From a virus: a stretch of DNA of 30,695 nt. The translations under genes were made by a program, and so were the position numbers. Under the pieces are notes generated by a model that saw only the letters and a list, made by a program, of their open reading frames with translations, did no database searches and was not told where the DNA came from. Location of the stretch: the IMG/VR virus record IMGVR_UViG_3300042317_000848, positions 1 through 30,695 of that record. One strand, given 5' to 3'. Positions 1 through 30,695 of this stretch are shown one piece after another. The first letter of the stretch is position 1. Every line of letters starts with the position of its first letter.

Positions 1-127
1 GGCTCGCATCCTTGCGACGGCGGCCGCGGCGGCGGCCCGGGCTCCGACGAGCGTCGACACCTTCACGGCCCGCGGCTCCGCCGCTGCCGACGGAATCGTC
101 TCTGGCGTGTCGTCGATCCAGATGTCG
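1..127. repeat. Left copy of 127-bp direct terminal repeat
   Basis: Bases 1-127 are identical to bases 30569-30695. Both copies lie in the same reading frame of the prohead protease gene, which reads smoothly from position 1 into 30568 and stops at 30551. This shows that the two ends join. A length of 127 matches a common assembler k-mer, so an overlap left by a circular assembly graph is more likely than a true terminal redundancy; the sequence alone cannot decide this. Confidence 0.95.
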
Positions 128-966
128 ACATCGAGGCCGGCGGCCTTCGCGGCGTCCCGCTTCTGGGTCCCGGTCCCGCACATCACCAGGCCGGCAAGGG
201 CCTCAAAGTCGGACGCGAACGCCTCGCGGATCTCGGCGGCGTTCTCGTCGGTGTTCTCGCGGCGGGTGATGCAGACCACCCGCGCGCCGCGGTTGGTGGC
301 GTCTGAAATGAACGACCGCCACAGTCCAGGAGCCGCGGTAAATGTCCGGTCGAAGTCGAGGGCGATCGTCAGGCCGCCGGCGCTGCGATGCTCGACCACG
401 CCGCGGGCCTGCTTCCACGCCTCGAGCGACCGCAGGCCCACCGACGAGCTCGGGTAGGCTGGCCGCGTGACGACGGATACGTCGAAGAGGTTCGCGTCGG
501 TGATCGTGCGGACGGCGTTCCCCTTCTCGTCCTGGGTCCAGTGCTCGCCCTTGTCTGCCACCGTGAAGGCGAATGAGGCTCCGGTCACCAGGCCAGCCCG
601 CACCAGGGCCAGAACGTCCCGGGCCGCCTGGGTGTCGGGGAGGTCCGACATCTCCCATCCGAGGCCGCGGTCTTCCTTGGAAAGCCGGAGCGTGCCGTTT
701 GTGGTCCGAGCCAGGAGGAGCGAGTCGTCGTGGTTGAACAGACCCACGACATCCGGCTTCGGGCGCGGGTCGTTCTTTGAGCGGCTGAGAATCCGGTCGA
801 ACGCCGACGGCGAGAACTGCTCGCGGAAGCCGCCGAGGTCGACGGAGAGCGAGTTCCAAGGCGGGGCGATGCCGCGGAGCTTCGGCGGACTGCCGTCCCG
901 CTCCTCGAGGCCGAGGCCTTCGTCGCCCAGATCGGATACCGCCAGATACCTACGCTCCGGTTCCAT
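1..966 (-). CDS. HK97-type prohead protease fused to a C-terminal HAD phosphatase-like domain (gene crosses the circle junction)
   Basis: Translating the minus strand from ATG at 966 gives 322 codons to position 1; across the junction five more codons (30568-30554) lead to TAA at 30551, for 327 residues. Residues 1-180 look like the HK97 prohead protease (peptidase U35), which cuts scaffold and capsid delta domains during head maturation: GLFNHDDS with His79, GASFAF with Ser131, and the typical end NLFDVSVVTRPAYPSS (160-175). Residues 200-290 carry all four HAD motifs: DFDRT (Asp204, Asp206), CITRR (Thr234), Lys269 and WIDDTP (Asp285, Asp286). HAD enzymes remove phosphate through an aspartyl-phosphate. 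The tail is Ala-rich. The start overlaps the portal gene by 17 bp. The protease call is firm and the HAD fold is likely; substrate and role are unknown. No stop or frameshift separates the two parts. Confidence 0.88.
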   Translation of the reverse strand, partial: MEPERRYLAVSDLGDEGLGLEERDGSPPKLRGIAPPWNSLSVDLGGFREQFSPSAFDRILSRSKNDPRPKPDVVGLFNHDDSLLLARTTNGTLRLSKEDRGLGWEMSDLPDTQAARDVLALVRAGLVTGASFAFTVADKGEHWTQDEKGNAVRTITDANLFDVSVVTRPAYPSSSVGLRSLEAWKQARGVVEHRSAGGLTIALDFDRTFTAAPGLWRSFISDATNRGARVVCITRRENTDENAAEIREAFASDFEALAGLVMCGTGTQKRDAAKAAGLDVDIWIDDTPETIPSAAAEPRAVKVSTLVGARAAAAAAVARMRA

Positions 967-2224
967 TTGCGCCCCCCTGCGATTGATCCTGACCCGATGC
1001 CGCCCGGTCCAACGTCGAGAACCCGAGCTGTAGGAACGTCTGGTCGGCCGCGTCCGTCTCGAGCGGAGGCATATCCTCGAGGGCTCGGATCTCGTTTGGC
1101 GTGATGGCCGAGACCTGGAACAACGCCTGAAACAGGGCGGCCCGGGCGGCGGCGTCACCGCGGAGAAGGCCGCGGTTATCGAGCTTGGCGTATACGTCGT
1201 CGCCATAGGTCGACAGGATCGAGCGGTCGATCGCCTGCTCGAACCGGCGAGCCCAGGGGAGGAGCGTGTAGACCTGGGCCGATAGCCATTCCTGCTCGAC
1301 GCTCGCCCACCGGCCGGCGGCCTCGTGGCCGATCATGCTCGAGGGGATGCCGAAGGCCCGGGCGATCTCGCCCGTGATCGCGTTTCGCAGTTCCATAAAC
1401 TGCGCCTGCTCGACGTTGGCCTCGATGACCTTCGCCTCGACCTTCTTCGGCAGGATCGCCGTCTTCCCGCGGTTGCGGGGGCCGCCGTACATCTCGCGCC
1501 ACTGTTGCCGCAGGCTGGCGACCGCGGCGTCGGGAATCGCCTCCTGGGTCTGGAGCACGACATCGGGGCGGGCAGAGTTTTCCCAGAGGGACGTGGCCGC
1601 TACGTCCAGCTTGCGGGCGAGCGAGATCGCCGTCCCGCACAGCTCGGCCGGCACCATGCCCGTGTAGCCGTTGTCGGACATCCACCGGAAGTGGAGCACC
1701 TCCGACTGCTGAAAGGTCCGCGTGCCGTCGGGACCCCAAAACTGATACTCGATGGTCTGATTCGCCAGGAGCCTGGGCGTCACCCGCGACGGGTGCATCG
1801 GGACGAGGCTCGTCGCGAACCCACGCTCCCCGGGCACGATCCGCGAGTAGGCGTTCCCCCAGAGGGCGCAGTGATGGGCCATCAACTCCGTCCACTCGTA
1901 GGACGACTGCCAGCCGTTAGGGACCTTCGAGAGCGTGCGGTAGACCGGCAGGTCGCGGGCCTCGGCCCGGCGGCCGTCGCCAAGATTCCGCATAACGTGG
2001 ATCGGGCAGCTCGCGATCGACTGGGCGATAAACCGGACGCACGCCAGGATGGCCGTTACCCGCATCGCCGTTTGGGCGCTGATCGCGTCCGGACTCTCGA
2101 CGAAGAACGACGAGTCGACCGCCCGCATCTCGAAGGTGTGCATGGGCCGCTTGCCCGCCCGGCTCCGCGTCGATCGCGTAGATCGTTTGGGTGTAGTCGA
2201 CTTGGCGGAGGGCTTGCGGCTCAT
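950..2224 (-). CDS. HK97-family portal protein
   Basis: A 424-residue protein of the HK97/lambda-like portal family, the dodecameric ring at the capsid vertex through which DNA is pumped and to which the neck attaches. Family-like stretches are the N-terminal AVDSSFFVESPDAISAQTAM, a segment around ALWGNAYSRIV, LRNAITGEIARAFGIPSSMIG, and the C-terminal SAITPNEIRALEDMPPL. The start chosen is ATG at 2224, whose ATG overlaps the terminase stop (ATGA). Longer forms would run into the terminase gene. Met28 is an alternative start, since the first 25 residues are a Ser/Lys/Arg-rich leader. The gene lies in the standard order TerS-TerL-portal-protease. Confidence 0.93.
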   Translation of the reverse strand: MSRKPSAKSTTPKRSTRSTRSRAGKRPMHTFEMRAVDSSFFVESPDAISAQTAMRVTAILACVRFIAQSIASCPIHVMRNLGDGRRAEARDLPVYRTLSKVPNGWQSSYEWTELMAHHCALWGNAYSRIVPGERGFATSLVPMHPSRVTPRLLANQTIEYQFWGPDGTRTFQQSEVLHFRWMSDNGYTGMVPAELCGTAISLARKLDVAATSLWENSARPDVVLQTQEAIPDAAVASLRQQWREMYGGPRNRGKTAILPKKVEAKVIEANVEQAQFMELRNAITGEIARAFGIPSSMIGHEAAGRWASVEQEWLSAQVYTLLPWARRFEQAIDRSILSTYGDDVYAKLDNRGLLRGDAAARAALFQALFQVSAITPNEIRALEDMPPLETDAADQTFLQLGFSTLDRAASGQDQSQGGANGTGA

Positions 2225-3858
2225 AGAGAGATAATGTTCCAGTCTTGCTCGGCGGGATCGTCGGACGTGATCGCCAGGGCGACGGCGTTCACTAGGGCGG
2301 ATATGCCGTCGATCTTCTCCGCGCTCTTTGCTTTGTCCGGCTTCACGGCCCCGGTCGGGTCCGTGTAGAGGCAGACGTTGTTTGCGTTCCACGCCGCGAT
2401 CGGATTCGCCGGGCTCCCCGTCCGAAGCCGGCCCTCGAGCACCAGGGCCTCGAGAAGCTTGCAGGGAGCGTTTAGCGTCGCCGTTCGCTGTGTGATGGAT
2501 ACCACTTCAATATCGGCACGCTGAAGTAGCGTTGCGGCTGCGCCGGCCTGCCACGGGTCCACTCCGAGACGCTGGATTCGGTGGGCCTCGGCGTATTCGA
2601 TGATGTCACGGGCCACCTTCTCGTGATCGAGGCGAGCCCCCTCGGTCACCGTCAGCCAGCCTTCCCGTATCCAAGTGGCATACGGAATCCGGTCCCGCTT
2701 CTCCCGGTCGGCGACCGTGCCCTCCGGCACCCAATACTTCCACTCGGCAAAGTAGGAGCCGTCCTTCTCGCGGTAGAGGAAGCAGGCGCTCGTCATGTCG
2801 AGGTTGCTCGCCAGGTCGAGGCCGACGACGCACGTCCGGCCGTCGAGCGGCTCGAGCGGCGGCTTCGCCGTCGCGGCCCAGGCGTCGGCGGATCGAAACC
2901 ATCGGTTGTCGCTGGCCGTGTCCCAGACGTTGAGCGAGTAGCGGAGAAACTTCGACATCTTCCGTGGGTCCGTCGTCGCGTCCTGGTAATCGGCCGCGAA
3001 CTCGTCCTCCGGGAAGGCGATGCCGAGCGACGGATTGGCCTTCCGCCAGACCGCCGGGTCCGAGAAGTCGTCGGTCTCGTCGGCCGCGTAGATCAGGCCG
3101 TAGAAGGTAGGGTTGGAGGCGGGGTCGGCCATCACGAGCTGGCAGTCTTTCCACCACTGCCAGCCGATGCCGTTCCGGTTGTCGCCCGCTGTGGAGATCG
3201 AGATCACGAGGCCGTTAGTCGTGCCTCGCGTCGCGTACATGAGGGCCTGCACCAGGTCGGGCGACTTGAAGGAGTGGATCTCGTCCAGGATGACCGAGCC
3301 GTTGAGGCCTTCATTCCGCCAGGAGTCGGACGAGAGACAGCGGATCTCCTTCCCCGTCTGCTTGTTGCGGATCACGCTCCTCGAGTCGACGACATCGAGC
3401 AGGGCCGACAACTTCGGCGAGGCCTCCACGCTCTGCCGCACCATCCGGTACATGGTGCGAGCCTGGAGGCGATCGTTGGCCGCGAGGAACACGTCCTGGG
3501 CCGGGGCGTGGCAGGTGATGATGAACTGCGCGAGCTGCGACATCAGGCTCGATTTTCTGTTCTTCTTCGGGACGAAGATCCCGGCCCGGCGGTAGCGGAG
3601 GCGGCCGTCGGGACGACGCCACCCGAACAGCGGACGGATGACGCTGTCCCGCTGCCAGGGAATCAGCTTGATTCGTTTTGGCGGCCCGCCGCCCTCGTCG
3701 GGATGACGGCACAGCGTCTCAATGAACTCGCACGGAGCCTCGGCGGCCGCGGCGTCCCACTGATACCCGGCGACGTGCTCCGGTCGCCGCTGCGGATCAG
3801 ATGCCGCGGACCGAGAGCTTTTTGAGGAGCGCGGATTCTTCGTCTTCTTCGCTGGCAT
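2221..3858 (-). CDS. terL: Terminase large subunit
   Basis: A 545-residue packaging ATPase and headful or cos nuclease that translocates DNA into the prohead. The ATPase half shows a modified Walker A, VPKKNRKSS (96-104), a Walker B VILDE (189-193) and a coupling motif ISTAG (221-225). The nuclease half has GLDLAS (Asp348) and a C-terminal KIDGISALVNAV. This set matches the HK97/YmfN-like Terminase_1 family, and the length is normal. The start ATG at 3858 has AGGAG about 7 bases upstream and overlaps terS by 62 bp; upstream in-frame codons look like shadow sequence. The end overlaps the portal start as ATGA. Confidence 0.95.
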   Translation of the reverse strand: MPAKKTKNPRSSKSSRSAASDPQRRPEHVAGYQWDAAAAEAPCEFIETLCRHPDEGGGPPKRIKLIPWQRDSVIRPLFGWRRPDGRLRYRRAGIFVPKKNRKSSLMSQLAQFIITCHAPAQDVFLAANDRLQARTMYRMVRQSVEASPKLSALLDVVDSRSVIRNKQTGKEIRCLSSDSWRNEGLNGSVILDEIHSFKSPDLVQALMYATRGTTNGLVISISTAGDNRNGIGWQWWKDCQLVMADPASNPTFYGLIYAADETDDFSDPAVWRKANPSLGIAFPEDEFAADYQDATTDPRKMSKFLRYSLNVWDTASDNRWFRSADAWAATAKPPLEPLDGRTCVVGLDLASNLDMTSACFLYREKDGSYFAEWKYWVPEGTVADREKRDRIPYATWIREGWLTVTEGARLDHEKVARDIIEYAEAHRIQRLGVDPWQAGAAATLLQRADIEVVSITQRTATLNAPCKLLEALVLEGRLRTGSPANPIAAWNANNVCLYTDPTGAVKPDKAKSAEKIDGISALVNAVALAITSDDPAEQDWNIISL

Positions 3859-4276
3859 CGGTCGGCTCCTGTGGGAGGCGGGCCTCGCTCGCGGCCGTAA
3901 GGCCGAAGTCGCGGGCCAGGGCGACGAAGTCGCGGCGGGCATCGCGGAGCAGCTTGGCGACCGGGCTCGCGGCCTGGCCCTTGTCGGTCGCGGTTATGAA
4001 TCCCTCGGCGGCCACCTGCTCGGTAAGCTGGAGAATGTCCGCAAACAAGTGGCAGAGGATGACGAACGACTCGGCCTGTTCCTGGCGGAGGCGGCCGGCT
4101 TCGGCCAGGCCCGGCGCGTGGCGGTTCCAGAACGAGACGGCGTGCGGCCGATCGGCCAGCGACGCCGGGGCCTCGAGCTCGCCGACTGGAGGCGGCGGCG
4201 TCTTACGGTACATCGTGTTCCGACCGCGCTTCGTTTCGCTGCTGTCGGGCTTCGGTAGCGGACCTCTGCGACCCAT
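3797..4276 (-). CDS. terS: Terminase small subunit, P27 family
   Basis: A 159-residue protein that recognises the packaging site and hands DNA to TerL. It opens with GRRGPLPKP, the usual N-terminus of P27-family small terminases, followed by a helical core (residues about 45-130: SFWNRHAPGLAEAGRL, then QAESFVILCHLFADILQLTE, then LLRDARRDFVALARDFGLT) and a short acidic end. ATG at 4276 with GGGAGG six bases upstream is preferred over an adjacent in-frame TTG at 4279. The 3' end overlaps terL. The 162 bp upstream are noncoding and could contain the packaging site. Confidence 0.88.
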   Translation of the reverse strand: MGRRGPLPKPDSSETKRGRNTMYRKTPPPPVGELEAPASLADRPHAVSFWNRHAPGLAEAGRLRQEQAESFVILCHLFADILQLTEQVAAEGFITATDKGQAASPVAKLLRDARRDFVALARDFGLTAASEARLPQEPTDASEEDEESALLKKLSVRGI

Positions 4277-4279
4277 CAA

Positions 4280-4438
4280 AGACCTCCCAAAAACTCAAAA
4301 CTCCCCGTTAATTCGCGACGAGGGGGCTCGGCATCTTCCGTCGAGCGTCGCTGTTTTTTGGAAGGGCACCTGCCAAAGTGGCAAACATCCTTCCGGCCGA
4401 CTTGCGGTGTGCGACCAAATGGAGCGCGGCCGTCAGTC
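4280..4438. promoter_or_regulatory. Noncoding leader upstream of terS; candidate cos/pac region with palindrome
   Basis: This is a 159-bp gap between the HNH gene and terS, with no convincing ORF. It holds an inverted repeat TGCCA-AAG-TGGCA at 4371-4383 and, in the minus sense, two T-rich stretches just before the terS ribosome binding site (GGGAGG). Packaging sites often lie next to terS, so a cos or pac role is an inference from position only. Confidence 0.35.
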
Positions 4439-4726
4439 TCAATCCATGCCCCTCGCCCGCTGTTCTCGCCTGCTTTTGATGCCGTGGCAGTGCAGGCAAA
4501 GCGTCTGGAGGTTCGCCATGTCGTCGCTGCCGCCATCCTCCAGGGCGATGACGTGGTCGATCTGCGCCCGCTCGACGCAAACGATGCCGCAGGCCTGGCA
4601 GCGGTAGGAGTCGCGGACGAGTACGGCCTTCCTGCGGATGGCCCATTCGCCGGAGTTGTAGTGGTCCGCGTGAATGGATCGCCGCCGCGGCCTGGGCGGT
4701 TTCCACGAGCGTATAGGGGCTGGCAT
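4439..4726 (-). CDS. HNH endonuclease next to terminase
   Basis: A 95-residue single-domain HNH nuclease. Visible motifs: CQAC (Cys43, Cys46), QIDHVIALEDGG (His58), NLQTLCLHCHGIKS (Asn72, Cys77, Cys80, His81). The four Cys form the zinc site, and the His/Asn form the beta-beta-alpha-metal catalytic core. Small HNH proteins beside terminase genes are known in HK97- and phi12-like phages, where they help terminase cleave or package DNA. Its position two genes ahead of terL supports that role here rather than homing. The ribosome binding site is weak. Confidence 0.9.
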   Translation of the reverse strand: MPAPIRSWKPPRPRRRSIHADHYNSGEWAIRRKAVLVRDSYRCQACGIVCVERAQIDHVIALEDGGSDDMANLQTLCLHCHGIKSRREQRARGMD

Positions 4727-4820
4727 CCCGTTAGGCTAGGAGGCGGCTGGCGGGGCGGCGAAGTTGCGGTCTCTCGCCGCTATAGCGCACCGGGCCAGAC
4801 GCTATGTTCGCTCAAGAGCG

Positions 4821-5114
4821 TCACTCGGCCGAAGGTTCGCCAGACTGCCCACGACTCAGCAGATGTTCGACAGCCGTCTTGGCGTTGTGAATGATCATGT
4901 CACCGGCCAGCGGCTCCATCATCACTTCGTCTCTAATCTGAATCCGAGATGCAACCTTTCGGCCGTCAGGCAGTCTGGTTGTGAGTTCAAACGTGGCTTC
5001 GCCTTCTCGCGGCTGCCAGTTGCCTTCCTCGTCGTAGTGACCGGCAGCCACAATCACGATCCTGCGGCCGGGGTGCTGATGCAACCACTCAACTACTGAT
5101 TGCCATGCGTGCAT
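4821..5114 (-). CDS. Hypothetical protein (97 aa)
   Basis: I do not recognise the family. The 97 residues begin with an amphipathic helix (AWQSVVEWLHQHP), then a beta-rich stretch (RRIVIVAAGHYDEEGNW; ATFELTTRLPDGRKVASRIQ), and end with a helix. There is no signal peptide or membrane segment. A purine-rich AGAGAGG lies ahead of ATG 5114. It sits alone between the tail-fibre block and the packaging genes, with about 100-bp gaps on both sides, and could be an accessory gene (moron). Coding bias looks real, but expression is not proven. Confidence 0.6.
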   Translation of the reverse strand: MHAWQSVVEWLHQHPGRRIVIVAAGHYDEEGNWQPREGEATFELTTRLPDGRKVASRIQIRDEVMMEPLAGDMIIHNAKTAVEHLLSRGQSGEPSAE

Positions 5115-5215
5115 GTGGCCCTCTCTGCGTCCTGTAACGTCGGGGCGTCATTCTACCCGAGCGGCAACCGGGCGCAATCGGCTTTCCGTGCCGTCTTCTG
5201 GTGCAAGAGCGCACT

Positions 5216-5452
5216 TCAGCCGACGACCACGCCAGCCCACTCGCTAGCCGTCTCCGATAGAAGCCGCTTGGCCCGCTGGACGGAGGCGTGCATATCGACC
5301 CACCAGCCCTCAATGGAATCCTTTTCGTCTTGGCTGCGGCCCTTGCCGGGAAGGCCCGATTCCAGCACTTGCTCCAGCCGGTCGGAGGCATCCCGCAGAG
5401 CGGCCCGCAGGGTGCAAATCTCTTCCGCCATTTTCGCTTCGTTGTTAGTCAT
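5216..5452 (-). CDS. Hypothetical coiled-coil-like protein (78 aa)
   Basis: A mainly helical, charged protein: residues 1-40 contain a heptad-like pattern (MAEEICTLRAALRDASDRLEQ), followed by GWWVDMHASVQRAKRLLSE. No known domain is recognised. The start chosen is ATG at 5452 (MTNNEAK), because an upstream in-frame ATG at 5494 would extend the protein across a putative -10 box. It is the first gene after the large hairpin at 5555-5603 and probably begins the transcription unit that leads into the packaging genes. Confidence 0.6.
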   Translation of the reverse strand: MTNNEAKMAEEICTLRAALRDASDRLEQVLESGLPGKGRSQDEKDSIEGWWVDMHASVQRAKRLLSETASEWAGVVVG

Positions 5453-5493
5453 CGCATCGCCCTTTCGTGTGTGAGTAGAGAACCCACTCCACA

Positions 5494-5521
5494 ACTGTAG
5501 CGAGCGCCTTCAGATCGTAAA
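5494..5521 (-). promoter_or_regulatory. Possible sigma70-type promoter for the late operon
   Basis: On the minus strand TTTACG (5521-5516) and TACAGT (5499-5494) are 16 bases apart, each matching four of six positions of the TTGACA/TATAAT consensus. Transcription would start near 5487, upstream of the coding start at 5452 and downstream of a strong hairpin. The match is modest. Confidence 0.3.
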
Positions 5522-5554
5522 CCAAAAAAAGTTACGTCTGTATCTAAGGTGAAG

Positions 5555-5603
5555 AGCGCACCGACCGGCTCGCCGGGTTCCCCAGTCCGCCGGAAGGTGC
5601 GCT
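5555..5603 (-). terminator. Strong nested hairpin ending the tail-fibre block
   Basis: A perfect 8-bp outer stem pairs 5555-5562 (AGCGCACC) with 5596-5603 (GGTGCGCT). Inside it CCGGC (5565-5569) pairs with GCCGG (5589-5593), separated by a 2x2 purine internal loop (GA/AA). In the minus sense it follows the tail-assembly gene by about 20 bases. A run of seven T (5530-5524) comes 25 bases after the stem, too far for a textbook intrinsic terminator. It may be a terminator, an antiterminator target or an mRNA-processing site. Confidence 0.45.
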
Positions 5604-5623
5604 AGGTTGTGGGAAGACCGCAC

Positions 5624-5947
5624 CTACGGCGCGACGGGCCACGGGATCGGCCCTTCGCCGCTATAGACGCTCGGCAGGTCGCGGAGCGCCTGTCGGTAGG
5701 CGGCCCACGCCTGGCGATCTACCGGCGCGTCGGCCACCTGCGTCCAATCGCTCGCGGCAAGCCGCTCGTTGCGCTCGCGGCGAACGTCCGCGAGATCGTG
5801 CCGCTCCGGCTCCATCTGCCAGCCTGCGGGCAGATGATCGTCGGGGATGGCCGTGCAGCCGTCGGGTGGCGTCCAGCATTCGGGAACGTCCGCGCGAACG
5901 AACGTGACGACGCGGCCGGCAGCGTTGAGGATTGCGAGAGCGTTCAT
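5624..5947 (-). CDS. Putative tail fibre assembly chaperone
   Basis: A 107-residue protein directly after the fibre gene (1-bp gap). The C-terminal half ADVRRERNERLAASDWTQ, followed by DAPVDRQAWAAYRQALRDLP (residues 52-91), matches the helical signature seen in phage tail-fibre assembly and gp31/XkdW-like chaperones, in which an RN-x-x-L-x-x-x-DWTQ motif precedes an AWAAYRQALRDLP motif. Such proteins help fold or trimerise the adjacent fibre and are often not in the virion. The N-terminus is a small beta domain. ATG at 5947 follows the fibre stop at once, indicating coupled translation. Confidence 0.75.
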   Translation of the reverse strand: MNALAILNAAGRVVTFVRADVPECWTPPDGCTAIPDDHLPAGWQMEPERHDLADVRRERNERLAASDWTQVADAPVDRQAWAAYRQALRDLPSVYSGEGPIPWPVAP

Positions 5948-5948
5948 T

Positions 5949-7589
5949 TCACCACACCGTGATCCTGACGTATCCATCGCCGCCGTTGCCGCCTGCGCCG
6001 GAATTGAAGCCGTTCGCGGAAGCGCCGCCACCAGAGCCGCCGAATCCGTAGGTGCGGCCGTCTGGCCCGGTGCCGCCGGCCGCAGTTGTCGAAGCGGCAG
6101 CGCCGGAAGTAGTTGAACCAGGCCCATAGTAGAAACCGCCACCGCCAGACCCCGCCGCCTGACCACCGGAATATGCTACATCTGACGCGCTAATTCCGCC
6201 GCCGCCACCGCCAGAGCGCGGCGATATGCCAAAACTACCTACAGATACCCCGGCGTTTGCAGTGATTGAAGAACTGCCGCCGCCACCGCCTTGGTACGTT
6301 CTGTTGGAGTTGCCGGACGCGGTGGCACCTGTTCCGCTTGTTGTGCTCCCACCGCCGCCACCGCCGCCGCTGATTCCAAGCGCAACATTTCCCGAAAAGC
6401 CAGACATGGTTATTTGGGTATTGGAACCGTCAGAGCCAGCGTTTCCATTTGTGTTATCCGCAGTAACAGCAGCGCCGCCCGCGCCGCCAGCGCCGACCGC
6501 AATGTTGAGCGCTCCCGTAAGCAAAGACCGCGGGATCGTCGTGTGCGTGACGTTCGCACCAGCGCCGCCGCCGCCGCCGAACCGCGCCGAGCCAGCCGCG
6601 CCGCGCCGCCCACTCCCGCCGCCACCGCCACCGCCTATCACGAGAAACTCAACCATCGTGCAGTTGGATGGCGGTGTCCAGCTGTACGATCCACCGCTTC
6701 CAGTTGCGTCCGCTGGTGCTGACGTTCGCGTAAACTCGTACACGGTGCCAGGCAGAACGCCGCCAGTCTTGCCGTTGACGCTGGTCACCGCAGGCGCGAA
6801 AGTCGAATCGCCGCGCAGGTAGGTCGTCGCGTCCGCCGTGCCGCTGCCGAGCCTGGCCGTGGCGATTGTGCCGCTGGTGATGTCTAGTGCGCTATGCTCA
6901 TGAGAGAGCGGCGTTCGAGCGTCCGACAGCCTGGCGTCGTTGCCTTCGCAGGCCGTGCCGCTGGTCGTGCCGTAGCTCACAACAAGGGAGCCGCTCGAGG
7001 TCGCCAGGCCAGAGCCGATCGACAGGCCGACCGTCTGTGAGGCGTAGGTGATCGGAGCCGTGGCGGAGACGACGCCGGGGTCCCCCTGCGGTCCCTGCGG
7101 CCCAGTCGCGCCCGTGGCCCCGGTGGCACCCGTCAGGCCTTGCGGGCCTTGCGGCCCGGTGTCGCCCGTGTCGCCTTTTGGTCCCTGCGGACCCGTTGGC
7201 CCTGTCGAGCCGGCTGGCCCCTGCGGCCCAGTGCTGCCAGTGTCGCCCTTCGCCCCTTGCGGCCCGGTCGCACCCGTCGCGCCCGCCGGGCCTTGTGGTC
7301 CGGTGTCTCCGGTGTCGCCCTTTGGTCCCTGCGGACCCGTGGCCCCTGTTGCACCCGCTGGGCCTGTCGCCCCGGTCGCGCCCGTCGCACCCGTCGGTCC
7401 GGGATCGCCTTGCGGCCCCTGCGGGCCTGCCGGCCCTTGCGGACCAGTAGCACCCGCCGGGCCTTGCGGCCCCTGCGGTCCTGCTACGCCGCTCGGCCCG
7501 ATGCCACCCGAGACCGTCGCCGAGATGTCGTCGCCGCTGACGGAGACGCTGATCTGCTCCTCGGTGACGTTGGCGTTGATGGGGCTCAT
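5949..7589 (-). CDS. Collagen-like tail fibre with glycine-rich tip
   Basis: A 546-residue fibre. Residues 1-30 form a short head. Residues about 31-174 are roughly 48 uninterrupted Gly-X-Y triplets ([18 protein letters not shown] types), a collagen-like triple-helix shaft. Then comes a fibre motif [20 protein letters not shown] and a knob from about residue 320 with long Gly runs ([23 protein letters not shown]), ending [12 protein letters not shown]. Glycine-rich tips are known in receptor-binding adhesins of T4- and T2-like phages; that this one binds the receptor is inference. ATG overlaps the previous stop (ATGA). GC content of the tip region falls clearly below that of the shaft. Confidence 0.88.
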
Positions 7590-7903
7590 GCTTTCACCTC
7601 GACGAAGCCCTCGAGGTAGGTCCGCGTCAGAGCGCCGGCCGTGCCGACGAGCTGCCAGCGGTATGTGCCGGGCGTCAGGCTGGCCGTCTGCGAGTCGGTA
7701 AGGCCGATATTCACCTTGCCGGCCGCGGCGTCCGTCACCGTGACCACGAACTCCGCCACCTCGTCGCCAGTAACGGCGCTCGTGATCGGGGCCGACATCG
7801 AAAAGCCGGTCAGAGCGACCGAGAAGTCGATGAGGGCCGAGAAGTCGTCGGAGGCACGGAACGCGACGTTCAGGCGGCCCGGGAGCTGGTCATAGGAAGG
7901 CAT
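7586..7903 (-). CDS. Probable baseplate or fibre-attachment protein with Ig-like fold
   Basis: A 105-residue beta-rich protein: [20 protein letters not shown], then [20 protein letters not shown] and [20 protein letters not shown], then a final GFVEVKA strand. This layout resembles the small N-terminal domains of BppU-type upper baseplate proteins, which link fibres to the tail, often encoded just before a collagen-like fibre. No catalytic motif is visible. It overlaps the fibre gene as ATGA, so the two are probably made together. The family call is from memory of the pattern and is moderate. Confidence 0.6.
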
Positions 7904-7939
7904 AGGTCACCTGGTAGGCGTCGCGGGCACGAGGAAACG

Positions 7940-8272
7940 CTATACCTCGGGACGTTGGCCGCTGAAGTTGACGCGGCGTTCCTGCTCGATCTCTGGCGTC
8001 CACTCGGCGCGGATGGCTGCGGCCCGCTCGGCTATCTGCTCCGGTGTCGGATCGTCGTCGTATCGCCGCTCACGCTCGCGGCGGCCCTGGCCGACCCGCA
8101 CGTCGCGGAGCTGGTCGCGGAGCCTGGTGTCGAGCCGCCGCCGCGTGATCCCGGCCATCTCGGCCGCCTGGTCCCGCGTGTACCCGGACAGCAACGCCAC
8201 CCGAATCGTCTCCTCCTGCTTTCGCGAGAGCATCTTCGCTTGGCACTGCGGCGGGAGCGGAGGCTTCGGCAC
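7940..8272 (-). CDS. HTH DNA-binding protein, possible late regulator
   Basis: A 110-residue protein with GTG start at 8272, with GGAGG seven bases upstream inside the end of rusA. Residues 15-55 contain a sigma-like or resolvase-like HTH: LSRKQEETIRVALLSGYTRD, then QAAEMAGITRRRLDTRLRDQ. A very basic stretch (RVGQGRRERERR) and a helical end DDPTPEQIAERAAAIRAEW follow. It is the last gene of the replication block and lies just ahead of the virion genes, a place where lambdoid phages keep late activators. The DNA-binding call is fair; the late-regulator role is inference. Confidence 0.65.
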   Translation of the reverse strand: MPKPPLPPQCQAKMLSRKQEETIRVALLSGYTRDQAAEMAGITRRRLDTRLRDQLRDVRVGQGRRERERRYDDDPTPEQIAERAAAIRAEWTPEIEQERRVNFSGQRPEV

Positions 8273-8273
8273 G

Positions 8274-8711
8274 TCACAGCCTCCGCACCATGACGAGCGT
8301 CCGCGGGGCCTCGCCGCGCTCGGCGTAGCGCTTCCGGCATCTGCCGTCGATGACCTGGTCGTCGTCATGCCAGAGGATGCCCGTGAGGGCGTCGCAGATT
8401 CCCTTTGCCAGGTTGTCCCAGTCGCACCGAGGCGGCCACGCCGGGGCGTCTGCCGCGAGGCCCGACTTCCGCCAGTGACTCGGCGGCCTGCCGAACACGG
8501 CCTCGATCTCGACAGCCACCGGGCCAGCCGTCGGCCAGCCTTCGACACGGGCCGCCCGGCCGACGAGGGCGATCGTCTCCCGGTAGGCGTGGATCGGGTG
8601 ATGGGCCGGGATGTAGGCATGGGCGAACCGGCCGCGGGCGGCGACCTTGTGCCGCGGCTGCGGGACCGGCTGGCCCGGCACCTCGAAGACGATCTCGGAG
8701 GGAGCATCCAT
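8274..8711 (-). CDS. rusA: RusA-family Holliday junction resolvase
   Basis: A 145-residue endonuclease that cuts four-way DNA junctions during phage recombination or before packaging. The family opening VPGQPVPQPR is at 11-20, and the catalytic block CDWDNLAKGICDALTGILWH spans 96-115, giving Asp97, Asp99 and Lys103, followed by HDDDQVIDGRCRKRY (Asp116-118). These match the essential acidic residues and lysine of RusA. ATG at 8711 has only a weak ribosome binding site. It fits with the Sak4-like ATPase and SSB-like protein as a recombination set. Confidence 0.92.
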   Translation of the reverse strand: MDAPSEIVFEVPGQPVPQPRHKVAARGRFAHAYIPAHHPIHAYRETIALVGRAARVEGWPTAGPVAVEIEAVFGRPPSHWRKSGLAADAPAWPPRCDWDNLAKGICDALTGILWHDDDQVIDGRCRKRYAERGEAPRTLVMVRRL

Positions 8712-8760
8712 GCCCCCGAATCGTCAGCCGGGCCGCCGGCTCAATCCATGCCCGCCGCCG

Positions 8761-9063
8761 TCACCGGACCTCGTTCAGCGTCCGATTCCAGGCCTCGACC
8801 TCGTCCCACTCGTGATCGCCATCGTAGGCCACGGGAATTAACTCCGTGCCGTAGATCTCGTCGAGGGCTGTCGCGACGGCTCCCAGCCTCACCAGGCTGA
8901 TCGGCTTTAGCCCCTTGTCGAAGCAGGCCCGTAGGTAGAGCTGGTCGGCGGCCTGGTAGTAATCGAGCCAGAGCTTCGCCGGCACGTCGTCGAGGTCGGC
9001 CTTCGAGAAGTAGACCGCCGCCGTCTTCGCGAGTTGCTCTTGCGTGATGTCGACGTAGGCCAT
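8761..9063 (-). CDS. Hypothetical protein (100 aa)
   Basis: An acidic, mostly helical protein with no recognised family: ITQEQLAKTAAVYFSKADLD, then VPAKLWLDYYQAADQLYLRA, then RLGAVATALDEIYGTELIPV. It has no membrane segment, signal or cysteine cluster. It lies between the replication initiator and rusA with short gaps (36 and 49 bp), so it is probably an early gene connected with DNA metabolism, but no function can be read from it. Confidence 0.7.
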   Translation of the reverse strand: MAYVDITQEQLAKTAAVYFSKADLDDVPAKLWLDYYQAADQLYLRACFDKGLKPISLVRLGAVATALDEIYGTELIPVAYDGDHEWDEVEAWNRTLNEVR

Positions 9064-9099
9064 GCCGTGAGTGTCGCCGCCGCCTCCGCTGCGGCGAAG

Positions 9100-9966
9100 T
9101 TACGAGGCCTCCGCCCGGAGCTGCTCCGCGAGTCGCCGCTTCGTCGCCTCGAACCTGGCCGCGTCGTCGCCTGCGAAGGCCTGCGGCGGCGGCCGGTCGT
9201 CGAAGCCGCCACGGGCCGGGCGTGGCCGCTGCTCGCGCTCGTTGTCGAACTGGCCGCCGAGGATCTTGTCGACGAAACCGGCCGCCACGAACTGCGGCAG
9301 CGTGACCGGGTCGCGGAAGTAGCGGCAGCGTGGCAAGGCCTCGATGGCCGCCAGGGCCTTCGGGAACCAGCCCTCCTCGGCCAGGCGGTCGGCCGCCTTC
9401 TCCGGCGGGTCGGGCAGCTTCCAGGGCCGCCCGGTGCCGTCCGCCCAGGCCTTGCGGAGCGTGTCCCAGCCCGCCGGGGCCGCTGCCTCCTGGCCCTCGT
9501 GTTCATCCGACGGAGGGGAAGAAGAAGAATTTCTATCTCCTCTATCTCTTCTCTCTAGGGCGCGTCGCGCCCCCGGTTGGGGCGCTGTGCGCCCCCGTGC
9601 GGGGCGCGTTGCGCCCCCAGCCTTGTCGACGGCGTGGCGGACTGACGCTAAAGCCCGTGATTTTGCCGACTTAGAGAAACGGCGATCCCATCCGGGGATA
9701 GCAACGGTTCCGTTTTCGTCGTCAATCACGAGCCAGCCCACCGCCTCGACCTCCCGCCAGAACTCGTCGTCGCCTCCGCACAGCCTCGCCAGGAGCCGGA
9801 GGGACATCCTGGCCGTGCCGTCGGAGGAGTTGAGCGAGGCCCAGCCCCAGAGCATCACGAGCCGCCCGACGACCTGGTCCGGCTGGAGCCCGGTCCGGTC
9901 GACGAGCTCGAGCACCTCCGGCTTTTGCGGGAGGCATACGTCATAGGGAATCCATTCACCGGCCAA
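9100..9966 (-). CDS. Replication initiation protein (lambda O / DnaD-like) carrying iteron-like repeats
   Basis: A 288-residue protein. Residues 1-105 form a winged-helix-like domain typical of phage replication initiators and replisome organisers: EWIPYDVCLPQKPEVLELVD, then VGRLVMLWGWASLNSSDGT, then FWREVEAVGWLVIDDENGTV. A low-complexity linker (about 105-165) and a C-terminal helical region (WFPKALAAIEALPRCRYFRD, PVTLPQFVAAGFVDKIL) follow, perhaps for loading the helicase. The start is TTG at 9966, chosen because AGGAGG lies six bases upstream and no in-frame ATG or GTG precedes the conserved WIPYDV segment. Three 22-bp DNA repeats lie within the linker (codons 117-137), as iterons do in lambda O. 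Confidence 0.78.
   Translation of the reverse strand: MAGEWIPYDVCLPQKPEVLELVDRTGLQPDQVVGRLVMLWGWASLNSSDGTARMSLRLLARLCGGDDEFWREVEAVGWLVIDDENGTVAIPGWDRRFSKSAKSRALASVRHAVDKAGGATRPARGRTAPQPGARRALERRDRGDRNSSSSPPSDEHEGQEAAAPAGWDTLRKAWADGTGRPWKLPDPPEKAADRLAEEGWFPKALAAIEALPRCRYFRDPVTLPQFVAAGFVDKILGGQFDNEREQRPRPARGGFDDRPPPQAFAGDDAARFEATKRRLAEQLRAEAS
9557..9618. repeat. Three tandem 22-bp palindromic repeats: candidate replication origin iterons
   Basis: Copies begin at 9557, 9579 and 9601, exactly 22 bp apart. Copies two and three are GGGGCGC-NNN-GCGCCCC (7-bp arms, 3-bp spacer). Copy one starts with A and has 6-bp arms. Because 22 is not a multiple of three, the repeats fall in different frames and do not encode a protein repeat, so DNA-level selection is likely. 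A purine/pyrimidine-biased, AT-richer tract (about 9518-9557) lies next to them and could unwind. The arrangement resembles the iterons inside the lambda O gene. Confidence 0.7.
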
Positions 9967-10159
9967 AAGCCACCTCCTTGCCTTTGTCTAGGAACCATTC
10001 ACGCCTGAAGTCTGCCCACCTCATGCCGCCGCCGTTTGCCCTGTGGGCCAGGTAGGCCACGACGGCCTGCTCCGTCTCCGGGTCTCGGTTGGCCTCCTGG
10101 GCCGCCTTGCGTGCGGCCAGGTCTTCGCGGCGGCGCTGCTCAAGCCATTCATTTAGCAT
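9956..10159 (-). CDS. Small helical protein (67 aa) ahead of the initiator
   Basis: A charged protein: an N-terminal helix LNEWLEQRRREDLAARKAAQ, then TEQAVVAYLAHRANGGGMRW and ADFRREWFLDKGKEVAFG. The family is not recognised. It overlaps the HNH gene upstream by 11 bp and the TTG start of the initiator downstream by 11 bp. Its 3' end contains the AGGAGG of the initiator, so it may couple initiator translation. A replication accessory role is inferred from position only. Confidence 0.65.
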   Translation of the reverse strand: MLNEWLEQRRREDLAARKAAQEANRDPETEQAVVAYLAHRANGGGMRWADFRREWFLDKGKEVAFGR

Positions 10160-10772
10160 TTGGAATGCGCTCGGCTATGTCGTGATGGCGGTTTGACTTC
10201 CCTAGATTGCACTCGTCGCACGACGCCACAAGGTTTTCGATGTCGTCAGAGCCACCAAGGGACTTTGGCATCACATGATCGATGTGTAGCTTCTTCTCAG
10301 ACGCATCCGCGCCGCAGTAAACGCACCTAAAGCCGTCGCGTCGAAGAACTGCAAATCGCACCGACTTCTTTATCCCAGTCCTTTTTTTGTGCCTTGAAAA
10401 AAGAGGGACGATATGGGTCTGAATGTCTTCAGGTCTGAGGTAGTCTGACTCCATCCTCTTAAGCCCAACCTTGTAAAGATTGCACTCAATCCGCAGTCTC
10501 TCCAGAGCTGTTGAGTGGTACGTGTCGTGCGGAGATGGAGATATTCCGAGCGATGTTGAAAACCTCCACTTGATTAAGTCGCAGACCTTATCTCCTCGCT
10601 CTTTTGAGTCCCATCCCTGCTGGAATCCTCTCCGGCATGACTTCTCGCAGCACCTCGCTATAAGCCTCAAAAGCATCGTTTTGTGGCTGTCTTCAAGCCC
10701 GCGAAACTCATCAAGCGCGAGCCCGTGCAGCGGGCTTGTTTCGTCGAAAATCGCCACGTCAATATCCTTCAC
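10149..10772 (-). CDS. HNH endonuclease, low-GC insertion (possible homing endonuclease)
   Basis: A 207-residue protein with GTG start at 10772 (GTGA overlap with the previous stop; GGAGG eight bases upstream). Residues 1-130 form a helical domain of unknown family. Residues 140-195 are a complete HNH core: FRCVYCGADASEKKLHIDHV (Cys150, Cys153, His166), NLVASCDECN (Asn180, Cys185, Cys188) and LGKSNR. Its DNA is unlike its neighbours: 10381-10440 has 26 G+C in 60, against 50 of 60 at 9181-9240. That and its place amid replication genes suggest recent arrival as a mobile HNH gene. A nicking activity is known for the family; the target here is unknown. Confidence 0.9.
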   Translation of the reverse strand: MKDIDVAIFDETSPLHGLALDEFRGLEDSHKTMLLRLIARCCEKSCRRGFQQGWDSKERGDKVCDLIKWRFSTSLGISPSPHDTYHSTALERLRIECNLYKVGLKRMESDYLRPEDIQTHIVPLFSRHKKRTGIKKSVRFAVLRRDGFRCVYCGADASEKKLHIDHVMPKSLGGSDDIENLVASCDECNLGKSNRHHDIAERIPNAK

Positions 10773-11071
10773 GTCTTCACCCTCCACACCCGCTCTGGCC
10801 GTCCACTCGCCGATGGCCTGGTCGTCCCGGTCGGCTCGACGCGCCCGGCCACCTCGAGGCCGTGCATCCGTCGTGCGACCTGTTGCTCCGTGAGACCGCA
10901 CCGGGCCGCGATCTCGTCCTTCGTCCCAGGCCCCACGGCCAGGGCCTCGACGATCCGCCGCTCCTGCTCGCCTAGGAACCGCTTCGCCGCGATCCCGGCC
11001 GCCTTGCTCGTCGGCGGGTCCATCGCCCGCCAGAGCGGAAGGTCGCAGCGTGTCTCGATGATCGTTGCCAT
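10769..11071 (-). CDS. Winged-helix DNA-binding protein
   Basis: A 100-residue protein. After LPLWRAMDPPTSKAAGIAA, residues 35-80 form a winged HTH: QERRIVEALAVGPGTKDEIA, then ARCGLTEQQVARRMHGLEVA and GRVEPTG, closing with the wing ERVWRV. The pattern is that of MarR-like wHTH domains often found in phage early regions. ATG 11071 has GAGGAG seven bases upstream. It is separated by 122 bp from the gene before it, the largest gap in this operon, where a promoter or operator could lie. Role as repressor or activator cannot be told. Confidence 0.75.
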   Translation of the reverse strand: MATIIETRCDLPLWRAMDPPTSKAAGIAAKRFLGEQERRIVEALAVGPGTKDEIAARCGLTEQQVARRMHGLEVAGRVEPTGTTRPSASGRPERVWRVKT

Positions 11072-11193
11072 CCGTGATCTCCTCGTGTCTTGGCGGCGTC
11101 TCGTGCCGCTGACGGTTGGCGTCCGGTGGAGGGTGTCCCGTCGCCCACTGCTCGCGATGTACGGCTCCTCGAGCTGACCGGCCGATACCGCTC
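11072..11193. promoter_or_regulatory. 122-bp gap ahead of the winged-helix gene
   Basis: No convincing ORF and no clear -35/-10 pair is visible. The gap ends with the GAGGAG ribosome binding site of the winged-helix gene. In an otherwise gapless operon its size makes a regulatory site plausible, but nothing specific is seen. Confidence 0.2.
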
Positions 11194-11406
11194 TTAGGCG
11201 GACCCACGGCGGGGCCGGGCTTGCTCCTCTGTGACTGGTGGTAGTGCCATCTGGAGGCGAAGGAGCGGGTCGGACCAACTGGCCCTGATCCGCGCCTTCG
11301 CCGCCTCGAGCTCTTCCGGCGTCGGGTCCGGGGCGCGGACCGTAATGCCTCCATGCTTCCCGAGATTCGCGACGAGCGACGTGTCATCCGTGACGACGCT
11401 GTGCAT
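11194..11406 (-). CDS. Hypothetical protein (70 aa)
   Basis: A small protein in two parts: HSVVTDDTSLVANLGKHGGI and a helix TPEELEAAKARIRASWSDPL, with a basic, disordered end. The family is not recognised. Its ATG follows the stop of the 85-residue gene at once (CTAG-ATG), so it is translationally coupled. The pattern TPEELEAAKARIRASW is similar to TPEQIAERAAAIRAEW near the end of the HTH protein at 7940-8272, which may reflect a shared short helix. Confidence 0.6.
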   Translation of the reverse strand: MHSVVTDDTSLVANLGKHGGITVRAPDPTPEELEAAKARIRASWSDPLLRLQMALPPVTEEQARPRRGSA

Positions 11407-11664
11407 CTAGTAGCCCTCCTGGTCCAATCGTTCCGCCTCACGCTCCGTCAGCCGGCACGCCGGCACGCCTGGCCGCAGCCTGGCCGACGGCAGGTTCCGC
11501 CACCGCTCGCGGGCCTCGTCCTCGAGACGCCGCTCCTCGCGGGCCACAGGGTCCGCGAGCTCGGCGAGCTCGGCGTCGAGGCTGTCGATCAGCCGCCGCC
11601 GCTCGCGGGCCGCCTCCATCGCGTCCTCTTCCGGCTCGTAGTCGTCCTCGTCGTCTCGTCGCAT
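11407..11664 (-). CDS. Hypothetical charged coiled-coil protein (85 aa)
   Basis: Highly charged and helical: DDEDDYEPEEDAMEAARERR, then RLIDSLDAELAELADPVARE, then ERRLEDEARERWRNLPSARL. It is likely a coiled coil, with no known domain. ATG at 11664 has GGAGG six bases upstream. It lies 10 bp after the SSB-like gene within the recombination block. It could be a partner of DNA-binding proteins, but nothing in the sequence proves that. Confidence 0.65.
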   Translation of the reverse strand: MRRDDEDDYEPEEDAMEAARERRRLIDSLDAELAELADPVAREERRLEDEARERWRNLPSARLRPGVPACRLTEREAERLDQEGY

Positions 11665-11674
11665 GGCAGGCCTC

Positions 11675-12178
11675 CTAGAACGGGATGTCGTCGGGGGCCA
11701 GGTCCACCGCCGCCGCCGGCTTCGGCCGGGGCGTCGTCCGCTTCTCGATCTCCTTCGGGAGCGGCTTCGTGCCGGCCAGCCACTTCACGCGGACGTATTC
11801 CCGACCGCTGGCGGCCGCCGCCTGGGTCGTCTCGATGGGGGCCGTCTGGCCCTTCAGCCGCTCGCAGAAGGCCGGGAACGCCTCGCCCTTCTCCGGGGCG
11901 TGGATGCCGGCCGACCGGCAGATGCCCTCGATGATGCCCCGCATCTGGACGGGGACGATGTCCTCGGCCAGGCGGTAGCCGTGGACCGCTACCTTCACGA
12001 CGAGCGACTTCCCGGTCGGGTTGCGCTCGCTCACCTTGAACCCAAGATCCTTGACCTCGGCCACGACGATCTTCCCGACGTGCTTCCCATCGGGCAGCAT
12101 CGGCAGGTCGGCGGCTGGCGTCGCCTCCTGTTGCGTCTCGGCTTCCTGCTCCCACCACTCGCCAAACGTGTCGGTCAT
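11675..12178 (-). CDS. Putative single-stranded DNA-binding protein (SSB-like)
   Basis: A 167-residue protein. Residues 25-135 are a beta-rich, OB-fold-like region (DGKHVGKIVVAEVKDLGFKV; GKSLVVKVAVHGYRL; REYVRVKWLAG), then a Pro/Lys linker and the C-terminal tip APDDIPF. The acidic tip ending in IPF is the hallmark by which SSBs recruit partner proteins. It follows a Sak4-like ATPase, and Sak4 annealing is known to be stimulated by a cognate SSB, which supports the call. Start ATG 12178 overlaps the stop of the 34-residue peptide (ATGA); an upstream GTG in frame is less likely. Confidence 0.7.
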   Translation of the reverse strand: MTDTFGEWWEQEAETQQEATPAADLPMLPDGKHVGKIVVAEVKDLGFKVSERNPTGKSLVVKVAVHGYRLAEDIVPVQMRGIIEGICRSAGIHAPEKGEAFPAFCERLKGQTAPIETTQAAAASGREYVRVKWLAGTKPLPKEIEKRTTPRPKPAAAVDLAPDDIPF

Positions 12179-12279
12179 TTCTTCACCTTCTTTCCCTTCG
12201 TCTTCGCGGCCGTCTTCTTCGCCGCCGGCCGCTGCGGCTTTTGCTTCAGTCCAGCCCACCCAACGTCATGCCACGCCAT
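12175..12279 (-). CDS. Tiny lysine/alanine-rich basic peptide (34 aa)
   Basis: A 34-codon ORF from ATG 12279 to TGA 12175, with AGGGAG nine bases upstream. It overlaps the ATPase end by 14 bp, and its stop overlaps the SSB-like start as ATGA, the coupling used throughout this genome. The peptide starts MAWHDVGWAGLKQKPQRP, then AAKKTAAKTKGKKVKK: half of the last 16 residues are Lys, like histone H1 or HC2 tails. It may bind nucleic acid, or may exist mainly to couple translation of the next gene. I see no homologue. Confidence 0.55.
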   Translation of the reverse strand: MAWHDVGWAGLKQKPQRPAAKKTAAKTKGKKVKK

Positions 12280-13201
12280 CGGCGACTTCTCCCTCGATGC
12301 TGGCGGAGCGGGCTTCGATCTGGTCCGTGAGCGCCTCCCACTGGGCCGTCGAGAACGTGCCGTCGGCGAGGTAGGCGTCGATCCGCCGCCGGCACGTCGC
12401 GATTGACTTCGACGAGTCGGCCGCGGCGATGGCCTTCGAGGCCTTCGTCATGAGGGCCGGCACGTCGGCCGTCGTGGCCGGCTTCAGTTGCGGCCGCGGG
12501 GCCGCCGGGGCCTCGCCGTCGGTGAGCCATGCGGCGAGCTTCTTCCCAAGATCCTCACCCGCCTCGCGGATGACGGCGTCTTTGAGGAAGGCCGCCCGCG
12601 TCTTCGTCACGACCAGGTCGTGATCCTGGGTGACATCACCCACAACCGTGAACTCGTACTCGAGGCCGTCTCGCTGGACCGGCTGGAGGCCGACCTTGCG
12701 GACCTGGTTCCGGCCGCCGACGTTCTCGACGATGTACTCGACCTTGCTCCGCAGCGTGCAAATGACGTGCAGCGGGGCCGCGAGGATTGCCTCGACCAGG
12801 GCGTTGTGCCGTGGCGTGGCGTCCCGCCAGGCTCCGAAGTTGCCGCCGCCCTGGTTCCGCTTCCCTGCCTTGTCGACGAACTCGAGGATGCCGCCCTTCC
12901 CGGCCCAGGCATGGGAAAGGCTGTCGATGATGAGCACGCCGTAGCCGCCGTCGACCGCCTGGCCGATAGCCTCGATGAACCGCTCCACCTCGTAGGAGTC
13001 GAGCTCGAGCACGTCGAACTCGATGCCACGCTCCCCGCTGTAGAGGCTCGCGGAGCCACGCTCGGTGTCGATAACGGCGATCCGGCCGCCCAGGCCAGCC
13101 GCCACCCGTAGAGCCGTCATCGTCTTTCCGCTGCCTGCCGGGCCGATGAGCCCGAGCCGCAGCTTGGCCTGTGCCTTCGTCGCCCTTTGAAAACCGCTCA
13201 T
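12266..13201 (-). CDS. Sak4-type RecA-like ATPase (single-strand annealing recombinase)
   Basis: A 311-residue protein. Walker A GPAGSGKT is at residues 20-27, followed by IAVIDTERGSA; Walker B VLIIDS is at 89-94. The rest of the core (residues 100-230) carries HVICTLRSKVEYIV, which resembles the sensor strand of phage nucleotide-binding AAA_24/Sak4 proteins. These are remote RecA relatives that anneal single strands with help from an SSB. The C-terminal 70 residues form a helical extension. ATG 13201 has AGGAGG four bases upstream and overlaps the previous stop (ATGA). The ATPase call is firm; Sak4 membership is likely. Confidence 0.85.
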   Translation of the reverse strand: MSGFQRATKAQAKLRLGLIGPAGSGKTMTALRVAAGLGGRIAVIDTERGSASLYSGERGIEFDVLELDSYEVERFIEAIGQAVDGGYGVLIIDSLSHAWAGKGGILEFVDKAGKRNQGGGNFGAWRDATPRHNALVEAILAAPLHVICTLRSKVEYIVENVGGRNQVRKVGLQPVQRDGLEYEFTVVGDVTQDHDLVVTKTRAAFLKDAVIREAGEDLGKKLAAWLTDGEAPAAPRPQLKPATTADVPALMTKASKAIAAADSSKSIATCRRRIDAYLADGTFSTAQWEALTDQIEARSASIEGEVADGVA

Positions 13202-13395
13202 AGAACCTCCTTAGAAATGCCGCTTTCCGATCCCTCGGTCCGCGGCTTGTGGTTGCATCCGTGCCCCGCCGGCATCCGCCGGCATCCTCGCCGCCTGCAT
13301 CCGTTGCAGCCGGCGTCGTCCTTGTGCGCGAGAATCGATAGGTAGGCGAAGGCCGCCCCGATCCAGAGAACGGCGAGCCAGTCGAGCGAGCTCAT
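13198..13395 (-). CDS. Small Cys-rich membrane protein (65 aa)
   Basis: Residues 4-22 (LDWLAVLWIGAAFAYLSIL) form one transmembrane segment. The remainder has a Cys/His cluster: CNGCRRRGC and HGCNH, a possible metal site, with Arg-rich spacing. Both ends overlap neighbours as ATGA. The family is not recognised. An inner-membrane protein with a cytoplasmic Cys/His tail expressed early might alter the host membrane, but this is inference. Confidence 0.65.
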   Translation of the reverse strand: MSSLDWLAVLWIGAAFAYLSILAHKDDAGCNGCRRRGCRRMPAGHGCNHKPRTEGSESGISKEVL

Positions 13396-13637
13396 AAACG
13401 GACCCTCCCCTCGAAGTCCTCGAGGTAGGGCCTTGCGTCTTCCCAGGCCATCCGAGCGGCCAGCACGACCGCGGCGTCGGCGTCGTAGCCGGCCCGCTTG
13501 CCGACCCGCTGGCCGCTCTGCCTCATGTCGGCGATGAGAGCGCCGAGGGCTCGCACGGCCGACATCACGCGGGCCAGGTGGAAGGTCCGGCTCCGCTCGG
13601 CCATGTCTCGCTCTCGGTGATACGGTGCGCGATCCAT
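13392..13637 (-). CDS. Hypothetical protein (81 aa)
   Basis: A helical protein: RSRTFHLARVMSAVRALGAL, then IADMRQSGQRVGKRAGYDAD, then AAVVLAARMAWEDARPYLED. No known domain, membrane segment or signal is seen. ATG 13637 has GGAGG eight bases upstream, a strong site. An internal ATG at codon 12 is possible. It sits in the early operon ahead of the recombination genes. Confidence 0.65.
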   Translation of the reverse strand: MDRAPYHRERDMAERSRTFHLARVMSAVRALGALIADMRQSGQRVGKRAGYDADAAVVLAARMAWEDARPYLEDFEGRVRL

Positions 13638-13649
13638 CGCGGTGGCCTC

Positions 13650-13880
13650 CTAAAGCGAGACGATGTCGTCCGCGAAGATCGTCGACCGGTTGCCGGCCTC
13701 GTCGGCGACGACGTAGGCCCCTAGCGGCGTGACCTCGATCACGCGGGCCGCCGCCGGGTAGGTCATGTCGGCACGTCGGAACCAGACCTGGTCGCCGACC
13801 GCGTGCTCCGCCGGCTTGCGGCCGTAGGTCTCGGCCATCCCCTCTGCCGCGCCGAGGTATTCGTTTTCGTGGGCGTCCAT
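13650..13880 (-). CDS. Hypothetical SH3/KOW-like small protein (76 aa)
   Basis: After a short helix (NEYLGAAEGMAETYG) the protein is beta-rich: EHAVGDQVWFRRADMTYPAA, then ARVIEVTPLGAYVVADEAGN, then RSTIFADDIVSL. The VGDQVWF...ARVIEV...GAYVV layout resembles a small SH3-like or KOW-type barrel, often seen in phage early proteins. The family assignment is only a fold guess. GGAG lies nine bases ahead of ATG 13880. Confidence 0.65.
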   Translation of the reverse strand: MDAHENEYLGAAEGMAETYGRKPAEHAVGDQVWFRRADMTYPAAARVIEVTPLGAYVVADEAGNRSTIFADDIVSL

Positions 13881-13925
13881 GCCTGCTATCTCCGTTAGGT
13901 GAGATTGAGAACGAAAAAAAGAGAA

Positions 13926-13997
13926 TCAGTTCGCGAGCCCGGCGGAAACGATCCGCACGAGCATCACCAAAACCTCGATCCAAAACTCCGCGTTCAT
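13926..13997 (-). CDS. 23-residue hydrophobic peptide
   Basis: ATG 13997 to TGA 13926 encodes MNAEFWIEVLVMLVRIVSAG then LAN. An excellent AGGAGG lies six bases upstream, better than that of many large genes here. Residues 5-20 are hydrophobic with one Arg, so it may lie along or across the membrane. It could be a small membrane-acting early peptide or a leader peptide that sets translation of the following genes. It ends 45 bp ahead of the next ATG. Confidence 0.5.
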   Translation of the reverse strand: MNAEFWIEVLVMLVRIVSAGLAN

Positions 13998-14127
13998 GTG
14001 GTGCCTCCTTGCACTCGACTCCAGCCGGTCATCCATGACGCTGGCGGGAGACTAATTCAGTTATCGGAGATTGGTCAATGCCAGTTCAGCCGTTTTTTTC
14101 TGGCGAGAAAATGCCCGGGAAAGCACG
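13998..14127 (-). promoter_or_regulatory. AT-richer intergenic region, possible early promoter
   Basis: This 130-bp gap is clearly richer in A/T than its surroundings. On the minus strand TTGACC (14078-14073) matches five of six -35 positions; the region 15-17 bases on (AATTAGTC) is only a poor -10. An inverted repeat GCCAG/CTGGC flanks a seven-base homopolymer run near 14080-14104. A promoter for the early genes would fit here, but no single -10 stands out. Confidence 0.3.
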
Positions 14128-14436
14128 CTATTTTCCGAGGGCCGCCGAGATGGCGTCGGAGACCTGGCCCTTGCTAGCACCGGGCGGGACGGCGATTCCG
14201 AGATGCTTCGCGTAGTCGAGCTGCTTGGCTGTCGGTGGGTCGGTCCGCCAGGCGTCCGGAAGCCTGGGCCAGGACAGCACGACGGCGGCGATAGCCAGGC
14301 CGCAGCCGTAGGGCATCATCCCTGCGGGCTTGTCGCCAGTGACGGAGAAGAAGAGCAGCACGGCGGAAACGCCACCGACGAAGAAGAGCCCGATGGCACG
14401 GACGAAAAACCGGAGCACGTCGACGAGCTTGGACAT
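14128..14436 (-). CDS. Membrane protein with C-terminal SAP-like TAKQLDYAKHLG motif
   Basis: A 102-residue protein with two predicted membrane segments (FFVRAIGLFFVGGVSAVLLF, residues 10-29; GCGLAIAAVVLSW, residues 44-56) and a C-terminal domain TAKQLDYAKHLGIAVPPGAS then KGQVSDAISAALG. That last motif is a short helical module common in phage and plasmid proteins, where it is often annotated as SAP- or TAKQ-like. Early expression beside the integrase regulator suggests a superinfection or membrane role, which is unproven. The gap to the upstream regulator is 7 bp. Confidence 0.72.
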   Translation of the reverse strand: MSKLVDVLRFFVRAIGLFFVGGVSAVLLFFSVTGDKPAGMMPYGCGLAIAAVVLSWPRLPDAWRTDPPTAKQLDYAKHLGIAVPPGASKGQVSDAISAALGK

Positions 14437-14443
14437 CTGACAC

Positions 14444-14683
14444 CTACGCGGCGCTTGATCCTCGCGGCGGCCTGCCTCCCCGCTTCCTGCGCTTGTCCCG
14501 ATTCTCCTTTGCGATCCGGCGGACCTCCTCGAGGTCGTACATAATCGCCCGCTCTGATTGTCGGAACTCGGTCAAGTGTCCGAGCCTGGCGAGCGTGCGG
14601 ATTTGCGTCGTGGTGCATCCGTACTCTTTGGCCGCCTCGGCCGTCCCGATGAGCCGTTGGCCGGGCCTTGCGACGATAGACAT
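14444..14683 (-). CDS. MerR/excisionase-like helix-turn-helix protein
   Basis: A 79-residue protein. Residues 11-32 form an HTH (LIGTAEAAKEYGCTTTQIRT), then LARLGHLTEFRQSERAIMYD gives a wing and DLEEVRRIAKE a helix; the end is very basic (KRRKRGGRPPRG). This is the winged-helix layout of MerR-like and Xis-like proteins. ATG 14683 is preferred because GGAGG lies eight bases upstream; ATG 14689 is too close to it. It is divergent from the integrase, so it may direct excision or act as the control protein of the lysogeny switch. No larger repressor is present. Confidence 0.75.
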   Translation of the reverse strand: MSIVARPGQRLIGTAEAAKEYGCTTTQIRTLARLGHLTEFRQSERAIMYDLEEVRRIAKENRDKRRKRGGRPPRGSSAA

Positions 14684-14784
14684 CTTCATAGCCTCCAATG
14701 CTACGAGGGGAGCCCATTCAGTCCATGCCGCCCCTCCGCTTGCCTTTGGCCTGGCCGCCGGCATAGCGTTGGGTACGGCCGTTT

Positions 14785-14810
14785 GTTCCCCGCGAGGGGA
14801 TTCAAACCTT
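14785..14810 (-). other. tRNA-3'-end-like sequence, candidate attP core
   Basis: The minus strand reads like the T-arm and 3' acceptor arm of a tRNA: GGTTTGAATCC, then CCTCGCGGGGAACA. Tyrosine integrases often use tRNA 3' ends as attachment cores, and this lies 146 bp from the integrase start. Against it: position 56 of the T-loop would be T rather than the conserved C, one T-stem pair is mismatched, and no complete tRNA is present. Confidence 0.3.
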
Positions 14811-14868
14811 CTTCAGTGGCGGGGGCAGGAGCCAACCAACCACTGACCAAGGTTGCCGCGGCCAATCG

Positions 14869-14892
14869 GAACAACCTGAACAACCAGAACCC
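14869..14892. repeat. Tandem GAACAACC repeats upstream of integrase
   Basis: GAACAACC occurs at 14869-14876 and 14878-14885, and a partial third copy GAACCC begins at 14887, spaced 9 bp apart. Short direct repeats near an integrase gene are typical of arm-type binding sites or Xis sites. The binding protein is unknown. Confidence 0.4.
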
Positions 14893-14955
14893 ACCAAAGG
14901 ACTGGCCGACCCCGCACGGAAGCGTGACCTACCACTCTCCAGGAGGATCACGCCG

Positions 14956-15855
14956 ATGACACTCACACAATTTCTCGAAACCGTTTACGTTCCCCTTCGT
15001 CTCCGCGGCCGCTCGGCCGAGAGCGTCCGCCTGCTCCGCCACGCGATTACCCAGTTCTCGCGGTGGCTGGACAGAGACGCGACGCTCGATGACCTCGACG
15101 ACCTCGTCGTCTCGCGGTGGCTGTCCGCGATGGCCGCGAAGAAGTCGCCGAACAGCGTGGCCCGCGAACGCTCCGGCATCCTCGCCCTGTGGAACCTCGC
15201 CCAGGGCCGGGGCCTCGTGAAGCTGCGGCCGAGCGTCGCCCCCGAGCTCGTGCCGCACGCGGTCCCGCGGGCCTTCACGACCGATGAGCTAGCCCGCCTC
15301 GCGCAGTCCGCCGGCCAGGCCTGCGGGTGGGTGGGGCCTGTCCCGGCGAAGACGTTCTTCCGCGCCCTTGTGGCCGTAGGCCTCGAGACGGGCGAGCGGA
15401 TAAACGCCATCCTCAATACGCCGCGATACTGTTGGCAGCGGCCGACCATGATCGTCCCGGCGTCGATTCGGAAGGGCCGCCTCCAAGAGCGTGTCTACGA
15501 GCTGTCGCCGGAAGCCTCGGACCTCGTCGACGCCGTCTCGGCTCACGAGGGGCCTACGGTGTTCTGGTGGATCGCGAGCGATACGGCCCTCCGCAAACGG
15601 TGGAAGGTAATCACCCGCCGAGCCGGGCTCGGCGACGGCCGGGACGTTCAGTTCCACGCTCTCCGTCGCTCGACGGCCTCGCACCTCGCGGCCGCTGGCC
15701 TGGACGCGACGGCCTTCCTCGGCCACTCGTCGGATCGGATCACGCGGAAGAGTTACCTCGACCCGCGAGTCGTCGACCAGAGCCGGCCGAAGACCTGGCA
15801 GTCGTTGCCGCGGATCTTCCGGCCGGACCCGGAGCCGCCGGCACAATCGGCGTAG
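14956..15855 (+). CDS. int: Tyrosine integrase
   Basis: A 299-residue site-specific recombinase. Residues 1-95 form a SAM-like core-binding domain; 105-299 is the catalytic domain. The expected residues are present: Arg148 (TGERINAIL), Lys173 (RKGRLQERV), His234 and Arg237 (HALRRSTASHL), His257 (LGHSS) and the nucleophile Tyr267 (KSYLDP). No N-terminal arm-binding domain is seen, so it resembles the compact integrases and XerC-like proteins. AGGAGG is nine bases ahead of ATG 14956. It is the only gene on plus, diverging from the excisionase-like gene and converging on the DUF6378-like gene. It makes the phage temperate or a descendant of one. Confidence 0.95.
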   Translation: MTLTQFLETVYVPLRLRGRSAESVRLLRHAITQFSRWLDRDATLDDLDDLVVSRWLSAMAAKKSPNSVARERSGILALWNLAQGRGLVKLRPSVAPELVPHAVPRAFTTDELARLAQSAGQACGWVGPVPAKTFFRALVAVGLETGERINAILNTPRYCWQRPTMIVPASIRKGRLQERVYELSPEASDLVDAVSAHEGPTVFWWIASDTALRKRWKVITRRAGLGDGRDVQFHALRRSTASHLAAAGLDATAFLGHSSDRITRKSYLDPRVVDQSRPKTWQSLPRIFRPDPEPPAQSA

Positions 15856-15932
15856 CCTGCCCTAGTCGGGCGTAGTGCCCCCGGTCCCGAAAGAACGTCG
15901 AATCCTGCGTGACACAATCGGCACAGGCCGCG
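15856..15932. terminator. Convergent intergenic region with short alternative hairpins
   Basis: In this 77-bp gap between two converging genes GGGC (15868-15871) can pair with GCCC on either side (15859-15862 or 15877-15880), giving two mutually exclusive short hairpins. A bidirectional terminator is expected here, but no T-run follows. CACAATCGGC occurs at 15842 and again near 15914. Confidence 0.25.
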
Positions 15933-16208
15933 TCAACCGTCCGCCTCACACTCCGCCCAGCACGCCGCATAGCCAGCGGTGTCGACCAGGTTGTCGCCGT
16001 GCGGCCGCTCCTGGTGGCGGCTCAACTTGTCCAAAATCATCACCTGTGCCCAGTCGGCGACGGTCAGCGGCTCGCGGAGTTTGTTGGCGAAGATCGCGTT
16101 AATCGCGCCGACCGTCCGCTTGAAGTGCTCCGTCGCCGGGCCGTAGGTGTCACGCCGCTGGGTGATGGTGGCCTTCGCCGTCTCGAGCAGCTTCTCGCCT
16201 GGTGTCAT
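15933..16208 (-). CDS. DUF6378-like phage protein
   Basis: A 91-residue protein: EKLLETAKATITQRRDTYGP, then ATEHFKRTVGAINAIFANKL, then REPLTVADWAQVMILDKLSR, and VDTAGYAACWAECE. The RRxTYG-P--HF-R-V--IN-I-----PL---DWA--M--DKL-R pattern is that of the DUF6378 family, common in phages but without known function; its helical layout recalls MazG-like all-alpha NTP pyrophosphatases, which is only a guess. It is the last gene of the minus-strand late block, and it overlaps the gene before it by 59 bp. Confidence 0.75.
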   Translation of the reverse strand: MTPGEKLLETAKATITQRRDTYGPATEHFKRTVGAINAIFANKLREPLTVADWAQVMILDKLSRHQERPHGDNLVDTAGYAACWAECEADG

Positions 16209-16356
16209 CGGTGGCCCTTTGCAGTTGACGGATGAAGAAGATACAGCGGAGCACGTCGGCCGCGAGCGTCCCGGACGTGCCCGTATAGGCTCCCGAGAAT
16301 CGCCGCGCCCGCTGCTCCGCTTCGCGAAGGTACTCGTCGGACAGGCTCCTATCCAT
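16150..16356 (-). CDS. Hypothetical protein (68 aa)
   Basis: A short helical protein: LSDEYLREAEQRARRFSGAY, then TLAADVLRCIFFIRQLQRAT, ending with a His cluster (GHHHPAA). The overlap of 59 bp with the DUF6378-like gene in another frame is long for this genome, so either start may be imprecise. The family is unknown. Its ATG lies 3 bp after the stop of the HExxH gene. Confidence 0.55.
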   Translation of the reverse strand: MDRSLSDEYLREAEQRARRFSGAYTGTSGTLAADVLRCIFFIRQLQRATDDTRREAARDGEGHHHPAA

Positions 16357-16359
16357 GCC

Positions 16360-16665
16360 CTATTCCCCGACGTATACGCGGCGTTTGTCGGCCGCCTCGG
16401 TGAGCCGGTAGCCCAGCCGCCAAATGATTTCCGTCAGCGTGGCGGCAGCCTCGGCCGCATGCTCCTCCGTCGCGAAGGCCTGGATCGCGTGAAGGGCCTC
16501 GTGTAATTCCGAGTCGAGCCGCGTCTTCCCGGCCTGGTCGGTGTCGATCGTGATCGTCCTGGCCGTGTAGTCGCACAGGCCGTGGTAGGACCGCATCGGG
16601 CGGTAGCGCCACTGCCACCGCTTGCCGGCGATCGTGAACGCCTGCGGATTCTGTCGCGGCTTCAT
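16360..16665 (-). CDS. Small HExxH metallopeptidase-like protein
   Basis: A 101-residue protein with ELHEALHAIQ: His55, Glu56 and His59 form the zinc-binding HExxH motif on a helix, followed by Glu-rich FATEEHAAEAAATLTEIIWR (Glu72 or Glu79 could be the third ligand). The N-terminal region is beta-rich with a Tyr/Trp/Arg cluster. Such minimal HExxH proteins are recurrent in phage genomes, with unknown substrates. The ATG overlaps the metallophosphoesterase stop (ATGA). Enzymatic activity is inferred from the motif only. Confidence 0.65.
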   Translation of the reverse strand: MKPRQNPQAFTIAGKRWQWRYRPMRSYHGLCDYTARTITIDTDQAGKTRLDSELHEALHAIQAFATEEHAAEAAATLTEIIWRLGYRLTEAADKRRVYVGE

Positions 16666-17657
16666 GACGAGCGGACCTGCCCGGTGGACGTGATACGGAA
16701 GTTATGGACGCCGAACTCGCCGCCCTTGTGCACGTCCACCAGGGCGGCCCCCCAGTTCCAGCGGTTCACGCGGGCGTATTCCGGCGTGAGGTCGCACAGG
16801 CACCCGGCCGACCAGGTGAAGATCTCGTTGTGCCAGAGGTCGCTCTCGGCGTGTCCGCTCGAACGGTGCGAATGGCCGACCAGGACCGTCGACAGCGTGC
16901 GGAGGAAGGCCCCGCGGGCGACGTTGACCGGGGCGGCGAGGCCCTTCGGCAGCTCGTGCCCGTGGAGGACCGGCAGCTTCCCGACCATCACGGGCCGCTG
17001 GTCCTCGACCAGGTCGACGCCGTGCTTGTCCAGGTGGAGCCACGCGCCGAGGCTCATGCAAGGCTCGTCGGAGATCTCCGGGGCGTGTTGCCATAACCAG
17101 TGGGTCCACCGCTCCTCGTGGTTGCCGGCCTTGTAGATGATCGGGATCGACTTGAACTCTTGCCGCAGGAATCCGACGAACTGGCGGACGGCCTCGAGCT
17201 CGCCCTTGAAGTCCCTCTGCGCCGGGTCCTTCGTCCACCGCGAGACGGCGTAGAAGTCGGCGATGTCACCGTTCAATAGGAGCGCGTCGATCTTCGACTT
17301 GCGCAGGTACGAGACGGCTGCCTCGACCGCCACCTCGGAGTGATACGGGACGTGTACGTCGGACAGGATGCCCACGCGGCCCACGACTCCCAGGACGTGC
17401 GGCTCCCACTTCTCGGCCTTGGATGGCGGCAGCGAGTAGGTCACGCCGGCCTGGCGTGGTGGCCGCGGGGCGGCTGGGACCGTGCCGTGCTTCCCGTTTA
17501 CGCCAAACTGCTTGCGGATTCTGCTCCGTGCCTGCTCGAGCGTGATCGCGTTCTTCGAGTCTTTGACGAGCCGCCGGGCCAGCGTCCTGGCGGGGGCGTC
17601 TGGGTGTTGCCGCACCAGGCGGCGGGCCATTTCCGTGATCGTGTCGGCGACTGGCAT
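16662..17657 (-). CDS. Calcineurin-like metallophosphoesterase
   Basis: A 331-residue protein. An N-terminal helical, basic region (1-55) with HTH-like spacing precedes the enzyme domain (90-320) with the five family motifs: SDVH (Asp100, His102), NGDIAD (Asp131), GNHEER (178-183), HGHE (232-235) and GHSH (261-264). Together these bind two metal ions and cleave phosphomonoesters, phosphodiesters or nucleic acids. GGAGGG lies about 7 bases ahead of ATG 17657; longer starts lack support. It is at the downstream end of the tail gene block. The target could be DNA, RNA or nucleotides; none is shown. Confidence 0.88.
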   Translation of the reverse strand: MPVADTITEMARRLVRQHPDAPARTLARRLVKDSKNAITLEQARSRIRKQFGVNGKHGTVPAAPRPPRQAGVTYSLPPSKAEKWEPHVLGVVGRVGILSDVHVPYHSEVAVEAAVSYLRKSKIDALLLNGDIADFYAVSRWTKDPAQRDFKGELEAVRQFVGFLRQEFKSIPIIYKAGNHEERWTHWLWQHAPEISDEPCMSLGAWLHLDKHGVDLVEDQRPVMVGKLPVLHGHELPKGLAAPVNVARGAFLRTLSTVLVGHSHRSSGHAESDLWHNEIFTWSAGCLCDLTPEYARVNRWNWGAALVDVHKGGEFGVHNFRITSTGQVRSS

Positions 17658-17697
17658 CCTTGCCCTCCGTTGATTCGTTCTCGCCCACCGTGGCGGG

Positions 17698-18141
17698 TCA
17701 GACAATGGCCGCGGCGGCCTGCCGCCTGGCGTTGGCGACAGCACGGCGTACTAGCAGACGGCCAGCGGCGTCTATAAACGGCAGGCCGCGTCTCCCGGCC
17801 TCATCGCGGAGCCAGCCGACGACGGTGGCCTCGTTCGCCTCGACCCATTCGCAGCCCTTGGCGTCCATCTCGCGGGCTCTGGCGTTGCAGGCGCAGTTAG
17901 GCGTAGCCGTGATGCCGATCTTCGCCAGGAGTTTTTTTAGTTCTGTGCCGGGGCCGCCGGCCGCGGCCTGGTCGACATGCCTCGCCAGCACAGTGCCGGG
18001 CCGCCTCGGATACGAGGCGTGCGTCTCGTCGATCGTCCACTTGTCGCCGTCCCGAGACACGACGCACGCCATCGCGGCGGCCAGTTCATAGCCACGCTGG
18101 CGACAGATCGCCTCTAGTTGGCTGCGGCTGGCGACGATCAT
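17698..18141 (-). CDS. Conserved phage protein with CxCN motif (147 aa)
   Basis: Residues 1-60 are variable; residues 75-145 contain GTELKKLLAKIGITATPNCA, then CNARAREMDAKGCEWVEANE, then VVGWLRDEAGRRGLPFIDAA. I have seen this block in tail-region proteins of other phages but know no function for it. The two close Cys (CAC) with a third (GC) might bind metal. ATG 18141 overlaps the stop of the large Cys-rich tail protein (ATGA), which suggests the two work together. Confidence 0.65.
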   Translation of the reverse strand: MIVASRSQLEAICRQRGYELAAAMACVVSRDGDKWTIDETHASYPRRPGTVLARHVDQAAAGGPGTELKKLLAKIGITATPNCACNARAREMDAKGCEWVEANEATVVGWLRDEAGRRGLPFIDAAGRLLVRRAVANARRQAAAAIV

Positions 18142-20042
18142 GGCATGAAACTTACCTGTGGAGTTGCCGGCGTCATGCACGTCTGGTCACACGGGCACTC
18201 TCCAGCGGCCGGGTCGCCGCCGAAATGCGTGCCCGTTACTGGATCGTCGTACTCTGCGCACGGTGTGAGGTGTGGCGGCGCGAATGGCGGACCACTAAGC
18301 AGCACTGGCTCCTGACTGTCAATGGAGACAACTTCGGCATCCCCGACAGGGCACCCGTTTTCATCCATGTCGAATCGCAGGCAGAGCGTTGACTGTCGCG
18401 TGTAATGAGTTCTCCATTCAAGGGAGTCATAGCCTGGGGCGACTGCTTTCGTTCCGTATCCTGTGGGCAGCAAATAGCCGCCGTTCTCAACCCCGCAATT
18501 CCACGACGGGCTGAGCGCTGGCTGCAACGGCCCATCGTTTAGCAGCTCTTCGCCACCTTCGCGGTATACATAAACGCACTCTCTACAGGCTGCCTGGTAT
18601 GTGATCGTCAGATGAATTTTCCCGCCGCACTTGCACGCCGGCTTCGCTACCGTTGCAGACGCCCCCGAGCTTATGTTTCCAGCGTCTTCTTCCGCTCTTG
18701 GCGTGAACTCGAAATAGCACGCGATCGTCGCATCTCCGCCATTGAACCGCCTCGTGTAGCCGCCTCCACGGCATTGCGCGCCGGAATTGCACGCCGTCGG
18801 AACTGACCCTTGCTGCCCGTCAATTCCGGCCGTGAACTCGGCCAGCGGCACAGCATTGGTGATCCCGTTCCAGGTGAAATAGAGCGTGTCCGGCAACTGG
18901 CACGTCGTCGGCGTGTTGAGGTAGGCCGTGCCGCCGTCCGCGACCGTCAGCGCCGTTACCTTCCCGAAGTTAGCGCTCGCCGTGTCGTCCTCCACGGTGG
19001 CAGTGATGACGGCACCGCTACCCGTGCTCGGTGCCTCTTGGTTGACCGTCACCGTCACGTCGGCAACGTATGGTGGAGCGCTTGCATCCTCGCGGTAGTA
19101 GTTGCCGGCACCTCCCGCGCAGCCCTCGACAACCACCTCCGCGAGCTCGTCTGTCAGCGAGCCGCCATAGTTTCCGCCGTAGTTGACTGCCACGGCAGTG
19201 ATAGCCCCGTCCTGGTCAACGCTGGAGACGGAGAACGAGCCAATGGCGGAAGTCTCCACACCATCCGCGTTTGACGAAAATGAGATTTCCACGATGTCGT
19301 CGACTGAATAGCCAGAGCCGCCGTCTGTGATCGTGAATCCGGTCACCGTGTAGACCGTCCGAATCGGCTGCCCGCAGAACGGCGGATTGACTGGCCCACC
19401 TCGGCTGGCCGGGAAGGTCGGTGGAGTCGCCACGGCAAACGTCGGCGACAGTGCCGCGCCGGTCCCGGTGCCATAGACGGTCGCGGTGGCGACAGGGGCG
19501 GCAACAGAGAAGTAGGCGTATGCCTTGGCCGCCTCGACCGTGGTGTCACCGGAAGCCGCGGAGAACGTCACGGCCACCCCGTCCGAGTAACCGCTGCCGC
19601 CGTTGGTGACGGAGACGCTTGCCACGCTCCAGTACGGGGCCGGCATACAACCGTCGCCGAGGTTCTCCGACTCCTCGGCGAGCGTGACAGAGAACGCCGC
19701 GCCGGTGCCGCCGGCGGCGCTGGCCGTTACGGTCGGCTGCACCCTGCCAAGGCGGGCGTAGCCGCTGCCTCCATTGGTGACGGTAGCCCCGGTGATCGGC
19801 CCGGCCATGCCCTCAATGTCGCACGGAGCCGCGGCCCGCGGGGCATCGACCGTCCCGGCCGCGCCGCTGCCGATGCAAGCGGAGAACTGCAGCCACACCA
19901 GGCCGCGGTCCTCGTCGCTGGCGATGGCTGGCGCGGAGCCTGGGGCCGTGCAGTCGCACGTAGGACCGCAGCAGCAGTCCTCCCCGCTGCCGAGCGTGCC
20001 GTCCTTCGATACGAGCTTTCCGTCATTTGTGACGATTGCCAT
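18138..20042 (-). CDS. Large Cys-rich tail tip or fibre protein with GGSGY repeats
   Basis: A 634-residue probable virion protein. At residues 91-95, 148-152 and 241-245 the motif GGSGY recurs within beta units of the form V-T-x-GGSGY-x-x-x-x-V-x-V-T-F; weaker copies are NYGGNYGG and VADGGTAYLNTP. This repeat is known from phage tail fibres and adhesins. It also has Cys clusters (CCCGPTCDC at 23-31, CKCGG, CRECVYVY, CPCDQTC), unusual for a fibre, perhaps metal-binding or disulphides. The C-terminal third is at much lower GC (30 of 60 at 18361-18420 against 46 of 60 at 19681-19740), which hints at domain exchange. It lies downstream of the tape measure, so a host-binding role is likely. Confidence 0.7.
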   Translation of the reverse strand: MAIVTNDGKLVSKDGTLGSGEDCCCGPTCDCTAPGSAPAIASDEDRGLVWLQFSACIGSGAAGTVDAPRAAAPCDIEGMAGPITGATVTNGGSGYARLGRVQPTVTASAAGGTGAAFSVTLAEESENLGDGCMPAPYWSVASVSVTNGGSGYSDGVAVTFSAASGDTTVEAAKAYAYFSVAAPVATATVYGTGTGAALSPTFAVATPPTFPASRGGPVNPPFCGQPIRTVYTVTGFTITDGGSGYSVDDIVEISFSSNADGVETSAIGSFSVSSVDQDGAITAVAVNYGGNYGGSLTDELAEVVVEGCAGGAGNYYREDASAPPYVADVTVTVNQEAPSTGSGAVITATVEDDTASANFGKVTALTVADGGTAYLNTPTTCQLPDTLYFTWNGITNAVPLAEFTAGIDGQQGSVPTACNSGAQCRGGGYTRRFNGGDATIACYFEFTPRAEEDAGNISSGASATVAKPACKCGGKIHLTITYQAACRECVYVYREGGEELLNDGPLQPALSPSWNCGVENGGYLLPTGYGTKAVAPGYDSLEWRTHYTRQSTLCLRFDMDENGCPVGDAEVVSIDSQEPVLLSGPPFAPPHLTPCAEYDDPVTGTHFGGDPAAGECPCDQTCMTPATPQVSFMP

Positions 20043-20054
20043 AGTGCCTGCCGC

Positions 20055-20552
20055 TCACGCTGGGCCTGTTGGTGCCTCTGGGCAGTCCTCGATGTCGACC
20101 CACTTCAGGCATCCGTTGTCGTGCGTGAGGGCCTGCTTCTTGCTGGCCGAATAGCCGGAAATCGTCGTCATGTCTTGGCCGCCGATATGCGGCTTGTCGC
20201 AGTTTTCCGTTTCGTCCGAGCCAGGGGCGACGAGATACCAGGTTCCGTTAGCCGCCAGGGCGATCAAGCAAAAAACGCCAGACGCAACATCGAAAGACTT
20301 GTTGACGACATCCTCGATGGTAAGGCCGGTCGACTTAGACTCGTTTGGCGGAGTCCCGTCCTCCCACACCTCGAGCGTGGCGGTGGTGTTCTTGGCCCAG
20401 GCCGCCGTGGTCTTGCACAGCCGGAGCGGCTCGTCGTCTCCCGACTGCCGGAACGTGAGGGCCGACGTGTCGCGGTCGCCTCGCTCGAAGGCCTGGACGG
20501 CCCGGCTGATCCGCTTTGCCGCCCGCCGTGTAAAGCCGCCGCCGCGTGCCAT
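20055..20552 (-). CDS. Tail-region protein (165 aa)
   Basis: A basic N-terminus (ARGGGFTRRAAKRISRAVQA) is followed by a beta-rich body: TATLEVWEDGTP, then FDVASGVFCLIALAANGTWY, then LVAPGSDE, and a C-terminus GYSASKKQALTHDNGCLKWV with two Cys. The pattern of a short collar with a carbohydrate- or attachment-like beta domain suggests a minor tail component, but no family is certain. It begins within the stop of the 309-residue tail gene (TAATG), in line with coupled virion genes. Confidence 0.6.
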   Translation of the reverse strand: MARGGGFTRRAAKRISRAVQAFERGDRDTSALTFRQSGDDEPLRLCKTTAAWAKNTTATLEVWEDGTPPNESKSTGLTIEDVVNKSFDVASGVFCLIALAANGTWYLVAPGSDETENCDKPHIGGQDMTTISGYSASKKQALTHDNGCLKWVDIEDCPEAPTGPA

Positions 20553-21481
20553 TACTGTGTATTGGCCTGTGTTGGTGTGTAGATCTGGCCGAAGATCGAA
20601 AACGGCATCTTCTTGTAAACGCGAGCGCCGAAGCCGTTAGCGATGACGCTCGGCTTCGTGCCGGCCGGCAGGGCGACTCCGTTCGCCAGGGCAACAGGCC
20701 CTTTGACCGGCTTTTTATCCTGGCCGAGAATCGCCTTTCGCTTCGTCCCCGTGCTCGACGCGACGCCATCCTCTCCGCACCGCTCCGCGAAACCGATGTC
20801 CCACGGAAGTAGGTTCCAAGTGTCGCGGTAGGCGAACTCCCACGTTACCTCCCAATACACGCCCCAAGACGCCGATTGCAGTTGCGCGCTGCATCCCTGG
20901 CACTTCCACGTTCCGGCCGCCTTGCCGTGCCAGGTGTCGGAGTTGACGGCGTTCGTGTAGTCGACGGCCGTTGACATCCAGCCGGTATGGCTTAGGAAGT
21001 AGGTCGTGAGCGTGAGCCTGAACTCTGCCTGCTCCGCCTCCAGGCCCTCGAGCGGATCGCCTGCCGAGTTGCAGATCGTTTGCGTGGTCGTGTTGTCGTT
21101 GATGAATTCCGTGGTGACCGGTCCGCTTGTCACGCTCGACCCCGCCGACCATATCGGCTGTTTTAGAATCGGCTCGTTTCCTTCGCCGTTGCCAGGCGGC
21201 TCATTGCCGCCGCTGTCGACCGGTTGCGGGCCGTAGCTGATCCGCACGGTCCAGGTAAGGCCGATGTCGTCCGACCCTTGCACCGAGATCGACAGGGCCA
21301 CTGCGGTGGGGTCGCCAGGGTATCCGTCGCCAAGCCCAACCCCGACGGCGCTCTCGACCTGTGTTAGCGTGGTGGCCGCCTGGTCGAACTGAACGAACCA
21401 TTCGCGTTCGTAGGTGTTCGAGTCGTTTAGTTTCCGAGTCGACTGAAGGCCGCCGATTTTCTCGGTTACGCGCGTTGGCAT
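20552..21481 (-). CDS. Minor tail protein, probably distal tail or tip
   Basis: A 309-residue, Trp/Tyr- and Asn/Thr-rich protein without a familiar motif. It contains WTVRISYGPQPVDSGG, a flexible PPGNGEGNEP loop, CQGC (a lone CxxC), then YWEVTWEFAYRDTWNLLPWD, and ends VYKKMPFSIFGQIYTP. Its place, directly after the tape measure, is where siphophages encode the distal tail (Dit) protein. The size fits Dit, but sequence alone does not prove it. ATG 21481 has GGAG eight bases upstream within the end of the tape measure gene. Confidence 0.6.
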   Translation of the reverse strand: MPTRVTEKIGGLQSTRKLNDSNTYEREWFVQFDQAATTLTQVESAVGVGLGDGYPGDPTAVALSISVQGSDDIGLTWTVRISYGPQPVDSGGNEPPGNGEGNEPILKQPIWSAGSSVTSGPVTTEFINDNTTTQTICNSAGDPLEGLEAEQAEFRLTLTTYFLSHTGWMSTAVDYTNAVNSDTWHGKAAGTWKCQGCSAQLQSASWGVYWEVTWEFAYRDTWNLLPWDIGFAERCGEDGVASSTGTKRKAILGQDKKPVKGPVALANGVALPAGTKPSVIANGFGARVYKKMPFSIFGQIYTPTQANTQ

Positions 21482-21484
21482 CGT

Positions 21485-23047
21485 TTACGCTCCTGCCGCC
21501 GGGGCCAGGTCGAAGAGGTCCATACTTCCATCATCAACGGGCCGCGTGTTTTCCTCGATCCTTTCGAGGGCGGCGAGCTGGTCCTTCTCCGTTGTGGAGT
21601 TTTGTCCGCGCATCAGTCGGAACATTTCCGCGATCCCTTCGCGGCTGCGGCTGTCGAGGCCCTTTACGGCTTCGTCGAGCTTGACCTTGACCTCGACGTT
21701 TTCCTCGACTTCAAAGGGCCGGCTCGTGATCTCGTCGACCGTGTTGATCGAGTCCTCCGCCCGATCAATGCCTTCCTGGATCATCGACTCCCACGGGCCG
21801 GCGATCGCCTGGCCTGCCTGCTCGATCTGATTCGTGTCGCCGAAGATGGCGTCGTTAAAGTTGGTGGCGGCGGACGAGGCGCTGTCGCCAAGGCCGTCGC
21901 CGAGCGTGTCGTTGAACGCCTCGAGGCCGGCGAGGGCCGAGTCGAGGCCTGGCGTTTCACGCCCCATCGCGTCTGCGATGTTGACGGCCCCGCGGAGCAG
22001 GGCCTCGCCCACGCCCGTGAAGGCCGCCACGATGCTCCCGAACGCTACCTCCATGATGTCGATCACGCCGGCCAGGAACGAGAAGACCCGCTGACCGACG
22101 TTGAACACGGCGAGCCACTGGCCGCCAACCTGGGAGACGTAGGACCAGATCTGCTGCGAACTGGAGACGAACACGTCCGCGATCCTGGCGAAGTAGACGG
22201 CAGCGTCGAGGATCGCCCGGCCAATAAACTGGCCGATGTTGGCCCCGCCGATATTGCCGATCAGGTCCGTAAACGTGTTCGTTACGTTCTCGATGGCAGG
22301 GGCCAGGTAGGCCACGACCTGCTGAATTACGCCGCGGATGGCCGACTGTGCCCGCGTGAATGCGTCGTTCATCGCCTCGACGTTCTTCCCCTGGACGTTG
22401 GTCAGGGCCAGGCCGAACCGCTGGGCGTCCTGGGTGGCCTGGTTGATGGCATCGGCCCCGGAGTTGAACAGTGGGAGCAGCTCGGCACCGGCGCGGCCGA
22501 AGAGCCGGACGGCCGCCTCCGCCCTGGCGGCTGGCGTGGGCAGCTCCGCGATAGCGTTAGAGATCGCCTGGAACCGCTCGGCCGGGGACATTGCCTGGAG
22601 GTCCGCCACCGAGAGGCCGATGCCGTCGAACGCCGCCTGGGCCATCTTCGACCCGCCGGCCGCCCTGACGAGGGCCACGTCGGCCTTCGTACTGGCGGCG
22701 GTGATCTGCTCCATCGAGACGCCGGCCAGGTCGGCGGCGAGCGACAGGCTAGAAAACTCTTTGTACGTCATGCCGAGCCGCTCGGCCATCTTCGATGTCT
22801 TATCGATTACGTCGGCCTGCTCCTGGCCCATGCTGACGAAACTGCTCACGACGCGGCCGACACTCGTCGCGACCTGCGACATGAACTGGGCGACGTTGAT
22901 AGCGACGAGCGTGCCCATCCCGCTCTTCAGGCTTGCAACGTCGCCCTCGAGCTTGCCGAGCGACGAGCCGACGGCGGAGACGCCGGACGTGAGTCCGGAC
23001 GTGGAGGCCGTAAAGACGGCGGAGACTTTACCGATTGTTGCTGCCAT
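21485..23047 (-). CDS. Tape measure protein
   Basis: A 520-residue tail length ruler and DNA-ejection channel protein. The N-terminus is helical (KVSAVFTASTSGLTSGVSAV; GSSLGKLEGDVASLKSG), with MAERLGMTYKEFSSLSLAAD and a TMP core block LPTPAARAEAAVRLFGRAGA then ELLPLFNSG. The middle has hydrophobic segments (FSFLAGVIDIMEVAFGSIVA) likely to insert into the membrane, and an acidic C-terminal region. At about 1.5 angstrom per residue it predicts a tail near 80 nm. ATG 23047 overlaps the end of the GT chaperone by 20 bp. No lytic peptidoglycan domain is visible. Confidence 0.92.
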   Translation of the reverse strand: MAATIGKVSAVFTASTSGLTSGVSAVGSSLGKLEGDVASLKSGMGTLVAINVAQFMSQVATSVGRVVSSFVSMGQEQADVIDKTSKMAERLGMTYKEFSSLSLAADLAGVSMEQITAASTKADVALVRAAGGSKMAQAAFDGIGLSVADLQAMSPAERFQAISNAIAELPTPAARAEAAVRLFGRAGAELLPLFNSGADAINQATQDAQRFGLALTNVQGKNVEAMNDAFTRAQSAIRGVIQQVVAYLAPAIENVTNTFTDLIGNIGGANIGQFIGRAILDAAVYFARIADVFVSSSQQIWSYVSQVGGQWLAVFNVGQRVFSFLAGVIDIMEVAFGSIVAAFTGVGEALLRGAVNIADAMGRETPGLDSALAGLEAFNDTLGDGLGDSASSAATNFNDAIFGDTNQIEQAGQAIAGPWESMIQEGIDRAEDSINTVDEITSRPFEVEENVEVKVKLDEAVKGLDSRSREGIAEMFRLMRGQNSTTEKDQLAALERIEENTRPVDDGSMDLFDLAPAAGA

Positions 23048-23387
23048 CGCTCCTCGTCCTCTTTAGGGCAGCCAACTTCGCCAGCTCGGCCGCCATCTCT
23101 TCCTCGGTTTGTCTGGTCCTGTTGGGATCGAAGCCCGGCATAAATAACTCTTCCGCGTCCGTCGGCGGCTTCGCGCCCATCGAGGCCGCGACGGCCACGG
23201 AGAGGCGGGCCGTTCGCCGCCAGTCCTGGCCGAAGGGCTCGGCCCGATAAAACGCGATCCACCGTGAGAGCTGCGCGAGTGTGATCCGTGACGCGAGCGA
23301 GTTGTCCGTTTGCTCCACGTCCCAGATCCCGAGCTCGAGCGCCAGCCGGTAGAGGAACAGGCGTTCCCAGCCGGCCGGCGATCTCAG
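23028..23387 (-). CDS. T part of the tail assembly chaperone, made by -1 frameshift from G (GT fusion, 236 aa)
   Basis: This segment has no good start of its own and is open in the -1 frame relative to G. Reading through A AAA AAC (23393-23387) gives KKLRSPAGWERLFLYRLALE, then LGIWDVEQTDNSLASRITLA, ending TRSDGSNNR: 119 residues after the slip, 236 in all. The RLALELGIWDV and LSRWIAFYRAEPFG segments are typical of T-like extensions. In lambda and HK97, G and GT coat the tape measure and bring in tail tube subunits. It stops at 23028 inside the tape measure start. Confidence 0.85.
   Translation of the reverse strand: MRSPAGWERLFLYRLALELGIWDVEQTDNSLASRITLAQLSRWIAFYRAEPFGQDWRRTARLSVAVAASMGAKPPTDAEELFMPGFDPNRTRQTEEEMAAELAKLAALKRTRSDGSNNR
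23345..23375 (-). promoter_or_regulatory. Possible stimulatory stem-loop for the -1 frameshift
   Basis: Downstream of the slippery site in the minus sense, GCCGG (23375-23371) can pair with CCGGC (23349-23345), and inside it GGAAC (23667 equivalent lies at 23367-23363) pairs with GTTCC (23358-23354) around a GCCT loop. The stem starts about 11 bases after the heptamer, slightly farther than the usual 5-9. It is a hand-made fold without an energy estimate. Confidence 0.35.
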
Positions 23388-23737
23388 TTTTTTTCGAGTT
23401 CCTCGACCTCCGATTCTGTGATGGTGAGCATCCGCACGCCGCGCTCCCAAATACGATGGAGGGCGGCCGCGCTCTTCTCGCCGAGCCGCTCGACCTCGTC
23501 GGCCGACCGAAACAGGAGATTGCCGTCTTTGTCGCACAGGAGCAGGCTGGCGAGCTTGGCCCGCCAGATGGTCCGCGACTTCGTCGAGTTGTCGCGGCAG
23601 TAGACCTCCCACTCGTCGCGGGTGTTGGCCGTCGGCCAGCGGAGGTAAACGGTGTCGTTCCACTCGGGGACCGCGAACTCGAGCGGGGCCGAGATGTCTT
23701 TCAGTCCGAGGATGGAGTCTTTGCTAGTGAGGGGCAT
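23384..23737 (-). CDS. Tail assembly chaperone G
   Basis: A 117-residue protein, the short product of the G/GT pair: PEWNDTVYLRWPTANTRDEW (residues 24-43), then KSRTIWRAKLASLLLCDKDG, FRSADEVERLGEKSAAALHR and an acidic end EVEELEKN. It fits gp13/G-like chaperones in size and in its position between tail tube and tape measure. Its last codons GAA-AAA-AAC-TGA contain the slippery heptamer A AAA AAC, so most ribosomes stop here and a minority make GT. Its ATG follows the tube gene stop at once. Confidence 0.88.
   Translation of the reverse strand: MPLTSKDSILGLKDISAPLEFAVPEWNDTVYLRWPTANTRDEWEVYCRDNSTKSRTIWRAKLASLLLCDKDGNLLFRSADEVERLGEKSAAALHRIWERGVRMLTITESEVEELEKN
23387..23393 (-). promoter_or_regulatory. 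Programmed -1 frameshift site A AAA AAC
   Basis: The minus strand has seven A then C, split by the G frame as GAA-AAA-AAC. This is an X-XXY-YYZ slippery heptamer in the correct phase, three bases before the G stop TGA (23386-23384). After the slip the next codon is CTG at 23387. The -1 frame is open for 119 codons, with T-like sequence. Confidence 0.85.
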
Positions 23738-24124
23738 TTATAGATTCCCGGTTCCCGTGAGACGGAACGTGGCCGATCCGCGAATAAGCTCGCCGACCTG
23801 GGCCTCGATCTCCCACGTTTCTAGGAGGGCGTCGTAGGTGAATCCATGCCCTCCCATCGTCACGACAAGCTGGCCGCTAGCCCCGATGTCCTGGATGTCG
23901 AAATCGGGATTGCCCAGGAAAGACAGGGAAACACTCCCCGGGACGAGCGAGTCGCAGTAAACGTTCTTCAGCATCCGGTAACGACCGTCGGAGCCGACGA
24001 ACCAATCGCCCCACCAGATATTGTCCTTTACCTCGGCCGAGGCGAGCTGCACGTTTACGCGCAGAACCTCACCGATTGCCGAGCCTCGCCAGGAGACGGT
24101 AGTCGGGTGCGAGCTGTCGGGCAT
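23738..24124 (-). CDS. Tail tube protein (major), second of two related
   Basis: A 128-residue beta-rich protein: EVLRVNVQLASAEVKDNIWW, then SVSLSFLGNPDFDIQDIGAS, then GGHGFTYDALLETWEIEAQV, with the end GELIRGSATFRLTGTG. A closing beta strand with F/Y-x-x-TG is common in tail tube monomers of siphophages. It precedes the G/GT chaperones, the standard place of the tube gene. ATG 24124 has GGAGG four bases upstream. The preceding 121-residue protein has a similar end, so they may be paralogues. Which one is the main tube subunit cannot be told. Confidence 0.65.
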   Translation of the reverse strand: MPDSSHPTTVSWRGSAIGEVLRVNVQLASAEVKDNIWWGDWFVGSDGRYRMLKNVYCDSLVPGSVSLSFLGNPDFDIQDIGASGQLVVTMGGHGFTYDALLETWEIEAQVGELIRGSATFRLTGTGNL

Positions 24125-24150
24125 AACGCCTCCGGTGGAGCGTTAGGCCG

Positions 24151-24516
24151 TCAGTCCAGCGCGGTTGCGACATAGGTCGCGTTGCACTTCATGAGCTCGC
24201 CGACCGCGTACTCGACATCCGATGCCGTGCACTTGCAGATGTAGCCCATGATGGCAACCGTCGAGCCCACCGTCTGCGGGCCGTCGCCCAGGTAGGAGCA
24301 GGTGATCGTTACGCTCTGGCCGTTGATGGAGCCTGCGCCAGCATCGAACAGTGGGGCCGTAGCGTAGACGCGGTACGAGCCGTCGGCCAGGTCGAGCGTC
24401 GATACGTCGCGCTTGTTGGCGGAGCTGTTGGGATCGGCCCCGCTCACCTGCACGCGGACGTTAGTCAGGCCTGCGGGCAGGCCGGAGAAATCACCGGAAT
24501 GGGACGAGGTCGACAT
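24151..24516 (-). CDS. Tail tube-like protein, first of two related
   Basis: A 121-residue beta-rich protein: GLPAGLTNVRVQVSGADPNS, then VSTLDLADGSYRVYATAPLF, then GQSVTITCSYLGDGPQTVGS. The C-terminus EYAVGELMKCNATYVATALD parallels EIEAQVGELIRGSATFRLTG in the next gene (shared VGEL, ATxxxT), preceded in both by a V-x-x-MG segment. It has three Cys, two as CKC. AGGAG is seven bases ahead of ATG 24516. It could be a second tube subunit, a tail spike decoration or an immunoglobulin-like partner. Confidence 0.6.
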   Translation of the reverse strand: MSTSSHSGDFSGLPAGLTNVRVQVSGADPNSSANKRDVSTLDLADGSYRVYATAPLFDAGAGSINGQSVTITCSYLGDGPQTVGSTVAIMGYICKCTASDVEYAVGELMKCNATYVATALD

Positions 24517-24526
24517 CTTCTAGCTC

Positions 24527-24916
24527 CTACTCTTGCCAGCGGACTGTGAGGCGATGCTCCACGCAATACGTCGGACGGTCGCGGCCCTCGAGGAAGACGG
24601 GCACGCCGTCCCGCTCGTCGGCCAGGTCTGTTGCGTCGATTGTGAGACCGTCGACTTCCCCGCTGAAGTTGTTGGTCGCCACGCGGACCTGGTCCGCCAG
24701 GGCCTTCACGTCGCCGAAGCCGTCGGCCCACACTTGGACCTGGAACGTGCCGACGGCCGACGACGGCTGGCCGCCGAACTGCCGCTCCCGCTGGGTGGAG
24801 TCCCTCCAGTAGACGACGAAAGGCGGCGTCGCCCCCTCCGGCACGACGAGCGGGTAGGCCGGGACGCTGGTCGCGTCCTCGATCGCCTCGCGGAGCCATG
24901 TCTCTGGAGCCGGCAT
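24527..24916 (-). CDS. Tail terminator / tail completion protein
   Basis: A 129-residue protein of the type that caps the tail and joins it to the head: PAPETWLREAIEDATSVPAY, then PPFVVYWRDSTQRERQFGGQ, then VGTFQVQVWADGFGDVKALA and a C-terminal TYCVEHRLTVRW strand. The order (terminator before tube) and size fit gpU/DUF3168-like proteins. AGGAGG lies four bases ahead of ATG 24916, one of the strongest sites in the genome. The family call rests on position and pattern. Confidence 0.72.
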   Translation of the reverse strand: MPAPETWLREAIEDATSVPAYPLVVPEGATPPFVVYWRDSTQRERQFGGQPSSAVGTFQVQVWADGFGDVKALADQVRVATNNFSGEVDGLTIDATDLADERDGVPVFLEGRDRPTYCVEHRLTVRWQE

Positions 24917-24924
24917 GGTGCCTC

Positions 24925-25440
24925 CTATCCCTGGTATCCGGGGTTCATGCCGGCTTCGATCTCGGCGGCGGCCCGCTCGAGGGCGATCGCCATCTCTTGC
25001 GCGAGAACGTCGGCGGCTGGAGGCCCGACTTGCTGCATCGTCTTTTCCATCATCCGCTTCGGGATGATGCCGTGAGACGTGCCGAACTCCTGCCAGATGG
25101 CCTTCCTGCTCTCGGTGCCGTAGCGGTAACCGAGAATTCCGGTGACGTACCCGTTGGCGTTTCGGCCCTTGTACTTCGCGACCGCCGTCGCGGCCTTCCG
25201 CAGGGCGTTGGTAGTGCGCTTCTCGCCCTTGCGAGCCCGGCCGCGGCGGGTGTTCAGTGGCGGGGTGTTGGCGCGGAGGGCTGGCACGCCAGGCTTTAGC
25301 GCCCGTTTCATGGCAGCTTGTAGATGCTTTTTGGCAATGTGCCGCGGCAGCTCGGAAAACTTCCGCATTAGCGACTTGATGTGGTTCTGCCCGTCGCTCG
25401 ACTCCGGCTCGCCGCTCGAAACCCAGGTAAGAGAAATCAC
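24925..25440 (-). CDS. HK97 gp10-like neck / tail component
   Basis: A 171-residue protein. The region HIAKKHLQAAMKRALKPGVP is followed by GILGYRYGTESRKAIWQEFG and TSHGIIPKRMMEKTMQQ; the W-EFGTSHGIIPKRMMEK pattern (family: EFGT--I-P-PFL) is the hallmark of HK97 gp10-like minor tail/neck proteins. It ends with a helix rich in Ala/Glu. The start is taken as GTG 25440, with AGGAG eight bases upstream and a GTGA overlap with the upstream stop; ATG 25458 would also be in frame. Confidence 0.85.
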   Translation of the reverse strand: MISLTWVSSGEPESSDGQNHIKSLMRKFSELPRHIAKKHLQAAMKRALKPGVPALRANTPPLNTRRGRARKGEKRTTNALRKAATAVAKYKGRNANGYVTGILGYRYGTESRKAIWQEFGTSHGIIPKRMMEKTMQQVGPPAADVLAQEMAIALERAAAEIEAGMNPGYQG

Positions 25441-25766
25441 GAGACTTGCTCCTCGCACTGGAGCTCGTGCTCTTCCCGGAACCCACGCTCGACGACGGAC
25501 GAGATATAGAGCAGGCGGCCGCCGCGGCTGTCCCAGCGGAGCCGCATAGCCCCTGTGAGGCCGGGCGTGTACCTCATACGGACGACGTGCGAGACCGTGC
25601 CGCCCACTTGCTGCCGGCGGTTCTGCTCAAAGTAGGAGACCGGCTCGACGCTCGCGTAGCGGGTCGCGTATTCCTGCCAGGCCTGCACCGATTCGCCGAA
25701 CTCGTTCCGCGTCTCGGTCGAGCTCTCGATCGTGACCTTCTCGCGGAGGTAGCCGGCTGGCAGCAT
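25437..25766 (-). CDS. Head closure protein (SPP1 gp16-like head-tail adaptor)
   Basis: A 109-residue protein opening with AGYLREKVTIESSTETRNEF, then GESVQAWQEYATRYASVEPV and SYFEQNRRQQVGGTVSHVVR, ending RLLYISSVVERGFREEHELQ. The L-E-VTIES-TETRNEFGE-V--W pattern with RQQ--GTV-H-VRMRY is the signature of SPP1 gp16-like adaptor proteins, which close the portal channel after packaging. Its ATG overlaps the upstream stop as TAATG. Confidence 0.9.
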   Translation of the reverse strand: MLPAGYLREKVTIESSTETRNEFGESVQAWQEYATRYASVEPVSYFEQNRRQQVGGTVSHVVRMRYTPGLTGAMRLRWDSRGGRLLYISSVVERGFREEHELQCEEQVS

Positions 25767-26326
25767 TACCAGGCCCCCGATACGGACTCACTGGCGAGCA
25801 ACGTCTCGAATCCCATCGGCAATTCGGTCGGGCTGTCGATGCTGGCCGCCTCCCGGTGGGCATAGAGATGGGCGACGTAGAGCAGGAGCGCCGACTTTAG
25901 TTGCGGGGCTACGGAGGCCTTGTCGGCCACGCCGGCCCAGTATTCGACGACAACCTTTTTCCCGTTGGGATTGTTGGCGAGCTCGATCTCCGCCGGCCGG
26001 GCGTCGAGGTCGATCTCGTAGTCGGCCTCGGCGACTGCCTCGCCGTCGACCGTGATCGTGAGCGGATGGGCCTCGTCGACCAGCACGGGCGGAGACGGCA
26101 GCTCGAGGAACATCGAGCCGGCGGGCCAGGTCGCCCGGTACTTCGTTGCTATGAGGGCCACGCCGAGCCGCTGCTCGATGAGCCTGCGGGCGGACGCGAT
26201 GAGCGCCATAAGGTAGGCGTCGTCGTCCGTCTGGTCGTCCATTAGGCGGACCTGGGCCTTCACTTCCGCCAGGCTCACGGGCTCGATTGCCGGGCCTTCC
26301 AGGATGACAAGCGTTTTTGGTTTCAT
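25766..26326 (-). CDS. Head-tail connector (HK97 gp6 / phiE125 gp8-like)
   Basis: A 186-residue adaptor that sits below the portal. The N-terminal helical core PVSLAEVKAQVRLMDDQTDD, then AYLMALIASARRLIEQRLGV is typical of the gp6-like family. The middle is a beta domain, with YWAGVADKASVAPQLKSALL and LYVAHLYAHREA near the end, also typical. GGGAG lies eight bases ahead of ATG 26326. It is the first gene after the capsid hairpin and starts the connector set. Confidence 0.88.
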   Translation of the reverse strand: MKPKTLVILEGPAIEPVSLAEVKAQVRLMDDQTDDDAYLMALIASARRLIEQRLGVALIATKYRATWPAGSMFLELPSPPVLVDEAHPLTITVDGEAVAEADYEIDLDARPAEIELANNPNGKKVVVEYWAGVADKASVAPQLKSALLLYVAHLYAHREAASIDSPTELPMGFETLLASESVSGAW

Positions 26327-26351
26327 CCGTCCGGCTCCCTAGTTGCAGAGC

Positions 26352-26386
26352 GGCGGCCGGGGGGCATCCCTGCCCACCCGGCCGCC
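26352..26386 (-). terminator. GC-rich hairpin between capsid gene and connectors
   Basis: GGCGGCCGGG (26352-26361) is the perfect reverse complement of CCCGGCCGCC (26377-26386), giving a 10-bp all-GC stem with a 15-base loop, in the 82-bp gap after the major capsid stop. No T-run follows. It likely attenuates transcription or protects the 3' end of capsid mRNA so that capsid protein is made in excess. Confidence 0.6.
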
Positions 26387-26408
26387 TGGTTCTGCGACGG
26401 CGTTAGGC

Positions 26409-27623
26409 TCAGGCGGCCTCGACGAGCTTCGCGACGAAGCTGGCGTCGTGGTTCGCGATGCCGACCCGCTGCGTTCCGCGGTAGACGACCGAGTCCTTCG
26501 CGAAGCCAGCGTGCTCGCTGGCCGCGACCTGGAGGCCGTTGGCCTTGTAGGCCACCGCGGTCGCCGAGGCGAAGTCGCCGTAGAGGGCGAGCGTGCCAGC
26601 CGGCAGGCCGAGGCATCGGTAGACCGGAGCGCCCATGACCACCGGGAGAACCCGGTCGCCGACGGTCGTCGACTGCGAGACGATGCTCGCCTTCATGATG
26701 TGCGCCCAGCCGGCCGAGCTCACCACCCAGGCGGTGTTGCTCGCGCGGCTGTCGATCTTCCCGACCAGCTCGGCCAGGTCGACGCCGTCGTTGTCGGCAC
26801 CGGCCTCGACCGTGTTGCCCGCGGCGATCTCGGAGACGAGGCCGTCGATGCCCTTGCCAGCGTCGCCCTGGAGCCACACGGTGTCGATCTTCTTCGCGAT
26901 CGCCAGGCCGAACCGATTCGACACGGTCTGGGCGAGGGCCACCACCGCGGCGGAGTCCTCGGCCAGCTCGTTCGAGATCTCGATCAGGCGGCCCATCTTG
27001 TGGAGGGCGATCTCGACCTTGTCAGTCGTCATGTCGTCACCAGTGATGGTGCCGAGCTCGTCGAACCACGAGGCCTCGATCTCACCGATCTTCGGCACGG
27101 TGATGGAGTTACTCGAGGTCTGGTACAGGCTCGCGACCTGGAGGCCGACCGAGGCGTACTGCAGCACGTCGATAAAACCACGGAAGAGCTCGGGGGAGAC
27201 GAGCTCTTCGCCCGCACCCGCCGTGCCCGTGCCCATCGCCCGGGCCTCGGCCATGTTGCCGCGAGCCAAAGCTCGCAGGAACCGGCCAGCCTTTGCGGCG
27301 TCGTCCGTCGAGCCGTAGCCGGTCGGCGTGCGGCCGATGTGGATGGCCGGGGCCTTCCGCTTCTCCGCCTCGACCTCGGTCCGGCTGGTCGTGTCGACCA
27401 GGTGCGACCGAAGGCTCTCGACGGCCGCGTTGCGCTTGGCCTCGAGCTCGTTCTGACGCACCATCTCGGCGCTGATCTCGTTGGCCCGCGTGGTGGCCGC
27501 CTCGAGGTTCCCCTCGATCGTTGCCGCCTCGGCGTCATCGGCCGGGGTCATGGCACGGAGAGACTCGATCTCGGTCGCGACCTTCGCGGCCTCGTCTTGC
27601 AGTTTGCGGATGATCGTCGACAC
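26409..27623 (-). CDS. HK97-family major capsid protein
   Basis: A 404-residue protein. Residues 1-95 form the delta (scaffold) domain, a coiled coil (IIRKLQDEAAKVATEIESLR; DAEAATIEGNLEAATTRANE) that is removed by the prohead protease. The HK97 fold follows: GEELVSPELFRGFIDVLQYA, then SNSITVPKIGEIEASWFDEL, GRLIEISNELAEDSAAVVAL and AWVVSSAGWAHIMKASIVSQ, ending GIANHDASFVAKLVEA. The start is GTG 27623 with AGGAG nine bases upstream; no ATG is nearby. The gene is flanked by hairpins and separated from the protease gene by seven accessory genes, which is not the usual HK97 order. Confidence 0.94.
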   Translation of the reverse strand: MSTIIRKLQDEAAKVATEIESLRAMTPADDAEAATIEGNLEAATTRANEISAEMVRQNELEAKRNAAVESLRSHLVDTTSRTEVEAEKRKAPAIHIGRTPTGYGSTDDAAKAGRFLRALARGNMAEARAMGTGTAGAGEELVSPELFRGFIDVLQYASVGLQVASLYQTSSNSITVPKIGEIEASWFDELGTITGDDMTTDKVEIALHKMGRLIEISNELAEDSAAVVALAQTVSNRFGLAIAKKIDTVWLQGDAGKGIDGLVSEIAAGNTVEAGADNDGVDLAELVGKIDSRASNTAWVVSSAGWAHIMKASIVSQSTTVGDRVLPVVMGAPVYRCLGLPAGTLALYGDFASATAVAYKANGLQVAASEHAGFAKDSVVYRGTQRVGIANHDASFVAKLVEAA

Positions 27624-27684
27624 GATGGCGGACTCCTGTTTCGGGGTTGAAAACCTCCGACAAACTAGGGGCCGCTAGGTCGCC

Positions 27685-27700
27685 CGCTGAAGTGTCAGCG
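27685..27700 (-). promoter_or_regulatory. Hairpin ahead of the capsid gene
   Basis: In the minus sense CGCTGA-CACT-TCAGCG forms a 6-bp stem with a 4-base loop and includes the stop codon of the upstream Cys-rich gene. It stands 62 bases before the capsid GTG. Together with the hairpin at 26352-26386 it brackets the capsid gene; RNA processing or attenuation are possible roles. Confidence 0.4.
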
Positions 27701-27994
27701 TACTACCGTAGGACATTTGCCATTCGGGCAGGCGGGCTTCGTGCCGCTCTTGCACTTGCACGAGCTCGGGCATGGGCAGGCCGTGCGGTGGCCGTCGCCG
27801 TGGACGATGTAGCCCTTCCCGCCGCAGTCGGTGCAGCACTCGCCCGGCTTCGGCTTCGGGGCCGGCGGCGTGGTGTCGACCGCCATCGAGGCCCGCGCCG
27901 CGGCGACGGCGGCCGCCGCCCGCGGGGCCTCGGCGTCGATCGCCTGCGGATCGGACGAGAGCCAGACCAGGAAGGCGACCACGGCGTCTCGCAT
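27695..27994 (-). CDS. Small protein with DnaJ-type zinc finger motif (99 aa)
   Basis: Residues 1-14 are hydrophobic (RDAVVAFLVWLSS), then an Ala-rich helix, a Pro-rich hinge (TTPPAPKPKPGE) and a Cys-rich C-terminus: CCTDCGGKGYIVHGDGHRTA, then CPCPSSCKCKS and CPNGKC, with ten Cys in 42 residues. CxxCGGKG is the zinc-binding unit of DnaJ-like chaperone centres. The protein overlaps the upstream stop (TAATG). It ends the accessory cassette ahead of the capsid gene. Thiol or metal binding is likely; the partner is unknown. Confidence 0.7.
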   Translation of the reverse strand: MRDAVVAFLVWLSSDPQAIDAEAPRAAAAVAAARASMAVDTTPPAPKPKPGECCTDCGGKGYIVHGDGHRTACPCPSSCKCKSGTKPACPNGKCPTVVR

Positions 27995-28266
27995 TAGAGC
28001 GCCCCCGCGTGATTGAGCAGCGGGAACCCGTCGTCGCCGACCTCGGACCGGACAAGCCGCTGCTCGGCCTTCGCCTCCGGCGGCGGCTCCGCGATCAGCA
28101 TGAACCACAAGGCGTTTTTCGCCGCCTTGGCGATGAACCGCAGCACCGGCCGCGATGGCTGCGGCTGCGGCCCGACCGGCGACTTCTCAGACGAGGAGAG
28201 CCACCAGCCGGCGAGCAGGCAGGCTAGGCAAACGTAGACGAGATGTTTCTTCGAGAGGGTCACCAT
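27994..28266 (-). CDS. Small membrane protein (90 aa)
   Basis: A single hydrophobic segment at the N-terminus (HLVYVCLACLLAGWWLSS, residues 8-25), a Pro linker and an amphipathic region RPVLRFIAKAAKNALWFMLI then AEPPPEAKAEQRL. The second hydrophobic stretch FIAKAAKNALWFMLI may also touch the membrane. The family is unknown. It overlaps the papain-like gene by 7 bp (ATGGTGA) and lies between two proteins with Cys/His chemistry, so it may be the membrane partner of the protease. Confidence 0.65.
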   Translation of the reverse strand: MVTLSKKHLVYVCLACLLAGWWLSSSEKSPVGPQPQPSRPVLRFIAKAAKNALWFMLIAEPPPEAKAEQRLVRSEVGDDGFPLLNHAGAL

Positions 28267-29369
28267 ATCGGCCTCGGGTCGAGAGGGGCGGGAAACGAGC
28301 GAGACAGGGATTCCGGCGGGAACGGCGCGAGCCACTCGCCGTGATGCAGGTCACGCCAGCCGAAGCCCTGGACGGAGCCGACGGCGAACGAGTCGAGGCC
28401 GGCGAGCATTTGGTCGACCGTTTCCCGCGATACCCAGAACGAGCCTTCCGGCTGGTCGTCGGGCCAGACAGGGCCGGCGTTCCACTTGCTCCAACTGTTC
28501 AAGGCGAGCAGGCCGTCACGCGGCGACCCGTTCTTTTTGTAGCGGACCGCGGCGAAGCAAAGACAGTGAGCCCAGCGCGTCGTGCTACGGCCTTCCGGAG
28601 AGGCCCATCCGCCGTCGTCGCGGCTGGACGAAAAGCCGCTCATCGAGCAGACGGCAATCGGGAACCCTGCCTCAATGGCGGCGGCCGCCTCGTCAAAGTT
28701 GCGGACTAGGGCGACGTGTTTGGCCGGATGCTTCTTCGCCACGGCGTCGAGCTTGCCGCCGTCGCCCTGGCCGCCGTTGCCGTAGTTGCCCCAGTTCTTC
28801 GCCCGCTGCGAGTCGTACTCGCGGAGGTCGTGGCCGCCGACCTCCTCGCGGAAGATGGTGCCCCAGTCTCGATACCAGCGGGCCGCGGCTGCGCCGTAGG
28901 AGCCATCGCTCCAGCCGCCGCCGCCCTCTGGTTTGTTGCGAGCCTCTACGCGGGACCCTCCATAGCAGCTCTCCGAACTGACGCGGAGCGGCGGCTCGGC
29001 CAGGCGGCCGGTCTCCCAGTCGACGCAAAGGGCGATATAGACGGCGTGCTCGCCCCATCCCATCGAGACACAGTCGCCGATCCCCTGCCGGATGCACTTC
29101 CACGGCTTCCCGTACCTGGCGGCGTGGGCCTTGTACATGGCCCGATACAGGAACGTATCGACGCCTTTCGCCTGGGCGATGGTCTCCGCCCCAGCGTCGC
29201 GGAAAAGGGGCTGCGGCAGCTCGGCGAGAAACTCGCGGACGCCTTCCGGGTCCGGCGTGTAGCCGAAGTCGGCCGTCATCCGCTGCCTGGGGCGGAGGCC
29301 GAGGTAGATCGCCGCGAGCACCAGGAGCCCGGCGGCCAGCCAGCGGAAAGCCTTGTCAGCGGGCAGCAT
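28260..29369 (-). CDS. Membrane-anchored papain-like (C1) cysteine protease
   Basis: A 369-residue protein. Residues 8-25 (FRWLAAGLLVLAAIYLGL) form a signal-anchor; the rest would face outward from the cytoplasm. The catalytic set of clan CA C1 peptidases is in order: Gln95 (oxyanion) and Cys100 in RQGIGDCVSMGWGEH, His268 in TTRWAHCLCFAAVRY, and Asn291-Ser-Trp293 in LLALNSWSKWN. Other striking segments are SSESCYGGSRVEARN and GWSDGSYGAAAARWYRDWGT. Spacing from His to Asn is 23, against 16 in papain. I chose ATG 29369 over longer forms because it begins the hydrophobic anchor. It is in a cassette of membrane proteins; a lytic or envelope-cleaving function is plausible but unproved. Confidence 0.82.
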   Translation of the reverse strand: MLPADKAFRWLAAGLLVLAAIYLGLRPRQRMTADFGYTPDPEGVREFLAELPQPLFRDAGAETIAQAKGVDTFLYRAMYKAHAARYGKPWKCIRQGIGDCVSMGWGEHAVYIALCVDWETGRLAEPPLRVSSESCYGGSRVEARNKPEGGGGWSDGSYGAAAARWYRDWGTIFREEVGGHDLREYDSQRAKNWGNYGNGGQGDGGKLDAVAKKHPAKHVALVRNFDEAAAAIEAGFPIAVCSMSGFSSSRDDGGWASPEGRSTTRWAHCLCFAAVRYKKNGSPRDGLLALNSWSKWNAGPVWPDDQPEGSFWVSRETVDQMLAGLDSFAVGSVQGFGWRDLHHGEWLAPFPPESLSRSFPAPLDPRPIW

Positions 29370-29799
29370 CGGCGGCGGCCCTCGCGATCTCACGGTAGGC
29401 CGCGATCCACGCGGCCCGCTGCTCCGGTGACACCGGCCCGCCCGACTTGCCGAGCTTCTCGACGAGGTAGGCCTCGACGGCATCGCGGGCTCGCGGATGC
29501 TTCTCGCCCAGGCTCACGCCACGGCAGCGGAGTTGACGGGCTCGCGTGCGGAGCGTGTCAAAGTGGATGCCGGCCGTGTAGAAGGGCTCGGCCTGCATCG
29601 AGTCCCACTCGATCTCGCTGGCGATCTCTTCGCACAGGGCCGCCGTCGTCGCGGCGTCCTCCGAGGCCTCGGGGCCGACGAACTTCCCGCGGAGCTCGAG
29701 CTCGCCGCCGGGGGCGGGCGTCGGCTGCGGCGTCCGCTCGCCACGCCAGGCCGCCAGGCCCAGCACCAGGAGCACGCCAGCCAGCACGACGCGAATCAT
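29356..29799 (-). CDS. Signal-anchored hypothetical protein (147 aa)
   Basis: Residues 2-18 (IRVVLAGVLLVLGLAAW) are a signal peptide or anchor, followed by a Pro-rich spacer and a helical soluble domain: EDAATTAALCEEIASEIEWD, then HFDTLRTRARQLRCRGVSLG, then EQRAAWIAAYREIARAAADA. Two Cys could form a disulphide outside the cytoplasm. The family is unknown. It overlaps its neighbours at both ends (ATGA upstream; 14 bp with the protease), so it is probably a partner or inhibitor-like companion of the papain-like enzyme. Confidence 0.65.
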   Translation of the reverse strand: MIRVVLAGVLLVLGLAAWRGERTPQPTPAPGGELELRGKFVGPEASEDAATTAALCEEIASEIEWDSMQAEPFYTAGIHFDTLRTRARQLRCRGVSLGEKHPRARDAVEAYLVEKLGKSGGPVSPEQRAAWIAAYREIARAAADAAR

Positions 29800-30041
29800 G
29801 GCTGGTCGCTCCCGGCCACCAGAGCGAGCGTCAGCGTGTCGATGGCCGCCCGCTGGTCGTCGCCAAGTTGCCGCGTCTGGAGCAGGCGAGCCCGCACGCG
29901 GGCCAGGTCGCCGATCGCCGACTGATAGGTCGGGGCCGCCGGCTTGCCTGGCTGGGCCACCAGGATCGACGCGCCGGCCTTCAGCATCCACGGCGAGAAG
30001 AGGAGAAGCAGGGCAGCACCAACGAGCAGGTAGGGAATCAT
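29796..30041 (-). CDS. Small membrane protein (81 aa)
   Basis: Residues 2-27 (IPYLLVGAALLLLFSPWMLK and onward) form one transmembrane segment, followed by a short helical tail (YQSAIGDLARVRARLLQTRQ; LGDDQRAAIDTLTLALVAGS). One membrane span plus an alpha-helical soluble part is the shape of spanin-like or holin-accessory proteins, but no motif proves it. Both ends overlap as ATGA. Confidence 0.65.
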   Translation of the reverse strand: MIPYLLVGAALLLLFSPWMLKAGASILVAQPGKPAAPTYQSAIGDLARVRARLLQTRQLGDDQRAAIDTLTLALVAGSDQP

Positions 30042-30409
30042 GAGGCCCTCACGAGCGGAAGCAGCGTCTCGACGGCCCCGGATGCCAGGGCAAGCAGGAG
30101 CGAGCGGACGGCCGGCTTCACGAGGAGCCAGACCGGGAAGGCGTAGGCCGGGACCGCCTTGTCGGCGACCTGGTCGAAGAGCAAGGCCACAGCGGCCAGG
30201 ACGGCCGCCTTCTTCTCTGGGCCTGGCAGCCTCGCCACGTCGACCCAGTCGATCGACAGGCGGAGGAGCGCGACGGCGAGCTCGCCGAACTCGGCCCAGG
30301 TGATCCCGTCGGCTGCGGCCACCTTGGCGGAGGCGATGAACGCCGTCACCTTCTCGGCCATCAATTCCGGCCACCCGGCGGCGGCGATCGGCGCGTCGGT
30401 GATGCTCAT
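30038..30409 (-). CDS. Membrane protein, holin candidate (123 aa)
   Basis: The N-terminal half is an amphipathic helical region (ELMAEKVTAFIASAKVAAAD; FGELAVALLRLSIDWVDVAR). The C-terminal half has two hydrophobic stretches, AAVLAAVALLFDQVAD (68-83) and FPVWLLVKPAVRSLLLALAS (91-110), with a short positively charged interruption. The size and layout are those of small holins, though no class is recognised. GGAGACGGAG precedes ATG 30409, and the ATG overlaps the zinc-ribbon stop (ATGA). It heads the row of membrane proteins before the cysteine protease. Confidence 0.6.
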   Translation of the reverse strand: MSITDAPIAAAGWPELMAEKVTAFIASAKVAAADGITWAEFGELAVALLRLSIDWVDVARLPGPEKKAAVLAAVALLFDQVADKAVPAYAFPVWLLVKPAVRSLLLALASGAVETLLPLVRAS

Positions 30410-30567
30410 CGGCTCCGTCTCCAAATCTGGTCCGCCGGCACGACCCGCGACCGGCGGGCCTGGCAACAGACACACTCGAGGTACTGGACCTGTTGCGAGC
30501 CGGCTCGCCGTGACGAGTCGACCCGCATCCGGTCGCCGCATTTGCTGCACTTAGCGGGGGCGGGCAT
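30406..30567 (-). CDS. Zinc-ribbon peptide (53 aa)
   Basis: Found by hand: ATG 30567 to TGA 30406. The peptide opens MPAPAKCSKCGDRMRVDSSR and continues to LECVCCQARRSRV. Two Cys pairs, CSKC (Cys7, Cys10) and CVCC (Cys32, Cys34, Cys35), about 22 residues apart, make a rubredoxin/zinc-ribbon-like knuckle, with a strongly basic tail. It overlaps the protease end by 17 bp and the next gene as ATGA, so the frame is supported by coupling. It may bind nucleic acid or protein. Confidence 0.65.
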   Translation of the reverse strand: MPAPAKCSKCGDRMRVDSSRRAGSQQVQYLECVCCQARRSRVVPADQIWRRSR

Positions 30568-30695
30568 TGGCTCGCATCCTTGCGACGGCGGCCGCGGCGG
30601 CGGCCCGGGCTCCGACGAGCGTCGACACCTTCACGGCCCGCGGCTCCGCCGCTGCCGACGGAATCGTCTCTGGCGTGTCGTCGATCCAGATGTCG
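30551..30695 (-). CDS. C-terminal end of prohead protease-HAD fusion (redundant copy plus true stop)
   Basis: The right end of the window repeats the codons of 1-127 and then continues to the real end of the gene: after ARMRA come NARPR and TAA at 30553-30551. It covers the WIDDTP motif IV region and the Ala-rich tail. It is not a second gene: joined at 30568/1 it completes the 327-residue protein described for 1-966. Confidence 0.9.
   Translation of the reverse strand, partial: DIWIDDTPETIPSAAAEPRAVKVSTLVGARAAAAAAVARMRANARPR
30569..30695. repeat. Right copy of 127-bp direct terminal repeat
   Basis: This copy matches bases 1-127 exactly and shows that the molecule closes into a circle of 30,568 bp or is circularly permuted. 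Confidence 0.95.

Follow-up and report, generated by a model that had tools for sequence, protein, structure and literature searches.

The minus-strand block of seven genes (g1-g7, positions 27695-30567) in the window, i.e., the whole 30,695-nucleotide stretch of viral DNA analysed herein, contains a portable cassette that likely, with a probability of roughly 0.66, opens the protein-based, peptidoglycan-poor envelope of Planctomycetota by proteolysis, probably combined with disulfide chemistry. No experiment backs this reading: that the cassette causes lysis, is expressed late, and includes a redox step is inferred. The initial annotation, made from the sequence alone, had suggested a lysis or envelope-processing system based on proteolysis; this was supported insofar as proteolysis is backed by the fold of the g5 product and by a replacement cassette with an exported protease, while lysis itself was not shown.

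The window represents a phage genome of about 30.6 kb with a 127-bp direct terminal repeat (not assigned to a strand), of which positions 1-127 are identical to 30569-30695 and close the genome. The minus-strand gene for an HK97-type prohead protease (Peptidase_S78; Pfam PF04586, E = 1.2e-35) having a C-terminal HAD-like extension is split by the record ends, and translation through the junction joined 1-966 to 30695-30551 across the repeat, so that the genome must be circular or terminally redundant. This protein matched the head maturation protease in PHROGs, and its residues 198-302 matched unknown PHROGs families. All seven ORFs were confirmed on the minus strand between this gene and that of the HK97-type major capsid protein (MCP; 26409-27623, minus strand; PF05065, E = 1.8e-25), which forms the downstream boundary of the block, and most of their junctions had ATGA-type overlaps. 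The annotated arrangement of seven coupled genes between capsid protease and capsid protein thus held, whereas the accompanying statement that every gene except the first has hydrophobic segments or an anchor held only in part, as the Kyte-Doolittle analysis gave a clear N-terminal segment for g3, g4, and g5 alone (g2 was borderline at 1.62, with 1.49 for g6 and 0.87 for g7). Searches of g1-g7 against Pfam and PHROGs returned nothing useful besides a weak match for g1, and no holin or spanin family for g2-g7.

Hundreds of contigs from uncultivated phages encode the papain-like protease of g5, with 498 loci matching in a single search, and a tblastn search of g5 against 50,697 phage records gave no match. 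Using 37 g5 cluster representatives of at most 90% identity, with families defined by seed searches, g4 was located directly upstream of g5 in 34 of 36 loci and g6 directly downstream in all 36, the genes mostly overlapping. Since dozens of divergent loci preserve the gene order, it is beyond chance. The wide g4-g5-g6 linkage in other phages and prophages, together with synteny across unrelated phages, established g2-g7 as a conserved six-gene module, in support of the proposed functional unit; g1 is part of the protease-MCP layout. Homologues occurring singly and unlinked would have refuted this proposal; they were linked, not scattered.

The module was found in at least six genomic contexts. 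In 19 of the 37 clusters it occupied the protease-MCP slot within the head-gene operon and in the same direction, and other layouts placed it at the end of the late region adjoining an integrase, between the gene for head decoration and that for terminase, in Blastopirellula upstream of terminase, or between early genes and terminase. Several of these contexts are the usual sites of lysis genes. The exact position between prohead protease and capsid gene in the window would also be expected if g5 were an accessory of capsid maturation working with the prohead protease. This idea was rejected and is all but excluded, because the module occupies unrelated contexts, namely sites outside the head region and phages whose capsid, terminase, and protease genes are unrelated; moreover, g5 is membrane-anchored and relatives pair the cassette with an exported thioredoxin.

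The catalytic core of the cassette, g5 (28260-29369, minus strand), encodes a 369-aa protein with an N-terminal membrane segment. Its AF2 model (pLDDT 72, pTM 0.77) gave papain-family proteins, including xylellain, cathepsins, and Cwp84, as the top Foldseek matches, and VIA Z scores reached 18.9 for xylellain (over 241 residues) and 16.3 for Cwp84. In the alignment of 20 members, Gln95 at the oxyanion-hole position (codon 29085-29087, minus strand, as are the following), the predicted nucleophile Cys100 (29070-29072), and the predicted catalytic His268 (28566-28568) were conserved in all, and the predicted catalytic Asn291 in an NSW motif (28497-28499) in 18, being Gln in two distant members. 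This ordered Gln-Cys-His-Asn active site is kept as far as distant prophages. The model-predicted papain-type (C1A) two-domain fold and the conserved active site, and with them the annotated anchored papain-like protease, thus held, while protease activity is inferred. The assignment rests on the fold and not on Pfam membership: g5 matched neither Peptidase_C1 nor any other Pfam family, a weak Peptidase_C1 match (E = 0.015) being confined to the second protease family, and phmmer against PDB sequences found nothing meaningful, so that fold comparison alone succeeded. Peptidoglycan hydrolase families (amidase, CHAP, NlpC/P60, lysozyme, and others) were likewise not matched by g5 in Pfam or PHROGs.

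At the other end of the module, g7 (27695-27994, minus strand) encodes a Cys-rich 99-aa protein with a DnaJ-type CxxCxGxG motif. An HMM search linked it to lipoproteins in which a Cys cluster is fused to thioredoxin, found in two loci (L140, E = 1.9e-7; L141, E = 2.8e-6), and in three others (L053, L054, and L149) its position is taken by an exported thioredoxin (PF13899 or PF00085). The annotated DnaJ-zinc-like peptide held in part, as g7 has further Cys residues but only one CxxCxGxG motif versus the four repeats of a DnaJ zinc centre, and no match to PF00684 or any other Pfam family.

The remaining genes, all on the minus strand, encode small proteins. The accessory g1 (30406-30567; 53 aa, zinc-ribbon-like) matched phrog_10675 weakly (E = 6e-4) and had relatives only in the protease-MCP layout. 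The product of g2 (30038-30409; 123 aa) is helical and weakly hydrophobic; it is common to both cassette types, being kept where g4-g7 are replaced, and is possibly a holin or membrane adaptor, by inference. The 81-aa g3 product (29796-30041), with its N-terminal membrane segment, is replaced in many relatives by an N-terminal extension of g4. The 147-aa g4 product (29356-29799) was modelled as a membrane anchor plus a four-helix domain (AF2 pLDDT 87.9); it is a lipoprotein in distant relatives, whose g4 homologues ranked first in the HMM search. A fold search with its helical bundle gave no match at E below 0.001, which is not evidence of a new fold. The 90-aa g6 product (27994-28266) has a moderately hydrophobic N terminus and a conserved DG..LNH..GW-like C-terminal tail. 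Small membrane proteins near distant cassettes matched known holins only weakly, and those upstream in L140 gave only very weak Rz-like or holin matches. The anchors also bear on the reading of the cassette as an entry module, in which the protease and its partners, packaged in the virion or associated with its tail, would degrade the envelope at infection. Entry, too, would benefit from digestion of a protein wall, and many of these phages encode the cassette among virion genes; however, the N-terminal anchors of g3, g4, and g5 suit the host membrane rather than a virion, and the cassette position differs between phage types without being tied to tail genes, making this reading very improbable.

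Sister phages carry a second cassette in this slot; it keeps g2 and encodes another protease candidate and an exported trypsin-like protease with a Cys cluster (PF13365, E = 3.5e-22). The two proteases never occurred together (0 of 274 loci). A second exchange was observed in the Blastopirellula phage type, where, with TerL 65% identical, the slot holds a different papain-like protease, again adjoining an exported thioredoxin. The replacement of the cassette by another one with an exported protease is thus established, and among relatives of the window-type phages the cassette was either present or replaced but not lost, as would be predicted for an essential function. The existence of two exchangeable types could also suit counter-defence, with the protease destroying host antiviral or membrane proteins, and anti-defence genes often come in abundant, exchangeable cassettes. 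Such genes are, however, usually early, small, and single, and the membrane anchors and Cys-cluster or thioredoxin partners point to the periplasm; we hold this explanation to be remote.

The Pfam scan for other lysis genes was limited to the window and one other record, and no canonical endolysin, holin, or spanin was found in either phage proteome; the 23 Pfam families of the window proteome included none that is lytic, and ten unannotated window proteins had no lysis match in PHROGs. The standard lysis module elsewhere in close relatives that would have refuted the proposal thus did not appear in the two proteomes. This absence is only weak evidence, because profile searches miss many phage lysis genes. 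Within the cassette, the lack of a recognised classical holin or spanin and the weak hydrophobicity of g2 count against the lysis reading, while the cassette resembles a lysis type in being a conserved, coupled, portable unit of an anchored hydrolase and small membrane proteins. The principal rival is a membrane-bound proteolytic moron for superinfection exclusion or surface remodelling, which would alter the envelope proteins of the host in lysogeny or infection. In its favour are the anchored protease with several small membrane proteins, the layout adjoining an integrase, and the occurrence in prophages, one of which three Blastopirellula-like genomes have inherited at an identical site. 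Against it stand the location of 19 of 37 clusters inside the head-gene operon, the presence or replacement rather than loss, and the absence of a lysis gene elsewhere in the scanned proteomes; we thus regard the moron as unlikely.

The hosts of the cassette phages were Planctomycetota, although that of the window itself is inferred only from relatives. Many Planctomycetota are without the usual peptidoglycan wall, and PMC8567305 describes protein walls, Cys-rich YTV proteins, and a lack of peptidoglycan genes in most Planctomycetales. A Cys-rich YTV wall protein was present in 15 of 15 hosts, and MraY and MurG over the cut-off were absent in all seven hosts of close cassettes; across the phylum sample, 85% of the Planctomycetota (333 of 392) had MraY. 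It was also present in seven of eight hosts of distant relatives, and these MraY-positive hosts weakened the idea that the papain-type cassette requires a lack of peptidoglycan. Few independent lineages underlie the MraY association, since a single inherited prophage accounts for three of the four cassette hosts among the 392 genomes and three of the seven close-cassette hosts are MAGs. Neither the planctomycete hosts and the missing peptidoglycan genes of close-cassette hosts nor the thioredoxin link had been seen in the initial annotation.

In the mechanism we propose for lysis, the portable, probably late-expressed cassette would produce g5 at the inner membrane, N-terminally anchored with the catalytic domain outside the cytoplasm. 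The roles of the partners are inferred: g2, with g3 and g6, may substitute at the membrane for a holin or antiholin, and g4, as a membrane- or lipid-anchored helical bundle, may hold, chaperone, or restrain g5. The g7 protein, or the exported thioredoxin in relatives, would manage thiols by maintaining the active-site Cys in its reduced form and/or breaking the disulfides that link wall proteins, and wall proteolysis would replace peptidoglycan hydrolysis as the lytic step. A bolder reading, which we can neither favour nor dismiss, is a class of phage lysis without a peptidoglycan hydrolase, in which exported papain-like or trypsin-like proteases and exported disulfide chemistry (thioredoxin or Cys-cluster) digest the disulfide-linked protein wall of peptidoglycan-less bacteria, the cassettes being exchanged among phages like endolysin cassettes. 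Literature searches on planctomycete phage lysis and papain-like endolysins yielded no earlier description of such a system, and no answer was found to how phages exit peptidoglycan-less bacteria. If the reading is true, proteolysis and thiol chemistry take the place of wall hydrolysis in a large group of uncultivated phages, and the long planctomycete wall debate gains an independent argument, because the enzyme used for lysis mirrors what keeps the envelope intact; tools for opening hard-to-handle planctomycetes would follow, and hundreds of unannotated phage proteins gain a testable function.

Compared with known systems, g5 shares its fold and Q-C-H-N active site with xylellain, other C1A proteases, and clostridial Cwp84, which is S-layer associated, but differs in its identity of only about 15%, the lack of a Pfam C1 match, its membrane anchor, and its phage cassette. 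The baculovirus cathepsin V-CATH is a viral papain-family protease degrading host structures for release; it belongs, however, to a eukaryotic virus, acts on insect tissue together with chitinase, and shares no genes with the cassette. Exported thioredoxin-like or Dsb-type proteins and DnaJ zinc centres resemble the g7 position in the CxxC thioredoxin domains found in its place and in its single CxxCxGxG, whereas g7, whose activity is inferred, has neither a J domain nor a thioredoxin domain. PeiW and PeiP (C71) of Methanothermobacter phages, which are cited in PMC10318531, are cysteine peptidases lysing a murein-less host; they belong to another family, cut pseudomurein isopeptide bonds, and are not known to have such a cassette. 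With the holin-endolysin-spanin cassettes of dsDNA phages and SAR endolysins, the cassette shares coupled small membrane genes around an anchored exported hydrolase, portability, the swapping of partners without homology, and the usual lysis positions in several layouts, but, lacking a recognised holin or spanin family, it employs a papain-fold protease as the hydrolase and a Cys-cluster or thioredoxin partner.

The window is an entire virus record. Both of its ends carry an identical 127-bp direct repeat, and thus the genome is circular or terminally redundant with a length of approximately 30.6 kb. Nearly all of its genes lie on the minus strand, and the packaging/head region, consisting of TerL (2221-3858), portal (950-2143), and prohead protease (1-966, running on across the record ends to 30551), is followed by the g1-g7 block and then by the HK97-type major capsid protein gene (26409-27623). 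The initial annotation had placed seven genes in this block and assigned a hydrophobic segment or anchor to all but the first. All seven ORFs were indeed found at 27695-30567 as one tightly spaced run in which most neighbors overlap (g1, 53 aa; g2, 123; g3, 81; g4, 147; g5, 369; g6, 90; g7, 99), while the second claim held only in part: N-terminal membrane segments were clear for g3, g4, and g5, borderline for g2, and under the usual threshold for g6 and g7. Separately, the prohead protease (1-966 plus 30551-30695) has a C-terminal HAD-like phosphatase-type domain (DFDRT motif; phrog_4919/4256, function unknown), and this fusion is optional because the domain is lacking from the shorter, 224-231-aa protease of some relatives.

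The g5 product was not recognized by the Pfam and PHROGs sequence libraries, and no meaningful match was obtained among PDB sequences. The top structural matches of its AlphaFold model (pLDDT 72) were papain-family proteases, among them xylellain, with Z 18.9 across 241 residues, and the surface-layer associated protease Cwp84 (Z 16.3). Furthermore, among the 20 members examined, which included eight very distant ones, Gln95, Cys100, and His268 were invariant and Asn291 was kept in 18, with Gln in the other two. The computation thus shows g5 to be a papain-like protease with a predicted membrane anchor, its proteolytic activity being inferred.

A g5 search of viral contigs yielded 50 loci, and an alignment-based search yielded 498 stretches encoding relatives, with 80 loci retained; grouping of g5 at 90% identity gave 37 representatives. 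Among these, g4 was immediately upstream of g5 in 34/36 and g6 immediately downstream in 36/36; g2 came first, and in most the last gene was g7 or one for a thioredoxin. The main junctions had median gaps of -14 to +8 bases. A separate g3 was often absent, an N-terminal extension of g4 standing in its place. These computations show that g2-g7 form one unit, and the earlier proposal of a single functional unit was supported by the order kept across many loci and contexts. A small PF04226-type membrane protein (Transgly_assoc, GlsB/YeaQ-like) is optionally inserted between g6 and g7 (L047:2550-2807, with the Pfam match; also L031, L042, L085, and L087).

The placement between protease and capsid genes was shared by about half of the representatives (19/37), and others lacked any homologue of the TerL, portal, protease, or capsid of the window. 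In such contexts, the cassette was located next to an integrase where the late region ends (L017), flanked by a head-decoration gene and terminase (L026, L041), adjacent to reversed early genes (L047), just upstream of terminase in a Blastopirellula marina prophage (L054), or with early genes on one side and the small terminase on the other (L055), showing that it has no fixed link to capsid genes. Several of these positions are usual sites of lysis genes. The cassette-bearing Blastopirellula-type prophage has the same chromosomal neighborhood in three genomes that are related to one another (L054, L150, L151; approximately 72-91% DNA identity along the locus), and is an element that has been inherited and has perhaps become domesticated or gene-transfer-agent-like. 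Elsewhere, eight tandem paralogous membrane-protein genes (approximately 320-340 aa) lie directly downstream of the cassette (L053:3591-11800), and one open frame joins a holin-like membrane segment to a lipoprotein whose helical end resembles g4 (L146:10778-11701, L147:3-1133, L148:8021-9124), which reflects either fusion of the two or an internal start.

The final cassette gene in Blastopirellula and related prophages was shown to encode an exported thioredoxin (PF13899 or PF00085). The more distant planctomycete prophages L140 and L141 encode a single lipoprotein in which a Cys cluster like that of g7 is combined with a thioredoxin-like CxxC region, the Pfam thioredoxin match being to the L141/L131 copy. 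A g7 HMM run over all genes of nine loci picked exactly these two lipoproteins (E = 1.9e-7 and 2.8e-6), and the best hits of a g4 HMM were genes directly upstream of distant proteases (6e-8 and 9e-7, and weakly 5e-3 and 6e-3). The anchored helical protein, the papain-like protease, and the Cys/thioredoxin protein thus form an old, conserved trio, the upstream membrane proteins being variable. The g7 position is tied to thiol chemistry, although such activity is inferred. In L144 (9400-10120), the Cys-cluster/thioredoxin gene adjoining a distant g5 is broken by an in-frame stop, suggesting that this prophage is a decayed remnant.

The slot itself was shown to be exchangeable. L164, L166, and L167 share the window's TerL-portal-protease-slot-capsid layout (capsid protein 66% identical) and keep g2, but carry other genes in place of g4-g7: these encode one membrane protein, proteins of 124 aa (anchored), 290 aa, and 246 aa (exported), and a pair of small membrane proteins. 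The 246-aa protein consists of a DnaJ-type Cys cluster plus a trypsin-like protease domain (PF13365, E = 3.5e-22). This second cassette is abundant (114 matching stretches), keeps its order, and is also present in other contexts; g5 and the 290-aa protein were encoded together in none of 274 loci, which were partial and partly redundant. A protein related to the 290-aa one (28% identity, E = 2e-12) is encoded by a planctomycete prophage beside an exported thioredoxin; it contains the NSWG motif and matches Peptidase_C1 weakly. Because this prophage is of the Blastopirellula type, its TerL being 65% identical to that of L149, the same exchange has occurred in a second phage type. That two unrelated cassettes swap, both having an exported protease with a Cys or thioredoxin partner, suggests one necessary task. 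The second cassette (L164:4822-7893 and relatives L184-L261), with its Cys-cluster/trypsin-like protease and papain-like 290-aa candidate, bears no family names.

In the genome collection, g5 relatives occurred in Planctomycetaceae, Pirellulales, and Blastopirellula records, one unclassified MAG, and, possibly through mis-binning, a single short contig from an alphaproteobacterial MAG; 12/392 Planctomycetota genomes carried one. According to published work (PMC8567305), the wall in this planctomycete group consists for the most part of protein, Cys-rich YTV proteins included, and most Planctomycetales lack peptidoglycan genes. The Cys-rich YTV wall protein was detected in 15/15 host genomes versus 0/14 controls. 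The peptidoglycan synthesis markers MraY and MurG were absent over the cut-off in all seven close-cassette hosts, whereas MraY was present in 7/8 hosts of distant relatives and in 333/392 Planctomycetota genomes overall. MraY absence in all four close-cassette hosts of the 392-genome sample gave p = 5e-4; since three of the four share one inherited prophage, these are two independent cases (p = 0.02), and the trend is suggestive, not settled.

The 23 Pfam families found in the rest of the window proteome include no endolysin, holin, or spanin; for ten window proteins without annotation, PHROGs returned no lysis match; and there was no lysis family among 25 of the 26 families of a second, unrelated cassette phage. 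A standard lysis module elsewhere, which would have counted against the initial annotation, was accordingly not found in the window proteome or this one other phage, a negative of only moderate weight because the whole-proteome PHROGs comparison covered 25 of 125 families. The main rival, that the cassette encodes a surface-remodelling or exclusion complex, is regarded as unlikely. We favor a lysis cassette (probability approximately 0.66), lysis itself being inferred: proteolysis would replace peptidoglycan hydrolysis as the lytic step with the help of thiol chemistry, in which disulfides would be opened, g2, g3, or g6 would act as the holin, and g4 would restrain or hold the g5 protease. No prior description of proteolytic lysis of a peptidoglycan-less envelope was found in the open-access literature searched, and its confirmation would establish a kind of lysis not described before, as far as found there; viewed simply as a set of genes for release, the cassette is similar in kind to known ones.
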